A DNA stretch of 64,000 nt from an uncultured bacterium (GTDB taxonomy: Bacteria > Cyanobacteriota > Vampirovibrionia > Gastranaerophilales > Gastranaerophilaceae): assembly GCA_903868125.1 (NCBI GenBank), contig CAIPUE010000023.1, positions 83,977-147,976 on the forward strand, read 5' to 3'. The notes beneath the pieces are model-generated. The model ran no database searches and was not told the origin of the DNA. It saw only the letters and a program-made list of their open reading frames with translations. This document shows, piece after piece, positions 1 through 64,000 of this stretch. The position numbers and the translations under genes are program-made. The stretch's first letter is position 1, and every line of letters starts with the position of its first letter.

Positions 1-1953
1 ATTGCGATTAGTTCTTTTACGAATAAAGAAGAAATTGCATCATTGTTAAAAGCGAACAATTTGGATTCAAAATTCATTCAAATTTCAGAAGTAGAAATAG
101 AAGAGCTTTTTAATTATGTTTCTACTAATTTTTTCTCAAAAAAAGGACCCAAGGCTATAATAGCCGAGGCAGAAGACAAAGTTGCAGAAAATAGCGGGCA
201 TCATTCTGAAAGCAAAGAGGATTTAGCAGAACCTAAGAAAAAACTCGGTGAACTTTTGTTAACGGAAGGTTATATTGACCAAGCTCAATTAATTCAAGCC
301 CTCTCTGAAAGTAAAAAACAAGGGACACCTTTGGGTTCAACGTTGTATAAACTTGGTTTTATCACCTTAACCCAGTTGAAAGAAACACTGCAAAAGCAGC
401 AAGGGTATGACACCGTTAATGTAGAACAATTAAAGATTCAGGACAACATAGTAAACATTTTACCTGAATATTTCATCAAAACAAACAAGGTAATTCCTAT
501 TTCCACGGATGGAAGGAATCTTATTGTCGGGATGGTTAATCCTAAGGATATAAAAATTTTAAAAGATATCGTGTATCTTACAGGTCAAAAACCAAGGGCA
601 TTGTTGATTACTTATTATGAGTTTCAAAATTTTATTGATTCAGTTTATACTCATTCAAAAAAAGAAACCAAAGAAATTATCCAACAAATAGAAGATGAGA
701 CGCTTGAAATAGAAATTGAAGAGTCTCTTTGGGAACAAGTGGAAAGGGAATTGCAGGATCATAGCGGTTCTGTTGCGAAATTTGTTAACAAAATTATTAC
801 AGATGCCATAGATACCAAAGTAAGTGATATCCATATAGAACCCAGACTGGTAAATTATGTCGTCAGGTATCGTAAAGATGGAATTTTAAGCCGTATTGTT
901 GATATTCCTCCAAAAGTAGAGCAAGCCGTTTTAACCAGATTCAAGGTTTTGTCAAGAATGAACATAGCAGAACATAGACGTCCACAAGACGGGACATTTT
1001 CAATTAAGTACAGAAATAATGCTTATGATTTCAGAATAAATTCTTTGCCTGTGGGGGGCAAAGAGAAAATGGTAATAAGAATTTTGGCTCCTGCAGTAAG
1101 CTTAAGTGCTGCGGATAGAAAAATTAACTTAATTGGTGGAACAGTTGAAGATATTGAAAAAATAACGAAAATGATATCATGTCCTAATGGTATAATTTTA
1201 ACATCCGGTCCGACAGGTTCGGGGAAAACTACTACTTTATATTCTGTTTTAAAGACTTTAAATGAGGAGGATGTTAACATAACGACAATTGAAGACCCTG
1301 TGGAAATAAAACTTGAGGGGATTAATCAATCTCAAGTTAATTCAAAGGCAGGAATTACATTCGCATCTTGTATGAGAGCTATTTTAAGACAGGATCCTGA
1401 TATTATACTGGTAGGTGAAATAAGAGATTATGAAACATTAGAGGTTGCCATTTCAGCGGCATTAACCGGGCACTTGGTTTTAAGCACAGTTCACACCAAT
1501 TCTGCCGCAGCAACGGTTACACGTCTAATTGAAATGGGTGCAAAGGATTATTTAGTATCTTCAACTCTTTCAGGTATAATTGCTCAAAGATTGGTGAGAA
1601 AGCTTTGTGACGATTGTAAAGAGGAATATTATCTTTCACATGAGGAGGCTAGTAAAATTTTACTTGATGAAGATGAAATCCAAAAAGTTATGAAAACTAA
1701 AATTTACCGAAAAAAAGGTTGTCATGAATGTAATCTTAAAGGTTATAAGGGACGACTTGGCGTTTATGAAATTATGCCAATGAATAAAGAAATAAAAAAA
1801 CTTATTGCAGTTGGAGCTCATGATATTGAGATAGAAGAAGCTGCTATTGCCTGTGGGATGAAAACTCTTAATCAAGCTTGCTTGGGGCATATTTTAAAAG
1901 GATTGACCACTGTTGAAGAATTTGTAAGAGTTTTGGGAATAGTTAACGAATAA
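1..1953 (+). CDS. pilB: Type IV pilus / type II secretion assembly ATPase PilB (GspE family), 5' partial
   Basis: Hexameric cytoplasmic ATPase that powers pilus or pseudopilus extension. The frame is open back to base 1, so the true start is probably outside the window; a TTG at 43 is only the first internal candidate. An MshEN-type N-domain (about 238-640) is followed by the AAA core: Walker A GPTGSGKT at 1207-1230, an Asp box (EDPVE), Walker B DPDIILVGEIRD at 1393-1428 and a His box (STVHTN). A zinc-type tetracysteine lies near the end, with Cys codons at 1606, 1615, 1720 and 1729, as is usual in PilB/GspE and not in PilT. pilC follows after 11 nt. The family is certain; pilus versus secretion use cannot be decided here. 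Confidence 0.95.
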   Translation: MAISSFTNKEEIASLLKANNLDSKFIQISEVEIEELFNYVSTNFFSKKGPKAIIAEAEDKVAENSGHHSESKEDLAEPKKKLGELLLTEGYIDQAQLIQALSESKKQGTPLGSTLYKLGFITLTQLKETLQKQQGYDTVNVEQLKIQDNIVNILPEYFIKTNKVIPISTDGRNLIVGMVNPKDIKILKDIVYLTGQKPRALLITYYEFQNFIDSVYTHSKKETKEIIQQIEDETLEIEIEESLWEQVERELQDHSGSVAKFVNKIITDAIDTKVSDIHIEPRLVNYVVRYRKDGILSRIVDIPPKVEQAVLTRFKVLSRMNIAEHRRPQDGTFSIKYRNNAYDFRINSLPVGGKEKMVIRILAPAVSLSAADRKINLIGGTVEDIEKITKMISCPNGIILTSGPTGSGKTTTLYSVLKTLNEEDVNITTIEDPVEIKLEGINQSQVNSKAGITFASCMRAILRQDPDIILVGEIRDYETLEVAISAALTGHLVLSTVHTNSAAATVTRLIEMGAKDYLVSSTLSGIIAQRLVRKLCDDCKEEYYLSHEEASKILLDEDEIQKVMKTKIYRKKGCHECNLKGYKGRLGVYEIMPMNKEIKKLIAVGAHDIEIEEAAIACGMKTLNQACLGHILKGLTTVEEFVRVLGIVNE

Positions 1954-1964
1954 AGGGGAATCCT

Positions 1965-3173
1965 GTGGGAATATATAACTATATAGCATTAAAAAATAAT
2001 AAAGATATTGTTAAAGGTAAGGTTGAGGCAGAGAATCTCAAAGAAGCCCGCGACAATGTACGAAAATTAGGATTTTTACCTACAAAAATATATGAAGAGG
2101 CTAAGGCTTCTGTCGAAAATAAAGTTGCGGCTAAAAAAATACAAAAATTGGGGCTTCAAGATAGGATAGAGTTCACATCAACTTTTCAAATTCTTGCTCA
2201 ATCGGGGATTCCAGTTATTGAATCTTTGGTTTTCATAGAAAATGATGCTGCAAAATTAAAAATAAGATTGGTTGCAAAAGAGCTTAGGAGGCAAATAATG
2301 GCTGGTTCAACTTTTGCAGATACAATCGGGAAATATCCTCAAATTTTCGGGCAAATTTATATAGGTCTTGTCAAAGCAGGAGAAGACGCAGGAGAATTAG
2401 AAAAGACTTTAGAAAGATTACTGGAATTGTTAAAAAAAGAAGCTGCTATAAAATCCAAAGTTATAGGTACATTAATGTATCCTGCATTTGTAATTATTCT
2501 TGCGATGTTTATTGTTACGGTAATGCTTGTATTTGTTTTTCCTGCATTTAAGGATATGTTTGAAAATCAGGGTAAGGCTCTTCCGTGGATTACTGCTACA
2601 TTAATGTCTTTAGGTGAATTTCTTAAAGCATATTGGATTTTAATTCCGATTATTTTTGCTACGGTAATTTTTGGAACCACATTTTTACTCACTTGGCCAC
2701 CAAGTAAGCGAAAAATAGACAAATTTGTTTTAAAAATTCCATTATTAACCGACTTAATCCAGTTTTCCGATTTTTCAAACTTTATAGCGGTTATGCAAGT
2801 TGCATATGATGCGGGAATTCCAATTGTAGATTGTTTGTATTTATCCAATTTGACATTGACTAATTATACACTTCGCGATAAAATAGCAACAGCAACAAAC
2901 AAAGTTCAACAAGGTCAGCACTTATCAATGGCTTTAAAAACAACTCAAGTTATGCCTAAAATGATTTTGTTTATGATTTCGACTGGAGAACAGTCAGGTC
3001 GTTTGGGTGATATGCTTGTACAAGCGACGGTGTATATTGATAAAAAATTGGATAATATTATAGATATAATGACAAAAATGGTTGAGCCTATTATGTTATT
3101 AGTCATAGGAAGTATAGTATTAGTTTTGGCATTAGCACTTTATCTTCCGCTGTTTCAATCATACGCAAGTTAA
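1965..3173 (+). CDS. pilC: Type IV pilus inner-membrane platform protein PilC (GspF family)
   Basis: Polytopic inner-membrane protein that couples the PilB ATPase to the pilin assembly site. At 402 residues it has the normal family length and shows the two GspF repeats: a first cytoplasmic helical domain (FTSTFQILAQSGIPV), a membrane segment near VIILAMFIVTVMLVFVFPAF, a second helical domain (FSNFIAVMQVAYDAGIPI), and a C-terminal membrane segment ending LALYLPLFQSYAS. The start is GTG at 1965, chosen because an AAAGGGGA ribosome-binding site lies just upstream. It is 11 nt behind pilB and almost certainly in one operon with it. Confidence 0.94.
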   Translation: MGIYNYIALKNNKDIVKGKVEAENLKEARDNVRKLGFLPTKIYEEAKASVENKVAAKKIQKLGLQDRIEFTSTFQILAQSGIPVIESLVFIENDAAKLKIRLVAKELRRQIMAGSTFADTIGKYPQIFGQIYIGLVKAGEDAGELEKTLERLLELLKKEAAIKSKVIGTLMYPAFVIILAMFIVTVMLVFVFPAFKDMFENQGKALPWITATLMSLGEFLKAYWILIPIIFATVIFGTTFLLTWPPSKRKIDKFVLKIPLLTDLIQFSDFSNFIAVMQVAYDAGIPIVDCLYLSNLTLTNYTLRDKIATATNKVQQGQHLSMALKTTQVMPKMILFMISTGEQSGRLGDMLVQATVYIDKKLDNIIDIMTKMVEPIMLLVIGSIVLVLALALYLPLFQSYAS

Positions 3174-3186
3174 AAAGGAATAAGAC

Positions 3187-3486
3187 ATGGCAAAAGAATT
3201 AGAAAATGAATATGGCAATGATGATTTTGTGACAGGAGTATGGTCAGAGAGAGTTTTGGTCGTTACTCAAGATTATGAAATCAAAGGATATGTTTTTATG
3301 CCAAGAACGGGAAGAAAAAACCGTGTTTTGTCAGATATTTTAAACGGATTAAAGCGTTTTGTCGCAATAAAAGATTGTGAAATTACGCACAGACTTATTC
3401 CCAACAGAAGAACGGAATATCATAACTTTTTGCAACTCAATTTAAATTCAATTATTTTGCTTAGGCCGACGTTGGAAGAAGAATAA
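3187..3486 (+). CDS. Small conserved-looking protein downstream of pilC, function unknown
   Basis: This 99-residue protein starts at ATG 3187, 13 nt after pilC, with an AAAAAGGAA ribosome-binding site. There is no signal peptide or membrane segment. It looks like a small beta-rich domain (ERVLVVTQDYEIKGYVFMP, then HRLIPNRRTEYHNFLQLNL) with an acidic tail. Position suggests it is co-transcribed with pilB-pilC and might have an accessory or regulatory role in pilus assembly, but that rests on location only. Confidence 0.75.
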   Translation: MAKELENEYGNDDFVTGVWSERVLVVTQDYEIKGYVFMPRTGRKNRVLSDILNGLKRFVAIKDCEITHRLIPNRRTEYHNFLQLNLNSIILLRPTLEEE

Positions 3487-3532
3487 CGGCGAGGGAGTAA
3501 AAAGGAAAAAGTAATCGGTGGGTAGTGAGCAG

Positions 3533-3554
3533 TAGGTCGGGCTTTCAGCCCGAC
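3533..3554 (+). repeat. REP-type hairpin (GTAG + GTCGGGC/GCCCGAC)
   Basis: A GTAG tetranucleotide (3533-3536) is followed by a stem GTCGGGC, loop TTTCA, GCCCGAC. It belongs to the dispersed hairpin family also seen near 33000, 34801, 38704, 41006, 44008, 44998 and 52563. The GTAG foot resembles REP elements mobilised by RAYT transposases. It could also help terminate pilC-operon transcripts, although no U-tract follows. Confidence 0.8.
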
Positions 3555-3594
3555 ATCATGAGTTTTTAAAAAATCACAAAACTATTCAACTAAA

Positions 3595-3835
3595 ACAAAA
3601 AATCCCCACTGCTTTGCTTTAGCGAAAGAGCCAATGTTCTTAAAGTCTTTGCCTTCTTTTTTACAAAAACTCCAAACACATCAATCTGCTTTCATTCAGC
3701 GAAAAAGCCAGTGTTCCTAAAGTTTTTTGCCTTCTTTTTTACAAAAAAGAAGGTCTGTTTTGCTTTAGCGAAAGAGCCAATATTCCTAAAGCCTTTTACT
3801 TACTTTTCTTCAGAAAAGTAAGTCCCATTTGCCAC
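3595..3835 (-). repeat. Three tandem copies of an ~80-bp dispersed repeat (family C)
   Basis: This fills the gap between the small pil-operon gene and the activator gene. Read on the minus strand, each unit contains a TTTAGGAACATTGGCTCTTT-like block, TCGCTAAAGCAAA, and a short hairpin such as CTTACTTTTCTTCAGAAAAGTAAG or its AAGAAGG counterpart. Two further copies in the opposite orientation lie at 45828-46112. The last copy here supplies the stop codon of the neighbouring CDS. Confidence 0.75.
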
Positions 3836-4817
3836 ATGTACTTCCCCAGCGGGCAATGATATTGCCTTGGATGTCTTTGATTTTACTGACGTGGTGTTGG
3901 ACTTCGTTATTTTCCACGATTGTGATGATTTCGCAGTTATTGGAGCAATCGCTGCACTCGCAAGTGATTGCATTAAAATGCATGTCTCCAACTGCCCAAC
4001 CTTTAAATTTGGTAGGTTGTTGGGTATATTGATGGTTTTCCATCGCCAAAAGTGCGGAGCCGATTGCACCCATTGTTTGGTGATTTTCAGGTACAATTAT
4101 TTTTGTGTTTAGAGCTTCTTCAAACGCTTTTACCATGCCTGAATTTGTCGCTACCCCACCTTGGAATGTTACGGTAGATAGAAGTTCCTTGCCGAGTGCG
4201 AGATTACTTAGATAGTTTCTTACTAACGCTTGGCAAAGTCCATATAATAAATCTTCTATATCGTAGCCCAGTTGTTGTTTGTGGATTAAATCGCTTTCGG
4301 CGAAAACACCGCAACGTCCGGCTATACGTGCCGGATTTTGTGATTTTAGGGCTGTTTCTCCAAAGAGTTCTATAGGTACGTTAAGTCGGTTTGCTTGTTG
4401 GTCCAGAAAGCTTCCCGTGCCTGCAGCACAAACTGTGTTCATCGCAAAATCGGTTACAATCCCATCTCTAAGTAGAATTATTTTACTGTCTTGACCGCCT
4501 ATTTCTAAAATTGTCTGAACTCCGGGGATATTGGTGCTTGCTGCGACTGCGTGGGCTGTAATTTCGTTTTTAATTACATCTGCGCCGACAAGTGCACCTG
4601 CGAGACTTCTTCCGCTTCCTGTTGCGCCTACACCTTGAACGTTGTACTCACAAAGTGCTTTTTTATGTAATTCTCTAAGTCCTGTTTGAACCGCTATTAC
4701 AGGTTTGCCTGCGGTTCTGAGCATGTAGCTGTCTATATATTTTCCATTTTCGTCTACCAGTGCAACTTTTGTTGTTACTGAGCCGACGTCTATTCCTAAG
4801 TATACTGTTAATGCCAT
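3810..4817 (-). CDS. BadF/BadG/HgdC-type ATPase, activator of 2-hydroxyacyl-CoA dehydratase (family)
   Basis: ASKHA-fold ATPase of the family that transfers one electron, driven by ATP, to 2-hydroxyacyl-CoA dehydratases or benzoyl-CoA reductases. Visible marks are the phosphate loop GIDVGSVTTK (residues 8-17), GGQDSK (107-112), and the two cysteines in VCAAGTG (Cys130) and GRCGVFAESD (Cys169) that in the family bridge a 4Fe-4S cluster between two subunits. At 335 residues it is about 70 longer than classical activators; the extra tail contains a Cys-rich segment CECSDCSNNC. The start is ATG 4817 with an AGAGGAG site. No dehydratase subunit genes are nearby, so the substrate is unknown. The last three residues and the stop are encoded inside a repeat hairpin. 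Confidence 0.85.
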   Translation of the reverse strand: MALTVYLGIDVGSVTTKVALVDENGKYIDSYMLRTAGKPVIAVQTGLRELHKKALCEYNVQGVGATGSGRSLAGALVGADVIKNEITAHAVAASTNIPGVQTILEIGGQDSKIILLRDGIVTDFAMNTVCAAGTGSFLDQQANRLNVPIELFGETALKSQNPARIAGRCGVFAESDLIHKQQLGYDIEDLLYGLCQALVRNYLSNLALGKELLSTVTFQGGVATNSGMVKAFEEALNTKIIVPENHQTMGAIGSALLAMENHQYTQQPTKFKGWAVGDMHFNAITCECSDCSNNCEIITIVENNEVQHHVSKIKDIQGNIIARWGSTCGKWDLLF

Positions 4818-4834
4818 TTTTTTCTCCTCTTTAG

Positions 4835-4896
4835 TTGAACAGTCGAATAGTCTAACAGTTTAATAGTTTAACTATTCTCGCAATCTTTTTACTCTT
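4835..4896 (-). repeat. Family B purine/pyrimidine repeat upstream of the activator gene
   Basis: On the minus strand this reads as GAGTAAAGAGTAAAAAG, then GCGAGAATAG, followed by several TTAAACT/TTCGACT/TTCAACT words. The same order of words recurs at 26094, 26674, 37300, 43525, 45300, 46715 and 52600. It is non-coding here. Confidence 0.65.
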
Positions 4897-4930
4897 TACT
4901 CGTCCCATCATTTTCTCAAAAAAAAAATTT

Positions 4931-6226
4931 CTAAACAAGAGTTTGTAAAACTTTTATCACAAACTCCAATGCGCCTTGATTTTGTTCAAATACCGTTTTG
5001 CAATCTTGGGAAGCTTTTTGATAATAAATTTCGTCTGATAGAAGTTTATGTAAATGATTTTGTAGTTCTTGAGGTGTTTTGACAATTTTTCCCGCATCAG
5101 AGGAGGTTAGTATTGAATAAATATCTTTAAAATTATGTATACTTGGACCTGATACGATAGGTTTTTTGAAAATTGTTGCTTCAAGGGGATTGTGGCCGCC
5201 TGTTTTGTTGAAACTTCCGCCGATAAATGCCACATCACAAACGGAGTAAAATTTTGCGAGTTCGCCCATTGTATCGAGTAAAATTACGTCATTTTGCTCA
5301 AAGTCGGCATTTTGAGAACGTTTTGAACAAGTCAATTCACTTTTTTTGATTAAGTTGAATACATTTTCGTTGCGTTCAGGGTGCCTTGGTGCGAGAATTA
5401 ATTTTAGATTTGGAAATTTCCTTTTAAGTTCTGAAAAAACTTTTAAAACAATCTCGTCTTCTCCGTTATGAGTACTTGCGGCAATCAAGATTTTGTGTTG
5501 AGAATTTTTTTCAAACCCAAGCGTGGATGCGTCAGGTTTATTGATGTCGAATTTTAAATTTCCCATTATTACTGTTGTTTTTGGATTTGCGCCGATAGAG
5601 ATTAATTTTTCATTATCTTGCTTACTTTGGGTAAAAATATTTGTGTATTTTTTTAAAATCGGGGAGAAAAAGAAAGACAATTTTTTGTAGCTTTTATAGG
5701 TTCTGTCTGAAATTCTGCCGTTAATAATAAATAGTGGAATCGGAATTTTTTGTTTATTCAGTGTATTAGCAAAGTTGGGCCAGAGTTCTGTTTCGGCAAT
5801 AAAAACCGCATCAGGTTTAAGTTTTTTAAGCATATTTTTGATGCAAAACGGAAAATCGAAAGGAAAATAGGAAATAAAATCAGCAGTGTTACTTAATTTT
5901 TTATGCGCGATTTCTTGTCCTGTCTTGGTTCCTGTGAGTACTATTATGTTAGTGTTTGGAAATGTTTCGCGCGTTTTTTTGATTAAATTTTCTATGGCGA
6001 TTACTTCTCCTACAGAAACTCCGTAGAAGACAATTGTTTTTTGAGGGCGGGATTGCAATCCCGCCATATTACTTGGCTCATTAAGAATTATGTCACTTTT
6101 TATTCCATTATAAAATCCGCATTTTTCTTTAAACCCAACTGTTAATTTCGGCTTAAATAAACCGGCAACGAGCCAAAATGGTAAAATTATTATAAAAGCT
6201 ATTGTTGATAAAATCCCATAAATCAT
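4931..6226 (-). CDS. waaA: 3-deoxy-D-manno-octulosonic acid (Kdo) transferase
   Basis: GT30 enzyme that adds Kdo from CMP-Kdo to lipid A precursor at the inner membrane; it implies an LPS-type outer membrane. At 431 residues it has the usual length. Family features are an N-terminal membrane anchor (IAFIIILPFWLVAGLF), the GEVIAIENLI and GTKTGQEIA region, AETELWPNF, ISDRTYKSYKK, the C-terminal nucleotide-binding half with APRHPERN, and GGHNPLEA. The ATG at 6226 has no Shine-Dalgarno site but a TAAAAT box ending 6 nt upstream. A perfect 20-bp palindrome (6046-6065) lies in frame in the N-terminal half and encodes part of MAGLQSRPQ, a segment that looks like an insertion. Confidence 0.93.
   Translation of the reverse strand: MIYGILSTIAFIIILPFWLVAGLFKPKLTVGFKEKCGFYNGIKSDIILNEPSNMAGLQSRPQKTIVFYGVSVGEVIAIENLIKKTRETFPNTNIIVLTGTKTGQEIAHKKLSNTADFISYFPFDFPFCIKNMLKKLKPDAVFIAETELWPNFANTLNKQKIPIPLFIINGRISDRTYKSYKKLSFFFSPILKKYTNIFTQSKQDNEKLISIGANPKTTVIMGNLKFDINKPDASTLGFEKNSQHKILIAASTHNGEDEIVLKVFSELKRKFPNLKLILAPRHPERNENVFNLIKKSELTCSKRSQNADFEQNDVILLDTMGELAKFYSVCDVAFIGGSFNKTGGHNPLEATIFKKPIVSGPSIHNFKDIYSILTSSDAGKIVKTPQELQNHLHKLLSDEIYYQKASQDCKTVFEQNQGALEFVIKVLQTLV
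6046..6065. repeat. Perfect 20-bp palindrome inside waaA
   Basis: GGCGGGATTGCAATCCCGCC is its own reverse complement. It is much more GC-rich than the surrounding gene and is preserved in frame. It resembles the GC-rich hairpins in other gaps of this window but has no GTAG foot. Confidence 0.85.
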
Positions 6227-6243
6227 AATTTTATTTTATTACA
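6227..6243 (-). promoter_or_regulatory. Probable leaderless promoter of waaA
   Basis: On the minus strand TGTAA-TAAAAT is followed by 6 nt (AAAATT) and then the ATG of waaA. No ribosome-binding site lies between. The spacing puts the transcription start at or next to the start codon. No good -35 box is seen. Confidence 0.5.
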
Positions 6244-6345
6244 AATATTATTTTATGGTATGACTTGATTTAAAATATTGTCTTTTTGGAGAATTAATTT
6301 TTCCGCTGTTCCTTATATTATGATTTTTTATATGGAGGAATAATC

Positions 6346-6921
6346 ATGGAAAATAAATTAGAAGGTACAAAGACTCAACAATGTTTAATAAACGCATTTG
6401 CAGGCGAATCTCAGGCAAGAAACCGCTATACTTATTTTGCCTCGGTGGCTAAAAAGGAGGGTTATGAACAGATTTCTGCGATTTTTTCAGAAACTGCGGA
6501 TAACGAAAAAGAACATGCAAAATTATTTTATAAACACTTGGGTTCAGGTAAGGCAAAAGTAAATGGTGAGTATCCTTTCCATCTTGGTACGACTGTCGAA
6601 AACCTTAAACACGCAGCAATGGGAGAACACGAAGAATGGACTGATTTATATTTGAATGCGTCCATAATTGCAAAAGAAGAAGGTTTTTTGGATGTTGCAA
6701 ACACGTTCAGGCAGGTTTTGGAGGTTGAAAGACACCATGAAGCAAGATATTTAGCTTTGGCAAATAATATTGAAACTAATTCTGTATTTAAAAAATTAAA
6801 CGAAGTACAATGGAAATGCAGAAATTGTGGACGACCTTATCTGGGAATTGAAGCTCCGTTGGTCTGTCCTACTTGTTTGCATCCTCAAGCGTATTATGAA
6901 TTACTGTGTGACAATTTTTGA
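6346..6921 (+). CDS. rbr: Rubrerythrin
   Basis: Non-haem diiron peroxidase that reduces hydrogen peroxide in the cytoplasm of anaerobes, fed by rubredoxin or NADH-linked reductases. At 191 residues it has standard length. The ferritin-like four-helix domain carries ligands including Glu21 in FAGESQARNRY, Glu54 and His57 in DNEKEH, and EVERHHEARY in the last helix. The C-terminal rubredoxin-like iron site has Cys158, Cys161, Cys174 and Cys177. The ATG at 6346 follows a strong GGAGG. It suggests a microbe that meets oxygen but is basically anaerobic. The stop is 20 nt before the next gene's preferred start. Confidence 0.96.
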   Translation: MENKLEGTKTQQCLINAFAGESQARNRYTYFASVAKKEGYEQISAIFSETADNEKEHAKLFYKHLGSGKAKVNGEYPFHLGTTVENLKHAAMGEHEEWTDLYLNASIIAKEEGFLDVANTFRQVLEVERHHEARYLALANNIETNSVFKKLNEVQWKCRNCGRPYLGIEAPLVCPTCLHPQAYYELLCDNF

Positions 6922-6941
6922 TTCATGTTATACTAAGTAAA

Positions 6942-9900
6942 ATGAAAATCAGACTAAAATTGTTGTTATTCATATTATTTTTTGTATTACTTTATGCTGC
7001 TTATTATTGGGGAGTTCCTGCAGTTGTGGATATTGGGCATAGGGTTCCTGAAATTCAGCGCATAGTAAAAAAAGAGTTGGGGACACAAATTGAGCTTAAA
7101 AATCCGAGTTTAAAAATGGGATTAACTCCTTCGATTTGGCTCAATGCTTCTGATTTTAAGATTGTGGATAAAAATTCTACTCCGTTGTCGGTTTCTAACT
7201 CTAAATTAAAAATTCGTCTGTTACCGTTGTTATTCGGAAAAATTCAACTGGCTTATTTTTCCTGTGATAAGATAAATTTGGATTTGAAGATTGATAAAAA
7301 TTTCCGATTTTATATCGGAAATCATTTGATTATAAAAAGCGCTAATTCTAAATTTTCGATTGAAGATTCCAAAATGAATATTGAAAGTTACAAAATTAAT
7401 TTAAAAGACGAAATACAAAATAAAGATGTTTTGATAAATGGCGATTACTTTGATTTAGAAAAATATAATTCAAAAAAATATATAAAATTTTCCACAAATT
7501 CAAAATTAAAAATTAAAAACCACTATTCAATTATAAACGCGGACGTGGATTTTAGACTTCCGTTCAAAAAAGGATTTGACACAAACGAGGTTGTTTTTGA
7601 CGGAGCCGTTACCAACTTAAGCTTAGCGGATTTATCGCCTTATATAAGAAAAATATCGAAAAATAAGATAAAAAAAATAGACGGGATTTTAAATATTGAA
7701 GCCGATACTAAAATTTTGAACAAAAAAACAACCAGAATAATGACTCAAATGGCTGTTGAAAAATTTTCGATTGAGGCGAAAGACAGTCCCAATAATAATC
7801 ATTTTAACAATAAATTCAACATTACGACAATTGTGGATGCTTCAAAGAATGTTTTAATCATTAAAACATTCAAAATTTTATCTAATAATATTGATGCTGA
7901 TATTAACGGAAAAATCAATAAAATAAGTTCTCAAAACCCTGTCCTGGATTTGTCGGTTGTCTTAAATAAATCGAGAACGGAAGATTTTATATCGCTTTTG
8001 CCTGCAAAAAACTCCGAAGAAATCGGTATGAATTTTATTGCTTTAAAAAAATACGAGTATTTTTCAGACCTTCAAGGAAAACTTTTTATCAAAGGAAAAA
8101 TCAAAAAACCTAAACTCACAGGTAAATTTCTTTCAACGAACGGATATTTAATTAAGCCTTTTGGGGGCAATATTCCAAAATCAACTTTAAAAATAGACTT
8201 CTTAGGCGAAAATTTTGATATGGATGTGATTTTCCCGACTTCAAGAAACGAAAGAATTCTTCTCAAGGGAAAGATTGATTTGTACGGCGGAAGCAAAATA
8301 CATTTAGACATTACAAGTACGCCTAATGTGGATTTGGAACTTACTGAATCAATTTTGAATCCTCTGCATGAGATTTTCAACTTTGCACTCGGTCCGCTCC
8401 CCGTTATGAAACTCAAGGGTGCAGGTAATATTAATTTAAAAATTAACGGTACAAGGGAAAATTCGCACCTTTTCGGGGTGTTCAATTTTAGAAATACCAC
8501 CGCGAGTTTTAATGGGATTAATATGTTGTTGAAAAATGGAGAGGGGAGTCTTGAGTTTAAAGATAAAGACACCCATCTTGTTACTAAAAAAGCCTTTTTA
8601 GATAATAAATTGGTTAAAATTGATGGAAAATGTTCGTTTTTCGGTGTTTTGGATTATGATATAACTGCAAGTAACCAAAATTGGGATAAATTACTTGATG
8701 TTGTAAAGACATCTCCGCTGTTAGGTGATATTCAAAAATTAATACCGGCCAAAAGCAATATTAAAGGGAAGTTTAACACAAAACTTAAACTTAAGGGGAA
8801 GGTTCAAGATATTAACGAATTTGCTTTAGGTAAAACGGTTTTTCTTGAAGGAAATATAAAATTACTCGGTAACGATGTTTTGTTCAATCAAATGCATACT
8901 TCAATCAAAAATTTATTTGGAACGGTTAATTTTAAAAATACAGATGCGGATTTTGATTTATACTCTTTGTTGGATAATTCAAAAATTTATATTAAGGGTA
9001 AATTAAAGAATAAAAATGTGAATTTAGAAATGAAAGGCAGTTTGAAGAATAATCCGTTTAATTTAACTTGTGATATAAAAAATATCTTTCAAAAAAAACA
9101 AATTATAAACGCAAAATTTATTTCCGAGAATTTCGACCTGTCAGAGCTCAAAAATTTAGTGCAATATCCTTTTATTCCTCAGAATGTAAAAAAATATCTT
9201 AACGAAATCTCAAACTCATCAGGACATGTCAGCTTAAAAGCTTCGATTAAAAATAATGTTGTAAATTCAAAAATTAAACTTAACGAGATTGCTTTTGCGT
9301 ATTCAAACATCCCCATCAAAATTTTTAGCGGGAATATCGAACTCAATGACGATAAACTAATTTTATATAAAGTTAATGCAAATCTCGATTCTATGCCTAT
9401 TTTGGTTGATGGGTTTATTACGAATATTTTTGAAAATCCTCAATTTAATCTTTACTTGAATTCCAAGCTGTCGCAAAATTTTGTTGAAAAATATATAAAT
9501 AAAAATGCCGTTTATCCTCTAAAAATCAAAGGTGACATTATTTATTCAGCAAGAATTAACGGCAATAAGAATTTTTTCAACGCAAAAACCGAACTAAATT
9601 TGCAGGAAGATTCAAATATTTCCTACATGGGTTCAATTGTGGGGGATGTAAATAATCCGATAAAAATATTTGCGGATACCAATATTTCAAAAAATTCCAT
9701 TTATGTGAACAATTTTCAATATGATAAATTAATTTCTTCTCAGAATGATAAACAATTTGTGTCTCCACAATTAAACGCCAGAGGGCGGATTGATGTGAGT
9801 AAAAATGATATTGTTTTCCATAATTTCAGGGTGAAAACTCAAAATCCTACCGATGCAAAAATATTTAACCTTTTATTCAAAAAATCAATGATTAAACAGG

Positions 9901-11138
9901 GGCTTTTTACCTCCAATGTCATCATAAACGATTCAATAGTTTCGCCGAAACTGTCAGGGTTTTTGAATTTTACGGGGGTGGATATTCCATTTGTTGATAC
10001 GATAATCAAGGATATTTCTCTTGATTTTGGTGCCAAAGATATTGAGATAAAATCGAAGGGCGAAATTTTTTCTAACAAGATAACTCTTTTTGCCAACGCA
10101 GAAAACAGATTAGTTGCGCCATATGTTTTTAATGATGTTGATATTTATCTTGGTAATCTTGATATAAATGAAATCTCAAAAAGTTTAAGAAAACTTGATT
10201 TGGATTCAGACAAGCGCAATTTAATCGACGAAAAATCAGGCGTTGCAGGCGGCAGTATTGCAAATGTGGTTATCAAAAAGGCAAAAGTGAAAGCGGACAG
10301 TGTCTTTGTTAGAAATATTTTTGCAAAAAATTTGTTGGCGGATTTTTCTTTGAATGAGAAACTTTTATTTTCTGTCAATAATTTCAGTTTTGATGTCGCA
10401 GAAGGCAGTGTGAACGGGAATTTTAAATATAATCTTCTTAATTCTAATTCAGCATTGGAGCTTCATGTCGATAAAGTAAACGCAAATTCAATGGCAGAAG
10501 CGTTGTTTGATTTGCCAAACCAAATTTTCGGTTCGTTAATTGGGGAAGCCGAGCTTGTATGTAACGGAAAAACGCATAAAACATGTATGGATACATTAAG
10601 CGGCAGTGGTGGGTTTAGGGTTGTGGACGGAAAAATGCCTAAACTCGGCTCGCTTGAATATTTGTTGAAATCGGCGAATTTGGTTAAAAGCGGGATTACG
10701 GGACTGACTATTAACAGTCTGATTGAGTTGGTTACGCCGCTTAAAACGGGACAGTTTGAAAATATTAACGGCAACTTTTTAATTAAATCGGGGATTGCAA
10801 ATGACATTCAAATTTTTTCTAAAGGGAACGATTTGAGTTTGTTTTTAACCGGTACTTATAATTTTTCAAGACTTGTTGCGGATATGAAAGTTTTTGGTCG
10901 TATTTCCAAAAAGATTTCCAACGTACTTGGTCCCATCGGAAATACTTCGCTTAATACGCTTTTCAATACCATTCCGGGCTTGAATTTGGCTGAAGAAAAT
11001 AATGCAGAATTTGTTAAGAATTTGAATAAAATTCCCGGATTTGAACTGAATGACAAATCATACAGGATTTTCTCCGCCGAGATTTACGGTGATATTAACG
11101 GTGAAAATTACGTTCAAAGCTTTAAGTGGATTGAGTAG
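6942..11138 (+). CDS. Large AsmA-like (AsmA/TamB/YhdP superfamily) envelope protein
   Basis: A 1398-residue protein with one N-terminal membrane anchor (LKLLLFILFFVLLYAAYYW) followed by a very long repetitive beta-strand periplasmic region. The last 200 residues match the AsmA-like C-terminal pattern (LSGSGGFRVVDGKMPKLGSLEYLL, then GNFLIKSGIANDIQIF). By family knowledge such proteins are bridge-like lipid carriers between inner and outer membrane; the individual substrate is unknown. I prefer the ATG at 6942 over an in-frame TTG at 6918, because the TTG overlaps the rubrerythrin stop and adds eight residues before a typical MKIRLKL start. Its 3' end overlaps the convergent EamA gene by 17 bp. 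Confidence 0.85.
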   Translation: MKIRLKLLLFILFFVLLYAAYYWGVPAVVDIGHRVPEIQRIVKKELGTQIELKNPSLKMGLTPSIWLNASDFKIVDKNSTPLSVSNSKLKIRLLPLLFGKIQLAYFSCDKINLDLKIDKNFRFYIGNHLIIKSANSKFSIEDSKMNIESYKINLKDEIQNKDVLINGDYFDLEKYNSKKYIKFSTNSKLKIKNHYSIINADVDFRLPFKKGFDTNEVVFDGAVTNLSLADLSPYIRKISKNKIKKIDGILNIEADTKILNKKTTRIMTQMAVEKFSIEAKDSPNNNHFNNKFNITTIVDASKNVLIIKTFKILSNNIDADINGKINKISSQNPVLDLSVVLNKSRTEDFISLLPAKNSEEIGMNFIALKKYEYFSDLQGKLFIKGKIKKPKLTGKFLSTNGYLIKPFGGNIPKSTLKIDFLGENFDMDVIFPTSRNERILLKGKIDLYGGSKIHLDITSTPNVDLELTESILNPLHEIFNFALGPLPVMKLKGAGNINLKINGTRENSHLFGVFNFRNTTASFNGINMLLKNGEGSLEFKDKDTHLVTKKAFLDNKLVKIDGKCSFFGVLDYDITASNQNWDKLLDVVKTSPLLGDIQKLIPAKSNIKGKFNTKLKLKGKVQDINEFALGKTVFLEGNIKLLGNDVLFNQMHTSIKNLFGTVNFKNTDADFDLYSLLDNSKIYIKGKLKNKNVNLEMKGSLKNNPFNLTCDIKNIFQKKQIINAKFISENFDLSELKNLVQYPFIPQNVKKYLNEISNSSGHVSLKASIKNNVVNSKIKLNEIAFAYSNIPIKIFSGNIELNDDKLILYKVNANLDSMPILVDGFITNIFENPQFNLYLNSKLSQNFVEKYINKNAVYPLKIKGDIIYSARINGNKNFFNAKTELNLQEDSNISYMGSIVGDVNNPIKIFADTNISKNSIYVNNFQYDKLISSQNDKQFVSPQLNARGRIDVSKNDIVFHNFRVKTQNPTDAKIFNLLFKKSMIKQGLFTSNVIINDSIVSPKLSGFLNFTGVDIPFVDTIIKDISLDFGAKDIEIKSKGEIFSNKITLFANAENRLVAPYVFNDVDIYLGNLDINEISKSLRKLDLDSDKRNLIDEKSGVAGGSIANVVIKKAKVKADSVFVRNIFAKNLLADFSLNEKLLFSVNNFSFDVAEGSVNGNFKYNLLNSNSALELHVDKVNANSMAEALFDLPNQIFGSLIGEAELVCNGKTHKTCMDTLSGSGGFRVVDGKMPKLGSLEYLLKSANLVKSGITGLTINSLIELVTPLKTGQFENINGNFLIKSGIANDIQIFSKGNDLSLFLTGTYNFSRLVADMKVFGRISKKISNVLGPIGNTSLNTLFNTIPGLNLAEENNAEFVKNLNKIPGFELNDKSYRIFSAEIYGDINGENYVQSFKWIE

Positions 11139-11982
11139 AAGAAATTTGAGCAGGGGGTTTGTCTGTCAAATGGCTTAAAGTTATCCCTGTTAAAATAAAA
11201 ATACTGCCGATAGTAAAATTTGCCAAATTTATCCGCTCGTGAAAAATTACCAGCGCAAATAAAATCCCCATCGGAATTTTAAGATTGTTCATAATTGCCA
11301 AAGTGGTTGAGTTTACCAGTTTTGCGCCTTTATTCCAGAGCCAAAACCCAATTCCTGTCGGGATAATCCCCAAATACAAAACCGAAAGCCACTGTGTTGC
11401 GCTCAAGGAAAAGGTGGCAAAATCCGTATTTATTACAGCTAGCGGAAAAACAAATACCGCCGAAGCCAAATACGCAGCCGCCATCAATTGAGAGTCATTT
11501 TCTCCGATATATTCCTTCCACAAAACTTGTCCGAGTGCGAAACAAAAATTGGAAAGTTCCATCAACAAAACCCCTTTAAGTAAAAAATTGAAACTTACGT
11601 TATCCCAAATCACTATAATCGCACCGATAATCGAAAAAATTATACATATTAAATAAGACCATTTGAACCGCCGCCCAAAAAAAGAAGAACAAATTGCCAC
11701 TAATATAGGCGTACTTGTCGTCAGCAAAACAATCTCATTTCCCTGCAAATATTTAAACGCCCGAAGGAAAAATATATACATCAGCCCGAATTGGATTATG
11801 CCGATTAGTGCCGCAATTAGGTTTTTTTTACCTTCGGATTTTTTAAAAAACGGCAAAAATATCAACGCCGCTAATAACAATCTTAATTCCACCACCATAT
11901 CACTTGGAACCCCCGCCAGCTGACTTTTTATCAAGCCGAACGATAGAGAAAAGCAAACTGTAGCGATAATAAGATAATTCAT
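11122..11982 (-). CDS. DMT-superfamily (EamA) transporter
   Basis: A 286-residue inner-membrane protein with ten predicted membrane helices in two EamA halves. The second half ends with the typical GTLLALVIFHERI-like segment (here GILFALVIFHERINLANFTIGSIFILTGI). Family members export amino acids, purines or other small metabolites; the substrate cannot be read from the sequence. The ATG at 11982 has an AAAGGA site 11 nt upstream. It converges on the AsmA-like gene and overlaps its last 17 bp. The next gene upstream on the same strand ends 14 nt away, so the two may be co-transcribed. Confidence 0.88.
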   Translation of the reverse strand: MNYLIIATVCFSLSFGLIKSQLAGVPSDMVVELRLLLAALIFLPFFKKSEGKKNLIAALIGIIQFGLMYIFFLRAFKYLQGNEIVLLTTSTPILVAICSSFFGRRFKWSYLICIIFSIIGAIIVIWDNVSFNFLLKGVLLMELSNFCFALGQVLWKEYIGENDSQLMAAAYLASAVFVFPLAVINTDFATFSLSATQWLSVLYLGIIPTGIGFWLWNKGAKLVNSTTLAIMNNLKIPMGILFALVIFHERINLANFTIGSIFILTGITLSHLTDKPPAQISSTQST

Positions 11983-11996
11983 TAAACTAAAATCCT

Positions 11997-12623
11997 TTAA
12001 TAATTTGAACGAGTCATGATAATTTTTGCGTTTTTATTGTACATATTTTCTTTATACCAACGACCTTTGAATTTTTTATTCGGGTCAAAAATATACTGGT
12101 CATATTCTGAAACGTAATAATACGACGCAACAAGTTCGCCCGTTCTGTAATACTGGTATGACCGATAAGGAAATTTCGGGTAATTGTCTGAAAAAACATC
12201 CACCCATCTTAAATTCCCCATGGCATCGTAATAATAAATGTTTTTCATATTATTTTTGTACTGAATTCCGTAAGCCACGAGGAAATTTTTCCAGTAAAAC
12301 GCGCAATAATATTTTTGAGCGTCTTCTTTTTTACCGTTTGAAATTTCAATGTAATTTTGTCTTGCGTCTTTGTCTTTAAAGAACTCTGCGTATTGAGATT
12401 TAATTTCCTTTTTATTATATTTTGTCTTTATTTTGTCGCTGAACAGGATATTTTGGATTTGTGCGATATTTTCGTCACGTTGGATTTGGGTTTTAGAAAT
12501 CCAATCGAAAGTTACTCCACATTCAAGCGGTTTTGAGTCTTCCTGAACATTCTGCGTGCTTTGTGAATAAACAGGCAATGTCAAAAACATTAAGGCTATT
12601 AAAGCTAATATTCTTCTTTTCAC
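11997..12623 (-). CDS. Secreted/periplasmic protein of unknown function
   Basis: A 208-residue protein with a clear signal peptide (MKRRILALIALMFLTLPVYS, then QS). The mature part is rich in Tyr and basic residues and has a MORN/antitoxin-like YYYDAMGNLRWVDVF and SYQYYRTGELVASYYY pattern. I cannot name the family. The start is GTG 12623 after a purine-rich AGAGGTGAGAA that is itself part of a dispersed repeat (family B). It is divergent from mnmG with only about 40 bp between the starts. Confidence 0.75.
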   Translation of the reverse strand: MKRRILALIALMFLTLPVYSQSTQNVQEDSKPLECGVTFDWISKTQIQRDENIAQIQNILFSDKIKTKYNKKEIKSQYAEFFKDKDARQNYIEISNGKKEDAQKYYCAFYWKNFLVAYGIQYKNNMKNIYYYDAMGNLRWVDVFSDNYPKFPYRSYQYYRTGELVASYYYVSEYDQYIFDPNKKFKGRWYKENMYNKNAKIIMTRSNY

Positions 12624-12652
12624 TTCTCACCTCTTACCTCTCACTTTTGTAT

Positions 12653-12664
12653 TATAATTATATT
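12653..12664 (+). promoter_or_regulatory. Probable leaderless promoter of mnmG
   Basis: TTTTGTAT is followed by TATAAT (12653-12658), then 6 nt, then ATG (12665). No Shine-Dalgarno sequence is present. The TTTTGTATTA context is nearly the same as upstream of bioD (48155-48167). Confidence 0.5.
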
Positions 12665-14545
12665 ATGGAATATTTAAAAAACAAGTTTGATATAATTGTC
12701 GTCGGGGCTGGACACGCCGGTTGCGAAGCAGCCATTGCAGCAGCTAATTTGGGAGCGAAGGTTCTCTTATGTTCGCTTAATCTTGATAATATAGCCCTAA
12801 TGCCTTGTAATCCTGCAATAGGGGGTCCTGCAAAATCAACATTGGTAAGAGAAATCGATGCGCTTGGCGGAATGATGGGAGAAGTTACTGATGCGACTTA
12901 TATCCAGATGAAGATGCTGAATTCTTCAAAAGGTCCTGCAGTGAGAGCATTAAGAGCTCAATCCGATAAAAAAGAATATATGAATTACATGCGCCATATT
13001 ATTGAAAAAAACGAAAATATTTATCTTAAACAATGCTGTATAAGTGATTTAATCGTCAAAGACGGCAAAATCCAAGGCGCAATTGACCAGTACGGGATTG
13101 AATATTTTGCGCCAAGTGTGATTTTAACAACGGGAACATCTCTTGAGGGAAAGATTTTTGTTGGTCTAAAATCCTACGCGGCAGGCAGATTGGGTGAAAT
13201 GCCCGCACTTGGACTTTCAGGTTGCCTTAAATCACTCGGTTTCACTGTAAAAAAGCTTAAAACAGGAACTCCTGCAAGGATTGACAGCAGAACAATCGAT
13301 TACTCAAAGATGACAATTCAACCGGGTGATGAGGAGTTAAATTTCTATTCTTTTAGACCCAATCGCCTTGTCCGTCCCCAAATACCATGTTATTTAACCA
13401 GAACAAATGAAAAGACGCACGAAATTATCAGGGCAAATTTAGATAAATCGCCTATGTATCAAGGCTTAATCGAGGGGGTTGGTCCGAGATACTGCCCATC
13501 TATTGAGGATAAAATTGTAAGGTTTTCTTCTAATCCCTCGCATCATATTTTTATTGAGCCCGAAGGGCTCGACACTTACGAGGTTTATGTTCAGGGGTTT
13601 TCGAGCAGTTTGCCTGCTGATGTGCAGGTTCAAATGCTACGTTCTTTGCCTGGATTGGAAAATACACATGTGATAAAACCAGCTTATGCGGTGGAATATG
13701 ATTACATTCCTGCAATTCAGCTTAACCACTCGCTTATGACGAGGCTCGTTCAAGGATTGTTTCATGCAGGACAGATTAACGGCACAAGCGGATATGAAGA
13801 AGCGGCGGCGCAGGGGCTTGTTGCCGGAATTAACGCGTTCAATTACTTAAATAATTCACCTATGCTTGAACTTTCAAGAAGTTCTTCGTATATTGGCACC
13901 CTGATTGATGATTTGGTCACAAAGGATATTCAAGAACCTTATAGAATGTTGACTTCACGCTCAGAATACAGGCTTTTATTAAGGCAAGATAACGCCGATG
14001 CAAGATTGACCCCAATCGGGCATAAAATCGGACTTGTTGACGACAAGCAGTTTGAAGTTTTTAATCAAAAACAACAAACAATCGAGGGCGAAATGAAACG
14101 GCTTAATTCTGGAAAAATCCCTGCGGATGCGAATATTAACGAAATTTTGGCGAAATATAACGAAAATATCGAACGCGGGATTAAATTGATTGATCTTTTA
14201 AAACGTCCTAATATTGATTACAAAATTTTGAAAGAATTGGACGAAAATACCCGCGAATTAAATTTGCCGAGAGATGTTTATGAGCAGGTAGAAATCCTTG
14301 TAAAATACGACGGATACATTAAACGTCAAAAAACACAGGTCGAGCAATCGGGGAAACTTGAGAAATATAAGATTCCCGATAATATTGATTACGCCAAAAT
14401 TCTTCACATTTCAACCGAAACAAGAGAGCGATTGGAAAAAATCAGACCCGCAACGCTCGCCCAAGCTTCCAGAATAGGTGGCGTAAAACCCGCAGATATT
14501 TCCGTTTTGATGGTGATGCTAGAGAGAAATTTAATCGAAAAATGA
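12665..14545 (+). CDS. mnmG: tRNA uridine-5-carboxymethylaminomethyl modification enzyme MnmG (GidA)
   Basis: FAD- and NADH-dependent enzyme that works with MnmE to modify U34 of tRNAs ending in A/G-split codons. At 626 residues it has the normal length. The dinucleotide-binding GAGHAG is at residues 14-19; GGPAKSTLVREIDALGG, KTGTPARID, INGTSGYEEAAAQGL and the C-terminal TSRSEYRLLLRQDNAD region are all present. The open frame extends upstream to 12533, but that part lies inside the divergent gene; the ATG at 12665 gives the conserved N-terminus. mnmE is not nearby. The stop overlaps the next gene by 4 nt (ATGA), which suggests translational coupling. Confidence 0.96.
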   Translation: MEYLKNKFDIIVVGAGHAGCEAAIAAANLGAKVLLCSLNLDNIALMPCNPAIGGPAKSTLVREIDALGGMMGEVTDATYIQMKMLNSSKGPAVRALRAQSDKKEYMNYMRHIIEKNENIYLKQCCISDLIVKDGKIQGAIDQYGIEYFAPSVILTTGTSLEGKIFVGLKSYAAGRLGEMPALGLSGCLKSLGFTVKKLKTGTPARIDSRTIDYSKMTIQPGDEELNFYSFRPNRLVRPQIPCYLTRTNEKTHEIIRANLDKSPMYQGLIEGVGPRYCPSIEDKIVRFSSNPSHHIFIEPEGLDTYEVYVQGFSSSLPADVQVQMLRSLPGLENTHVIKPAYAVEYDYIPAIQLNHSLMTRLVQGLFHAGQINGTSGYEEAAAQGLVAGINAFNYLNNSPMLELSRSSSYIGTLIDDLVTKDIQEPYRMLTSRSEYRLLLRQDNADARLTPIGHKIGLVDDKQFEVFNQKQQTIEGEMKRLNSGKIPADANINEILAKYNENIERGIKLIDLLKRPNIDYKILKELDENTRELNLPRDVYEQVEILVKYDGYIKRQKTQVEQSGKLEKYKIPDNIDYAKILHISTETRERLEKIRPATLAQASRIGGVKPADISVLMVMLERNLIEK

Positions 14546-15198
14546 AGACATTAAAAAAAACTTATTCAAAAAATAATAACGAAATAGTTTTGATAGGGAA
14601 TAACACGATTGATATTCAAGCTAAAACAGTCTTAATAATCGGCGTGTTTCATGGTGATGAGCCTCAGGGGAAGTTTTTGATAGAGAATTATATTTATGCT
14701 GAGGGGCGCGGCGAAGCCGCGCCCCTCAGCAATACCAAAAACAGATTGCTTTTCATTCCTTGTTTAAATCCTGACGGGCTTATGCTTAAAACACGCCAAA
14801 ACGCCAATAAAGTCGACTTAAACCGAAATTTTCCAACCTTGAATTGGGAAATTAGTGAAAATCCTGAATATTTTGGGGGCGAAAATTCTTCAAGCGAAAT
14901 TGAAACAAAATTTTTGATTGAAATAATTGAAGAATTTTCGCCCGACATAATTTTAACACTTCACGCGCCTTACAAGGTGGTAAACTACGATGGTCCTGCT
15001 CAAGAGATTGCCGAAAAAATTTCTGAAATTATCGGCTATCCCGTTCAAAAAGAGATTGGTTATCCAACCCCCGGAAGTTTTGGCACCTATGCGGGAGTTG
15101 AAAGAAATATCCCGACAATAACGCTTGAATTGGATGAAGAAATTGATATGCGTGAATTAGTTTCGCCAATTAATAAAATATTCGATTATCTTTTTTAA
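14542..15198 (+). CDS. M14-family zinc carboxypeptidase (MpaA-like murein peptide amidase?)
   Basis: A 218-residue cytoplasmic-looking metallopeptidase. Zinc ligands HGDE (His37, Glu40) and His141 (LTLHAPY), substrate-binding NRN (Arg95) and the catalytic Glu196 (TLELDEE) are all in place, so it should be active. The compact size resembles MpaA, which cleaves D-Glu from diaminopimelate in recycled murein tripeptides, but another peptide substrate is possible. It starts on the ATGA overlap with mnmG. Residues 53-63 (AEGRGEAAPLS) are encoded by a perfect GC-rich hairpin and look like an inserted loop between a strand and the next conserved segment. Confidence 0.8.
   Translation: MKTLKKTYSKNNNEIVLIGNNTIDIQAKTVLIIGVFHGDEPQGKFLIENYIYAEGRGEAAPLSNTKNRLLFIPCLNPDGLMLKTRQNANKVDLNRNFPTLNWEISENPEYFGGENSSSEIETKFLIEIIEEFSPDIILTLHAPYKVVNYDGPAQEIAEKISEIIGYPVQKEIGYPTPGSFGTYAGVERNIPTITLELDEEIDMRELVSPINKIFDYLF
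14698..14730. repeat. Perfect 15-bp-stem hairpin inside the M14 peptidase gene
   Basis: The arms GCTGAGGGGCGCGGC and GCCGCGCCCCTCAGC flank the 3-nt loop GAA. The element is far more GC-rich than the host gene and is read in frame. Confidence 0.9.
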
Positions 15199-16370
15199 TA
15201 AACTCCTGAAACCATTGATTTATAAATTATTCCGGAAGCTTTTTGAATAAAGTCTTTTCCTAACGGCGAGTTATAGGGTCTGTTCGCCAAAATAATAGCT
15301 ATATATTTTTTCCCGCTTGGAGCAAAGACTATTCCTGCATCTCCGAGCATTTTGCCTATATCACCTGTTTTATGTACAAACAAGGCTTTCGGGTCTAATC
15401 CTGCTTGGATTAGGCGGTTATTTTCGACGTGGCTCATATAATCCACCATGTATTCGCGGGAGTTTATATTCAAAAATCCGGGATTATCAAGATTATAAAG
15501 CATTGTTGCCAAATCTCTTGCGGTAGTATAATTTGTTCCTTCAATATCAGGAAGCCAATTATTTATGTGCGTATTTTTCAATCCCCAGTTTCTGATTCCG
15601 CTGTTTACATCGGTCATCGAGCCGATTGCGGACATAAGCATATTTGTTGCAGAGTTATCCGATTTTGTAATCATAACTCTTGCGAGTTCATCTATTGTAT
15701 ATTTGGAACCGAGCATTCTGTTTTGCAAATCACCCGAACCTTCTGCTTTGTAATAAGGTGTCAAGGTCATTTCATCATATATTGTCAATTGATTAGCTTC
15801 GATTGATTTAAACAGTTGAATAAGCACGGGGATTTTAATAATACTTGCTGCGGGATAAGTTTTGGATGCCTTTATGTCAACATATTTCCCCGTATCGTAG
15901 TCCCAGACAAAAATAGAAGGGTCAATTGTTTTGTACTGTGACATCAAGTTTAATAATTTTGCTTCCACAACGGGCATTTTTTCCGTTGTATAAAGTGTTG
16001 TCATATCCGGCTTTTTTGTTTTTGCGGGTGTTAAAAGTCTGGAATTCAAGAATAAATCGTTAGATAAGTAATCTGTTGTAGGGCTTAAAAGTTCTTGATA
16101 ATTAACTCTGACCTCAGGATAAGAAGGTCCAAGAATGAGCGGTTTAGAGATTCTATCATACCCGTAGGGAAGAATATAAATACCGAGCACAGTCAATAAT
16201 GCCAAAGACAATAGTTGCGCGAAAGGATTTGTTTTTTTTCTGCGTATAACCTTTTTAGGTTTCACGGGTCTTAGTTGCGGTTTTGTGGGCGCAACAACCT
16301 GCGGATAAGGCCTTTGATAGCCATAGCTGCTTTGATATTTATAACCCTTTGCCTGCCTAGGTAGCGGCAT
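15195..16370 (-). CDS. Membrane-anchored class A beta-lactamase-fold serine hydrolase
   Basis: A 391-residue protein in the penicillin-binding/beta-lactamase superfamily. The catalytic motifs are SIIK (Ser176, Lys179), SDN (237-239) and KTG (334-336). A single membrane segment (about 51-70) follows a basic, proline-rich cytoplasmic tail, so the enzyme domain faces the periplasm. It may be a beta-lactamase or a murein DD-peptidase-like hydrolase; a Glu in LPDIEGTN could be the omega-loop residue of class A enzymes. I chose ATG 16370 because GAGGGG lies 8 nt upstream; the frame extends to a TTG at 16442 without a ribosome site. It overlaps the convergent peptidase gene by 4 bp. Confidence 0.82.
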   Translation of the reverse strand: MPLPRQAKGYKYQSSYGYQRPYPQVVAPTKPQLRPVKPKKVIRRKKTNPFAQLLSLALLTVLGIYILPYGYDRISKPLILGPSYPEVRVNYQELLSPTTDYLSNDLFLNSRLLTPAKTKKPDMTTLYTTEKMPVVEAKLLNLMSQYKTIDPSIFVWDYDTGKYVDIKASKTYPAASIIKIPVLIQLFKSIEANQLTIYDEMTLTPYYKAEGSGDLQNRMLGSKYTIDELARVMITKSDNSATNMLMSAIGSMTDVNSGIRNWGLKNTHINNWLPDIEGTNYTTARDLATMLYNLDNPGFLNINSREYMVDYMSHVENNRLIQAGLDPKALFVHKTGDIGKMLGDAGIVFAPSGKKYIAIILANRPYNSPLGKDFIQKASGIIYKSMVSGVY

Positions 16371-16601
16371 AATAACATCCCCCTCAAACAATCTTTTTAT
16401 CATTATAATATAAACCTGAAAATAAGTGAATAATGTAAACAATGTATCTTTATTTGGAACCCTATTGTACTTTTTTCATATTTATGCAATAATAAATGTG
16501 CAATCTATTTATTGACAGTTTATGCTTGTTTGGGTGGTAAATGGGGTTTACTTCTCCCGCATGAATTTTTAGCATAGAAGAAAGAGAGATACTCAAAAAT
16601 A

Positions 16602-19600
16602 GTGAGTTCTACCGAATTTAACTTTAAGTATATTAAAGATAGAGCATCTGCCGGCAGTTGGAGACGTGGATATGAAAGTCATATCAAAAAGTTGGTGCTT
16701 GAAGGATACCCTGAAAAAAACTTTTACAAAGGTAAAGTCAAGGGTAATTTTAAAGATGCTTATAAAACCGATTTGATTTTTAAGAAAAATATTGTCGAGG
16801 CTCGTTGTGATTGCCCGCTTAAAGAAGAGTGGTGCAAGCATGCTGTCGCAGTTGGACTAAAAGCTATTGAAGAACACGCTTACGAAGACTTTTTAGAAAC
16901 CAAATACAAAATTGAACCGCATTTTGATGATGAAAATACCGCGTTGAGAGAATCGCCAACAGGTAATTATATTTTTCATTTTAATCCCAAGCGCAAACCA
17001 AATTTTTTCTCCGTTTTGATAATGTCAAGAGATACAGGTAAAATAGTTCGTGCAATTGAGCCTATTCTAAAGTTATTAATCGAAGCCCAAAAACAAGACA
17101 AAAATTTTGACTTAAATAATTCGCAGAAAGTTGAAGTTGCAATATTTCAACAATTGCTAAAAACTTCTCGCCAAGATAAAAAAGCGGGTTGGTATGATAT
17201 TCCTATTTCAAAGTTTGCCGAAATGTTTCCACTTCTTTCCAAAGCAGATGAAGTTTTGGACGAAAAATCAAAACAACGTTTGAAATTTACCGATCAAGAA
17301 TGGCGTTTGAAACTTTCTGTAAATTCATCTAACGTGGGTAATGTTATGCTCGCACTTGAATGGAAACGCCCCGATAAAGAAGATTCTTACCCGTTTGAGG
17401 AAATCAGATATTTCTCGCGTCATTTGAAATGGGGACGATATAAAAATTTAATGTTTCCTACAAATATCGCGGTTAGTGAAATTCCCCAAAACTTGGTTAA
17501 ATCATCTTTTACTGATTTGAAAGACGCGGATGGCGGAAAATTTATCTATGAAGAGCTCCCTAAGCTGCAACAAATTATGGATATAGAAATTTCTGAAACA
17601 ATAAATAAATTACTTCTTGAGCAAAGGCCACCTTTAAATATTGTAACAATGGGAATTGACTACGACCAGTCACTAAAGGCATCTCTGGAATTCGAATATG
17701 ATGGGGTGAAAGTTCCTTTTTCAAAAACAAGCGATAAAACTCCTTATGTTACAATTAAAAACCCGAAAGAAGACAGTCTTTATTGGGTTAAGAGAAATAT
17801 CGCACATGAGCAGGCAGCTTACAATATGTTATTGGCATGCAAATTTGTCCCGATGCAGACTAATAATTTGGCTCTGGAAAAAGAAAACGCTATAGATTTT
17901 TATAACTATTATATAAAACAAGCCGGCGATGGTTGGAAATTTATTGAAAAAGATGCTTTAAGTTTCTTTAAAATTCTTGAAGAACCATTTAAATTAAGAG
18001 CGAAAGTTGATTTTTGTGAAAATTCCAAAGACGGGTTTGAAATTTCTTTATACGGTCAAGCGGGAGAAGACAAAATTAGTTTTGAGGATATTTATGAAAC
18101 TATCCAAAATGGTGAAAAGTACAGCAGGGTAAGAAGTTTGGGTTTCGTTGAATTTCCGGCTCAAGATGTTTACTCAATGATGCGTTCATTTAATTCCTTT
18201 GATGTTTATAGAAATAATGAAAATAAATTTATCGTAAAAACTTACCGTGCAGGACTTTTAAACGAATTGGAAAATCTCGGCATTGAGCTTGTTCTAAGCG
18301 ATAATTTCTCAGAATTTTGGAAGCAAATGTCAACTTTCTCAACGACAGAAGAAGTTGAATTCCCGAATAGTATTAAGGCAGACCTCAGAGAATATCAGTC
18401 AAAAGGTTTTAGCTGGCTTTGGTTTATGTATAAATACGGTTTAAATGGGATTTTGGCAGATGATATGGGGCTTGGAAAAACACTTCAGGCACTTACTCTT
18501 TTGCAAAAAGCCAAAGACGTTGATGGTCCAATGCCTACTCTCGTAATTTGTCCGACGTCGGTTGTTTTTAATTGGGAAGCAGAAATTCAAAAATTCGCAC
18601 CGGAATTGACTTGCCTTAAGCTTTCGGGGATAGAAAGAAAGCAACTTTTTAAAGAAATTCCAAACCATGACATTATAATTACAAGCTATGCACTGGTTAG
18701 GCGTGATGTTGAAAAATTAAAAAAGATAAATTTCAGATATGTAATTTTAGACGAATCCCAGAATATTAAAAACGCTCTTTCTCAAACGGCACAAGCGGTT
18801 AAAAAGCTTAATTCTCAACACAAAATGGCTCTCTCAGGAACTCCGATTGAAAATAAGCTTGAAGAATTATGGTCAGTGTTCGATTTTCTTATGCAGGGAT
18901 TTATGTTTAGTATGTCCGAATTTAATTTCCGCTACGTTAATCCGATTATGGAGCGCGGGGATAAAACTGTTGAAAAACGCCTAAAATTACAAATTTATCC
19001 TTTTATTTTAAGACGTATGAAACGAGATGTTGCAAAAGATTTGCCTGATAAAGTTGAAAACATTGCGTATTGTGAATTAACTCCCGACCAACGAGAGTTT
19101 TATATGGAAGTCCTTGATTCGACTAAGGCAGAATTGTTCAAGAATATTGAGCAAAACGGTCTGGAAAAGAGCAGAATGTCTATTTTCTCGGCATTGCTAA
19201 GGTTGCGCCAAATTTGTTGCCATCCTAGACTTTACGATAAAGAAAACGTTAAAGGGATTAATCACTCAGGAAAATTTGAATACTTGAAAGAAATGTTGGA
19301 AGAAATAATTTCTGAAGGTCACAGGGTACTTTTATTCAGTCAGTTTGTCGATATGCTTGACCTCACAAAAAATTGGCTGGAAAAAGAAAAAATACCTTAT
19401 GAATATTTGACCGGAAAAACCAAAGACAGACAAGGTGCTGTTGAGCGATTTAATACAAATGAAAATGTTCCGATTTTCTTGGTCAGCCTAAAGGCAGGCG
19501 GAACAGGCTTGAACCTGACCGGAGCCGATTATGTAATCCACTATGACCCTTGGTGGAATCCGGCAGTGGAGGATCAGGCTACGGATAGAGCCTATCGTAT

Positions 19601-19778
19601 AGGTCAAAAGAAAAAAGTATTTGTTTACAGGCTTATCACTAAAAATACTGTCGAAGAAAAAATCCAAAAACTTAAACAGGTTAAAAGGAACCTTGTTGAC
19701 AGTGTAATTTCTGTTGACCGAAATATCACAAAGTCGCTTACGATGGATGATATTAAGGAAATATTTTCAGTAGATTAA
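16602..19778 (+). CDS. SWI2/SNF2-family helicase with N-terminal SWIM zinc finger
   Basis: A 1058-residue DNA-dependent ATPase. Near the N-terminus a SWIM zinc finger reads Cys69-x-Cys71-x6-Cys78-x-His80. A long divergent middle region precedes the SNF2 motor: Walker A DDMGLGKT (620-627), DESQ box ([10 protein letters not shown]), [14 protein letters not shown], and the helicase C half with [10 protein letters not shown]-like [23 protein letters not shown] and DRAYRIGQ. Bacterial proteins of this architecture remodel protein-DNA complexes, perhaps RNA polymerase as RapA does; the exact role is unknown. The start is GTG 16602 with a weak purine stretch upstream. It stands alone, 56 bp before a MITE-like element. 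Confidence 0.9.
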   Translation: [1058 protein letters not shown]

Positions 19779-19833
19779 ACTTATAAAAGGTGGGCCATGA
19801 AAAGTAGAATTGGCTAAAGTTGATAAACATAAA

Positions 19834-20064
19834 TTGAGACTAATGCACAAGTCCATTTTCTTGCAAAAATGTCCTTGCACAAAGTCTCATGACGTCTAGT
19901 TTCGAATAGCAAAACGGCCCTCCTCGTGCCGATTTAGCTATTCTCACTTTTGTTAGGCCGGCCACTGCACAATTAAGAACCCGAATAGGGACATTTCTCT
20001 CGAAATCAAAGATTTCGGAGAAAGCAGTCAAAACAAATTTTCTATACTTGTGCAGTGGTCTCAA
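19834..20064. mobile_element. MITE-like element with 18-bp terminal inverted repeats
   Basis: The left end TTGAGACTAATGCACAAG (19834-19851) and right end CTTGTGCAGTGGTCTCAA (20047-20064) are inverted repeats with two mismatches. No transposase is encoded. From 19972 to 20057 the element carries an 86-nt stretch that is identical, in reverse orientation, to the element at 24948-25053; a central hairpin CGAAATC-AAA-GATTTCG lies within it. No clear target-site duplication is visible. The sequence between 19852 and 19965 contains a second partial hairpin (TTGCACAAAG) but no gene. Confidence 0.75.
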
Positions 20065-20093
20065 ATTACAGAGATAAATCTTAAAAAAAATTC

Positions 20094-20122
20094 TTGACAA
20101 TGATTTATGCTTTGGCTATATT
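20094..20122 (+). promoter_or_regulatory. Sigma-70-type promoter of tRNA-Glu
   Basis: A consensus -35 TTGACA (20094-20099), a 17-nt spacer and -10 TATATT (20117-20122) place the start about 15 nt before the tRNA. This is one of the cleanest promoters in the window and lies 30 bp beyond the MITE-like element. Confidence 0.85.
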
Positions 20123-20144
20123 AGTTATACTGAATGTTTAGACA

Positions 20145-20221
20145 CGCTCCCATCGTCTAGAGGCCTAGGACACTTCCCTTTCACGGAGGCGACGGGGATT
20201 CGAATTCCCCTGGGAGTACCA
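20145..20221 (+). tRNA. tRNA-Glu (anticodon UUC), CCA encoded
   Basis: The cloverleaf is complete: acceptor GCTCCCA/TGGGAGT, a D arm with GTCTAGAGGCCTAGGAC, anticodon stem CTTCC/GGAGG around loop CTTTCAC (anticodon TTC), and T arm GGGGATTCGAATTCCCC. The 3' CCA is encoded. The sequence strongly resembles other bacterial tRNA-Glu genes. Confidence 0.96.
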
Positions 20222-20225
20222 TTTT

Positions 20226-20250
20226 AAAGGAGTTGAAAAGCTCCTTTTTT
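20226..20250 (+). terminator. Rho-independent terminator of tRNA-Glu
   Basis: The stem AAAGGAG/CTCCTTT with loop TTGAAAAG runs straight into a T-tract, 5 nt after the tRNA. The following 210 bp to the NYN gene contain only a small CACATG...CATGTG hairpin (about 20347-20363) and nothing else I can name. Confidence 0.88.
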
Positions 20251-20462
20251 AGTGCGTTTTTCCTGTTTACATTTTTTAATAAAACAATCTGGGGACACTT
20301 GCACTCAAAAACAGGCAAAAAATGACAGTAAAAAATTAAACATATCACATGGGCTGGCATGTGTAAAATACTTTTCAGGCGTTATCTTATCCTTGGAGAT
20401 AATTAACAGAGCTTAAATGTATTTGAGCGTTTGACTAAAATAGAACTAATTACAAACGTTTG

Positions 20463-21254
20463 TTACCATTCACTTGGTTTTTTGATATTGCCAAATGGAT
20501 TCGGCAATTGATATCTGTTAAGCCGAGGGATTCTTATACGTTGGGAATTTGCACCGATGTCTAAGAATTTATCAATCCCATATCTATATTCACCTTTTTC
20601 CACTAATTCGCCCTGCTCATTTTTTGATTTTCTAACAATCTTTGTAGCAGGGGCAATTACCCAAAATTCTTTCTTACAAACATTGACTACATGGTCAGCC
20701 ACAGGTACAAAATCACTATCAGTACTTAATAAAATAAATATATCGTAAGGATTTTCTTGCAATGCGTCCACTAAAATGTCTTTTGCGATATTAACATCTG
20801 TTTGTTTTTCTTCGGGATGTTGAACAGTTTTCACTATGGATAAATCAATATCTTTTTTACATCTAGAACACTTTAAGGGCTTACCATTTATTGTGTATTT
20901 TTTGACATAAACTGGTGCAGTGCATTGTTCACAAGTTACGTGGCATCCCAAAAAGGTTTCTCTTAATTTGTAATAACCTTTTACAACATTGATATTTTTA
21001 TTTCTAAGAGCTTCTAAATATATTTCATGTTTTGCAACACTATTATCCTTGCGATAGCCATTTATTGCAGTGTAAAAATTTATTTTTAAATCGGATTTGC
21101 TATATTCAGTGTCTTTAAGTACTGATTCAGTGATGAATTTTCTGTAATCTAGCCATTTTAATGATACTTTGTTGTCAGAGTTTCTTAAATAGTCAATTAT
21201 TGCATAGTAATAATTAAACCCATCAATATATACCGCTACCTTTTTTTTGGACAT
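20463..21254 (-). CDS. NYN-domain (LabA/DUF88-like) protein with internal zinc ribbon
   Basis: A 263-residue predicted ribonuclease. The PIN-like NYN core is marked by VAVYIDGFNYYY (Asp11), KQTDVNIAKD (Asp153, Asp159) and LLSTDSDFVP (Asp179, Asp181). An insertion carries cysteines at 104, 108, 111, 129 and 132, consistent with a zinc-ribbon finger that could bind nucleic acid. The ATG at 21254 has a GGGAGA site. It is a single-gene unit between tRNA-Glu and a decayed region. The RNA target is unknown, and a defence role is possible but not shown. Confidence 0.85.
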   Translation of the reverse strand: MSKKKVAVYIDGFNYYYAIIDYLRNSDNKVSLKWLDYRKFITESVLKDTEYSKSDLKINFYTAINGYRKDNSVAKHEIYLEALRNKNINVVKGYYKLRETFLGCHVTCEQCTAPVYVKKYTINGKPLKCSRCKKDIDLSIVKTVQHPEEKQTDVNIAKDILVDALQENPYDIFILLSTDSDFVPVADHVVNVCKKEFWVIAPATKIVRKSKNEQGELVEKGEYRYGIDKFLDIGANSQRIRIPRLNRYQLPNPFGNIKKPSEW

Positions 21255-21276
21255 CTACTCTCCCAAGAAATACCGA

Positions 21277-21294
21277 AGGGGTCTTTCGACCCCT
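21277..21294. repeat. GC-rich hairpin upstream of the NYN gene
   Basis: AGGGGTC-TTTC-GACCCCT. It would fall in the 5' untranslated region of the NYN transcript if that starts further upstream. It resembles the other GC-rich hairpins of the window but lacks the GTAG foot. Confidence 0.65.
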
Positions 21295-21506
21295 CGCTGG
21301 CAACCAATGAGCAGAACCCATCGGCGTGTAATACTTAAATTATAAACAGTGAAACATAGATGTCAAATTATTAACTTAATAATATAATAATATAAAAACT
21401 TTTAGCTCCTATAAATTGCGTAATTGCAAGAAAAACGAATCACATTATTATTGTAACATTTTTTTAAGAAATTTCAAGTGGGGAATCCCCTAGCCTAAAT
21501 GGGTAA

Positions 21507-21668
21507 TTATTTCTGTTGTTCCAAGCCTGCTTTGAGGGCTTTAATTCGTTCCTGTATGTCTCTTGATTCAACAAGTTTAAATCTATTATCAAGAATAGCT
21601 GAGGCTGTACGAAATTTTATAGATTCATCTTCTCTGTGAAATGAAAAAGCCCCTCTAGTGAGGAGCAT
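21507..21668 (-). pseudogene. 53-codon open frame, probable 3' remnant of an unknown gene
   Basis: Read on the minus strand this gives a protein-like, charged sequence (for example FRTASAILDNRFKLVES and ERIKALKAGLEQQK) ending at TAA 21507. The only ATG (21668) lies within a terminator-like hairpin and has no ribosome-binding site. I therefore think it is the tail of a lost gene rather than an intact small gene, but an intact small protein is not excluded. Confidence 0.35.
21644..21666 (-). terminator. Possible minus-strand terminator
   Basis: On the minus strand GCTCCTC-ACTA-GAGGGGC is followed by TTTTT. The gene it would terminate is not clear; it lies downstream of the XRE-like remnant. 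Confidence 0.5.
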
Positions 21669-21788
21669 TAAGAATAGCTGGAAGTATGAAAAAGATTATA
21701 TTTACATTAAACAACATAACCATTTTTTATGCCTTACCCGCTTAGGCTATTGTCGAGGATATGAATATTCAATCCATAGTTTTTTAAA

Positions 21789-21907
21789 GCATCGGACACG
21801 GAATAATTCCAAAATATACAATTTTGACAAAGCGAACAGGCAAGGTACGAGCCTTGGGAGCCTGCTGGCGGAACAAAGTGAGTGAGAGAATTTTTCGTGT
21901 CCGATGC
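21789..21907. repeat. 12-bp perfect inverted repeat enclosing a nested hairpin
   Basis: GCATCGGACACG (21789-21800) pairs with CGTGTCCGATGC (21896-21907). Between them CAGGC/GCCTG (21837-21864) encloses AAGG/CCTT. This is the most GC-rich part of an otherwise gene-free 890-bp interval (21255-22141). It may be a small non-autonomous element or a structured RNA; no known RNA family was recognised. Confidence 0.5.
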
Positions 21908-21974
21908 GAAGGAGGTAAAAGCCAAGCGCAGCCTCGCTATCAATATTTTTTAGCAGAAGTTGCTAAATACTTTG

Positions 21975-22109
21975 TTAGTAAACGTTTGGTATCGAGCCGC
22001 TTATATAAGTCCTATCGACTTCAATCTCAAGGGCAAGTGATTCTTTAGAATATCCTTTTTCTTGGCTCAAGGATTGCAGGATTGACAATTTCTTTCTTAG
22101 CCTAATTGT
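21975..22109 (-). pseudogene. Remnant of an XRE/Cro-type helix-turn-helix regulator
   Basis: A 44-codon stretch on the minus strand reads like the first helices of an HTH_3 domain: RLRKKL, then SQEKGYSKESLALEIEVDR followed by TYISG. Intact members continue with an ERG.RNPS turn, but here the frame goes to SIPNVY and a stop. There is no convincing start codon. The C-terminal part may survive in scrambled form within 21734-21974, where the inverted-repeat element lies. Confidence 0.5.
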
Positions 22110-22141
22110 TTATGCTAAAATTAATTTATGGGGGTGTGGAT

Positions 22142-23248
22142 ATGGAAATAATAATATTTATAGTTGGGTTTTTATGTGGCGCGGGGCTTGTGTTCTTTAT
22201 TTTCAACACAATCCATAAAAGTGCCAAAACTTCTACAGAACAAATGTTTTCTCAAATGCAACTCTATTTTGAGAATATTACAAACAAACTCTTTAAAGAA
22301 AGTTCTGAAGAATTTTCCAATAAAAATAAAGAAAAACTTGAAGAATTTTTCTCTAAATTTAGAGAAAGAATAGAAGATTTTGAAAAAAGAACCGAACAAA
22401 ATTTTAAAGAAGAAATCGAAAACTTTACTAAATTCGATACAAATATCAAGTCGTTTATAGAGGCAGGGAGCAAAATTTCCCACGATACAAATGCACTCGT
22501 CAATGTTATGCGCGGCGATAATAGAAAACAGGGGCATTGGGGTGAAATAGTTTTAGAGAAAGTTCTTGAAGCTTCGGGGTTAAGAAATGGCGATGAATTT
22601 TTGCTTCAAAAAGGGTTTGATGACAGGCGACCTGATGCTGTAATACTTTTACCAGAAAACAGATGTATTTATATTGATGCTAAAACTTCTTTTGCCTCTT
22701 GGGATGCTTATGTGAATTCAAATAGTGATGATGAGAGAGATTTTCATTTAAAATCGTTCAAAGATTCTACAAAAGCACATATTACAGGGCTAGCAAAAAA
22801 AGAGTATGCTTCTACCGGAAGCTACGTTTCACCCGATTATGTATTAATGTTTGTACCGATTGAAAGTTGTTACTCGTTGGTGTTTTGCGATGATGCCCAG
22901 ATGTGGGAATTTGCTTGGAAAAATAAAATTATGCCGGTTTCACCCTCAACTCTGTTGGCGTCTTTAAAGATTATTAATTCTTTCCACGTAGTTGAAAGAC
23001 AGAATAAAAACGCTATTGAAATTACCAGAATTTGTACAAAAATGCTTGACAAATTTTCTGATATGTTAAAGGATTTACTTGACGCACGAAAAAAATTAAT
23101 TTCCGCACTGACAAAATTAGATGGCAAAGATAATATTTTAAATAATATTGACAGATTAAAAGAGCTGGGAGCCGTTATAAATAAAGATGTTCCCGAACTA
23201 AGTGATGATGTTGTTGCTGAAATAGAAAGCAGCGTAGTATTGCATTAA
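22142..23248 (+). CDS. rmuC: DNA recombination protein RmuC homologue
   Basis: A 368-residue protein with an N-terminal membrane anchor (IIIFIVGFLCGAGLVFFIF), a coiled-coil of about 100 residues rich in Glu, Lys and Phe, and the RmuC nuclease-like core: HWGEIVLEKVLEASGL, RPDAVILLP, YIDAKTSFASWDAY, FVPIESCYSLV and the conserved PVSPSTLLASLKII. Family members limit inversions at short inverted repeats, which is notable in a genome so rich in palindromes. I chose ATG 22142 because GGGGGTG lies just upstream; a TTG at 22106 has no ribosome site. An extended -10 (TGCTAAAAT) lies about 25 nt before the start. Confidence 0.9.
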   Translation: MEIIIFIVGFLCGAGLVFFIFNTIHKSAKTSTEQMFSQMQLYFENITNKLFKESSEEFSNKNKEKLEEFFSKFRERIEDFEKRTEQNFKEEIENFTKFDTNIKSFIEAGSKISHDTNALVNVMRGDNRKQGHWGEIVLEKVLEASGLRNGDEFLLQKGFDDRRPDAVILLPENRCIYIDAKTSFASWDAYVNSNSDDERDFHLKSFKDSTKAHITGLAKKEYASTGSYVSPDYVLMFVPIESCYSLVFCDDAQMWEFAWKNKIMPVSPSTLLASLKIINSFHVVERQNKNAIEITRICTKMLDKFSDMLKDLLDARKKLISALTKLDGKDNILNNIDRLKELGAVINKDVPELSDDVVAEIESSVVLH

Positions 23249-23264
23249 TCCTATTAATTTGATA

Positions 23265-24800
23265 TTACATTTGTTTGCCAGTTGTTTCTTCTTTTCGCTT
23301 GTCATAAGCCGCTTGAGCATTTGGTGAAAGTTTAGTTCTATCAATTGTATTTAAATTTTCCACGAATTTAATCAATAAAACTTGTAGGCTTGGATCGATT
23401 GAATTTATTCGTTCAATCATAATATTGAAGGCAGAAGTTTTTCTTAGTTGCTGTGTATATTTTTCTTTATTTTTATAGTCAAGTCCTCCAATAAGTTCCA
23501 TTGCCTTGGAAATAACCTCGCTTGATGGGTTGTCGGCAAGAATTGCGTCCAATACACTAAGTAATTCGGTTGACGAAAGCGAGGACATGAGTGCTATTTT
23601 TTGTGGATTTGACAACTTTTGAACAGCCCTATTCAATGCAGTTTTATTAGGTGAGTTTATCATTTTTTTAATTTCTTCCGCTACGCTTGAATTACTCGTT
23701 TGCGCTTTTGGTGAGGTGGTGCTTTGTGCCACTGGTGTAGATTGTTTTGCTTCTGCCTCTTTTAAAGTTTGTTTAACACTTTCATATCCTGAAGAAACCA
23801 AAGTACTTTTTATTTGTGCTTGATTAGATTTATCGCATAAATAAGCGTTAGAAGCTGCTGCCCTGATTGCACCTTCATTTTTTGTAGCTACGGTCATTCG
23901 GGTTGCTGCGATTTGATTATCTTTGTGCAACGTATAAATATTTTTCGCCGCAAACTCTAATACTTCTTGATATTTTGATGTCATGGTTCTTTTGTAGATA
24001 GATTGTTGAACATCCTTATCATACTTGCCGAGTTGTTGGGTTAAAATCTTTTGAATTTCTATTTTACCCAACTTGAAATAAGCTTTGTGAGCGTAATCTT
24101 GATTTTCACGACTAAGTTTTGAAACTAGGCCTGCAGCGATTTTTTGTGCTTCTTCGTTGCCTGATTGAACAACTATATCGGTCAAAGGTCTTTGATTACC
24201 CTTGTCACATTCGTGGACTGCTCTTGCAGTCCCAATTTCCGCTCTATGTCTTAATTCGGAGGTTCTTGCATCTTTGATAGCCGATTTCGCTGCTGAAACC
24301 TGATTTTCTTTTTCCAATATAGAAATTTCTTTTGCCATCATTTCGTAATCATCGCCGTTTTGGGTATTTGAAAGCAATTTTTTATAGTCGGTCAATTGAA
24401 TTTGAAGTTTTTCAGACCTTGTTTTATCTTTAAGCGTCTCAAAGTGACCGGTAATATATTTTTTTAAGAATTTTTCTTTGTCTTCACGGTTTGCATTAGA
24501 ATATGATGGACCGTAATATCTTGTTAAACGTTCATCTACGGTTTCACCTGTTTTTACCAATGGTTTCTCTTCGTTTTGCGCGGTTGTTTTTTCTACTTGC
24601 AATCCGGTATTCTTATTTGCCGTAGTATCTGAATTTGCAAAGGGGATATTGCCCATCTTGTCAAAATTTGCCGTAGGTTTTTGAGGGGCAAATAGGTTTG
24701 TTGCCATAAGTTGCTCTTTAGCATTTGGCATTATACTCGGAGGCGCCGAATCAGTCGACCACCAAGGTAGTTTAATGGCAATATTGTCTAAAAAACTCAT
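23265..24800 (-). CDS. Unknown protein with exact 31-residue tandem helical repeats
   Basis: A 511-residue protein with no signal peptide or membrane segment. After a low-complexity N-terminal region (1-100) and a helical region, a repeat block has turn motifs EKENQ (163), DKGNQ (199), SRENQ (230), DKDVQ (261), HKDNQ (292) and DKSNQ (323). The last five are spaced exactly 31 residues apart; the first is 36 from the second. Each unit looks like two helices, as in HEAT or armadillo-type solenoids. A Ser/Thr/Gln linker (353-375) leads to a second helical domain (MINSPNKTALNRAVQKL, then SSTELLSVLDAILADN). The ATG at 24800 has a GAGGGA site. A scaffold or protein-binding role is inferred. Confidence 0.75.
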   Translation of the reverse strand: MSFLDNIAIKLPWWSTDSAPPSIMPNAKEQLMATNLFAPQKPTANFDKMGNIPFANSDTTANKNTGLQVEKTTAQNEEKPLVKTGETVDERLTRYYGPSYSNANREDKEKFLKKYITGHFETLKDKTRSEKLQIQLTDYKKLLSNTQNGDDYEMMAKEISILEKENQVSAAKSAIKDARTSELRHRAEIGTARAVHECDKGNQRPLTDIVVQSGNEEAQKIAAGLVSKLSRENQDYAHKAYFKLGKIEIQKILTQQLGKYDKDVQQSIYKRTMTSKYQEVLEFAAKNIYTLHKDNQIAATRMTVATKNEGAIRAAASNAYLCDKSNQAQIKSTLVSSGYESVKQTLKEAEAKQSTPVAQSTTSPKAQTSNSSVAEEIKKMINSPNKTALNRAVQKLSNPQKIALMSSLSSTELLSVLDAILADNPSSEVISKAMELIGGLDYKNKEKYTQQLRKTSAFNIMIERINSIDPSLQVLLIKFVENLNTIDRTKLSPNAQAAYDKRKEETTGKQM

Positions 24801-24947
24801 AATCCCTCATAATTTTTATCTCTTATATATATAATAAATATATCCAGTCGCAAAAATTGCATGTTATACCAAACGTTTGAGGGGATTTGTAATAAAAATT
24901 TACAATGGCAATTTATTGAAAGATTTTTCGTTTATATTTATATAAGA

Positions 24948-25053
24948 AGACCACAGCACAAGTATAGAAAATTTGTTTTGACTGCTTTCTCCGAAATCTT
25001 TGATTTCGAGAGAAATGTCCCTATTCGGGTTCTTAATTGTGTGGTGGTCTCAT
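24948..25053. mobile_element. Short MITE-like copy related to the element at 19834-20064
   Basis: The ends AGACCACAGCACAA and TTGTGTGGTGGTCT are imperfect inverted repeats. The internal 86 nt are identical, in reverse orientation, to those of the longer element near tRNA-Glu. A further solitary end-like sequence (GTGGTCTCAAGTTACA) lies at 25070-25085, directly before the promoter of the next gene. The rest of the 24801-25105 gap shows no gene. Confidence 0.75.
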
Positions 25054-25090
25054 AAGTTAAAAAGACACAGTGGTCTCAAGTTACAAAGCA

Positions 25091-25105
25091 TGGTATAATA
25101 AATCT
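25091..25105 (+). promoter_or_regulatory. Probable leaderless promoter with extended -10
   Basis: TGG-TATAAT (25091-25099) is followed by 6 nt and then the ATG at 25106, with no Shine-Dalgarno site. It lies immediately after a MITE-end-like sequence, so the repeat may have contributed the promoter. Confidence 0.55.
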
Positions 25106-25303
25106 ATGGATGAGAAAAAAAAGTTAAAAGTTTTGGATAGAACGGTTGAAAAGCTTGATGAGATTGTCGAAGAACAAATCAAGCCTCAAATTAAGCACCA
25201 AAATAGTCCAATTAATCAAACCAATCCGATTTATAAGAATTTGGCAAAATTTAACAATTCTAAAGTCGGAGAAAAACTTTCGATAAAAGACATATTAAGA
25301 TAA
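25106..25303 (+). CDS. Small charged protein of unknown function
   Basis: A 65-residue, Lys/Glu-rich, probably coiled-coil protein (KLKVLDRTVEKLDEIVEEQI) with a C-terminal GEKLSIKDILR. The open frame extends upstream to 25070, but the promoter position favours ATG 25106. It is followed closely by another small helical gene and prmC, which suggests one operon. No family was recognised. Confidence 0.6.
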   Translation: MDEKKKLKVLDRTVEKLDEIVEEQIKPQIKHQNSPINQTNPIYKNLAKFNNSKVGEKLSIKDILR

Positions 25304-25317
25304 ACTTGAGATATTCG

Positions 25318-25809
25318 ATGTATGAAGTTAAAAACAAAATCTTTCTGGAACTTAGTAAGACCCAAAAATCTGCGTTGTGTAATTTTTTAAGAGCGTTGGT
25401 CAAAAAATTACCTGAGTTAAGCGTGGAGGAAGTTTTGGAGAAATTTTTGGAGGATGAAAAATATTATCTTGCAATAAATTCTTCAAGATTTGAATTTTTA
25501 GAGGAATTTATAGAGAATGAAAATTTCGTCTCTGAGGTTAAATTGTTCATAAAAGAATGTAAAAAATATTATGATTATAAAAAAAGTCAGGCACCGATAA
25601 TTCAGGCACAAAAAGAATTTGAGAAGAAAAAAAGAAAATTCTTGCAGGAAGTTAAAATGTCTAAAGAGCTTCCGACTAAAAAACAGCTTTATTATTATAA
25701 AACTTTATGCAAAAGATATAATATTGAAAAAAGAGAAGATGATAGTTTGTCAAAATTGGATTTGAGAAACTTAATTGATGAGATTTTAAATGAACATAAA
25801 ACAAATTGA
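25318..25809 (+). CDS. Helical, Lys-rich protein of unknown function upstream of prmC
   Basis: A 163-residue soluble protein, mostly helical and strongly basic, with a FEKKKRKFLQEV stretch and a C-terminal LPTKKQLYYYKTLCKRYNI segment that looks like a small helical nucleic-acid- or protein-binding motif. ATG 25318 is preferred; an in-frame TTG at 25306 is possible, and neither has a clear ribosome site. Its last 20 bp overlap the start of prmC, suggesting translational coupling. Function unknown. Confidence 0.7.
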   Translation: MYEVKNKIFLELSKTQKSALCNFLRALVKKLPELSVEEVLEKFLEDEKYYLAINSSRFEFLEEFIENENFVSEVKLFIKECKKYYDYKKSQAPIIQAQKEFEKKKRKFLQEVKMSKELPTKKQLYYYKTLCKRYNIEKREDDSLSKLDLRNLIDEILNEHKTN

Positions 25810-26680
25810 AAAAATACTTACAGACGGCGGAATTGAACCTAACGAAGCAAAAATCGAGGCAAAAATGCTTGTTAAACATTTTCTAAAACTTTCCGACATT
25901 GATTTGGCGTTAAATGAAGTGTTTGAAGGGCACGAAGTTGTGCTTGAACAAGCACAACTTCGTGCAAAAAAAAGAATTCCTATTCAGCATATTATCGGCA
26001 GTGCTTATTTTATGGGCGAAGATTTTATTGTGAACGAAAATGTCCTAATCCCTCGAGACGAGACTGAGATTTTGGTAAGAAAAGCAGTCGAGAAGGTAAA
26101 AAGGAAAAAGGAAACAGGAAAAAGGAAACAAAAACCGCAAAACTGCTCGACTGTTCAACTATTAGACTGTTCAACCCAAAAAATCCTCGACATCGGCACA
26201 GGTAGCGGTTGCATAGCTTGTATGATTGCTAAGCTTACGGACGCGCAAGTTCTTGGGGTTGATGTGTCTATTAATGCACTACAAGTTGCCATTGAAAATT
26301 CTTCTCGGCTCAAACTTTTCAATAAGGCTATTTTTAGAAAATCCGATATTTTTTCAAACGTAAAACAAGATGAAAAATTTGATATGATAATCTCAAATCC
26401 GCCTTATATCCCAATAAATGAGAAAAATAGGCTTCAAACAGAGGTAGGTTTTGAGCCTGATTTGGCACTTTTTGCAAAAGATATTGACGGCATTGAATTT
26501 TATGAGAAAATAACAACAAAAGCACCAGAGTTTTTAAACGAAGGCGGCTACTTAATGTTTGAACTAGGTATTAATCAGGCAAACGCTGTAAGAACATTAA
26601 TGACAAAATCTGGATTTAAAAATATTGAAATCGAAAAAGATTTAGCAGGAATTGAGAGAATCATATTTGGTGAACGGTAA
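25790..26680 (+). CDS. prmC: Peptide chain release factor N5-glutamine methyltransferase (HemK), with two repeat insertions
   Basis: S-adenosylmethionine-dependent enzyme that methylates the GGQ glutamine of release factors. At 296 residues it has helical N-domain, the LIPRDETEILV motif, the SAM-binding DIGTGSG (134-140) and catalytic NPPYIPI. Two segments derive from dispersed repeats. Residues 47-59 are encoded by a perfect 16-bp-stem hairpin (25930-25965). Residues about 102-127, a Lys-rich then Ser/Cys/Leu-rich stretch between the RDETE helix and the SAM motif, match family B repeats seen in non-coding gaps. Both stay in frame, and the conserved catalytic residues are intact, so the enzyme is probably active. 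A release factor gene is not adjacent. Confidence 0.93.
   Translation: MNIKQIEKILTDGGIEPNEAKIEAKMLVKHFLKLSDIDLALNEVFEGHEVVLEQAQLRAKKRIPIQHIIGSAYFMGEDFIVNENVLIPRDETEILVRKAVEKVKRKKETGKRKQKPQNCSTVQLLDCSTQKILDIGTGSGCIACMIAKLTDAQVLGVDVSINALQVAIENSSRLKLFNKAIFRKSDIFSNVKQDEKFDMIISNPPYIPINEKNRLQTEVGFEPDLALFAKDIDGIEFYEKITTKAPEFLNEGGYLMFELGINQANAVRTLMTKSGFKNIEIEKDLAGIERIIFGER
25930..25965. repeat. Perfect 16-bp-stem hairpin inside prmC
   Basis: The arms GCACGAAGTTGTGCTT and AAGCACAACTTCGTGC flank loop GAAC. It is the longest perfect hairpin in the window and lies in coding sequence. Confidence 0.92.
26094..26170 (+). repeat. Family B repeat inserted in frame in prmC
   Basis: GAGAAGGTAAAAAGGAAAAA is followed by GCAAAACTGCTCGACTG and TTCAACTATTAGACTG-type words. 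The same order of words occurs in non-coding DNA at 26700-26780, 37300-37350, 52600-52670 and, reversed, at 4835-4896. About 25 codons of prmC are made of it. Confidence 0.75.
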
Positions 26681-26790
26681 ACGGTGAACGGTGAACGGCA
26701 GAAAGTAAAAAGTAAAAAGGAAAAAGGGGAAAGTAAGCGAGAATTGCAAAACCGTTTACTGTTTACCGTTTACTTCGTTTCAACTCCAGA
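26674..26790. repeat. Family B palindromic repeat between prmC and plsY
   Basis: GTAAACGGTGAACGG units at the left pair with CCGTTTACTGTTTACCG at the right; a purine-rich AAAGTAAAAAGGAAAAAGG core lies between. The left arm overlaps the end of prmC. The whole 119-bp gap is this repeat plus the plsY ribosome site. Confidence 0.75.
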
Positions 26791-26799
26791 AAGGTAATT

Positions 26800-27396
26800 A
26801 TGGAACAAATAATAATAGCAATAATAATAGCGTATTTAATCGGGTCAATCCCGACAGGTTACATAGTTGTAAAACTATTCACAAACCAAGATATCCGCAC
26901 AATTGGCTCCGGCTCAACAGGAGCAACAAATGTTAAACGGGTCATGGGCAAAAAATGGTTTTTCATAGTGCTTCTTTTAGATGCATTTAAAGGAGCTCTG
27001 CCCGTCGTTTTGGCGAAAATTTTCGCTACAACTTTTGTGTCAATCGGACTTATTCCTGTTTTATGCGCAATTGCGGTGATTTTGGGGCACAGCAAGTCAA
27101 TATTTCTTAAATTTTCAGGCGGAAAATCAGTCGCGTCAGGCGTAGGAACTATTTTAGCCCTTAATTTGCAAGTAGGGCTAATTATTGCGGTGATTTGGTC
27201 AGTTGTAACTTATTTTTCAAAGTATGTTTCTTTAGGTTCAATTGTCGCACTTTCATTTTCGCCGATATTGATGTACTTATGTAACGAACCTGTTTCATAT
27301 ATTATTTATTGTTTCTTAGGCGCTATATACATTATATATCTCCATAAATCAAATATTCGCAGACTTTTAAAAGGTGAAGAAAGCAAAGTAAGGTAG
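26800..27396 (+). CDS. plsY: Acyl-phosphate:glycerol-3-phosphate acyltransferase
   Basis: Integral membrane enzyme for the first acylation in phospholipid synthesis, using acyl-phosphate made by PlsX. At 198 residues it shows AYLIGSIPTGYIV, the GSGSTGATNV glycerol-phosphate motif, the HSKSIFLKFSGGKSVASGVG motif and GSIVALSFSP. Multiple membrane helices are present. The ATG at 26800 follows GAAAGGT. It is separated from prmC by a repeat, so co-transcription is uncertain. Confidence 0.95.
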   Translation: MEQIIIAIIIAYLIGSIPTGYIVVKLFTNQDIRTIGSGSTGATNVKRVMGKKWFFIVLLLDAFKGALPVVLAKIFATTFVSIGLIPVLCAIAVILGHSKSIFLKFSGGKSVASGVGTILALNLQVGLIIAVIWSVVTYFSKYVSLGSIVALSFSPILMYLCNEPVSYIIYCFLGAIYIIYLHKSNIRRLLKGEESKVR

Positions 27397-27427
27397 CTTT
27401 TTCATACTTTGAGATGATGTTGTAGGG

Positions 27428-27455
27428 TTGAATTGTTTGTACGATATGTTATAAT
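27428..27455 (+). promoter_or_regulatory. Promoter of fliD
   Basis: A -35-like TTGAAT (27428-27433), 16-nt spacer and TATAAT (27450-27455) with an upstream TG (extended -10). Unlike the leaderless group there is a leader of about 35 nt with AAGGAT before the ATG. It does not look like a sigma-28 or sigma-54 flagellar promoter. Confidence 0.65.
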
Positions 27456-27499
27456 GATAAGATAATATGTAGTTACAGAGGGTTGAAAAGGATTTCATT

Positions 27500-29290
27500 A
27501 TGGCAATAACAGTTAAAGGTTTAGGCTCAGGTCTTGATTATCAAAGTTGGATAACAGCATTGGTTGGGGCTAAGCAGGCTAAAATTGATGCGATTAGCAC
27601 TAATGTTAGTAAAATAGGAACTCAAGAAACTACTTTATCAAATTTGAAAAGCAATTATACATCTTTACTTGCTTCCATACAGACTTTTAGTAATACTTTG
27701 GCTTTAAATAATGTTTTTAATCAAAAAGCAGCTACTTCATCTTCTTCTGCTGTAGCGGCTTCAGTGTCTGCTTACGCTGATACTCAAACACTTAAAGTTG
27801 GGGTATCCCAACTGGCAACTGCGACAACTGCCCAAAGCTCCTCAGCTGTAGCTTCTAAAATTGATGGAACTACCCTCGTGAGCAGTATTTCCGGTGGAAC
27901 CGTTAAACCGGGAACATTGAGTATATATGTTGATAATACTAAATATTCTATTGCCGTAAATTTAAGCAATACTTTAGGCGATGTCTTAAATAATATAACA
28001 AGTGCAACAGGCTTGGCGGCGAGTGTTGATGCCGAAGGAAAAGTTACAATTGGTGCAGGTAGCAGTTCAAATATTGTTATCGGTTCAACCGCTGATACTT
28101 CAAATGTTTCTAATGTTTTATCATTAACAAAAAATGTTGATGGTTCTTATACAAGCAGCAAGTCTGTTTTTGATACAGATACTTCTGTGGCTTTAACAAG
28201 TGCGGCATTTACAAGCGGGAATGTAACAGCCGGAACTTTCACAATCGGGAATGCCGAATTTACAATTGATGGAACTACAACTTTGAGTAGTTTGGTAAAA
28301 CAAATTAATGATAATACTAATGCCGGAGTTACAGCTTTTTGGGATTCAAACTCAGGTAAATTAGCCTTGGAATCTTCTAATCAAGGGGCTTCTAATATTA
28401 ATATTCAAGCAGGAACAAGTAATTTTACCGATGTTATGGGCTTTACAACTTCAACTTGGAATGCAGCAGACGGATCAATGGCAAGTACAGAATTGACTAA
28501 TAATTCTCAAACATTGGGTACAAACGCTATTTTGACAATTAACGGAACAACAATTACTTCGTCTTCCAATACGGTTACAAGCGATATTTCAGGTATAACA
28601 GGCTTGACTCTCACATTAAACGCTGAAACATCTTCCAATGCCACAATAAATGTAGCAACGGATACAACAAGTGCTGTATCGGCGATTGAATCATTTGTCA
28701 CTTCTTTTAACTCGGCGATTACATCGACAGATAGTGCAACAAGCCTTACCGGCAATTTACACGGTGAATCTATTTTGGACATGCTTAGAAATAAAATTCG
28801 TTCTACAGTTACATCAAATGTTACCGGAGTTGAAGGCTATCAAAATCTCGCAAGTATAGGGATTACGGCTGGAAAAGTAAGCACGAATGTTTCTGCGGAT
28901 ACAACACAATTGGTAATAGATTCTGACAAATTGGTTGCCGCTTTAAAAAGTAATCCGGATGCCGTGGTAAAACTCATTTTAGGTGATACTGCGAGCGGAA
29001 CGGAAGGGGTTTTTACAAAAATGGAGACAAGTTTAAGTAATTCTCTTGATCCGATTAATGGCTATTTTACAACACGCAGCAATTCTTATGAATCTCAAGT
29101 TGCTCGTTTAAATAAACAAAAGGCTAGTATGACTGATGCTTTAACAAAATATCAGACACAGCTTGAAACTAAATTTGCCGCTATGGATAAACTTATTTCT
29201 GCTTTGAAAAATTCAGCATCAGTATTTGATTCCTACTTTAATACTAGTAGTAACAATAAAACTAGCAGCAGTACAACTCTTGGCGGTTAA
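27500..29290 (+). CDS. fliD: Flagellar filament capping protein FliD (hook-associated protein 2)
   Basis: A 596-residue secreted protein that caps the growing flagellum and guides flagellin folding. The N-terminus GLGSGLDYQSWITALVGA and the C-terminal FliD domain (LASIGITAG, SDKLVAALKSNPDAVVKLI, then coiled-coil SYESQVARLNKQKASMTDALTKYQTQLETKFAAMDKLIS) are typical. The middle is Ser/Thr/Asn-rich with FliD/flagellin IN-type repeats (SGNVTAGTFTIGNAEFTI). No cysteine is seen, as is usual. No other flagellar gene is in the window. It converges on aroB and overlaps it by 4 bp. Confidence 0.93.
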   Translation: MAITVKGLGSGLDYQSWITALVGAKQAKIDAISTNVSKIGTQETTLSNLKSNYTSLLASIQTFSNTLALNNVFNQKAATSSSSAVAASVSAYADTQTLKVGVSQLATATTAQSSSAVASKIDGTTLVSSISGGTVKPGTLSIYVDNTKYSIAVNLSNTLGDVLNNITSATGLAASVDAEGKVTIGAGSSSNIVIGSTADTSNVSNVLSLTKNVDGSYTSSKSVFDTDTSVALTSAAFTSGNVTAGTFTIGNAEFTIDGTTTLSSLVKQINDNTNAGVTAFWDSNSGKLALESSNQGASNINIQAGTSNFTDVMGFTTSTWNAADGSMASTELTNNSQTLGTNAILTINGTTITSSSNTVTSDISGITGLTLTLNAETSSNATINVATDTTSAVSAIESFVTSFNSAITSTDSATSLTGNLHGESILDMLRNKIRSTVTSNVTGVEGYQNLASIGITAGKVSTNVSADTTQLVIDSDKLVAALKSNPDAVVKLILGDTASGTEGVFTKMETSLSNSLDPINGYFTTRSNSYESQVARLNKQKASMTDALTKYQTQLETKFAAMDKLISALKNSASVFDSYFNTSSNNKTSSSTTLGG

Positions 29291-30357
29291 TAAAAATCTT
29301 CAGGCTTGAAGTCAAGACATTCAACTGATGCTTTTTGCGTTGGTAAAATGAATTTTATTTTGCCGTCTTCAACTTTTTTGTCGGAGTACATTGCATCAAT
29401 CAATTTTTTTTGATTAAATTTTGGTGTCTTTCCAATTAAATTATATTTTTTAATAAGTTCAAATGATTGATTTTTATATTCCTCGGTAATTAATCCTTTT
29501 TTACATGCTAAAGCAATCGCAAAATTCATGCCAATCGCCACGGCTTCGCCGTGAGTATATTTTTTATAATTCGTAACTTGTTCAATTGCATGCCCTAATG
29601 TATGTCCAAAGTTAAGAATTTTTCTCAATCCCTGTTCTTTTTCGTCTTTCGCAACAACAGAAGCTTTTAGTTCGAGTGATATTTTTATAATTTTAGCTAA
29701 AACTTCTTCATCACGTGATAATATTTTGTCCGAATTTTTTTCAAGAAACTCAAAAAAATTGTATTCATAATCAGTCTGACAACTTTTTTCTATAAAAGCG
29801 TATTTTATAACTTCGCTTAACCCTGTTTTAAATTGACGTTCATCAAGTGTTTTAAGAAAATTAAGGTTACAAAAAACAGCTTTTGGCTGATAAAATGCCC
29901 CGACCATATTTTTTCCAAAATCGGTATTAATTCCGACTTTACCACCGACTGAGGAATCTACACAGGCGAGCAAGGTCGTTGGTATCTGAATAAAATCAAT
30001 TCCTCTGAGATAAGTCGCAGCCACAAATCCTGAGATATCGCCAACTACACCGCCGCCAATGGCGATAATGGCATCTTTTCTTTCGAGTTTGTTTTTTAGG
30101 GCAAAATTTAAAATACGCTGATAATTTTTGAGATTTTTTTGTCTTTCGCCGTCCTTTAATACGTATTTTATGCTATTTTTAAAACTTAATTTCTCTCCAT
30201 AAATTTTGTTAACCTTTTCACTTACAACAAGAAGTATCTTGTTTGCTTTTGTGTAATTGAAAACGCTTTTTTCAAGATTTTCTATCAAATCAAAGTTTAT
30301 AAAAATGGGATATTGTTTTTCTGCAGATAGTTCTACGAGCAATTTTTCATCTAACAT
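29287..30357 (-). CDS. aroB: 3-Dehydroquinate synthase
   Basis: NAD- and metal-dependent enzyme making 3-dehydroquinate from DAHP, step two of the shikimate pathway. At 356 residues it has normal length, with GGGVVGDISGFVAATYLRGIDF, PTTLLACVDSSVGGKVGIN, the zinc-ligand GHTLGHAIE and HGEAVAIGM. It is the last gene of an aroC-aroK-aroB operon and overlaps aroK by 11 bp. Confidence 0.96.
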   Translation of the reverse strand: MLDEKLLVELSAEKQYPIFINFDLIENLEKSVFNYTKANKILLVVSEKVNKIYGEKLSFKNSIKYVLKDGERQKNLKNYQRILNFALKNKLERKDAIIAIGGGVVGDISGFVAATYLRGIDFIQIPTTLLACVDSSVGGKVGINTDFGKNMVGAFYQPKAVFCNLNFLKTLDERQFKTGLSEVIKYAFIEKSCQTDYEYNFFEFLEKNSDKILSRDEEVLAKIIKISLELKASVVAKDEKEQGLRKILNFGHTLGHAIEQVTNYKKYTHGEAVAIGMNFAIALACKKGLITEEYKNQSFELIKKYNLIGKTPKFNQKKLIDAMYSDKKVEDGKIKFILPTQKASVECLDFKPEDFY

Positions 30358-30877
30358 AATTTTCGTACTCTTTTAAAATATCGTTCAAGATAGTATAAGC
30401 TTGTTTTTGGTAGGTGTCAATTACAAAATTCGCCTTAAAATAATTTTTTTCTCTTTTAATCAATAATTTTTCAATAATTTTTTGTGGAGAATTTTCATTT
30501 AAAAGAGGACGATGGGTTTCGTTTTCAACCCTTCTAAAAAGTTCTTTTGCCGGAGTTTTTAAATAAAAAGTAATTCCATTTTGGTTAAGAAGTTTTATAT
30601 TTTCGGGGTTTTCAAATGCCCCGCCGCCGATAGAAATTATATGGTTTCTGGTTTGAGAGAATTCTTTTATTATTTTATTTTCCAGTTTCCTAAAATGTTT
30701 TTCAGAATATTTTTCAAAAATTTCAGAAATAGTTAAGCCCGCATTTTTTTCGATTTCGTCATCGGTATCAATGTAGGTAAAATGAGCCAAAAGTCTGGCT
30801 AATTTCCCTCCAATGTAAGATTTTCCGGCACCGGGCATGCCGACCAAAATTATATTAAGATTATCTTGTATTTCCAA
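30347..30877 (-). CDS. aroK: Shikimate kinase
   Basis: P-loop kinase that phosphorylates shikimate. A 176-residue protein with Walker A GMPGAGKS, shikimate-binding DTDDEIEKNAG, RKLENKII, IGGGAF and the lid region RRVENETHRPLL. It overlaps aroB at its 3' end and lies 4 nt behind aroC, indicating one transcript. Confidence 0.95.
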   Translation of the reverse strand: MEIQDNLNIILVGMPGAGKSYIGGKLARLLAHFTYIDTDDEIEKNAGLTISEIFEKYSEKHFRKLENKIIKEFSQTRNHIISIGGGAFENPENIKLLNQNGITFYLKTPAKELFRRVENETHRPLLNENSPQKIIEKLLIKREKNYFKANFVIDTYQKQAYTILNDILKEYENYVR

Positions 30878-30881
30878 TTTC

Positions 30882-31982
30882 TTAAATCCTGTTTGAGTAA
30901 TTTCTGCTTGAATAACAATTTTTTATTTCAGTAATATTATCTTGTCCGAATTTATCTAAAAACGCGTCCACCAAAACACAAGCAACCATTGCTTCTGCAA
31001 CAACCGCGCAGGCTGAAACGGCACAAACATCTGAACGTTCAAAATGAGCTTCGCTTTGAGAATTATCTTTAAAATCTATGGTTGCAAGTGGCTTTTTTAA
31101 TGTAGGTATAGGCTTCATAGTTGCTTTAACAACTAAATTCTCGCCATTTGTCATTCCGCCTTCAAGTCCGCCTGCGTTATTTGTTTTTCTAAAATATTTG
31201 TTATTTTCAACAAATATTTCATCGTGCATCTTGCTTCCAAAAACATTTGCGCAACCTACCCCAAGACCGATTTCAACCGCTTTAACGGCAGGAATATTCA
31301 TAACCGCCTGTGCGATAAGCCCATCGAGTTTTCTATCCCATTGCACATGTGAACCCAATCCTACAGGTAAATTTTCAAATACTATTTGGAAATTGCCACC
31401 CAACGTATCACCTTGGTTTTGTGCAGTTTCTATTTTTTCTTTAATCTTAGTGTCTTCATTTTCGCCGCCAATGCTAATAATTTGAGAATAGCAAGTTATA
31501 TCAAATTCTTTTAAAATTTGCTTTGCGATAGCCCCTATTGCAACATCTATTGCTGTCTTTCTTGCACTTGAACGCTCCAATACATCTCTTAAATCTTTCA
31601 AGTCATATTTTATAGCCCCCGCCAAATCAGCATGCCCCGGACGCGGCTTTGTAAAAGATTTTTCGACTTCTTCAATGTCGTCTTGAGCACCAATTTTTTC
31701 AATGCTCATAATCGTTTTCCAATTCTCAAAATCTTTGTTTATAATCTCCAAACAAATCGGTGCACCGGTAGTTTTGCCGAATCTGACCCCTGATTTAATT
31801 TCAATCGTATCAGTTTCGATTTTCATCCTGCCACCACGCCCCCATCCGCCTTGTCGGCGTTTAAGTTCATCATTGATAAAATTTACATCAATTTCAAATC
31901 CGGCAGGAACCCCATCTATTATGCAATTTAGACATTTTCCATGTGATTCGCCTGATGTTAGAAATCTGAAATTATTTAGCAT
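30882..31982 (-). CDS. aroC: Chorismate synthase
   Basis: FMNH2-dependent last enzyme of the shikimate pathway. At 366 residues it has the three signature regions: GESHGKCLNCIIDGVPAG, ARKTAIDVAIGAIAKQIL in the central helix, and AHFERSDVCAVSACAVVAEA. The ATG at 31982 has an AAGGAAA site. It sits 9 nt after the upstream secreted protein gene and probably shares its promoter. Confidence 0.96.
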   Translation of the reverse strand: MLNNFRFLTSGESHGKCLNCIIDGVPAGFEIDVNFINDELKRRQGGWGRGGRMKIETDTIEIKSGVRFGKTTGAPICLEIINKDFENWKTIMSIEKIGAQDDIEEVEKSFTKPRPGHADLAGAIKYDLKDLRDVLERSSARKTAIDVAIGAIAKQILKEFDITCYSQIISIGGENEDTKIKEKIETAQNQGDTLGGNFQIVFENLPVGLGSHVQWDRKLDGLIAQAVMNIPAVKAVEIGLGVGCANVFGSKMHDEIFVENNKYFRKTNNAGGLEGGMTNGENLVVKATMKPIPTLKKPLATIDFKDNSQSEAHFERSDVCAVSACAVVAEAMVACVLVDAFLDKFGQDNITEIKNCYSSRNYSNRI

Positions 31983-31991
31983 GAGTTTTCC

Positions 31992-32456
31992 TTATTTTGC
32001 ATATTTTAAGAAAATTTGTTCTTTTGTTTGCATTAATTCTTCAACAATAAGCCATTTTCCGTTAGGCTGTTTTTTTACTACCATTGAGGACTTTAATTTA
32101 TAATCACTCAGGGAAGGTTTTCTTATTGAATCTATTTTGTAACCGTTTGGAGTTTTGGTAACGGTAATATTTGAATACTGGTTTTTATAATGTTTTAGTT
32201 TGGCAATTTTTGAACTCAATCTCATTTGTTTCCTGTAAGCGTCTATCGAAAAAGGAACATTTACCAGTTTTCCATCGGGTTTTACAACCTGTCGGATGAT
32301 TTTTGCGTCATCTGAATACATGTCCAACAATGATGCGCCGTAATTGTTGGAAGTTTGAATAAAACTGTTAAAAAAGTTAAGCGCCTCTTGCTGTTCATTC
32401 GCAAAAACACCTAAACCAAGCATTAAAAAAATAAATGTTAATAAAAGTTTTTTCAT
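31992..32456 (-). CDS. Secreted/periplasmic NTF2-like protein, function unknown
   Basis: A 154-residue protein with a signal peptide (MKKLLLTFIFLMLGLGVFAN). The mature part resembles a small NTF2/SnoaL-like fold: EALNFFNSFIQ, LLDMYSDDAKI, a VSIDAYRKQMR-like helix and a C-terminal sheet ending PNGKWLIVEELM. The ATG at 32456 follows AGGAG. It leads the aroC-aroK-aroB operon, but a link with aromatic synthesis is not evident. Confidence 0.78.
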   Translation of the reverse strand: MKKLLLTFIFLMLGLGVFANEQQEALNFFNSFIQTSNNYGASLLDMYSDDAKIIRQVVKPDGKLVNVPFSIDAYRKQMRLSSKIAKLKHYKNQYSNITVTKTPNGYKIDSIRKPSLSDYKLKSSMVVKKQPNGKWLIVEELMQTKEQIFLKYAK

Positions 32457-32636
32457 TTAATTTCTCCTAAAAAATATTCTAGCATGAAGATACAAAAAAG
32501 GTTTCATATCTAACAATAAAAACAATAGTTTACAATCCTTTACAATTCATTGGACAAAAAGGCAATTTTTATGGAGTATATAACTTTATATATACATAGG
32601 ATATAATAAATATAAAATTTGGAGAGAATAAAGAAA

Positions 32637-32921
32637 ATGAAAATGATATTTGCAGCAACAAACGAAAAACAAGGAAACGGTAAATACTCTCCGTTGAGAA
32701 AACGTAAAAGAGCTAAAAAAGTTGAACAAAATCCTAATGAATTCAAATATTTAACAAATAACGATTTAACTATGAGATTTAACAATTCAAGAGATCCAAT
32801 CTATTTTGCGTTTGACTACTTGGAAAATAGAAGTTTACCTGAATTAGTCGGGGATTTAGTTAAAGATTCTTTCTTTGAAATTACAAATTTTGTTTCTAAA
32901 GTAATCTCAAAGGCTGCATAG
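32637..32921 (+). CDS. Small basic protein of unknown function
   Basis: A 94-residue protein with a basic N-terminal stretch (SPLRKRKRAKKVEQ) and a C-terminal amphipathic helical part. The open frame begins at TTG 32619, but GGAGAG directly precedes ATG 32637, and a TATAAT box lies upstream near 32604. It stands alone between divergent and unrelated genes. No family was recognised; the start MKMIFAATNEKQG may be a lineage-specific N-terminus. Confidence 0.65.
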   Translation: MKMIFAATNEKQGNGKYSPLRKRKRAKKVEQNPNEFKYLTNNDLTMRFNNSRDPIYFAFDYLENRSLPELVGDLVKDSFFEITNFVSKVISKAA

Positions 32922-32986
32922 AGTGGTTCTTGCGAAAAGTCCATGAAATACGCTCATTACTTAAGTTGATGCTAGATTTTTTTGTT

Positions 32987-33010
32987 GTCGGGCAGGAATG
33001 CCCGACCTAC
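32987..33010 (-). repeat. REP-type hairpin (GTAG + GTCGGGC/GCCCGAC), reverse orientation
   Basis: Read on the minus strand: GTAG, GTCGGGC, loop ATTCCT, GCCCGAC. It has the same arms as the copy at 3533. The surrounding 249-bp gap otherwise holds only the probable -10 (TATAAT near 33117) of the ABC-F gene. Confidence 0.8.
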
Positions 33011-33170
33011 TGCCCAAAGCAAAGTCAGGGTTTAATATTCAATTATATTAACATTTCACTAACTTATCCGTTAAACCGCATAGAGTTTAGAATTATTTAT
33101 CTTCTTATGTTTGTTGTATAATGGTAGTAATTACACAGCATACATATAAAATAGCGAGAAGATAAAAATT

Positions 33171-34790
33171 ATGATATCAACAAGTAAATTAACCGTAAGA
33201 TTCGGAGCGCAGCCTTTGTTTGAGGATGTAAACGTGAAATTCACCCCTGGGAATTGCTACGGGCTCATCGGTGCAAACGGATCAGGAAAAAGTACTTTTT
33301 TAAAAGTACTTTCAGGTGAAATCGAGCAAACATCAGGCGAAGTCCATATCCAAAAAGGGCAAAGACTGGCAGTTTTGAAACAAAACCACTATGAATTTGA
33401 TGAACATACTGTTATTGATACCGTAATTATGGGGCATAAAAAGCTTTATTCTATAATGAAAGAAAAGGACGAACTTTATGCAAAGCCTGATTTTAATGAC
33501 GAAGATGGGATAAAAGTTTCGCATCTGGAATCGGAGTTCGCAGAACTTGACGGTTGGCAGTCCGAATCAATGGCGGCTTCTTTGTTGAACGATTTAGGGA
33601 TTAACAACGACTTACATTATTCATTGATGAGTGATCTTGCGGGTAGTGAAAAGGTTCGGGTTTTATTGGCACAGGCGTTGTTCGGCAACCCTGACATTTT
33701 GCTTTTGGATGAACCGACAAACCACTTGGATATCAGCACAATTAAATGGTTGGAAGAATTTTTAATCGAGTTTCAAAACACCGTTATTGTCGTGTCGCAC
33801 GATAGAAATTTCTTGGATAATGTTTGTACGCATATTGCGGATATTGATTTTGGCAAAATTCAACTGTATCCGGGGAATTACTCGTTTTGGTCTCAGGCAA
33901 GCCAGTTGATAATGAAGCAAAGAGAAGAAAAAAATAAAGAAACTACAGAGAAAATGGAAGAATTAAAAAACTTTATCGCAAGATTTAGTGCGAATGCTTC
34001 TAAAGCAAAGCAGGCGACTTCGAGAAAAAATATTTTGGATAAGCTTACGCTTGAAGATATTAAGCCGTCTTCAAGACAGTATCCGAGAATTAGATTTAAT
34101 TACGTTAAAATCCCTGGTAAAGATGTTTTACACGTAAAAGATTTATGTAAATCAATAGACGGAAATGTTTTGTTCAATAATTTCGCCATGGATTTGTATC
34201 AGGGGCAAAAAGTTGCGTTCTTGGCAAAAGATCCTTTAATTATTACGACTTTATTCCAGATTTTGACGGGGGAACTCGAGCCTGATAGCGGAGAGTTTAG
34301 ATGGGGCGTAACGGCTACTCATTCGTATTTTCCAAAAGACAATAATAAGTTTTTTGAAGAGGATATTAATCTTAGTCAATGGTTAGCACAATATTCGCCT
34401 GATCAGCATGTTAACTTTTTAAGAGGATATCTTGGCAGAATGTTGTTCACGGGAGAAGACGCTGAAAAGAGTGCAACAGTGCTTTCAGGTGGTGAAAAAG
34501 TCAGATGTATGTTGGCGAAGATGATGGTTTCAGAAACAAACGTTTTGATAATGGATGAGCCGACAAACCATTTGGATTTAGAATCAATAACGGCTTTAAA
34601 CAATTCTCTGATTGAATTTAGCGGAACGGTTTTGTTTACTTCACAGGATCATCAGTTTATACAAACTGTCGCAGATAGAATTATCGAAATATCACCTAGC
34701 GGGTTTATCAGTACACACGAAAAATATGAAGATTACATTTTGAGTGCGGACATTAAAAAACGCAGAGAAAAATTGTATTCTAAGGTGTAA
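33171..34790 (+). CDS. ABC-F family ATPase (YbiT-like) with degenerate second P-loop
   Basis: A 539-residue soluble ABC-F protein; such proteins act on the ribosome E site to relieve stalled or antibiotic-bound translation. NBD1 has a good Walker A (GANGSGKST), Walker B LLLDEPTNHLD and a signature LAGSEKVR that departs from LSGGE. The linker is Lys/Glu-rich. NBD2 has LSGGEKVR and LIMDEPTNHLD, but its Walker A position reads FLAKDPLIITTLF and lacks the GK[S/T]. As I recall, some Bacteroidetes YbiT-like proteins show the same change, so this is likely lineage-wide and not damage. It is a single-gene unit with a TATAAT box and short leader. Confidence 0.9.
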   Translation: MISTSKLTVRFGAQPLFEDVNVKFTPGNCYGLIGANGSGKSTFLKVLSGEIEQTSGEVHIQKGQRLAVLKQNHYEFDEHTVIDTVIMGHKKLYSIMKEKDELYAKPDFNDEDGIKVSHLESEFAELDGWQSESMAASLLNDLGINNDLHYSLMSDLAGSEKVRVLLAQALFGNPDILLLDEPTNHLDISTIKWLEEFLIEFQNTVIVVSHDRNFLDNVCTHIADIDFGKIQLYPGNYSFWSQASQLIMKQREEKNKETTEKMEELKNFIARFSANASKAKQATSRKNILDKLTLEDIKPSSRQYPRIRFNYVKIPGKDVLHVKDLCKSIDGNVLFNNFAMDLYQGQKVAFLAKDPLIITTLFQILTGELEPDSGEFRWGVTATHSYFPKDNNKFFEEDINLSQWLAQYSPDQHVNFLRGYLGRMLFTGEDAEKSATVLSGGEKVRCMLAKMMVSETNVLIMDEPTNHLDLESITALNNSLIEFSGTVLFTSQDHQFIQTVADRIIEISPSGFISTHEKYEDYILSADIKKRREKLYSKV

Positions 34791-34800
34791 TATTTAAGTC

Positions 34801-34822
34801 GGTGCGTAAGACGCATCCTACT
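34801..34822 (-). repeat. REP-type hairpin (GTAG + GGATGCGT/ACGCACC)
   Basis: On the minus strand GTAG leads into GATGCGT-CTT-ACGCACC. It lies between two convergent genes (ABC-F and the hydrolase) and may also assist termination of both. Confidence 0.75.
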
Positions 34823-34830
34823 GCTGCAAT

Positions 34831-35619
34831 TTATTTTAAATACTTAATAATCCACCTTGTAATGTCTTGAGACATTGTGGGGTTTGTTTTAAGCATTAGC
34901 ATACCCATTCCGCCTTCAGGATAGTTTTTTGCGTAAAATCCGCCTTGAGCAAATTTGGACAATTTTATTTCTTCTTGCATGCAATATTTGTCTTTTGTAC
35001 TTACCATTGACAAAATCGGAATATTTCCCATTTCGACCATAGCAATAGGAATGTATAGTCCTTTAAATGAAGTTGTCGGGGATATTAAAACGATTGTTTT
35101 GGGTTTTTTCTTTAATTCTTTTGACACTAAAACTGCCGCATTTGCTCCAATATCTGCTCCCACTATTGCCATATTATCTAATGAAACTTTTTTTGATTGT
35201 TTTTGAGCCTGATCTAAAACCGTGATAATATCGCTTGGCATTTTTTGATATGTTTTTGTTTGGAAATATACCCATGGTTTTTTTTGAAAACCGGTAGTAT
35301 AAATGCTTTTTCCATGTCCTCTTAAATCAATTGCAATGACCGCATACCCCGCATTGTTTAAATCAGGAATTAAATTTACCCAATCCTCACTGGAATATCC
35401 CAACGAATGAAGCAATACAACTGTCGGGTATTTTGTAACTCCTTCTATTTTTGCATAGCTTAAGGTTGCTTTGATAATCCTTGCATCTTTGGTTTGAGTC
35501 TCAATTTCTTTTTTAATCGTTTTACAGTAAGCACTTTGTGTAGTGCCTGTGAAAACAAAAACTGTTAAAATAAAAATTAATACTTCTTTAATTATTTTCA
35601 TAATTCGAGTGTTTCCCAT
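34831..35619 (-). CDS. Exported alpha/beta hydrolase-fold protein lacking catalytic Ser and His
   Basis: A protein of about 262 residues with an N-terminal signal sequence (IIKEVLIFILTVFVFTG). Fold marks are VVLLHSLGYSSEDW (oxyanion loop), IAIDLRGHGKS and the nucleophile elbow, which reads VGADIGAN with Asp where Ser is expected. The acid motif TKDKYC is present, but the expected terminal His is Met in EGGMGMLM. The fold seems intact, so this may be a non-catalytic relative or use Asp as nucleophile. The frame opens at 35634, but that ATG overlaps a TATAAT box; 35619 or 35601 are better starts. Confidence 0.75.
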   Translation of the reverse strand: MGNTRIMKIIKEVLIFILTVFVFTGTTQSAYCKTIKKEIETQTKDARIIKATLSYAKIEGVTKYPTVVLLHSLGYSSEDWVNLIPDLNNAGYAVIAIDLRGHGKSIYTTGFQKKPWVYFQTKTYQKMPSDIITVLDQAQKQSKKVSLDNMAIVGADIGANAAVLVSKELKKKPKTIVLISPTTSFKGLYIPIAMVEMGNIPILSMVSTKDKYCMQEEIKLSKFAQGGFYAKNYPEGGMGMLMLKTNPTMSQDITRWIIKYLK

Positions 35620-35741
35620 CTTCTTACTTAGCATTATACAATAAAATATTAAAATAAGTTACAATATTGTTAATTTCATTCAAATATTGTAAAAAAAAGC
35701 CGTTATATATAATATAAGTACTAACGGAGGAAACACCTACA

Positions 35742-36686
35742 ATGGGTATCACTTTAGACGCAGATTTATACTTGCTGTGTAGCATGTTTAACATCAATTA
35801 TCGAAAGCTTTCTGATGAATATTCAGGCTTGTCGGTAGAAGAGATTATGAAAAAGGAAGCTAAGCAGGGCAATACTGCGGCGGCAAATTTTGATGCCTCA
35901 ATTTTAGGAAATCCTGTTAAATTTATCGAATTATTTGGGTTGCAAAATTGTGGGAATAAATATGCGATATTAAGCAACATGAATGAATATGATTTGAAAG
36001 AACTTCTTCCTTTGTTAAATCAAGCCGATTTGGTTGCAGGGCTTAATTTTTTTACCAAAGATAAATTAATAGATTTGATTGGCGGGCTACCGATAGAACA
36101 ATTGGTTAAGCTTACGTTTGAAATGTTTTCCCCTGAACAGCTTATGCAGTATATGCCGGAAGACCAATTAAATAAAGTTCTAACCTCTCCTGACATGGAT
36201 AAGGATCTTGAAATAAAATATTTGCAGACATTGAAACCTGAAATTTTGGCTCAAATGCTTGAGGCTGCAACAGGACAGCCGGTATCAGGCTCTCAGGATG
36301 TAGGTCTTGACGGGAAGGCAGATTTCAATATCGAAAGTTTGATGAAGCAGATTAGTGAGCTTCCTGATGATAAGTTTAGAGAAGCAATGATGGGCATCCC
36401 GCTTGCAAATAAACAAAATTTCGTTTTAAAAATGGCTAAAGAAAATCCAAAAATTTTCCAATTGTTTGATGCCAGTGCTTATACAAATATTATCGATTAT
36501 AGAAGAAACAAAGAAGATATCGTTAAAGCGTCCATTGTTATCAAACATGCTCAACTTGTCGAAATGATTAAAGAATTGCCTCGAGATTTAACCGCAGTAG
36601 TACTTACGCAAATTGATACAAAAAAATTCGCAGATGTATTGCTTAAAAGTTTTAAAAATATCATTAGTCAGATTATTGCGGGATGA
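35742..36686 (+). CDS. Soluble helical-repeat protein (MgtE-N/FliG-like), function unknown
   Basis: A 314-residue protein with no signal or membrane segment. Repeated short helices (NEYDLKELLPLLNQADL, EQLVKLTFEMFSPEQLMQYM, MKQISELPDDKFREAMMGI, EMIKELPRDLTAVVLTQI) recall the superhelical repeats of MgtE N-domains and FliG. The ATG at 35742 has a strong GGAGG. It is a single-gene unit convergent with the pncC-type gene. A scaffold or motor-associated role is only a guess from fold resemblance. Confidence 0.7.
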   Translation: MGITLDADLYLLCSMFNINYRKLSDEYSGLSVEEIMKKEAKQGNTAAANFDASILGNPVKFIELFGLQNCGNKYAILSNMNEYDLKELLPLLNQADLVAGLNFFTKDKLIDLIGGLPIEQLVKLTFEMFSPEQLMQYMPEDQLNKVLTSPDMDKDLEIKYLQTLKPEILAQMLEAATGQPVSGSQDVGLDGKADFNIESLMKQISELPDDKFREAMMGIPLANKQNFVLKMAKENPKIFQLFDASAYTNIIDYRRNKEDIVKASIVIKHAQLVEMIKELPRDLTAVVLTQIDTKKFADVLLKSFKNIISQIIAG

Positions 36687-36705
36687 TAATGGGTGAAATG
36701 CATAA

Positions 36706-37227
36706 TTACCCATTCAAAAATTCGATTAAAAACTCTAAGGCTTTTTGAGAAAACATAAATTTCATTGTTTTTCTTTTATAGTTGGGATTGAGTTCAAATT
36801 TTTTAATTTTTGTGGAGCATTTGTTTTTGATAGCAACGTATAAAAGTCCCACGTTTTTGTTTTTTGAGGCCCCTGCGGGGCCCGCAATACCTGTTGTGAC
36901 AAGCGCAACATCACAGTTTGTTTTTTCAAAAAGCCCTTCAGCCATCTCTTTTGCACATTCTTCGCTTATTGCACCGTGTTTCGATAGTGTTTGCTCGCTT
37001 ACGTTCAGAAGCTTCGTTTTAGCTTCGTTGGCGTAGGTTACGTAATTTTCTTTAATATAAGCCGAGCTTCCCGCAACATCTGTTAGACGGGAGCTGATAA
37101 GCCCGCCTGTACAGGATTCTGCAACGGAAATAGTCATGGAGTTTCTGAGCAGAATTTTTGCAATGGATTGCTCTGTTTTTGTATCAATTTGTTTGAAAAA
37201 AAGTTTTATATTTTCGAGTGTTGTCAT
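36706..37227 (-). CDS. pncC: Nicotinamide-nucleotide amidohydrolase (CinA C-terminal domain type)
   Basis: A 173-residue stand-alone CinA C-terminal domain, which deamidates NMN to nicotinate mononucleotide in NAD recycling. Motifs AESCTGGLISSRLTDVAGSS, ISEECAKEMAEG and VTTGIAGPAGAS are all conserved. The N-terminal molybdopterin-like domain of full CinA is absent. The ATG at 37227 has no ribosome-binding site but follows a perfect promoter by 6 nt (see 37228-37262), the best leaderless candidate in the window. Confidence 0.93.
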   Translation of the reverse strand: MTTLENIKLFFKQIDTKTEQSIAKILLRNSMTISVAESCTGGLISSRLTDVAGSSAYIKENYVTYANEAKTKLLNVSEQTLSKHGAISEECAKEMAEGLFEKTNCDVALVTTGIAGPAGASKNKNVGLLYVAIKNKCSTKIKKFELNPNYKRKTMKFMFSQKALEFLIEFLNG

Positions 37228-37262
37228 TGTATTAATTTAATCCGTAAGATTATTTTTGTCAA
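37228..37262 (-). promoter_or_regulatory. Consensus promoter, leaderless, of pncC
   Basis: On the minus strand TTGACA (37257-37262), 17-nt spacer, TAAATT (37234-37239), 6 nt (AATACA), then ATG. Transcription should begin at or one base before the start codon. No Shine-Dalgarno sequence can fit. Confidence 0.8.
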
Positions 37263-37387
37263 TCGCTTGGCGAAGATAGTTAAGATAAGATAAAAACAGT
37301 TAAAAATGGTAAAACTTTTCAACTATTCGACTTTTCAACTATTCAACTAAATTATTACAAAAAGTACACAAAACATGAAAATTGTTG

Positions 37388-37416
37388 TTGACAGTGAATT
37401 TTGTTTGTTATACGAT
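37388..37416 (+). promoter_or_regulatory. Promoter and leader of the S10 ribosomal protein operon
   Basis: TTGACA (37388-37393), 17-nt spacer and TACGAT (37411-37416). The transcript would have a leader of about 95 nt. In it AGTGA (37456-37460) and TTCAC (37489-37493) may close a hairpin that contains GGCTTTTTCAGGCC, so autogenous control by a ribosomal protein is possible. An AAAGGAAA site precedes rpsJ. Family B words occupy 37300-37350 just upstream. Confidence 0.65.
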
Positions 37417-37516
37417 TAGGGTCACTTGAGGTTTTACACTTTAAGAAATAGCAGAAAAGTGATGATATGGCTTTTTCAGGCCTTATTTTTCACCAAAAAT
37501 AACAAAGGAAAACAAA

Positions 37517-37837
37517 ATGGCAACCGAAACAAAAAGACAAAGAATCAGGGTTTGTTTAAAGGCATATGATCACAAGTTGATTGATGTGTCAGCTGACAAA
37601 ATCGTTGAGACAGCTAAAAGAACGGACGCTAAAGTTGCAGGTCCTATTCCTTTGCCGACAAAAAGACGTATATACTGTGTTTTGCGCTCCCCTCACGTAG
37701 ATAAAAAATCAAGAGAACATTTCGAGATGAGAACGCACAAAAGAATTATAGATATATACGACCCGACTCAACAGACAACTGAAGAGTTAAGTAGATTAGA
37801 CTTACCGGCGGGTGTTGATATAGAGGTTAAACTGTAA
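37517..37837 (+). CDS. rpsJ: Ribosomal protein uS10
   Basis: A 106-residue small-subunit protein, also the NusB partner in antitermination. Conserved [49 protein letters not shown] and [13 protein letters not shown] are present. It is the first gene of the operon, with a clear AAAGGA site. The 218-bp spacer that follows (37838-38055) is unusually long for this junction and contains purine-rich, partly palindromic sequence (GCGCTCGCAAGAAAATAGC, then GACGGAATTCTCGCGAG) but no gene. Confidence 0.98.
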
Positions 37838-38055
37838 TCAGCAACTCGGATGAAAACTAAATAGCATTATGCAAAATAATGTGATCTACGGAAGTTATAT
37901 AAGGTGACTTCGACGGCAAGGGGCAAAGGGTTGAAAAAACTCAAGCCAACAGAAAAAGTAACGTAGCGCTCGCAAGAAAATAGCAACCAAGCAAATTTCG
38001 ATGAAAATTTTCTGACGGAATTCTCGCGAGGGAGCAGGAAAGGTAAAAACAGAAT

Positions 38056-38691
38056 ATGACATTAGGTGTAATAGGTAAAAAATTAGGAATGACTCAAGTC
38101 TTTGATGAACAAGGGTTGGCAATTCCGGTAACAGTAATTAAAGTGGACAATATTGTGGTCACTCAAGTTAAGACTGTCGAAAAAGACGGTTATAATGCGA
38201 TTCAAGTCGGAACTGTTCCGGCTAAGGAAAAACATTTGACAAAAGCTCAAATTGGACACTTAAAGAAAAATCAATTAGAAAATTTCAGACATTTACAAGA
38301 GTTCAGGATTGATAACCCTCAAGATTATAAGGTTGGTCAATCAATCGAAGTATCTATTTTGGAGAATATTGAAAAAGTTGATGTTGTAGGAACATCAATT
38401 GGTAAGGGTTTCCAAGGGACTGTAAAAAGATGGAACTTCTCAAGAGGGCCAATGGGTCATGGTTCTAAAAATCACAGAGCTCCAGGGTCAATCGGCGCAG
38501 GTACAACTCCGGGTCGCGTTATTAAAGGTAAAAAGATGGCAGGAAACATGGGTAACGAAAGAGTTACCGTAACTAAGTTAAAACTGGTAAAAGTAGATAG
38601 CGAAAACTCTTTAATTTTAATAAAAGGCGCAGTTCCGGGACCTGAAGGAAAATTGGTTACGATTAAACCTTCAAGAATTAAATGGAACTAA
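38056..38691 (+). CDS. rplC: Ribosomal protein uL3
   Basis: A 211-residue large-subunit protein needed early in 50S assembly. GVIGKKLGMTQVFDE at the start, FQGTVKRWNFSRGPMGHGSKNHRAPGSIG in the loop that reaches the peptidyl transferase centre, and KGKKMAGNMG are conserved. GGAAAGG lies some 12 nt upstream. A REP-type hairpin follows within 15 nt. Confidence 0.98.
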   Translation: MTLGVIGKKLGMTQVFDEQGLAIPVTVIKVDNIVVTQVKTVEKDGYNAIQVGTVPAKEKHLTKAQIGHLKKNQLENFRHLQEFRIDNPQDYKVGQSIEVSILENIEKVDVVGTSIGKGFQGTVKRWNFSRGPMGHGSKNHRAPGSIGAGTTPGRVIKGKKMAGNMGNERVTVTKLKLVKVDSENSLILIKGAVPGPEGKLVTIKPSRIKWN

Positions 38692-38703
38692 ATAAGTAAA
38701 AAA

Positions 38704-38725
38704 GTAGGATGGGCTTCAGCCCATC
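38704..38725 (+). repeat. REP-type hairpin (GTAG + GATGGGC/GCCCATC) between rplC and rplD
   Basis: GTAG (38704-38707), stem GATGGGC, loop TTCA, GCCCATC. The arm sequence differs from the copies at 3533 and 41006, but pairing is kept. Confidence 0.82.
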
Positions 38726-38744
38726 AAAACAAAGGATAAGCAAA

Positions 38745-39380
38745 ATGACTAAAGAACAAATTATACTAAGTACAAGCGGAAAGAAATTGGGCGAAATTGC
38801 TTTAAACGAAAGCGTTTTCGGTGTAGAGCCTAACTTGCACGTTATGCACTTAGCATTAAGAAGACAATTAAATAATGCGCGTCAAGGTTCAGCTTGTACA
38901 AAAACAAGATCTGAAGTAGCGGGCGGCGGAAGAAAACCTTGGAAGCAAAAAGGTACAGGTAGAGCAAGAGCCGGTTCAATTCGTTCACCTTTATTCGCCG
39001 GTGGTGGTGTAACATTCGGACCAAAACCGAGAGATTACAGTTTTTCTATTCCTCAAAAGGCTAGAAAATTGGCTTTGAAATCAGCGTTATCCGCAAGAAG
39101 CGAAAAATTAGTTGTTGTTAAGGATTTCTCAGAAATCACAGAACCTAAAACAAAGATAATGGTAAAAGCTCTTTCTTCTTTGAAATTAGAAGGCAAGATT
39201 TTAATAATTGCTGATACAAAAGCGGCAGAAAATAAATATCTTGAACTTGCAGCAAGAAATATTCCAAGTGTAAGATTGATTTTACCTACAAACTTGAATG
39301 TAAAAGATATATTGGAAGCTGATAATGTAGTAATTACAGAAGCTGCAGTTAATGAAATAACTGAAAGGTTGATAAAATAA
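38745..39380 (+). CDS. rplD: Ribosomal protein uL4
   Basis: A 211-residue protein whose extended loop lines the exit tunnel. Conserved RQGSACTKTRSEVAGGGRKPWKQKGTGRARAGSIRSP and FGPKPRDYSF are present. The open frame begins at 38709 inside the REP hairpin, but the ATG at 38745, after an AAAGGATAAG site, gives the family N-terminus. Its TAA overlaps the ATG of rplW (TAATG), so the two are translationally coupled. Confidence 0.97.
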   Translation: MTKEQIILSTSGKKLGEIALNESVFGVEPNLHVMHLALRRQLNNARQGSACTKTRSEVAGGGRKPWKQKGTGRARAGSIRSPLFAGGGVTFGPKPRDYSFSIPQKARKLALKSALSARSEKLVVVKDFSEITEPKTKIMVKALSSLKLEGKILIIADTKAAENKYLELAARNIPSVRLILPTNLNVKDILEADNVVITEAAVNEITERLIK

Positions 39381-39688
39381 TGAGCAAGGAAAGAACAAAT
39401 ACAGAAAAATTATATGACGTATTAAAAGCGCCGCTGATTACAGAAAAATCAATGGCTGGTACGGCACTTGGACAATATACTTTTGAAGTAATCAAAACAG
39501 CTACAAAAGTTGAAATAGCACAAGCGGTAGAATTAGCTTTTCCAGGAAGAAAAGTTAAAAAAGTCAGAACGATTTATATGCCTTCTCACGCGAAGAGAAT
39601 GGGTATTAAGTCAGGCAGAACAACATCTAGTAAAAAAGCGATTGTCACAATAGAAGGTGATCCAATCGAAGAACTTACAGGAGCATAA
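39380..39688 (+). CDS. rplW: Ribosomal protein uL23
   Basis: A 102-residue protein at the tunnel exit, the docking site for SRP and trigger factor. The APLITEKSMAG motif, YTFEVIKTATKVEIAQAVE and the KKVRTIYMPSHAKR loop are typical. It starts on the TAATG overlap with rplD, the tightest junction of the operon. Confidence 0.97.
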   Translation: MSKERTNTEKLYDVLKAPLITEKSMAGTALGQYTFEVIKTATKVEIAQAVELAFPGRKVKKVRTIYMPSHAKRMGIKSGRTTSSKKAIVTIEGDPIEELTGA

Positions 39689-39761
39689 CGAACTAAAAAG
39701 GGAAAAGAATACCTTTTACTGAAAAATAAAGTAAACAAATTAAAATAAAGGACGTAAACAA

Positions 39762-40595
39762 ATGGCAATTCGTAAGATAAATCCAACTTCACCCGGCCAA
39801 AGAGGCATGACAAAGAGTGACTATCAGGAAATAACAACATCAACTCCTGAAAAATCATTGTTAAAACCTATAAAAAAACATGCGGGTAGAAATAATACAG
39901 GTAGAATAACTTGTCGTCATAAAGGTGGCGGTTCAAAACAAGCTTATCGTATGATTGATTTTAAACGTGAGAAATTCGGTATACCTGCAACAGTAAAAAC
40001 AATCGAGTATGATCCGAACAGAAACGTAAGAATTTCTTTGGTATTTTACGCAGATGGCGAAAAAAGATATATTTTAACACCAGAAGGTTTAAACGTAGGC
40101 GATGTAATCGTAAGCGGACCTGATGCACAAATTCAGACGGGTAACGCTCTTCCTTTGGAATTGATTCCATTGGGTTCGATTATTCATAATATTGAACTTG
40201 AACCGGGCAGAGGCGGAATATTGGTTCGTTCAGCGGGTAATTCGGCTCAATTAATGGCGAAAGAGGGTAATTATGTTACGATTAAGCTTCCGTCATCAGA
40301 AATGAGAATGATAAGAAAATCATGCTTGGCAACAATCGGCTCGCTTGGTAACGCTGAATACAAGAACTTAAAAATCGGTAAAGCGGGAAGAAAACGTCAC
40401 TTGGGTATCAAGCCTACAGTTCGTGGTGTTACGATGAACCCTTGCGATCACCCTCACGGTGGTGGTGAAGGAAAAACAGGTCCCGGAGGAAATCCGAAAA
40501 CACCTTGGGGCAAACCGGCTCTTGGTGCTAAGACCAGAAACAAAAAGAAACTTTCTAGCAAGTTAATTGTAAGAAGAAGAAAAAAATCGAGATAG
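39762..40595 (+). CDS. rplB: Ribosomal protein uL2
   Basis: A 277-residue core 23S-binding protein needed for subunit joining and peptidyl transfer. [19 protein letters not shown], the [14 protein letters not shown] region and the C-terminal [19 protein letters not shown] with the functional His are intact. It is preceded by AAAGGACG. Confidence 0.98.
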
Positions 40596-40653
40596 GTAAA
40601 CAGTAAACGGATTTGAATTAGCAGTCCAACTTTTAAACTAACAAGGAGAAACA

Positions 40654-40935
40654 ATGGCACGTTCATTAAAAAAAGGTCCTTACGTAGAGGATTCATTACA
40701 GAAAAAAATCGATAAGATGAATGATAATTCTGAACATAAAGTTATAAAAACTTGGTCAAGAGCATCAATGATTATACCTGATATGTTAGGGCATACAATA
40801 GCGGTACACAATGGCAAAACGCATGTTCCTGTTTATGTAACGGAGCAGATGATTGGACATAAATTGGGTGAATTTTCACCTACAAGATTGTTCAGAGGTC
40901 ACGCCGGCGGGGATAAAACTGCTAAAAGAAAGTAA
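40654..40935 (+). CDS. rpsS: Ribosomal protein uS19
   Basis: A 93-residue protein of the 30S head. [63 protein letters not shown] is nearly invariant. The ATG follows AAGGAG. Family B-like words (AAACAGTAAACGG) fill the gap from rplB. Confidence 0.98.
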
Positions 40936-41005
40936 AAAGGTAAAACATTTCACCTTTTCAATCTTTTAACCAAGACAAAAAGTTAATATAATAAGCTTAA
41001 ATAAA

Positions 41006-41029
41006 GTAGGTTGGGTTTTCCAACCCAAC
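41006..41029 (+). repeat. REP-type hairpin (GTAG + GTTGGGT/AACCCAAC) between rpsS and rplV
   Basis: GTAG, then GTTGGG-TTTTC-CAACCCAAC-type pairing. The same arms occur at 44008 and 44998, in the same operon. Confidence 0.82.
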
Positions 41030-41061
41030 AGCATAAAACAAATTAAAAAAAGGATAAAAAA

Positions 41062-41391
41062 ATGGAAGCAAAAGCAAAACAAACGGACATAAAAATGACA
41101 GCAAGAAAACTTCGCCGAGTAATCAACGAAGTTCGTGGAAAAGCAGTCATTGAAGCACAAACGACATTACGTTTTATGCCATATTTTGCGGCAAGAGTGG
41201 TTGAAAAGAATTTGAAAGCTGCTATTGCAAATGCGCAGGAAAAATTTGGTGTAGGACCTGAGGTTTTGAAAATTTCTGAAATTTTCGCCGATGAAAGCGA
41301 AACTTTCAAAAGAGGAAAACCAAGAGCGCAGGGTCGTATTTATAGAAGATTAAAACGTACAGCGCACTTGACAGTAAAAGTAAGCGACTAA
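41062..41391 (+). CDS. rplV: Ribosomal protein uL22
   Basis: A 109-residue tunnel-lining protein. TARKLRRVINEVRGKAVIEA, ANAQEKFGVGPEVLKISEIFADE and the tunnel hairpin FKRGKPRAQGRIYRRLKRTAHLTVKV are conserved. It starts at the ATG after an AAAAGGATAAA site. rpsC follows after 32 bp. Confidence 0.97.
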   Translation: MEAKAKQTDIKMTARKLRRVINEVRGKAVIEAQTTLRFMPYFAARVVEKNLKAAIANAQEKFGVGPEVLKISEIFADESETFKRGKPRAQGRIYRRLKRTAHLTVKVSD

Positions 41392-41423
41392 AAAGTTAAT
41401 AAAACAAAAAAAGGACGTAAAAA

Positions 41424-42149
41424 ATGGGACAGAAAACACATCCAACCGGATTCAGAGTAGGAATAATTAAACCTTGGGTTAGCACTTGGTTCGCTAAGTT
41501 CGGGGATTATGCCGAATTCGTTGCAGAAGATGCAAAAATAAGAAAATTTGTTAAAAAGAAATTATACACAGCAGGTGTTTCAAGAATTTTGATTGACAGA
41601 AAAGCTCAAAATACAACAATAACTGTTGTAACCGCAAAACCCGGTATCGTTGTGGGTCGTGGTGGACAAGGTATAGAAGATTTGAAAAAAGAAGTTTCAA
41701 AATATATCAATAAACCCGTTATCATAAATGTTGTTGAAGTCGCAAGGATTGACGCTGATGCTCAGTTGGTAGCTGAATCAATCGCGCTTCAATTGGAAAA
41801 ACGTATTGCGTTTAGACGTGCAATGAAACAATCAATGCAGCGTACTATGAGAGCAGGCGTTCAAGGAATTAAGGTTATGGTATCAGGAAGACTTGGTGGT
41901 GCTGAAATTGCTCGTTCTGAATGGGCAAAAGAAGGAAGAATTCCTCTTCAAACATTAAGAGCTGACGTGGATTACGGATTTGCTGAAGCAGATACAATAA
42001 TGGGTAAAATTGGGGTTAAAGTTTGGGTATTCAAAGGAAACTTAATGCCTAACGAACAGGCTGACTTAAATATTAAATCAGCGAAAAAAGCAGGACACAG
42101 TGAAGACAAATCTGCAAGACGCCCAAGACATAAAGGCGCCGACGAGTAA
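41424..42149 (+). CDS. rpsC: Ribosomal protein uS3
   Basis: A 241-residue protein at the mRNA entry with a KH domain ([17 protein letters not shown]) and helicase-like basic residues. [37 protein letters not shown] and [21 protein letters not shown] are typical. The basic C-terminal tail is Lys/Ser-rich. The ATG follows AAAGGACG. Confidence 0.98.
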
Positions 42150-42243
42150 AAAGTAAAGAGTGAAAAGAACTTAAATGTTTTATCGCTTACATTTCGCTCA
42201 ACCAATCAATAAGTTAATAAACAAAAACAAAGGAACGTAAAAA

Positions 42244-42663
42244 ATGTTAATGCCTAAAAAAACAAAATATCGCAAAATGATGAAAGGTAATATGAAAGGT
42301 ACCGAAACTAGAGGTACTACACTTGAGTTTGGTCAATATGCACTTCAAGCAGTCGAACCGGGTTGGATAACAAGCCGTCAGATAGAGGCAGCGAGAAGAA
42401 CAATGACACGTAAAATCAAACGTGGCGGTAACGTTTGGATAAAGATTTTCCCTGATAAACCGATTACTGCAAAACCTGCAGAAACTCGTATGGGTTCAGG
42501 AAAAGGAAACGTAGAATACTGGGTTGCAGTTGTTAAACCTAACAGAATTCTATTTGAATTAGATTATTTTAATAGAGAAGAAGCTGTTGAAGCTTTGGAA
42601 TTAGCTGCTCAAAAACTTCCTATTAAGGTAAAGGTGGTAGAAAAACCAAGAACACAAGCGTAA
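42244..42663 (+). CDS. rplP: Ribosomal protein uL16
   Basis: A 139-residue protein next to the A-site t[18 protein letters not shown], the [24 protein letters not shown] region and [16 protein letters not shown] are conserved. The ATG 42244 follows AAAGGAACG. The spacer to rpmC is 262 bp, far longer than the few bases usual at this junction. Confidence 0.98.
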
Positions 42664-42677
42664 TTGGTAGGTTTTCC

Positions 42678-42925
42678 AAGAAAAACAGATGCGAGCGAAT
42701 TTCGGCAAGAGTGAGAGAAGCGAAACTCGTCCCTGTGAGGGAAATCACACTTTCCCGAACTGCCGATAATTCAAGACAGCGGACAAATCTCACAACAATA
42801 GATAGCCAAAGCAAAAACAGCTAGTGCATCAAGGCTAGTAAGCCAATATCAACAAATAAGTTAGTAGTATTAATGAAAAACAGGAAAAGGCGCGAAAACA
42901 AAGATTTCGTGTTGAGGTAAAGAAA
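42678..42925 (+). repeat. Long spacer before rpmC, partly duplicated before rpsQ
   Basis: The spacer starts with ACAGATGCGAGCG and ends with AAGGCGCGAAAACAAAGATT then TCGTG and a ribosome site. Both ends recur in the same order before rpsQ (43121-43274). In between are palindromic parts such as TCCCTGTGAGGGA. No gene is visible. Confidence 0.6.
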
Positions 42926-43117
42926 ATGAAACTAAGCGAAATGCGTGAAAAAACAGTAGACGAATTAAAAGATGTAGTAGTTGAATTTAAAAAACAATTA
43001 TTCAATTTGAGATTACAAAAATCAACACATAAATTGGAAAATACAGCTTTGATTTCAACAACAAAGCATTCAATAGCACAAGCAAAAACACTAATCAAAG
43101 AAAAAGGGGTAATATAA
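42926..43117 (+). CDS. rpmC: Ribosomal protein uL29
   Basis: A 63-residue two-helix protein near the tunnel exit. MKLSEMREKTVDELKDVVVEFKKQLFNLRLQKSTHKLEN and SIAQAKTLIKEKG follow the family pattern. The ATG is preceded by GAGGTAAAG. Confidence 0.95.
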   Translation: MKLSEMREKTVDELKDVVVEFKKQLFNLRLQKSTHKLENTALISTTKHSIAQAKTLIKEKGVI

Positions 43118-43120
43118 ACA

Positions 43121-43274
43121 GATGCGAGCGGGCGAGTCTCATAATGAACAAAGAGACAAAGCAGAATCCAGCGAGTGCATTAATCGGGTAAGCCGGTAAA
43201 ATAAAAAAAGTTAGTATATATAGATAGAAAAGTAAAGGCGCGAAAATAAAAGATTTCGTGTAATGGTAGAAAAA
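43121..43274 (+). repeat. Second copy of the rpmC-type spacer, before rpsQ
   Basis: ACAGATGCGAGCG (43121-43133) and AAAGGCGCGAAAATAAAAGA then TTTCGTGT (about 43232-43262) match the ends of the preceding spacer; the middle differs. The shared 3' end includes the ribosome-binding region, which helps place the start of rpsQ. Confidence 0.6.
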
Positions 43275-43520
43275 ATGCCTAAGAAAGAAAAGCAAGGTGT
43301 TGTAATAAGCAACAAAATGGAAAAAACAATTGTAGTAAAAGTTGCGTCGTATAACCCGCACCCAAAATACAAGAAAATTATGGAATCAAACAAGAACTAT
43401 AAAGCACACGATGAAAAAGGAATTTGTTCTGAGGGTGATGTTGTAAAAATCATCGAATCAAAGCCGGTTTCAGGTTCAAAGCGTTGGGCAGTTCTTGAAG
43501 TGGTCGAAAAAGCAAAATAG
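43275..43520 (+). CDS. rpsQ: Ribosomal protein uS17
   Basis: An 81-residue OB-fold 16S-binding protein. KQGVVISNKMEKTIVVKVASYNPHPKYKKIMESNKNYKAHDEKGICSEGDVV and the ESKPVSGSKRWAVLEVVEKA tail are typical. ATG 43275 is preferred to the in-frame ATG 43263, because the upstream sequence (GGTAGAAAAA) aligns with the ribosome site of rpmC. Confidence 0.95.
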   Translation: MPKKEKQGVVISNKMEKTIVVKVASYNPHPKYKKIMESNKNYKAHDEKGICSEGDVVKIIESKPVSGSKRWAVLEVVEKAK

Positions 43521-43524
43521 TTAA

Positions 43525-43577
43525 TAAGCAAACGGTAAACAGAAATTCCGTTCACCGTTTACTCTTTACTGTTTACT
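43525..43577. repeat. Family B palindromic repeat between rpsQ and rplN
   Basis: AAACGGTAAACAG at the left pairs loosely with CCGTTCACCGTTTACT and CTGTTTAC at the right. It is a short version of the repeat at 26674-26790. Confidence 0.65.
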
Positions 43578-43618
43578 AAATCATAAGGTAAATAAATAAT
43601 ACAAAGGATAAACAAACA

Positions 43619-43987
43619 ATGATACAACAAGAAACTAGATTAGCAGTGGCAGACAATACAGGCGCAAAAGAAATTTTGTGTATACGTGTTCTTGGCAGCT
43701 CAAACAAAAAATTCGCAGCAGTTGGCGATGTAATTGTTGCAACAGTAAAGACTGCAACTCCGAATATGGCGGTAAAAAAGTCTGAAGTGGTAAAAGCAGT
43801 TGTCGTAAGAACAAAAGCTGATATCAAAAGAAACGATGGTTCGGTAATCAGATTTGATGAAAACGCAGCAGTAATAATTAATAAAGATGGTAATCCTCGC
43901 GGAACACGTGTTTTTGGACCGGTTGCCCGTGAATTAAGAGATAAGAATTTTATGAAAATTGTTTCTCTTGCACCGGAAGTAATTTAA
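43619..43987 (+). CDS. rplN: Ribosomal protein uL14
   Basis: A 122-residue protein at the subunit interface. [26 protein letters not shown], the [14 protein letters not shown] strand and the C-terminal [27 protein letters not shown] are nearly invariant. The ATG follows AAAGGATAAAC. Confidence 0.98.
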
Positions 43988-44007
43988 GTAAAAAGCAAAA
44001 GGTAAAA

Positions 44008-44030
44008 AGTAGGTTGAGTTTTTAACCCAA
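44008..44030 (+). repeat. REP-type hairpin between rplN and rplX
   Basis: GTAG, then GTTGAGT-TTTT-AACCCAAC, with one G:C pair replaced relative to the copy at 44998. Confidence 0.75.
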
Positions 44031-44049
44031 CAATATAAAGGACAAAAAA

Positions 44050-44388
44050 ATGGCAAAAGAAAATAAAAAAAGCTTGCATGTAAAAACAGGTGACAGAGTA
44101 ATCGTCACAGCAGGCAAAGACAAAGGCAAAATCGGAAACATTAAAAAAGTAAATCCTTCTGAAGCTAAAGTAGTTGTGGAAGGCGCAAATTTGGTTACAA
44201 AAGCACAAAAAGCAAATCCTGCGGCAGGTGTTCAGGGCGGTTTGATAAAAATCGAGGCTGCATTGAACTCTTCAAACGTAATGATTGTATGCCCAAGTTG
44301 CGAAAAACCGACAAGGATCAAACACGATGTAGTCGAAAACAAAAAAATCCGTGTTTGTAAAAAATGTGGTGAACAGTTGGATGTGTAA
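44050..44388 (+). CDS. rplX: Ribosomal protein uL24
   Basis: A 112-residue 50S assembly initiator. The KOW motif (VKTGDRVIVTAGKDKGKIGNIKKV) is followed by a C-terminal zinc-type site with Cys81, Cys84, Cys103 and Cys106, found only in part of the family. The ATG follows AAAGGAC. Confidence 0.97.
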   Translation: MAKENKKSLHVKTGDRVIVTAGKDKGKIGNIKKVNPSEAKVVVEGANLVTKAQKANPAAGVQGGLIKIEAALNSSNVMIVCPSCEKPTRIKHDVVENKKIRVCKKCGEQLDV

Positions 44389-44428
44389 AGCGAAATGCTG
44401 ATAACATCTTATTAAAAGGAAGAAAAAA

Positions 44429-44992
44429 ATGACAGTAACAGAAAGTTTAAGAAAAAAATACGAAAAAACAGTTAAAAAAGCATTAAAAGAAAAATTTGGC
44501 TATGATAATGACCATAAAGTTCCAAGATTGCATAAAATTGTTTTGAATATGGGTGTTGGTGAAGCTTCTCACAATTCAAAAATTGCAGAAGTAATTGAGG
44601 CTCAATTAACAAAAATTGCGGGACAAAAATGTGTAGTCACAAAGGCAAAAAAATCAATCGCATCTTATAAATTGAGAGAAGGAATGCCGGTTGGAGCAAT
44701 GGTAACATTGCGTGGCGAAAGAATGTATGATTTCTTGCAAAAATTAATATGCGTTGTCCTACCTCGTATCCGTGACTTTAGAGGAATAAGTTCCAAAAGT
44801 TTTGATGGACGTGGCAATTATACTTGTGGCTTAAAGGAACAGGCTTTGTTCCCTGAAATTAAGTATGAAGATGTTGATTTGGTTAAAGGGATGAATATTT
44901 CAATAATCACAACAGCTGAAACAGATGACGAAGCAAGAACTTTGTTGGCAGAATTAGGTATGCCGTTCAAAGGAATGAACAAACAACAGTAA
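44429..44992 (+). CDS. rplE: Ribosomal protein uL5
   Basis: A 187-residue protein that binds 5S rRNA in the central protuberance. [72 protein letters not shown] and the C-terminal [15 protein letters not shown] are conserved. The ATG follows AAAAGGAAG. Confidence 0.98.
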
Positions 44993-44997
44993 ACTGA

Positions 44998-45020
44998 GTA
45001 GGTTGGGTTTTTAACCCAAC
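44998..45020 (+). repeat. REP-type hairpin between rplE and rpsN
   Basis: GTAG, then GTTGGGT-TTTT-AACCCAAC. It lies 6 nt after the rplE stop, with AAAGGAG of rpsN following. Confidence 0.82.
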
Positions 45021-45046
45021 AAAATAAACCCAAAAAGGAGAAATTC

Positions 45047-45253
45047 ATGGCTAACAAAGCGATGATTAACAAAGAAGAAAAACGACAAAAGCTTGCAGCA
45101 GCAGGCAAATATCCAAAAGTAAGATTGCACAACAGATGTAGTATTTGCGGAAGACCTCATGGTTTCCACAGAGATTTCGGTTTATGCAGAATTCACTTGA
45201 GAGAAATGGCTCACAGAGGCTTATTGCCCGGTGTTGTCAAAGCCAGTTGGTAA
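45047..45253 (+). CDS. rpsN: Ribosomal protein uS14, short zinc-type with a CxxC...CxxH site
   Basis: A 68-residue protein of the 30S head. The short form normally binds zinc with four cysteines. Here Cys31, Cys34 and Cys47 are present, but the fourth position is His50 (LCRIHLRE instead of the usual CRIC). A Cys3His site can still bind zinc. The C-terminal LPGVVKASW is typical. AAAGGAG lies just upstream. Confidence 0.95.
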
Positions 45254-45392
45254 TTCAATACATATTGACTTGCTATACTGCTAAAGAATTTTAGTAAGTA
45301 GTAAAACCGTGAAAAGGAAAAAGTAAACAGTGAAAAGAAATTCTTCTCACTTCTTGCTTCTCACCTCTCACCCAATCAAAAGGACAAAGAAA

Positions 45393-45788
45393 ATGAACAC
45401 AGATCCAATAGCAGATATGCTAACAAGAATCAGAAATGCAAATTTGGTTTCTCATGCAACAGTTGAAATGCCGAGTTCAAAGTTAAAAATTGAATTGGCA
45501 AAGTTATTGAAAGACGAAGGATATATCGTTGATTATTCGGTTAAAACAATCGAAAAATTTAACTTTTTGACAATCGTGTTGAAATATGACGAAAAACATA
45601 AACCGGTTATTTCCAATTTGAAAAGAATTTCTAAACCGGGTTTAAGAAATTATTGCAAAGCTAAAAACTTGCCTAAAGTATTTGGAGGTTTAGGAGTTGC
45701 AATTGTTTCGACAAGCAAAGGCTTGTTTACAGACAGAAAAGCCCGCAAAGAAAATTTGGGCGGCGAAGTTCTTTGCTACGTCTGGTAA
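45393..45788 (+). CDS. rpsH: Ribosomal protein uS8
   Basis: A 131-residue 16S-binding protein; in some bacteria it is the autoregulator of the spc operon. [45 protein letters not shown] and the terminal [22 protein letters not shown] are conserved. The open frame extends up to a GTG at 45330 through repeat sequence; ATG 45393, after AAAAGGAC, gives the family N-terminus. Family B words (CTTCTCACTTC, CTCACCTCTCACC) fill the gap from rpsN. Confidence 0.97.
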
Positions 45789-46115
45789 CCAGCTTTTTTG
45801 TAAAAAAGCTGGGCAAAAAACTTTAGGAACATTAGTCCTTTCGCTAAAGAAAAACAGACTTATGTTTTAGGGTTTTTGTAAGAAAAAGTAGTTCTCACTA
45901 TAGGCGATATCTTTCAATAATCGGACAATAATGGCAAGCCGTGAGGCCATTTTGCACGTTTCGCCACAGCTCAACGGCACCCATTAGGGACATTTTCTAT
46001 AATTCGAGCACGGCTCTCATTAAGAAAAGCAGTCAAAGAAGGCAAAAACTTTAGGAACATTAGTCCTTTCACTAAAGGAAAACAGATTCATGTTTTAGGA
46101 GTTTTGTAAAAAATA
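45789..46115 (+). repeat. Composite repeat block between rpsH and rplF
   Basis: The 386-bp gap contains two plus-strand copies of family C (AACTTTAGGAACATTAGTCC and onward, at 45828-45890 and 46044-46112). Between them is a sequence with the ends TTAGGGACATTTTCT (about 45983-45998) and GAAAAGCAGTCAAAG (about 46023-46038), resembling a decayed copy of the MITE-like element at 19834 and 24948. No gene is seen. Confidence 0.65.
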
Positions 46116-46174
46116 AATAATTAGCAGTTAAGCTCAATTGGCAGAAAAGCTTAACTAAGTAAAGGAGAAAAATT

Positions 46175-46714
46175 ATGTCACGTATAGGTAAATTACCGAT
46201 AGAAATTCCGCAAGGAGTAGAAGTCACAATTAATGGACAAACAGTTAGTGCTAAAGGCCCTTTGGGAACTGAAAGTGTTACTGTAAGAGAAGAAATTATT
46301 GTAAAAAAAGAAGATGGCAAAGTTGTTTTAACAAGACGCGATGAAGAAAGAAAAACCCGTGCGCTCCATGGTCTTTCAAGAACATTGGTAGCAAATGCAA
46401 TCAATGGTGTTAAAACAGGATTTGAGAAGAAATTGGAACTTCAAGGGGTTGGTTATCGTGCTGCGATGCAAGGTACAACTTTGAATTTACAATTGGGTTA
46501 TTCTCATCCGGTAAATATTGAACCACCTGCAGGAATTGAAATTGCAGTAGAAGCAAACACAAAAATTTCTGTAAAAGGTTCGAATAAGCAAGCAGTAGGC
46601 GATGTGGCAGCAACAATTCGTTCAAAAAGACCTCCTGAAGTATATAAAGGAAAAGGGGTCAGATATGAAGGCGAATATGTTAGACGTAAAGCCGGTAAAG
46701 CAGGTAAAAAATAA
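46175..46714 (+). CDS. rplF: Ribosomal protein uL6
   Basis: A 179-residue protein near the factor-binding site. [19 protein letters not shown], the VKGPLG-type [29 protein letters not shown] and the [27 protein letters not shown] end are conserved. The ATG follows AAAGGAG. Confidence 0.98.
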
Positions 46715-46855
46715 GTAAAAAGCTGAAAGCAAAAGGCAAAAAGTGATTTGATAACTTTTTATGTTTTGCTTTTTACTTTTAGTTCAGTATTAGCCCCTAT
46801 AAACCCTTAAGGCTTGCTTCCTTAAGAAGGTTTGGGTAAAACAAAGGAGAAAAAA

Positions 46856-47224
46856 ATGATTAAATCAGCAAACAGAAAAACAAAAGTACAAAAAAGACAC
46901 CAATCAATTAGAGTTAAGCTTTCAGGGACTGCCGAAGCTCCAAGATTGGCAGTTTATAGAAGCACAAAACATATTTATGCACAATTAATTGATGATGTAA
47001 AAGGTGTTACGATTGTTTCGGCTTCAAGTGTGGATAAAGATTTGAAAGCAAAATTACAACACGGCGGAAACATTGAATCAGCAAAAGCTGTTGGCGAAGC
47101 TGTTGCCAAAAAAGCATTGAAAAAAGGCGTCAAAAATATTGTTTTTGATAGAGGCGGATTTTTGTATCACGGAAGAATTGCAGCGTTAGCTGATGCAGCC
47201 AGAGAAGCTGGATTAACATTCTAA
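46856..47224 (+). CDS. rplR: Ribosomal protein uL18, last ribosomal gene of this block
   Basis: A 122-residue 5S rRNA-binding protein. [35 protein letters not shown], and [24 protein letters not shown] at the C-terminus, are typical. ATG 46856 follows CAAAGGAG; the frame extends to 46832 but with no ribosome site. The next gene is a Xer-type recombinase; the usual rpsE-rpmD-rplO-secY continuation of the spc operon is absent. No strong hairpin terminator follows. Confidence 0.96.
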
Positions 47225-47260
47225 AATATTCTCCTTATTCCATTTTTTAACACGTTAGAC

Positions 47261-47273
47261 TATAATTTAGTTT
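47261..47273 (+). promoter_or_regulatory. Probable leaderless promoter of the Xer recombinase gene
   Basis: TATAAT (47261-47266), 7 nt, then ATG (47274). No Shine-Dalgarno and no good -35. A second in-frame ATG lies 6 nt further on. Confidence 0.45.
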
Positions 47274-48140
47274 ATGAGCATGCAGATTTTATCACAGTAT
47301 TTGGAGTATTTGGAAGTCGAAAAAGGACTTTCTATTAATACTCTTGATGCTTATAGGCGTGATTTGATTTCGTTTTTGGAGTTTTGTTTTATTCTTGGTG
47401 TGCAGGAGCCGATTCAAATTCAAAGAACACATCTTAATTCTTATATAATAGATTTGAGAGAAAAAAAATATTCTGCTACAAGTGTTATGCGAAAAATAGC
47501 TTCTTTAAGGGGATTTTTTAAGTGGCTTTGTGCCGCTGAAATTTGCTTGCAAAATCCTACGTTAACTCTTGAACAGCCGAGAATCCCACGTAAATTGCCA
47601 AAAGTTATGACTGTTCTAGAGATTGAAAATATTTTGAGGGAAAATTTGAGCAAAACGGAACGGCTTGTTGTAGAATTGCTCTATGGTTGCGGGCTTCGGG
47701 TGTCTGAACTGGTGGGATTGAAAACAAATAGTATTGATTTAAGTGCAAATTATTTGAAGTGTAGCGGAAAAGGTTCAAAAGAAAGACTCGTGCCCTTTGG
47801 GAACATGGCAAAAACGGCATTGCTCGACTATTTTATTCAGAGAGATTTCTTGATAAAAAAATATAATGTTGATACAAAAAACCTTCTGATTTCAGACGGA
47901 GGGAAGTTTTTGACTCGTCAGGATGTGTATAATTTTATTCATGAACAGGGGAAAGTCATCCATAAAAACATTTCGCCGCATACTCTAAGACACAGTTTTG
48001 CTACACATTTGCTTGAGAATGGGGCTGATTTGAGGATTGTTCAGGAACTTTTGGGACATGCTGATGTTTCAACGACCCAGCTTTATACTCACATAAGTAA
48101 AAAACGTTTAAAAGAAGTTTATTTTTCGATTAATAAATAG
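47274..48140 (+). CDS. xerD: Tyrosine recombinase XerC/XerD
   Basis: A 288-residue chromosome-dimer resolvase type recombinase. The N-terminal SAM-like core-binding domain (YLEYLEVEKGLSINTLDAYRRDLISFL) and all catalytic residues are visible: Arg in YGCGLRVSELVGL, Lys in GKGSKERLVPFG, His and Arg in HTLRHSFATHLL, His in LLGHADVSTTQ, and the Tyr nucleophile in LYTHISKKRL. Size and motifs fit XerD better than an integrase, but XerC cannot be excluded. It breaks the usual ribosomal gene order. Confidence 0.9.
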   Translation: MSMQILSQYLEYLEVEKGLSINTLDAYRRDLISFLEFCFILGVQEPIQIQRTHLNSYIIDLREKKYSATSVMRKIASLRGFFKWLCAAEICLQNPTLTLEQPRIPRKLPKVMTVLEIENILRENLSKTERLVVELLYGCGLRVSELVGLKTNSIDLSANYLKCSGKGSKERLVPFGNMAKTALLDYFIQRDFLIKKYNVDTKNLLISDGGKFLTRQDVYNFIHEQGKVIHKNISPHTLRHSFATHLLENGADLRIVQELLGHADVSTTQLYTHISKKRLKEVYFSINK

Positions 48141-48156
48141 GCTTATCAACCATTTT

Positions 48157-48173
48157 TGTATTAAAATAATTCT
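48157..48173 (+). promoter_or_regulatory. Probable leaderless promoter of bioD
   Basis: TTTTGTATTAAAAT contains TAAAAT (48162-48167), then 6 nt and ATG (48174). The 14-nt context is almost identical to that upstream of mnmG. No ribosome-binding site. Confidence 0.5.
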
Positions 48174-48896
48174 ATGCTAAATATTTTTATAACAGGTTCT
48201 GATATCAATGTCGGAAAAACATTTATAACCGCGGGGATTGCTGCGACCATGCAAAGTTTGGGGTATGCAACCTGCGTTTATAAACCGATTCAGACGGGTG
48301 CGATTGAAAAAAACGGATTTGCTCAATCGCCGGATTTAGCTTTTGTAAAAAATATTGACCCTTATATTAAAACATATTCAAGTTATTTGTTAAAAATGCC
48401 TATGATGCCTGTTGTAGCTGCCGAAGCTGAAAATATCATCATTGATAAAAATAGCATTAAAAAAGATTATGAGGCGATTATAAAAAGGCACGATTGCACA
48501 ATTGTAGAAAGTACAGGCGGAATTATGACTCCGATTGCACCCAATCTTTTGGTTTCAGATATCATAAAAATTTTAGAGTTACCCGTCTTAATTATTATCA
48601 AACCTGATTCAGGAACGGTAAATCAAACCCTTTTGACAATTAATCACTCAATATCAAAAGGAATAAAAGTTCGCGGGGTTATTATAAATAATTTCCCTGA
48701 AAGTACTGTTGATGTTGACATGAAAACTATTCCAAGATTGATTGAGGAATATTCTGACGCAAAGATTTTGGGGGTAGTTAAACATTTTCATAATGTGAAA
48801 CAAATCAACCCAAGCGATTTAATTACAAACATCTTGAACGGAATCGATATAGAAAGCGTATTCGATGTCAAAATTGCGAAACTTGATGTTCAATAA
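48174..48896 (+). CDS. bioD: ATP-dependent dethiobiotin synthetase
   Basis: P-loop enzyme that closes the ureido ring of biotin using CO2. A 240-residue protein with ITGSDINVGKTFITAGIA (P-loop with the family's GxxxGKT spacing), YKPIQTGA, the VESTGGIMTPI switch region and the C-terminal GVIINNFP. No other biotin genes are nearby. The DNA after it (48897-48907) leads straight into a convergent small gene. Confidence 0.93.
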   Translation: MLNIFITGSDINVGKTFITAGIAATMQSLGYATCVYKPIQTGAIEKNGFAQSPDLAFVKNIDPYIKTYSSYLLKMPMMPVVAAEAENIIIDKNSIKKDYEAIIKRHDCTIVESTGGIMTPIAPNLLVSDIIKILELPVLIIIKPDSGTVNQTLLTINHSISKGIKVRGVIINNFPESTVDVDMKTIPRLIEEYSDAKILGVVKHFHNVKQINPSDLITNILNGIDIESVFDVKIAKLDVQ

Positions 48897-48907
48897 ATAT
48901 TAAAACT

Positions 48908-49096
48908 TTATGCAATATTGAAGAATGAAGGTTTGGTATTTATCTCATTGAGCTTATCAAGCCCATGCATATTAGCTAAGTTCGGATTAACCGGAGTTGG
49001 TCCGGATTTTACTTTAGAGGAAATCAAACGACCGTATGCAGCGCTAACTGTATTTTTCATCCCACTATTAAGTCCACCAATAGGATTCGTCATCAT
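48908..49096 (-). CDS. Small protein of unknown function
   Basis: A 62-residue protein (MMTNPIGGLNSGMKNTVSAA and onward) rich in Asn, Pro and Gly and without cysteine. ATG 49096 is preferred over the frame opening at 49126, since GGAG lies 10 nt upstream; a TATAAT box is found further up. It sits between bioD and a HerA-like gene. The N-terminal TNPIGGL resembles short N-termini of other small proteins in this window. It could be a real small gene, but coding evidence is limited. Confidence 0.5.
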   Translation of the reverse strand: MMTNPIGGLNSGMKNTVSAAYGRLISSKVKSGPTPVNPNLANMHGLDKLNEINTKPSFFNIA

Positions 49097-49244
49097 GATT
49101 ATATTTCTCCGATACCATCTACGCATATATTATAACATAAATTGATGAAAAATTCAAGTCCTCGGCTTTTTGTTTGATAATTCCTATTTTACCTTTTTTA
49201 TAGTACAATAATTCAAATAAGGGGACTGAGAAGAAGGGTTGAAT

Positions 49245-51080
49245 ATGCAAATAGTTGAAGTAAAAAATAATTTGGTCAAAGTAAGCTATGATACATCGGC
49301 TGAGAGCCTTATTTTATCAGGATTTATAATTATCAAGGATGAACTTTTGTCTTTTATAGGGCAAATTGTTCATCTTGAAGCTAATTCTAATGGAAACTTT
49401 GCTGTTGCAAAACTTCTTTTCACATTTAATGATAATGGGGTTATAACAAATTATAACGGTGCAATTCCCGATTTCAAAAGCCTTTTGGATATTGTGCAGC
49501 CGGAGGAACTTTTGGGACTTTTACCCGCACAATTCCCTATTGTTATTGGTGAACTGGCTCAGCAAAAAACTTTATTAAAACTTGATAGAAGTTTGTTTGA
49601 AGACAAATTGCTTGTATGTTCTGAAAAAGAAGAAGATAATTATACTTTAATTAAAAACTGTGTTAGGCAATTGGTTTATAGCGGGAAAAAAGTTTTGGTG
49701 ATTGATTCAAGTTTAGGTAGGAACGATTCCATGTATGCCGAAAATATTGAGGGGCATATTATTGCAGGAAAAAACTTTAAACTTCCTTTAAATTACGAGA
49801 CAATTAATTTTATATATGAAAAAGGACTTGACGATGCTACGGCGGAAAGTAAAGCTCTTATTCAGGAAATCTTTTTGGAAGTGCAAAATTACGTGAATAC
49901 TTTACCTGAAAAATTTATTCCGTTTGAAACTTTCAAAGATGTGGTTGATTCTCAGTACGAGGAATTGGGACTTGTAGAGCTTGTTTTACTCAAAAATAAA
50001 CTTTTAAAATATTACGAAGCCGGAATTTTTGCTCAGGAACAAAAAGAATTTGATTCGCTCAAAAATTCTTTGGAACAAAAATCTGCAACAATTTTAGATT
50101 TATCAGGGATTGACGAAAAAATTCAAAGAGAAATGATTGCCCATGCTTATTCTGTGATAAGCCAACTTGGTAAGGATGTGTATGTTATTTGTAACGTCGG
50201 AGATACGAATTCGGATAAAAAGTTGTTAAAGCAGATTTTTACCGCAAAAAATGTTTATTCTACGATTATTTGTGCTTATTCGTACAAATATTTGAAAGAA
50301 TTAAAGCAACTTTCAAAGAATTTAATTCTTTTCGCCCCGATTCAACAGCAGAACGATTTTGCCGGATATAATACTTTTTTAAGTAAGTTAAATCCTCAAG
50401 AATTTATAATTTATGGTCAAGCAACTCACAACCTTCCTTTGATTGTGAAATTAGAGGAGATTGCAGATTCACGTTTTAAAAATTTAACACAAGAACAAGT
50501 CCGGACGGAGGAGCAAAATTCTAAAGAGGATTTGCTGGATGAACAAATAAAACGTGATGTGGACGAAATTTATACCGTGCCAAAAGTTGAGAAAAATTCG
50601 GAAGAAGAATTTGCGGCTGAAATTGTTGAAGATGATTTGACTGAAGACGATTTGGATTTTATTGAAGATTTGCATATTAACGAAGATGGCTTTGTAGATG
50701 AAGTATTTGACGAGGAGAAGAAGTCAATTAGCAAAGAAGTCTTAAGCGAGCCTGAGGAAAAAGAAACTGATGAAGCTGATATGTTTTCAAATGTTTTGTC
50801 TCAGCAAGCAAAAGAGCGTGAAATTGAGTTACCTGCGGTTGATATTCTACCTGTAAAAATGGCTTCTGCTCCTATTGTTCCGATTTATTCGGCAGAAATT
50901 GAACCCAAAACGCAATCGGATGCACTTGAGCAGGGTGATAGTGTTACTCATTCTAAATACGGAAAAGGAACGGTTGAAAAATTAATCACTTATGGTTCAA
51001 AAACACTATGTTCAATAAATTTTGATAATGTCGGAAGACGTCTTTTAGACCCTACTTTGGCGGAAATAAAGAAGATTTAG
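49245..51080 (+). CDS. HerA/FtsK-like protein with degenerate P-loop and UvrD-type C-terminal domain
   Basis: A 611-residue soluble protein. The N-terminal 80 residues resemble a HAS-barrel-type beta domain. The next region follows the layout of a HerA-like ATPase (KLLVCSEKEEDNYTLIKNCVRQLVYSGKKVLVIDSS), but the place of Walker A has no GK[S/T]; LILFAPIQQ and LSKLNPQEFIIYGQATHNLP follow. A long acidic linker (about residues 410-540) leads to a C-terminal GDSVTHSKYGKGTVEKLI...INFDNVGRRLL motif, as in the RNA polymerase-binding Tudor-like domain of UvrD/PcrA. The start is ATG 49245 with AAGGG. The role is unknown. Confidence 0.7.
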   Translation: MQIVEVKNNLVKVSYDTSAESLILSGFIIIKDELLSFIGQIVHLEANSNGNFAVAKLLFTFNDNGVITNYNGAIPDFKSLLDIVQPEELLGLLPAQFPIVIGELAQQKTLLKLDRSLFEDKLLVCSEKEEDNYTLIKNCVRQLVYSGKKVLVIDSSLGRNDSMYAENIEGHIIAGKNFKLPLNYETINFIYEKGLDDATAESKALIQEIFLEVQNYVNTLPEKFIPFETFKDVVDSQYEELGLVELVLLKNKLLKYYEAGIFAQEQKEFDSLKNSLEQKSATILDLSGIDEKIQREMIAHAYSVISQLGKDVYVICNVGDTNSDKKLLKQIFTAKNVYSTIICAYSYKYLKELKQLSKNLILFAPIQQQNDFAGYNTFLSKLNPQEFIIYGQATHNLPLIVKLEEIADSRFKNLTQEQVRTEEQNSKEDLLDEQIKRDVDEIYTVPKVEKNSEEEFAAEIVEDDLTEDDLDFIEDLHINEDGFVDEVFDEEKKSISKEVLSEPEEKETDEADMFSNVLSQQAKEREIELPAVDILPVKMASAPIVPIYSAEIEPKTQSDALEQGDSVTHSKYGKGTVEKLITYGSKTLCSINFDNVGRRLLDPTLAEIKKI

Positions 51081-51087
51081 AGGCAAT

Positions 51088-52527
51088 TTGTTGAAAATTT
51101 TAAAAAAATATTGGTATAGTTTTTTACTGTTGCTGATTATTTTATTTGGAGTTTTATTAAGGTTGAAAGGATTGCTGATTAATCCTTCAATGTGGCACGA
51201 CGAATGTGCGCTTGGATGGAATGTCAGGTTCAAAAATTATTCTGATTTTTTTGGGATACTTCGTTTCATGCAAATGGCTCCGCCGTTTTTTATGGTTTTA
51301 ACAAAATTGATTACAAAAATATTCGGATTTTATGATATTTCTTTGCGGATATTACCGTTTTTGGCTGGAATAGGTTCGATTATAGCTTTTTATTTGCTTT
51401 CCTCAAGCAACCTAAAGTCTAAATTTGCCGTTCTTTGCGCGGTTTTCTTCTTTGCGATTAATCAGCAGTTAATCAATTATTCTTTTGAATTCAAGCCTTA
51501 TAATATTGATGTTTTGGTTACAATAATTTGCCTGCTGTTTTTCATCAATTTGAAGATTGAAAAATTAAGCGCGAACAAAGCCGTTTTCTACGGCTTATTG
51601 CTTGCAATAGTTCCGTGGTTTTCTTTTGTTTCTGTTTTTACAATCGCGGGTGGGTTTTTGAATTTATTTCTTAAGAATATCAAATTTGCTTGGAGAAAGA
51701 AACTGATTTTAACACTTCCGATAATGATTAGCGGGCTGAGTTATTTAAAAATATATTTGATGAATAATTACACGGGAACGCACATGGTAAATTATTGGCA
51801 AAATAGTTTTGTTAACGCTAATCCGTTCTTTTTTCTACATCTTTTGGTTGAAAATATAAAATATTTTTTTTCCCCGAGTCAATATGCATTATTTGTGCTG
51901 ATTTTGCTTACTTGGGGGGCGGTGATTTTTTACAGAGAAAAAGCCTCGTTTATTAATATATCCGGTATAGGTTTTATTTTGCTAATTATCGCGTCTTTTT
52001 TGCATTTTTACCCTTTTGCAAGCCGCTTGGTATTGTTTCTGGTTCCGATATTCTTACTGTTAATATTAAAACCTCTTGATTTAATAACTTTTGATAAAAA
52101 ATTCAAATCATTCATTATTATTGCGCTTACGTTTTTTACACTGTGCCCGCAAATGATTCAAACAAAAGATTTTATTTTGACAAAAAGTATTTCAAAAGGC
52201 GAATATCCTCGAGAAATGATGGAAATATTGGTTAAGGGTCTTAAAGATGGAGACATTATTTTCGTGGAGGATTCTGCTAATACTGAGTTTGCTTATTATT
52301 CTTCGTTTTATAATATTAAAAATCAGGTAATTCAAGAACCACAGCACAGTAATCGAACTGCTGTGCTTAATTCTCTTAAAAAAGGACGGAATTATTGGTT
52401 TTACCTTACTTTTGGAAATTCAAAACCGATTTTGGATTGGGTTGATAAAAATGCAAAGATAATTCAAATGTTTCATCCTGAGCAATCAAATGATTATCTT
52501 ATTTATATTTCATCCTCAAAAGATTAA
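51088..52527 (+). CDS. GT39/PMT-type membrane glycosyltransferase
   Basis: A 479-residue polytopic membrane protein. The first periplasmic loop carries the acidic pair of GT-C enzymes (NPSMWHDECALGW), followed by at least ten membrane helices and a C-terminal soluble domain. Such enzymes transfer sugars from lipid-linked donors to lipids or proteins in the periplasm. The start is TTG 51088 or 51091 after GAGG, 8 nt behind the HerA-like gene, so the two are likely one operon. The acceptor is unknown. Confidence 0.8.
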   Translation: MLKILKKYWYSFLLLLIILFGVLLRLKGLLINPSMWHDECALGWNVRFKNYSDFFGILRFMQMAPPFFMVLTKLITKIFGFYDISLRILPFLAGIGSIIAFYLLSSSNLKSKFAVLCAVFFFAINQQLINYSFEFKPYNIDVLVTIICLLFFINLKIEKLSANKAVFYGLLLAIVPWFSFVSVFTIAGGFLNLFLKNIKFAWRKKLILTLPIMISGLSYLKIYLMNNYTGTHMVNYWQNSFVNANPFFFLHLLVENIKYFFSPSQYALFVLILLTWGAVIFYREKASFINISGIGFILLIIASFLHFYPFASRLVLFLVPIFLLLILKPLDLITFDKKFKSFIIIALTFFTLCPQMIQTKDFILTKSISKGEYPREMMEILVKGLKDGDIIFVEDSANTEFAYYSSFYNIKNQVIQEPQHSNRTAVLNSLKKGRNYWFYLTFGNSKPILDWVDKNAKIIQMFHPEQSNDYLIYISSSKD

Positions 52528-52562
52528 TTTTTTGTTTATTTCCCCAAAAAGCTTAAAAGCGG

Positions 52563-52585
52563 TAGGGTGCGGATTTAACCGCACC
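52563..52585 (+). repeat. REP-type hairpin (GTAG + GGTGCGG/CCGCACC)
   Basis: GTAG followed by GGTGCGG-ATTTAA-CCGCACC. The arms differ completely from the GTCGGGC type but keep pairing and the GTAG foot. Confidence 0.8.
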
Positions 52586-52599
52586 GTCAATAAGCCTGA

Positions 52600-52680
52600 A
52601 AAAAAGTAAAAAGGAAAAAGCAAGCGAGAACTGCAAAACTATTAAACTTTTCGACTTTTTAACTTTTCAACCAAAACAAA
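52600..52680 (+). repeat. Family B repeat upstream of dnaK
   Basis: GTAAAAAGGAAAAAGCAAGC, then GAGAACTGCAAAACTATTAA, then CTTTTCGACTTTTTAAC-type words. Together with the REP hairpin it fills most of the 247-bp gap. TTGTTTATTTT and TTAAATTAGAAT further down (about 52695-52738) may be the dnaK promoter. Confidence 0.7.
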
Positions 52681-52774
52681 AGATTAATTTTTTGTTTATT
52701 TTTTCTTAGATTTAAAAAATTAATGTTAAATTAGAATAGAGGTTTAGAAGATTAATTAAAAGGAGCTTACAGAA

Positions 52775-54628
52775 ATGGCAAAAACAATTGGTATTGACTT
52801 AGGAACTACAAACTCTGTAGTCGCAGTCATGGAAGGTGGGAAGCCCACAGTTATCGCAAATGCAGAAGGTTCAAGAACAACACCTTCTATCGTTGGGTTT
52901 TCAAAAACAGGAGAAAGATTGGTCGGACAGCTTGCAAAACGTCAGGCGATACTTAACGCAGACAAAACCATAGCGTCTATAAAAAGATACATGGGCGAAG
53001 ATCATAAAACAAAAATCGATGATAAAACTTATACTCCGCAAGAAATTTCTGCAATGATTTTAAGAAAATTGGCGGATGATGCGAGTTCTTATTTGGGCGA
53101 AAAAGTAACTTCGGCTGTAATAACGGTACCTGCTTACTTCAACGATGCTCAAAGACAGGCTACAAAAGACGCGGGTAAAATCGCTGGACTTGATGTTCTT
53201 CGTATAGTCAACGAGCCGACAGCTGCGGCTTTGGCTTATGGTCTTGAAAAACAAAAACCAGAAAAAGTTTTGGTGTTTGACCTTGGTGGAGGTACTTTTG
53301 ACGTTTCAATCCTTGAAATCGGCGATGGTGTTCACGAAGTTCTTTCAACATCAGGTGATACTCACCTCGGTGGGGATGATTTTGATGAAAAAGTCATGAA
53401 CTGGCTTTGTGACGAGTTCAAAAAATCCGAAGGAATTGATTTAAGAAACGACAAACAGGCTATGCAACGTATTAAAGAAGCGGCTGAAAAAGCAAAATGC
53501 GAACTTTCAACCGTCATTGAAACAAATGTTAATTTACCGTTCATAACTGCTGATGCAAATGGACCTAAACACTTGGATATTTCTTTAACAAGAGCTAAAT
53601 TTGAAGATTTATGTCACGATTTGTTGGATAGATGTAAAAAACCGGTTGAACAGGCGATTAAAGATGCAAATCTTTCTAAAGGCGAAATTGATGAAGTCGT
53701 TTTGGTTGGTGGTTCGACTCGTATCCCTTCGGTACAGGCACTAGTTAAAGATTACACAGGCAAAGACCCTAACCAATCGGTTAATCCTGATGAAGTTGTT
53801 GCTGTTGGTGCTGCAATTCAGGCTGGGGTTTTGGCAGGCGAAGTTAAAGATATAGTGCTTTTGGATGTAACTCCTTTGACTTTGGGTATTGAAACACTTG
53901 GTGGCGTTTTGACTGCGCTTGTTCCAAGAAATACTACAATTCCTGTTTCTAAATCGCAAGTGTTCTCAACGGCTGAAAACAATCAAACAGCTGTAGACAT
54001 AAGCGTTTTGCAAGGTGAAAGACCGATGGCAAAGGATAACAAATCACTTGGTATGTTTAGACTTGATGGGATTCCTCCTGCGATGAGAGGTTTGCCTCAA
54101 ATTGAAGTTACTTTTGACATCGACGCAAACGGTATTGTAAACGTTTCGGCTAAAGATAAAGCGACAAATAAGGAACAAAAAATTACCATTACAAATTCAA
54201 GTAATCTTTCTGATACTGATATTGAAAAAATGGTTAAAGAAGCGGAAGCACACTCCTCTGAAGATAAAGCGAAAAAAGAAGAAGCGGAAACTAGAAACAA
54301 CGCTTCAAGCTTAATCGGTTCGGCAGAGAGAATTGTCAAAGATTTTGAAGGTAAAATCGATGAAGCTGAACAATCAAAACTTGATGAACAAAAAGCAACG
54401 CTACAAAAAGCGCTTGATGAAAATAAGTCGGTTGAAGAAATCAAAAAACTTTCTGAAGAATTACAACAAACAATGTTTGGTATTTCTCAAAAGGCTTACG
54501 AACAGGTTCAAAAAGAGGGTGAAACAGCAAGTTCCGGGGCTGAAAGCACAGCTTCTGAAAGTGCTGAAAGTTCAACATCTTCATCAGATGACGACGTAAT
54601 TGATGCTGAATATACAAAAGAAAGTTAA
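52775..54628 (+). CDS. dnaK: Chaperone protein DnaK (Hsp70)
   Basis: A 617-residue ATP-driven chaperone. [63 protein letters not shown] and [12 protein letters not shown] define the ATPase; the substrate domain ([29 protein letters not shown]) and the Ser/Glu-rich tail ending [13 protein letters not shown] are complete. grpE and dnaJ are absent from the neighbourhood, and no CIRCE inverted repeat is seen upstream. The ATG follows AAAAGGAG, and a strong terminator follows. Confidence 0.98.
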
Positions 54629-54654
54629 ATAAAACTTATTTTGTATTTAGTTTT

Positions 54655-54685
54655 ACAAAAGCGGGCAAATTTTGCCCGCTTTTGT
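54655..54685. terminator. Bidirectional terminator between dnaK and the DUF2023 gene
   Basis: ACAAAAGCGGGCAAA and TTTGCCCGCTTTTGT form a near-perfect hairpin with A- and T-rich flanks on both sides. It can end both convergent transcripts. Confidence 0.9.
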
Positions 54686-54693
54686 AATATAAT

Positions 54694-55017
54694 TCATGCA
54701 CAGATTTTTTTTCGTGTAAGAAACCTTTTATATTGTTGGGCTTTGCCATACCCCAACATCATACCCAGAATAAAATCCTCTTCCACAGATAATTTATTCA
54801 ACTCCTCACAAGAAAATTGTTTCATAATTTCAAGACACTCTTGCATTCCAAAAAAAATGTTAATCTTGCCACCTTCGATATCACAAATCATGTATTTTAT
54901 GTCTTGATTATCTAGGGCATTTTTGATTTTCTCTTCAAATTCATTCGGGCATGTAAATAAACATAAATCCCTCAAACCTTTTTGATATTCATATATCAAA
55001 TGATAAAATACCTGCAT
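54694..55017 (-). CDS. DUF2023 family protein
   Basis: A 107-residue soluble protein. MQVFYHLIYEYQKGLRDLCL, KYMICDIEGGKINIFFG and the C-terminal LGMMLGYGKAQQYKRFL match the small DUF2023 family as I remember it, known from Campylobacter/Helicobacter and some anaerobes. Its function is unknown. ATG 55017 is preferred over TTG 55026, since GGAGG lies 10 nt upstream. It is a single-gene unit. Confidence 0.75.
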   Translation of the reverse strand: MQVFYHLIYEYQKGLRDLCLFTCPNEFEEKIKNALDNQDIKYMICDIEGGKINIFFGMQECLEIMKQFSCEELNKLSVEEDFILGMMLGYGKAQQYKRFLTRKKICA

Positions 55018-55179
55018 AATCCTCAATCCTCCATATATTCTTATTATTTAGACGTATTTTGTTTCAATAAGTTTCTTTTGATATTTATTTTTGTAACGGT
55101 TGTCAAAATAACTGTTCAATTTATTTTTTGAGGGGCGTTTAATTGAATAAGAAGTCATACAAAATAAAAAGGCGAAATC

Positions 55180-55533
55180 ATGCAAATTCAAAAATCGCAA
55201 CCAATATCATTTCAGTCTCCATGGACAAATGAAGAGGCTCTATTCTACGCCAGAGAGAGACGTAGCATGTTAAACCCTGAAAGATTTTTGTCTTTCTTGG
55301 AACACTTCGCCAAGCCTACTATAGAAAAAATAGCTGCTCCAAAGGTCGATTCACCTTTCGTTCAAGCTACTACTGCGATAGCGCAAGGAAAGAAAAAGCT
55401 CTCTTTTGTTAGTATTCAACTTCCTAAAAGAAGATTAGTACCTTTCTCCCCAAAACCACTTTTTGAACGAATTGCCGTACTATTTAGAAAAAGACAGTTT
55501 CCGGAATTTTATACTAAATACTTTCAAGATTAA
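55180..55533 (+). CDS. Small basic protein of unknown function
   Basis: A 117-residue protein starting MQIQKSQPISFQSPW, with a predicted helical N-terminal half and a basic C-terminal half (KKLSFVSIQLPKRRLVPFSPKP). There is no signal peptide. The ATG at 55180 has AAAAAGGCG upstream. No family was recognised. The QPISFQ start is one of the short ISF-type N-termini of this window. Confidence 0.6.
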   Translation: MQIQKSQPISFQSPWTNEEALFYARERRSMLNPERFLSFLEHFAKPTIEKIAAPKVDSPFVQATTAIAQGKKKLSFVSIQLPKRRLVPFSPKPLFERIAVLFRKRQFPEFYTKYFQD

Positions 55534-55567
55534 ATTTGATTGATGTAACAAATGGTGCAGAGCCAAT

Positions 55568-57247
55568 TTATTGAGGTGATTCTTTTACGCTTTCAAGTTG
55601 CAAAGTTACTGTTGTAAGGTCGCAAACCGAACTTGGCCCGAAATATTGAATAGCTCCGGGGAATTTATATTTATCATTAAGCGCCCAGTCTTCTCTGTTG
55701 TTTTCAAGCTTTTTAAACACAGAATCGTCCAGCTTCACAAGTGCTTTTTGAATAACAGGCTTGAATTCACCATGGCGTTTTTCCATATTCATCATCATGG
55801 TTAACGGAGTGCCGCCCGCAATCCATTTATCGGCGCTTTGGGTAAGATTTCTTATCGAAGATAAATATCCGGTCAAGCCAAAGTTAATAAGTGCAAAAGC
55901 GTTATAGCCAAGTGAGTAGCAATAATCCGCATCAAAATTTGAAGGGAAAGCACATCTGCCCTCATATCCGAAAAAGTGTGCTAATTCAGAGAATTTACCG
56001 ACATATTCACCTTGAGATTTCATTTCTTTAAGTCTCGTTTTAATCATTTCAATCAAAAGTTTTTCAGTATCAATCCTCGAAACCTGAACGTTTCCGTGAG
56101 GGTCTCTGTCCATTAACAATTGTGCTTTGATAAGCGCTGGCAAGGATTCAAACACTTTGGAATTGACTTCTTTTAATCTATTTTGAACAATTTCAAATTT
56201 TTCATGGCTAGAAGTCGCATTGTTAAAATCAATATCCTGTTCCAATTCGCCCATCAAATCATTCAAGTTCGCAATCATGGATTTCATTTCAGGAATAAAC
56301 TCGATTAAGCCCTCAGGAACAATGGCAATACCAAAATTTTTACCTTTAGCCGCGCGTTGGGAAATAATGTCGGACATATAATTTATAATATCGCTTAAAG
56401 ACATTTGCCTTTCTTCAACCTCTTCAGAAATAAGCGTTATGTTGGGTTGAGTTTGCAAAGCAGCCTCAAGCGCAACGTGAGAGGCACTTCTACCCATGAT
56501 TTTAATAAAATGCCAGTATTTTTTAGCGGAATTTGCATCCCTTTGAATATTTCCAATTAATTCAGCGTAAGTTTTAGTCGCCGTATCGAAACCGAAAGAG
56601 ATTTCAATCTGGTCGTTTTTTAAATCGCCGTCGATTGTCTTTGGACAGCCGATAACTTGAATTCCTGTGTCGTTTTCAACAAGCCATTCAGCCAAAAGAG
56701 CCGCATTTGTGTTGGAATCATCACCACCGATTATAATAACCGCCGAAATATCAAGCTTTTTACAAATTTCAAGTGATTTTTCAAACTGCTCTTGGGTTTC
56801 AAGTTTTGTTCTTCCCGAGCCGATTATGTCAAAACCGCCGGTATTTCTGTATTCATCAATCAATTCACCGCTGAATTCGATATATTTTCCGTCAATAATT
56901 CCCGCAGGCCCACCTAAAAATCCGTATAATTTGTTATTTGGATTTGCCTGTTTTAATGCATCATAAAGCCCTGCAATAACGTTATGTCCCCCTGGGGCTT
57001 GTCCGCCCGAAAGAATTACTCCGACATTCTTTACAGCGGAAACGTTTTCCTCGCCTGTTAATTCAAAAGTAATAATGGGCTTGCCGTAAGTATTTTGAAA
57101 CAGTTTTTGAATTTGCTCCTCATCTCTTATTGCCTTTGTGTTTTCGCCTTGAATAAATTTAAGTTTATTAACTCCTTCGCTCAATGAGCTGGGAAGTTTG
57201 GGCTGATATTTTAATCTTTCTATTTGAAGCGGTGATAATTCTTTCAT
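55568..57247 (-). CDS. pfp: Diphosphate--fructose-6-phosphate 1-phosphotransferase (PPi-PFK, long type)
   Basis: Reversible, PPi-dependent phosphofructokinase of glycolysis, typical of anaerobes and plants. At 559 residues it belongs to the long (plant-beta-like) group. [36 protein letters not shown] (the GGDD that selects PPi over ATP), [42 protein letters not shown] and [20 protein letters not shown] are conserved. The ATG follows AAGGAAA. It permits glycolysis that saves ATP. Confidence 0.95.
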
Positions 57248-57297
57248 ACTATTTCCTTTTTTTATGTAACAGATATAAATATTCTACATAAAAAAAA

Positions 57298-58092
57298 TTA
57301 TTTCATCAACAAAAGACTTCCCCAGATAAAGAAAATCCCCGATATTATTCCAAAAACAGAGTAATGACCATTCCCGTATTCTCTTGAAAGCGGTAAAATC
57401 GTATCAAACGAAATATAAACCATAATCCCCGCAACCGAAGCGAACAAAAAGCCTACCGCAAGTTGAGGTAAAAATGTTTGCAGTACAAATAAACCAATTA
57501 GCGCACCAATCGGTTCTGAAATTCCAGATAAGAAAGAATACCAAATTGCCAAACGTTTTTTTCCCGTCGCATGGTATATTGGAAGCGCAACGGCAATCCC
57601 TTCTGGAATATTATGTAACGCAATCGCAACAGCAACCGACAATCCTAAAGTTACATTTTGGGTGGTTACAAAAAAAGTTACCATGCCTTCGGGAAAATTA
57701 TGAATACAAATCGCAATCGCCGTCAGTAATCCTGCTCTTTTTATTTTTGAATGTTGAATGGTACACTGTTCCTGTGGGCAGAATAAATCTTCCGCTATAT
57801 GATCAGGTATAAAATAGTCGATTAAAATCGCTGTGATTATTCCGATGGCAAAACCTATAAATACCATCCAATCAGCATTATTAGGGAAATATTTGATTAG
57901 TAAACCATTTGCACCTGTCAAAATTTCAGTGAATGATAAAAATATCATTACCCCCGCAGAAAATCCCAAGCCAATCGATAGTCCTTTAATATTGGTTCGT
58001 TTTATAAAAAAGGTGAAACATCCGCCCACAACAGTTGCCAAACCGGCGAATAAAGTCATCAATAAAGCTATTTTATAATTTGCGGGAAACAC
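57298..58092 (-). CDS. ZIP-family divalent metal transporter (ZupT-like)
   Basis: A 264-residue inner-membrane importer for zinc and other divalent metals. Eight membrane helices are predicted; the metal-binding helices carry HNFPEGMVTFFV and ALHNIPEGIAVALPIY. A cytoplasmic loop has Cys and His (DLFCPQEQCTIQHSK) and may bind metal. The start is GTG 58092 with a GAGG site. It lies 50 bp from pfp and could be co-transcribed. Confidence 0.93.
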   Translation of the reverse strand: MFPANYKIALLMTLFAGLATVVGGCFTFFIKRTNIKGLSIGLGFSAGVMIFLSFTEILTGANGLLIKYFPNNADWMVFIGFAIGIITAILIDYFIPDHIAEDLFCPQEQCTIQHSKIKRAGLLTAIAICIHNFPEGMVTFFVTTQNVTLGLSVAVAIALHNIPEGIAVALPIYHATGKKRLAIWYSFLSGISEPIGALIGLFVLQTFLPQLAVGFLFASVAGIMVYISFDTILPLSREYGNGHYSVFGIISGIFFIWGSLLLMK

Positions 58093-58137
58093 CTGTACCT
58101 CAATATCTTCTACAAATATTATTCTACTACAAAAAGA

Positions 58138-58190
58138 GTGAACGGCAAAGGGTGAGAGGTGAGAGGTGAATTACGAGTGAGCAGTAAACT
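58138..58190. repeat. Family B repeat between the ZIP and Bax-inhibitor genes
   Basis: AGTGAACGGCAAAGGGTGAG, AGGTGAGAGGTGAATTACGA and GTGAGCAGTAAAC words. Similar GTGAGAGGTGAGAAGTG words supply the start region of the gene at 12623. Confidence 0.6.
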
Positions 58191-58919
58191 CTATCTGTCT
58201 CTCAACTTAGCCAAAAGGTTTAAAATTTCGATATAAAGCCACACGAGAGTTACCATCAGCCCGAAAGCGCCATACCACTCGTAACTTTTGCCAAGCATGT
58301 TTTGTGCTCCGCGTTCGATAAAATCAAAATCGATTATTAAATTTAAAGCAGCAATACCCACAACAACAATACTAAATCCTATACCAATTGAGCTTGAGGT
58401 GAATATTTGAGGTATTTGTAATCCGAAAAATGACCCGATTAAGTTGATTAAATAAATTCCCGCGATAGATAATGTTGAGATAAATAAAACACTTCTGAAC
58501 TTATCCGTGCATTTTATTGCACCTATTCTATAGAGAAAAAGCAGTGAAAATAAAGCCGCAAAAGTGCAACCTATTGCCTGAATTGCAATTCCGGGATAAG
58601 CTTTCTCAAACATAGCCGAAATTCCACCCAATAAAAGCCCCTCGGACGCTGCATAAATAGGTGCAGCGATGTTTATAACTTTTCTATTAAACATAATTAC
58701 TATAAATGAGATTATACTCGTGACAAACCCAACTGCACCAAGCATCATGGCTTTATCTGTGTAACCTTTGAAGAACAAATCCCAAACGGCGAAACTTGAT
58801 ACCAATAAAAGGGCGAATAAAATAAAAGTTTTGTTAATTGCACCATTAACCGTCATTGGTTCAGAATCTAATATTGTTTCTCTTTCGACTACATTTTGAT
58901 TAAACACAGGGTTCGGCAT
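58191..58919 (-). CDS. Bax inhibitor-1/YccA-like (PF12811 type) membrane protein
   Basis: A 242-residue protein with seven membrane helices after a hydrophilic N-terminus (MPNPVFNQNVV, with TVNGAINKTF before helix 1). APIYAASEGLLLGGISAMFEKAYPGIA and the C-terminal DFIERGAQNMLGKSYEWYGAFGLMVTLVWLYIEILNLLAKL are typical of the bacterial branch. Related proteins act as pH-dependent calcium leaks; here the function is only inferred. A strong GGAGGAAAT precedes the ATG. Confidence 0.9.
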   Translation of the reverse strand: MPNPVFNQNVVERETILDSEPMTVNGAINKTFILFALLLVSSFAVWDLFFKGYTDKAMMLGAVGFVTSIISFIVIMFNRKVINIAAPIYAASEGLLLGGISAMFEKAYPGIAIQAIGCTFAALFSLLFLYRIGAIKCTDKFRSVLFISTLSIAGIYLINLIGSFFGLQIPQIFTSSSIGIGFSIVVVGIAALNLIIDFDFIERGAQNMLGKSYEWYGAFGLMVTLVWLYIEILNLLAKLRDR

Positions 58920-58971
58920 GATTTCCTCCTTATTTATTTACAATTTCATTATACAACAATTATATTTTTTG

Positions 58972-58986
58972 TGATAAATTAATCTT
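58972..58986 (+). promoter_or_regulatory. Probable leaderless promoter of the ABC exporter
   Basis: TGA-TAAATT (58972-58980, extended -10), 6 nt (AATCTT), then ATG (58987). No Shine-Dalgarno sequence. The -10 and spacer resemble those of pncC (TAAATT-AATACA). Confidence 0.55.
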
Positions 58987-60795
58987 ATGTATGTTGAAAA
59001 TTTTATTAAATTTATAAAATGTTATGGTAAAGGTCGTAAACTTAAACTTTTCGGCTTTTTTATATTTTCTTTAATCGCAGGTGCGTTAGAGTTTTTGGGG
59101 ATTGCTTTAATATATCCGTTTATTTTGTTGATAATTAAGCCCGAAAGCGTCATTCATACAAAATATTATTCTGATTTCGCTAATTGTTTTCATGTGCATA
59201 ATGTGTTGATAAATGCCTTTATATTAGGTTTTATTGTTATGTGTTTGTTTATTATAAAGAATTTGTTTATGATTTATTGTTTGTATGTACAAAATAAATT
59301 CATAAACAATTGGAAACTTGCAATAAGTAAGAAATTTATGTATTATTACCTATTTTCACCCTATAAAAATTCTCTAAACACTTCACCGTCTGAAAAAATT
59401 TACAATCTGACTTTTTTAGTAAATCAAACACTAGACGGATTTATATTCCGTTTAATGACTTTTGTTACGAATATCGTAATTGTAGTAATGATTTTGGGAT
59501 TATTGTTTATGAAATTTGCTTTTGCAGCATTTGTAACGTGTATTTTTGTCTTTTTTAGTATGCTTTTTCAGAGTAAAATATTTAAGGCAAAAATAAAAGA
59601 AATTTCTCAAAAACTTTTTAAGCTATCATCTTTAAATAATGAAAAAACGATGGAAAGCATTAATAATTTAAAAGAAATAAAAATATTGTCAGCTGAAAAT
59701 TATTTTTATAATGAATATAACATCACACAAAAGGAGTTTACTCAAATTCTTTTTGAGAACAATTTTTACGGTGCAATTCCGCCTTATATGATTGAAACGT
59801 TGGCAGTTTTATCATTATTTTTACTGGCTTGGCTTATTTCTTTTCAAAATATTGACAACACATCATGGATGATTGCTTCTTATGCAATTGTTGTGGCGGC
59901 AGTTTTCAGAATTGCACCGGCTATGAATAGAATTCAATCTTCAATAAATGCGATTAATACGTCACGTGATTTTGTAAAAACAATGATAATGGAATATAAA
60001 AATAAGGATTTAGATTTTATTGAAGAAAAAGTTGATTTTAATATTGAGTTTAAAGACAGTATAAAGTTGAAAAATATTTATTTTTCTTACAGAAAAGAAC
60101 CGGTTGTCAAGGATTTGAGCTTGGAGATAAAAAAAGGTGAATTTGTTGGCGTAATAGGACTTTCAGGAGCAGGCAAAAGCACTCTTGCTGATATTATAAT
60201 GGGGCTTTTACCAGTGGATAGCGGTGAAGTAGTTGTGGATGATATTGAGCTTAATTATAAAAATTTTAGTGCTTTAAGAAAACTGATAGGCTATGTTCCA
60301 CAACAAATAAATATTTTGGACGGATCATTTAAGCGAAATGTAGCATGGGGTATCGATGAAAAAGACATTGATGAAGAAAAAGTTATTGAGGTTTTAAAAA
60401 GAGCTCAATTATACGATTTTGTAAATGGATTCGAAAATGGAATAAATTCAAAAGCAATCGTTGGTTATACGGGTATTTCTCAAGGTCAAAAACAACGATT
60501 AGCAATAGCTAGAGCATTATACAGAGACCCTGCAATCTTAATTTTTGATGAGGCTACTTCGTCATTGGATGTTGAAACGGAGCATTTGATAACTAAAATG
60601 TTGGACTCTCTAAGGGGAGAAAAAACGATTATCGCTATAGCGCATAGGCTTTCGACTTTGAAAAGTTGTGATAGATTAATTTACTTAAAAGCGGGTAAGC
60701 TTGAGGATTCGGGTACGTTTGAAGAGTTGTTAACAAGGCAAGCGGAGTTTGAAAAAATGGTAAACTTGTCAAGCTTGCGTGTTCCTACTGATTAA
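58987..60795 (+). CDS. ABC exporter with fused membrane and ATPase domains (lipid/oligosaccharide flippase type)
   Basis: A 602-residue half-transporter, functional as a dimer. Six N-terminal membrane helices are followed by the ATPase: Walker A GLSGAGKST, Q-loop GYVPQQINILDGSF, signature GISQGQKQRLAIARAL, Walker B LIFDEATSSLD and His in AIAHRLST. The signature SQGQK replaces the usual SGGQ but is found in PglK-like flippases. Neighbours give no substrate. An O-antigen, glycan or lipid substrate is possible. Confidence 0.88.
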   Translation: MYVENFIKFIKCYGKGRKLKLFGFFIFSLIAGALEFLGIALIYPFILLIIKPESVIHTKYYSDFANCFHVHNVLINAFILGFIVMCLFIIKNLFMIYCLYVQNKFINNWKLAISKKFMYYYLFSPYKNSLNTSPSEKIYNLTFLVNQTLDGFIFRLMTFVTNIVIVVMILGLLFMKFAFAAFVTCIFVFFSMLFQSKIFKAKIKEISQKLFKLSSLNNEKTMESINNLKEIKILSAENYFYNEYNITQKEFTQILFENNFYGAIPPYMIETLAVLSLFLLAWLISFQNIDNTSWMIASYAIVVAAVFRIAPAMNRIQSSINAINTSRDFVKTMIMEYKNKDLDFIEEKVDFNIEFKDSIKLKNIYFSYRKEPVVKDLSLEIKKGEFVGVIGLSGAGKSTLADIIMGLLPVDSGEVVVDDIELNYKNFSALRKLIGYVPQQINILDGSFKRNVAWGIDEKDIDEEKVIEVLKRAQLYDFVNGFENGINSKAIVGYTGISQGQKQRLAIARALYRDPAILIFDEATSSLDVETEHLITKMLDSLRGEKTIIAIAHRLSTLKSCDRLIYLKAGKLEDSGTFEELLTRQAEFEKMVNLSSLRVPTD

Positions 60796-60820
60796 GAATG
60801 TAGGAATTAAAAAAAAAGAC

Positions 60821-60848
60821 TTTACAAGAGAAATTTTTTTGATAGAAT
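60821..60848 (+). promoter_or_regulatory. Promoter of tRNA-Asn
   Basis: TTTACA (60821-60826), 16-nt spacer, TAGAAT (60843-60848). Transcription would start about 4 nt before the mature tRNA. Confidence 0.6.
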
Positions 60849-60858
60849 AAGGATATAA

Positions 60859-60930
60859 TCCTCAGTAGCTCAATGGCGGAGCAACCGGCTGTTAACCGGT
60901 AGGCTGTTGGTTCGAGTCCAACCTGGGGAG
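60859..60930 (+). tRNA. tRNA-Asn (anticodon GUU), CCA not encoded
   Basis: All arms pair: acceptor TCCTCAG/CTGGGGA, D arm GCTC/GAGC, anticodon stem ACCGG/CCGGT around CTGTTAA (anticodon GTT), T arm GTTGG/CCAAC with TTCGAGT. The discriminator is G and the next bases are TTT, so CCA must be added. A T-run follows directly but without a hairpin. The next 180 bp hold no gene. Confidence 0.95.
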
Positions 60931-61110
60931 TTTTTTTATGCCTTTTTTAATATGGTTGAAGTTATTTATTAGTCTTTGTTCTCAGAGTTCTAATTTTTTA
61001 GTAAAATTTAGGTTTCATTTTAACTTTCAAGTTATATCTATCTTTTAGAGCTCGAGCCTGATGGATCCTATTGTTAATTTTTATTCACATTTAAGCAATT
61101 TATTTTATGT

Positions 61111-61731
61111 ATGGTTTTTTTGATTCTTATGATTAATTTAAATTTATATAAGCATGATATAAAAACAAATATTTCAAAAAATATTTGTTTTACTGGTGCT
61201 GAAAGATTGCTACCAAACAAGCAATACCCTAAAAAGTTAATAAAGTTGATAGTTCTAGACATAGACGGCACTATTTCTGATAGAGCTACAAATGCTATAA
61301 ATCCTGAAATTAAGGCTGCTATACAATCTGTTATTAATAAAGGTATCAAAGTAATTTTAAATACAGGAAGAGACTACGATGAAGCATTAATCATTGCAAA
61401 AGAGCTTAATGTAGATACCCCAATTATTTGTAATTACGGAAAATATATTAAGCATAATCGTAAGTTAATTTATGAAAATCCAAGCAATCAAGTAGATTTG
61501 AAAGGCGACTCTTTAGAATATATTGCGAATATTTGGGGGATTAAAAAAGAGAATATTATGGCTATTGGCAACGATGTAGAAGATATTAGTATGTTTACGA
61601 AATCAGGAACATCTGTGTTGATTGAAGGGAGTAGTTACATTAATGATATTAAACCTTTTGCCCATTATATAGTAGATAATTTTAATAAATCTGGTGTCGC
61701 ATTAGCTATCAAGAAACTTATCTTAGAATAA
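61111..61731 (+). CDS. HAD-family (Cof/type IIB-like) phosphatase lacking the cap domain
   Basis: A 206-residue protein. The HAD core is complete: motif I VLDIDGTIS, motif II LNTGRDYDEA, motif III Lys in DLKGDSLEYI and motif IV GNDVEDISMF. The roughly 80-100-residue C2 cap that Cof-type enzymes carry between IIYENP-like and the Lys motif is missing; LIYENPSNQVDLKGD joins the two core halves directly. The N-terminus has a 40-residue extension with KNICFTGAE. ATG 61111 or 61129 may be the start; neither has a clear ribosome site. A capless enzyme could act on large substrates, or it may be inactive. Confidence 0.75.
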   Translation: MVFLILMINLNLYKHDIKTNISKNICFTGAERLLPNKQYPKKLIKLIVLDIDGTISDRATNAINPEIKAAIQSVINKGIKVILNTGRDYDEALIIAKELNVDTPIICNYGKYIKHNRKLIYENPSNQVDLKGDSLEYIANIWGIKKENIMAIGNDVEDISMFTKSGTSVLIEGSSYINDIKPFAHYIVDNFNKSGVALAIKKLILE

Positions 61732-62016
61732 TTATTTTTGATAATATAATTTAATGTTATAACTAAACTCCTCATCCAACGAAAAGTTGTGTAGAACACC
61801 CAGTCCAATGAGTATTTTTGTTATATAATCTTTTTATTTAAGGAGGCGATTTCTCGGCTTAATGCCAACCTTTTAATGTTTTGTTGGGTAAATAACACCA
61901 ATAGAAAAATTATCTTTTAGTAAATAGCGTTTGTGCCCCTTAATTTATAAACAAAGACGCTTGCGAAGTATTTAACCTCAAAGAGTAATAGGGCTTAATG
62001 GTATATTTTAAACTGA
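61732..62016. other. Gene-free stretch
   Basis: No open frame of note, no RNA gene and no repeat family member was found. TTAAGGAGGCGAT near 61840 resembles a strong ribosome-binding site, but the reading frame after it closes quickly. Confidence 0.5.
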
Positions 62017-64000
62017 TTAAAATACAATTTTCACTTGTGTTTCTTGAAGTCGCTTTAGCATATCTATTGCTTGTTTTTTCTTCTTCTCAATGTCTTGATA
62101 TTTTTTTGAAATTTCTTTTTGTTTGTCCAAATCAAAAGAACCGTCATTTTTTACAGGGATCGAAATTGTTATTTTTTTTATATTCCCGATGGAGGCTCTG
62201 TAAGAACGCGAAAAGCCCATTTTTTCTCCCTCTATATATAACATATAAGAAATAAATTTCATATCGATTAGAGGATTCTTACATCGCAAAATGCCACAAT
62301 GATCGGTTGGAACGAATGTTGTGTTTAAAGGGATATGACGAGTAACCCAATTTCCATCAATGCCCCATATAACGGAATCTACTTCAAATGTTTTGATAGA
62401 TAGATTGCTAACCCACCCAAAAGGTTCAAATACATTGGCACTATATGCAGGATATAGCCCTTTTTCTTTATTATGTAGCTCTTTTTTTGTAATTCGTTCC
62501 CCAATTTCTACGCTAAATAAATTTTCATCTGCTAATTCTACAGTTTTAAATTTAATTTCGGTGTTAAGTTCCTTTAAACTATTTGTCTTTTGTTTGGAAA
62601 AATCGAGGATAGAATTCCCAATTTCTTTTAACAAACCACTAAAATCATCTTCCGTTATCTCTGAAATACTATCTGTTATTCCTAAGTTTTTCTTTTCTTC
62701 ATCTGACCAATCTCGATCTATTAACCAATGTTGTTGCTCAAATTTAGAGATATCTTGAATTTTACATCTCAAATCCTCAGTATTAAAATCATTTGGAATA
62801 GCCATAAATTGCCTATATAATTTTGACATTGATGTTAAATTATTTTCTTCTATTTCAAAGCGTTTTGCGTCTTTTGTTTCACCTATTTCTGATATAAGAT
62901 AGGTAAAAACTGGCGTTGTTTGCTTCGTTGGCTTATTTTTTTTCTTTAAAGCCAAAATATATGTCTTTTTAGGTGTAGCGAAAAAAGTTCTTGAAGGCAA
63001 AGAAATAATGGCATTAATGTAACATTTATCTATAATAGTATCTCTTAATTTTTTATTTGCTTGCTTATGCAATAATCCATCGGGGATTATTACGAATGTT
63101 TGACCATTTGGCTTTAATGCATTTATTATCCACTCTAAAGCTAATCCTTCTAATCCTTGAGCATTAGATGGATACATGTGGGATAGTCCTTTATCATTAA
63201 TCTCTTTTTTTACAGTATCAGTTCCACTTGTAACATAAGGAGGATTTGTGATAATAAGGTCAAAATATTCTTTATGGCTATCGAGCCCAAATGTTCCTAA
63301 ATTTGTTTTTAATAGGTGAAACACTTTATTAAATGCTTTCTCGGAAAATTCTTTCATACAATTAGTATTTTTAACTAGCAAATCTGAGAAATATATTAAC
63401 ATATTAGCCTTAGCTAAGATGATTGTCCTTTCATCATCTTTTTCATCTGAGCCTTTATCATATCCTACTAATTCAACTTTAGGAGCAATAATTTCATTTA
63501 TGGGCTTAAATTGTTCTTTAATTTTTGGGATTTGATTTATTAATTCAAGTAAAAATCCGCCAACGCCACAAAAAGGATCACAAATTTTAGCATTTTCAGA
63601 AATACTTTCAGGATTAATCATATTGATAATTGAAATAACAACATTTCTTGGTGTAAAATATTGACCTAACGCTGATATACCAGCAGATTGCCTTAAGAAA
63701 CTCTCATATAGCCTTGTTTTAAACTGCTTATCAATGTTTTTAAATGAACCGTATTTTTTATCATATGTGGCAAATTCGGATAAAACTATCTGAAATAAGT
63801 TAGCTTGAGCTAAATTAGGCTCTCCTCTTTCATTAACAAAAATTGTACCATTTATTACAGTAGTACCATCACTCCCTTTCGGAAACATTTTACGAATTCT
63901 ATCTCTGATGTTGTTTGCATAAGTTTCTAATGCTAAATTCTTATCTTTTTGGCTTAATTCATATATATGGGAAAAAGACAATGTATCCTGTAATATTCCT
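62017..64000 (-). CDS. Type I-like N6-adenine DNA methylase fused to a specificity (TRD) domain, 5' partial
   Basis: At least 660 residues; the frame is open to the window edge, so the N-terminus is missing (TTG 63981 is only an internal option). SAM motif I DPFCGVGGFLLEL and catalytic NPPY (IITNPPYVTSG) define an adenine methylase preceded by a helical HsdM-type N-domain (LRQSAGISALGQYFTPRNVV). The last ~170 residues look like a type I HsdS target-recognition domain (GERITKKELHNKEKGLYPAYS, then GNWVTRH and SIPVKNDGSFDLDKQKEIS) with a coiled-coil tail. A restriction part may lie upstream, outside the window. Confidence 0.88.
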   Translation of the reverse strand, partial: GILQDTLSFSHIYELSQKDKNLALETYANNIRDRIRKMFPKGSDGTTVINGTIFVNERGEPNLAQANLFQIVLSEFATYDKKYGSFKNIDKQFKTRLYESFLRQSAGISALGQYFTPRNVVISIINMINPESISENAKICDPFCGVGGFLLELINQIPKIKEQFKPINEIIAPKVELVGYDKGSDEKDDERTIILAKANMLIYFSDLLVKNTNCMKEFSEKAFNKVFHLLKTNLGTFGLDSHKEYFDLIITNPPYVTSGTDTVKKEINDKGLSHMYPSNAQGLEGLALEWIINALKPNGQTFVIIPDGLLHKQANKKLRDTIIDKCYINAIISLPSRTFFATPKKTYILALKKKNKPTKQTTPVFTYLISEIGETKDAKRFEIEENNLTSMSKLYRQFMAIPNDFNTEDLRCKIQDISKFEQQHWLIDRDWSDEEKKNLGITDSISEITEDDFSGLLKEIGNSILDFSKQKTNSLKELNTEIKFKTVELADENLFSVEIGERITKKELHNKEKGLYPAYSANVFEPFGWVSNLSIKTFEVDSVIWGIDGNWVTRHIPLNTTFVPTDHCGILRCKNPLIDMKFISYMLYIEGEKMGFSRSYRASIGNIKKITISIPVKNDGSFDLDKQKEISKKYQDIEKKKKQAIDMLKRLQETQVKIVF

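Follow-up and report, generated by a model that had tools for sequence, protein, structure and literature searches.

Promoters abutting start codons predict leaderless genes in a Gastranaerophilales genome

In a genome of Candidatus Gastranaerophilales, a gut-dwelling, non-photosynthetic group of Cyanobacteriota, promoter-like elements are found at a sharply fixed distance from the start codons of a class of genes. The arrangement is best explained by SigA promoters placed so that transcription would start on the A of the start codon, making the mRNA leaderless; from the sequence evidence we put the probability of this reading at roughly 0.93. A SigA (sigma-70-type) promoter, in many cases of the extended -10 type in which TTTRTGn precedes TATAAT or TAAAAT, would direct RNA polymerase to begin at the A of the ATG. 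The resulting mRNA, having no 5' leader, would bind a 70S ribosome together with initiator tRNA, which is the general route of leaderless mRNAs, and would not depend on Shine-Dalgarno (SD) pairing. The genome would be a mixed one, its SD-led genes being accompanied by about 100 that are leaderless, with housekeeping or biosynthetic functions in many cases. Extra upstream promoters may also give leadered mRNAs of the same genes.

Candidate leaderless genes in the window

The window analysed here is a stretch of 64,000 nucleotides. Its XerD protein has relatives at 98% and 82% identity, followed by dozens labelled Candidatus Gastranaerophilales/Melainabacteria. The source genome comprises 60 contigs (1.887 Mb, 99.7% complete, G+C about 35%); genome-wide counts cover 1.853 of the 1.887 Mb, with 1709 genes called. 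Gene starts were chosen by coding score and start-codon type only, upstream motifs not being used, and spacing is given throughout as the number of nucleotides between the -10 hexamer and the start codon.

A first-pass annotation had proposed widespread leaderless-type promoters, with pncC as the best example. This gene (36706..37227, minus strand), encoding a CinA C-terminal type amidase of 173 aa, is predicted to be leaderless. Its promoter (37228..37262, minus strand) has the described layout, with TTGACA (37257-37262), 17 nt, TAAATT (37234-37239) and 6 nt to the ATG, which ends at 37227, and no SD site. A TAA lies in frame inside the -10 element, so translation cannot begin upstream. The product matches Pfam CinA (4.8e-49), and a genus relative aligns over residues 1-173. 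As a best example pncC was poorly chosen: it scores low on the genome's own leaderless matrix, having a consensus -35 but no TTTRTG extension.

The 6-7-nt spacing reported for six other genes was found in each, together with the core TTTGTrn plus -10 said to be common to four of them. These four all have a spacing of 6 nt to the ATG. They are the Kdo transferase gene waaA (4931-6226, minus strand; promoter 6227..6245, TTTGTAA-TAAAAT with the -10 at 6233-6238, matrix score 11.3), mnmG (12665-14545, plus strand; promoter 12646..12664, TTTGTAT-TATAAT, -10 at 12653-12658, score 13.2), bioD (48174-48896, plus strand; promoter 48155..48173, TTTGTAT-TAAAAT, -10 at 48162-48167, score 12.4) and an ABC exporter gene (58987-60795, plus strand; promoter 58968..58986, TTTGTGA-TAAATT, -10 at 58975-58980, score 8.6). 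The mnmG product has a GIDA match, and in most genomes the alignment with its orthologue begins at residue 1; bioD encodes an AAA_26 domain and the exporter has an ABC_tran match. A gene of 65 aa starting at 25106 has TGG-TATAAT (-10 at 25094-25099) 6 nt before its ATG (promoter 25087..25105, plus strand, score 8.4), while xerD (47274-48140, plus strand) has TATAAT at 47261-47266, 7 nt before the ATG (promoter 47254..47273, score 8.9). The list had overlooked one further candidate promoter at 6922..6941 (plus strand; CATGT-TATACT, -10 at 6929-6934, 7 nt to the ATG, score 11.3), which precedes a 1398-aa ORF (6942-11138, plus strand). This candidate is less certain because a co-directional upstream gene is only 20 nt away. 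Clear AAAGGA-type sites, as had been noted, are present at the ribosomal genes of the window.

Two further features of the window were recorded. Three long ORFs, at 6942-11138 (plus strand, 1398 codons), 23265-24800 (minus strand, 511 codons) and 49245-51080 (plus strand, 611 codons), have no Pfam match. At 24947-25046 lies a MITE-like repeat, about 100 bp long and with the terminal inverted repeats GAGACCACTGCACAA / TTGTGCAGTGGTCTC, which is dispersed through the genome in 17 further near-full copies, for example on contigs C23, C49, C15, C19 and C41; at C41 49315 and C23 167097 a leaderless-type gene starts about 20 nt beyond the end of the repeat.

Spacing and anatomy of the promoter class across the genome

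Exact TATAAT boxes before the 1060 unit-first genes are concentrated at two spacings, with 43 boxes at spacing 6 and 11 at spacing 7, compared to 0-3 at each spacing from 0 to 5 and from 8 to 14. At this G+C content, TATAAT-like hexamers could be expected before starts at every spacing by chance, and TANNNT by itself is indeed common. The peak, however, is limited to spacings 6 and 7 and is gone one or two bases to either side. Dinucleotide shuffles give 1.9 TATAAT per position and no peak, none of 436 inner-operon genes has an exact TATAAT at spacing 6-7, and no spacing peak was found at 8630 internal in-frame ATGs or 13985 antisense ATGs. Chance is refuted by these spacing controls, and we consider its probability negligible.

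Scoring with a matrix over positions -19 to -7 placed 99 of 1433 genes at spacing 6-7, compared to 0-4 genes for those spacing pairs up to about 15 nt in which neither 6 nor 7 occurs. Training was done at spacing 6-7 and favours this class, but the matrix-free TATAAT counts agree with the result. From about 16 nt onwards the counts rise for a second time, over a broad range that represents the leadered genes, and the recognisable promoters of SD-led genes mostly lie 16-45 nt upstream. Considering exact TATAAT boxes up to 50 nt from starts with an upstream gap of at least 20 nt, 63 of 273 have a spacing of 6-7. Hardly any promoters in this genome lie at spacings 8-14, where the leader would be about 1-8 nt; it seems that a leader is either missing altogether or has room for an SD site. 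The enrichment at -12 to -7 across the genome, on which the first-pass annotation had made its proposal depend, is thus very strong and sharply spaced, and SD-led and leaderless-type genes do stand side by side, as it had stated. Its term "widespread" applies in that the class occurs genome-wide, but the class makes up only some 6% of all genes, or roughly 7-10% when unit-first genes are taken alone.

The -19 to -7 matrix defines a leaderless-type set of 102 genes, including those for RadA, LepA, methionyl-tRNA synthetase, Ffh, ProB, alanine racemase and BioB as well as KdsA, DeoC, MetF, RsmH, RibE, HisH and RimI. Aligned on the -10, the profile displays T-35 T-34, TTT at -19 to -17 and T-15 G-14, followed by the -10 itself. 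The hallmarks of SigA/sigma-70 promoters are present, namely TATAAT as the -10, its upstream extension and, at a distance of about 17 nt, a -35, the last being of consensus type at pncC and weak across the class (at least 4 of 6 matches in 31 of 102 genes; control about 14%). Given the usual distance from -10 to transcription start, the A of the ATG would be +1. The -1 base, which played no part in gene selection, is T or C in 89 of the 102 genes and G in none; at spacing 6 it is T in 72% and never G. A pyrimidine at -1 followed by A at +1 agrees with a transcription start at the start codon. An SD site precedes only 2 of the 102 genes, whereas among genes separated from their upstream neighbour by more than 20 nt it precedes 502 of 1240. 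An upstream gene is less than 20 nt away in only 2 of the 102, and in 61 the reading frame is closed by a stop within the 10 codons before the start. The preference for ATG does not differ significantly from that of SD-led genes (98/102 vs 650/691, p = 0.50), and the 5' coding ends are neither significantly more A-rich (p = 0.14) nor significantly less folded (p = 0.08). A promoter type specific to leaderless genes was considered and rejected, since leadered TATAAT promoters do not differ in the TG extension or the -35. They do have the TTT tract less often (44/175 vs 28/63 in the leaderless class, p = 0.006, one of three tests).

Two other explanations accept the motif and read it differently. 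According to one, the start codons are wrong: the ATG would mark the 5' end of the mRNA, and the true start of translation would lie further downstream, preceded by an ordinary SD leader. The calls do rest on coding score, and some genes may be misplaced. However, they were blind to the motif and the spacing is still exact, and a chance ATG at +1 is not expected in about 100 genes. Moreover, in several genes the alignment to family models or orthologues begins at residue 1 or 2; for RadA, RibE, HisH and Ffh the family models start at residue 1 or 2 (RadA 1-450 aligned on 1-454, RibE 1-202 on 1-201), and in most xerD orthologues an ATG lies 6-8 nt past the -10. We therefore regard misplaced starts as very unlikely.

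According to the other, the AT-rich element is a translation signal, for example a ribosome site of the S1 or AU-rich kind, and the mRNA starts further upstream. Two encoded proteins with four S1 repeats each, plus bS21, would fit such a signal, and non-SD initiation of this kind has been reported for other cyanobacteria, as cited in PMC9581028. Yet the motif runs on into a promoter-like -19 to -14 region and a weak -35, the base preference at -1 is promoter-like, the motif is missing at inner-operon genes, and the same TATAAT stands 16-45 nt before leadered genes. A translation signal is about as improbable as misplaced starts, and SigA promoters positioned for leaderless transcription remain the preferred reading. 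Loss of bS1 or bS21 as the cause was rejected, as S1-repeat proteins and bS21 are both encoded. The exact 16S end GGATCACCTCCTT (anti-SD) was not found in the contigs read.

Conservation at xerD and distribution in Cyanobacteriota

The promoter geometry of xerD is kept before most of 80 orthologues. A match to at least five of the six TATAAT positions is found at spacing 6 in 22 of them and at spacing 7 in 20, and in many of the rest the box at 6-9 nt is TAAATT or TATAAA-like. Some xerD copies closely follow an upstream gene. In a group made up mainly of rumen genomes, TATAAT is followed by a short leader that contains an SD site of the GGAG type, and the start codon is TTG. The presence of both leaderless-type and SD-led xerD orthologues indicates that switching between the modes occurs, although the sequences are related and the switches are not a count of independent events. 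Across the genes called in the 80 xerD loci, 50 boxes are at spacing 6 and 13 at spacing 7, the xerD copies themselves included. Two loci labelled otherwise, L080 ("uncultured Acinetobacter sp.") and L061 ("Heliobacteriaceae bacterium"), carry a Gastranaerophilales-like xerD and promoter and are probably mislabelled bins.

Gene-level histograms in other families have few genes, and the distribution therefore rests on whole-genome pattern counts, comparing TATAAT-N6-7-ATG with TATAAT-N9-10-ATG in 116 Cyanobacteriota genomes. In the family of the window genome N6-7 exceeds N9-10 in 49 of 49 genomes (10084 vs 6266). The counts are 1200 vs 847 in 19 other psbA-lacking genomes, and 3167 vs 3299 (ratio 0.96, no excess) in 48 psbA-bearing genomes taken as a group. 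A peak at spacing 6/7 is found in the psbA-lacking families f1, f2, f5, f9, f12 and f13, while f30 lacks it, f16 has hardly any, and the counts in f3 and f19 are too few. When spacings 3-4 and 12-13 were added, the peak held in G010, G013, G041, G021, G038, G026, G018, G032 and G004, was weaker in the f2 genomes, and was flat in G022 and G104. The psbA-bearing genome G086 (f27) has an unexpected peak, with 1/21/3/6 matches at spacings 3-4/6-7/9-10/12-13, unlike other photosynthetic families. Leaderless initiation could be a shared and possibly ancestral trait of non-photosynthetic Cyanobacteriota that most oxygenic cyanobacteria have lost or retain only in much reduced form; we hold this only tentatively, at less than even odds.

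Known leaderless systems

Leaderless genes were predicted in 207 of 953 genomes by Zheng et al. 2011 (PMC3160421), and the leaderless group of GeneMarkS-2, as summarised in PMC9581028, makes up 21.6% of bacterial species. Both surveys place leaderless genes in Actinobacteria, Deinococcus-Thermus and others, and Zheng et al. describe many genomes of Cyanobacteria as relying neither on SD-led genes nor on leaderless ones. Leaderless mRNAs in Cyanobacteria are regarded as possible by Nakagawa 2017 (PMC5397173), where Melainabacteria are not mentioned. The first-pass annotation knew of no description in this lineage; likewise, in the open-licence papers searched "leaderless" never occurs together with Melainabacteria, Gastranaerophilales or Vampirovibrio. 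The mechanism is well known in bacteria, and what seems new is the lineage.

Gastranaerophilales, common gut bacteria, would join the lineages with predicted leaderless genes, within a phylum reported to use them little. The contrast within the phylum and the mode-switching orthologues such as those of xerD offer natural material on the gain and loss of leaderless initiation. The start codon of a leaderless-type gene directly reveals where its promoter lies, and gene finders that expect an SD site may misplace such starts.

The class resembles the TA-led bacterial genes of PMC3160421 in having TANNNT placed about 12 nt ahead of the start codon, in lacking an SD site, in occurring alongside SD-led genes and in being exclusively promoter-proximal. 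It differs from them in a -10 that is nearly a full TATAAT with a TTTRTG extension, and in its lineage, Melainabacteria being unmentioned in the passages concerned of PMC3160421 and PMC9581028. Model cyanobacteria belong to the same phylum and likewise have a minority of genes with transcription starting at or within 10 nt of the start codon: 19 leaderless transcripts are reported for Synechococcus elongatus UTEX 2973 (PMC6091082), and 6-8% of primary starts in Prochlorococcus lie within 10 nt of start codons (PMC5607370). Unlike the genome studied here, however, the psbA-bearing group has no excess of TATAAT at 6-7 over 9-10 nt.
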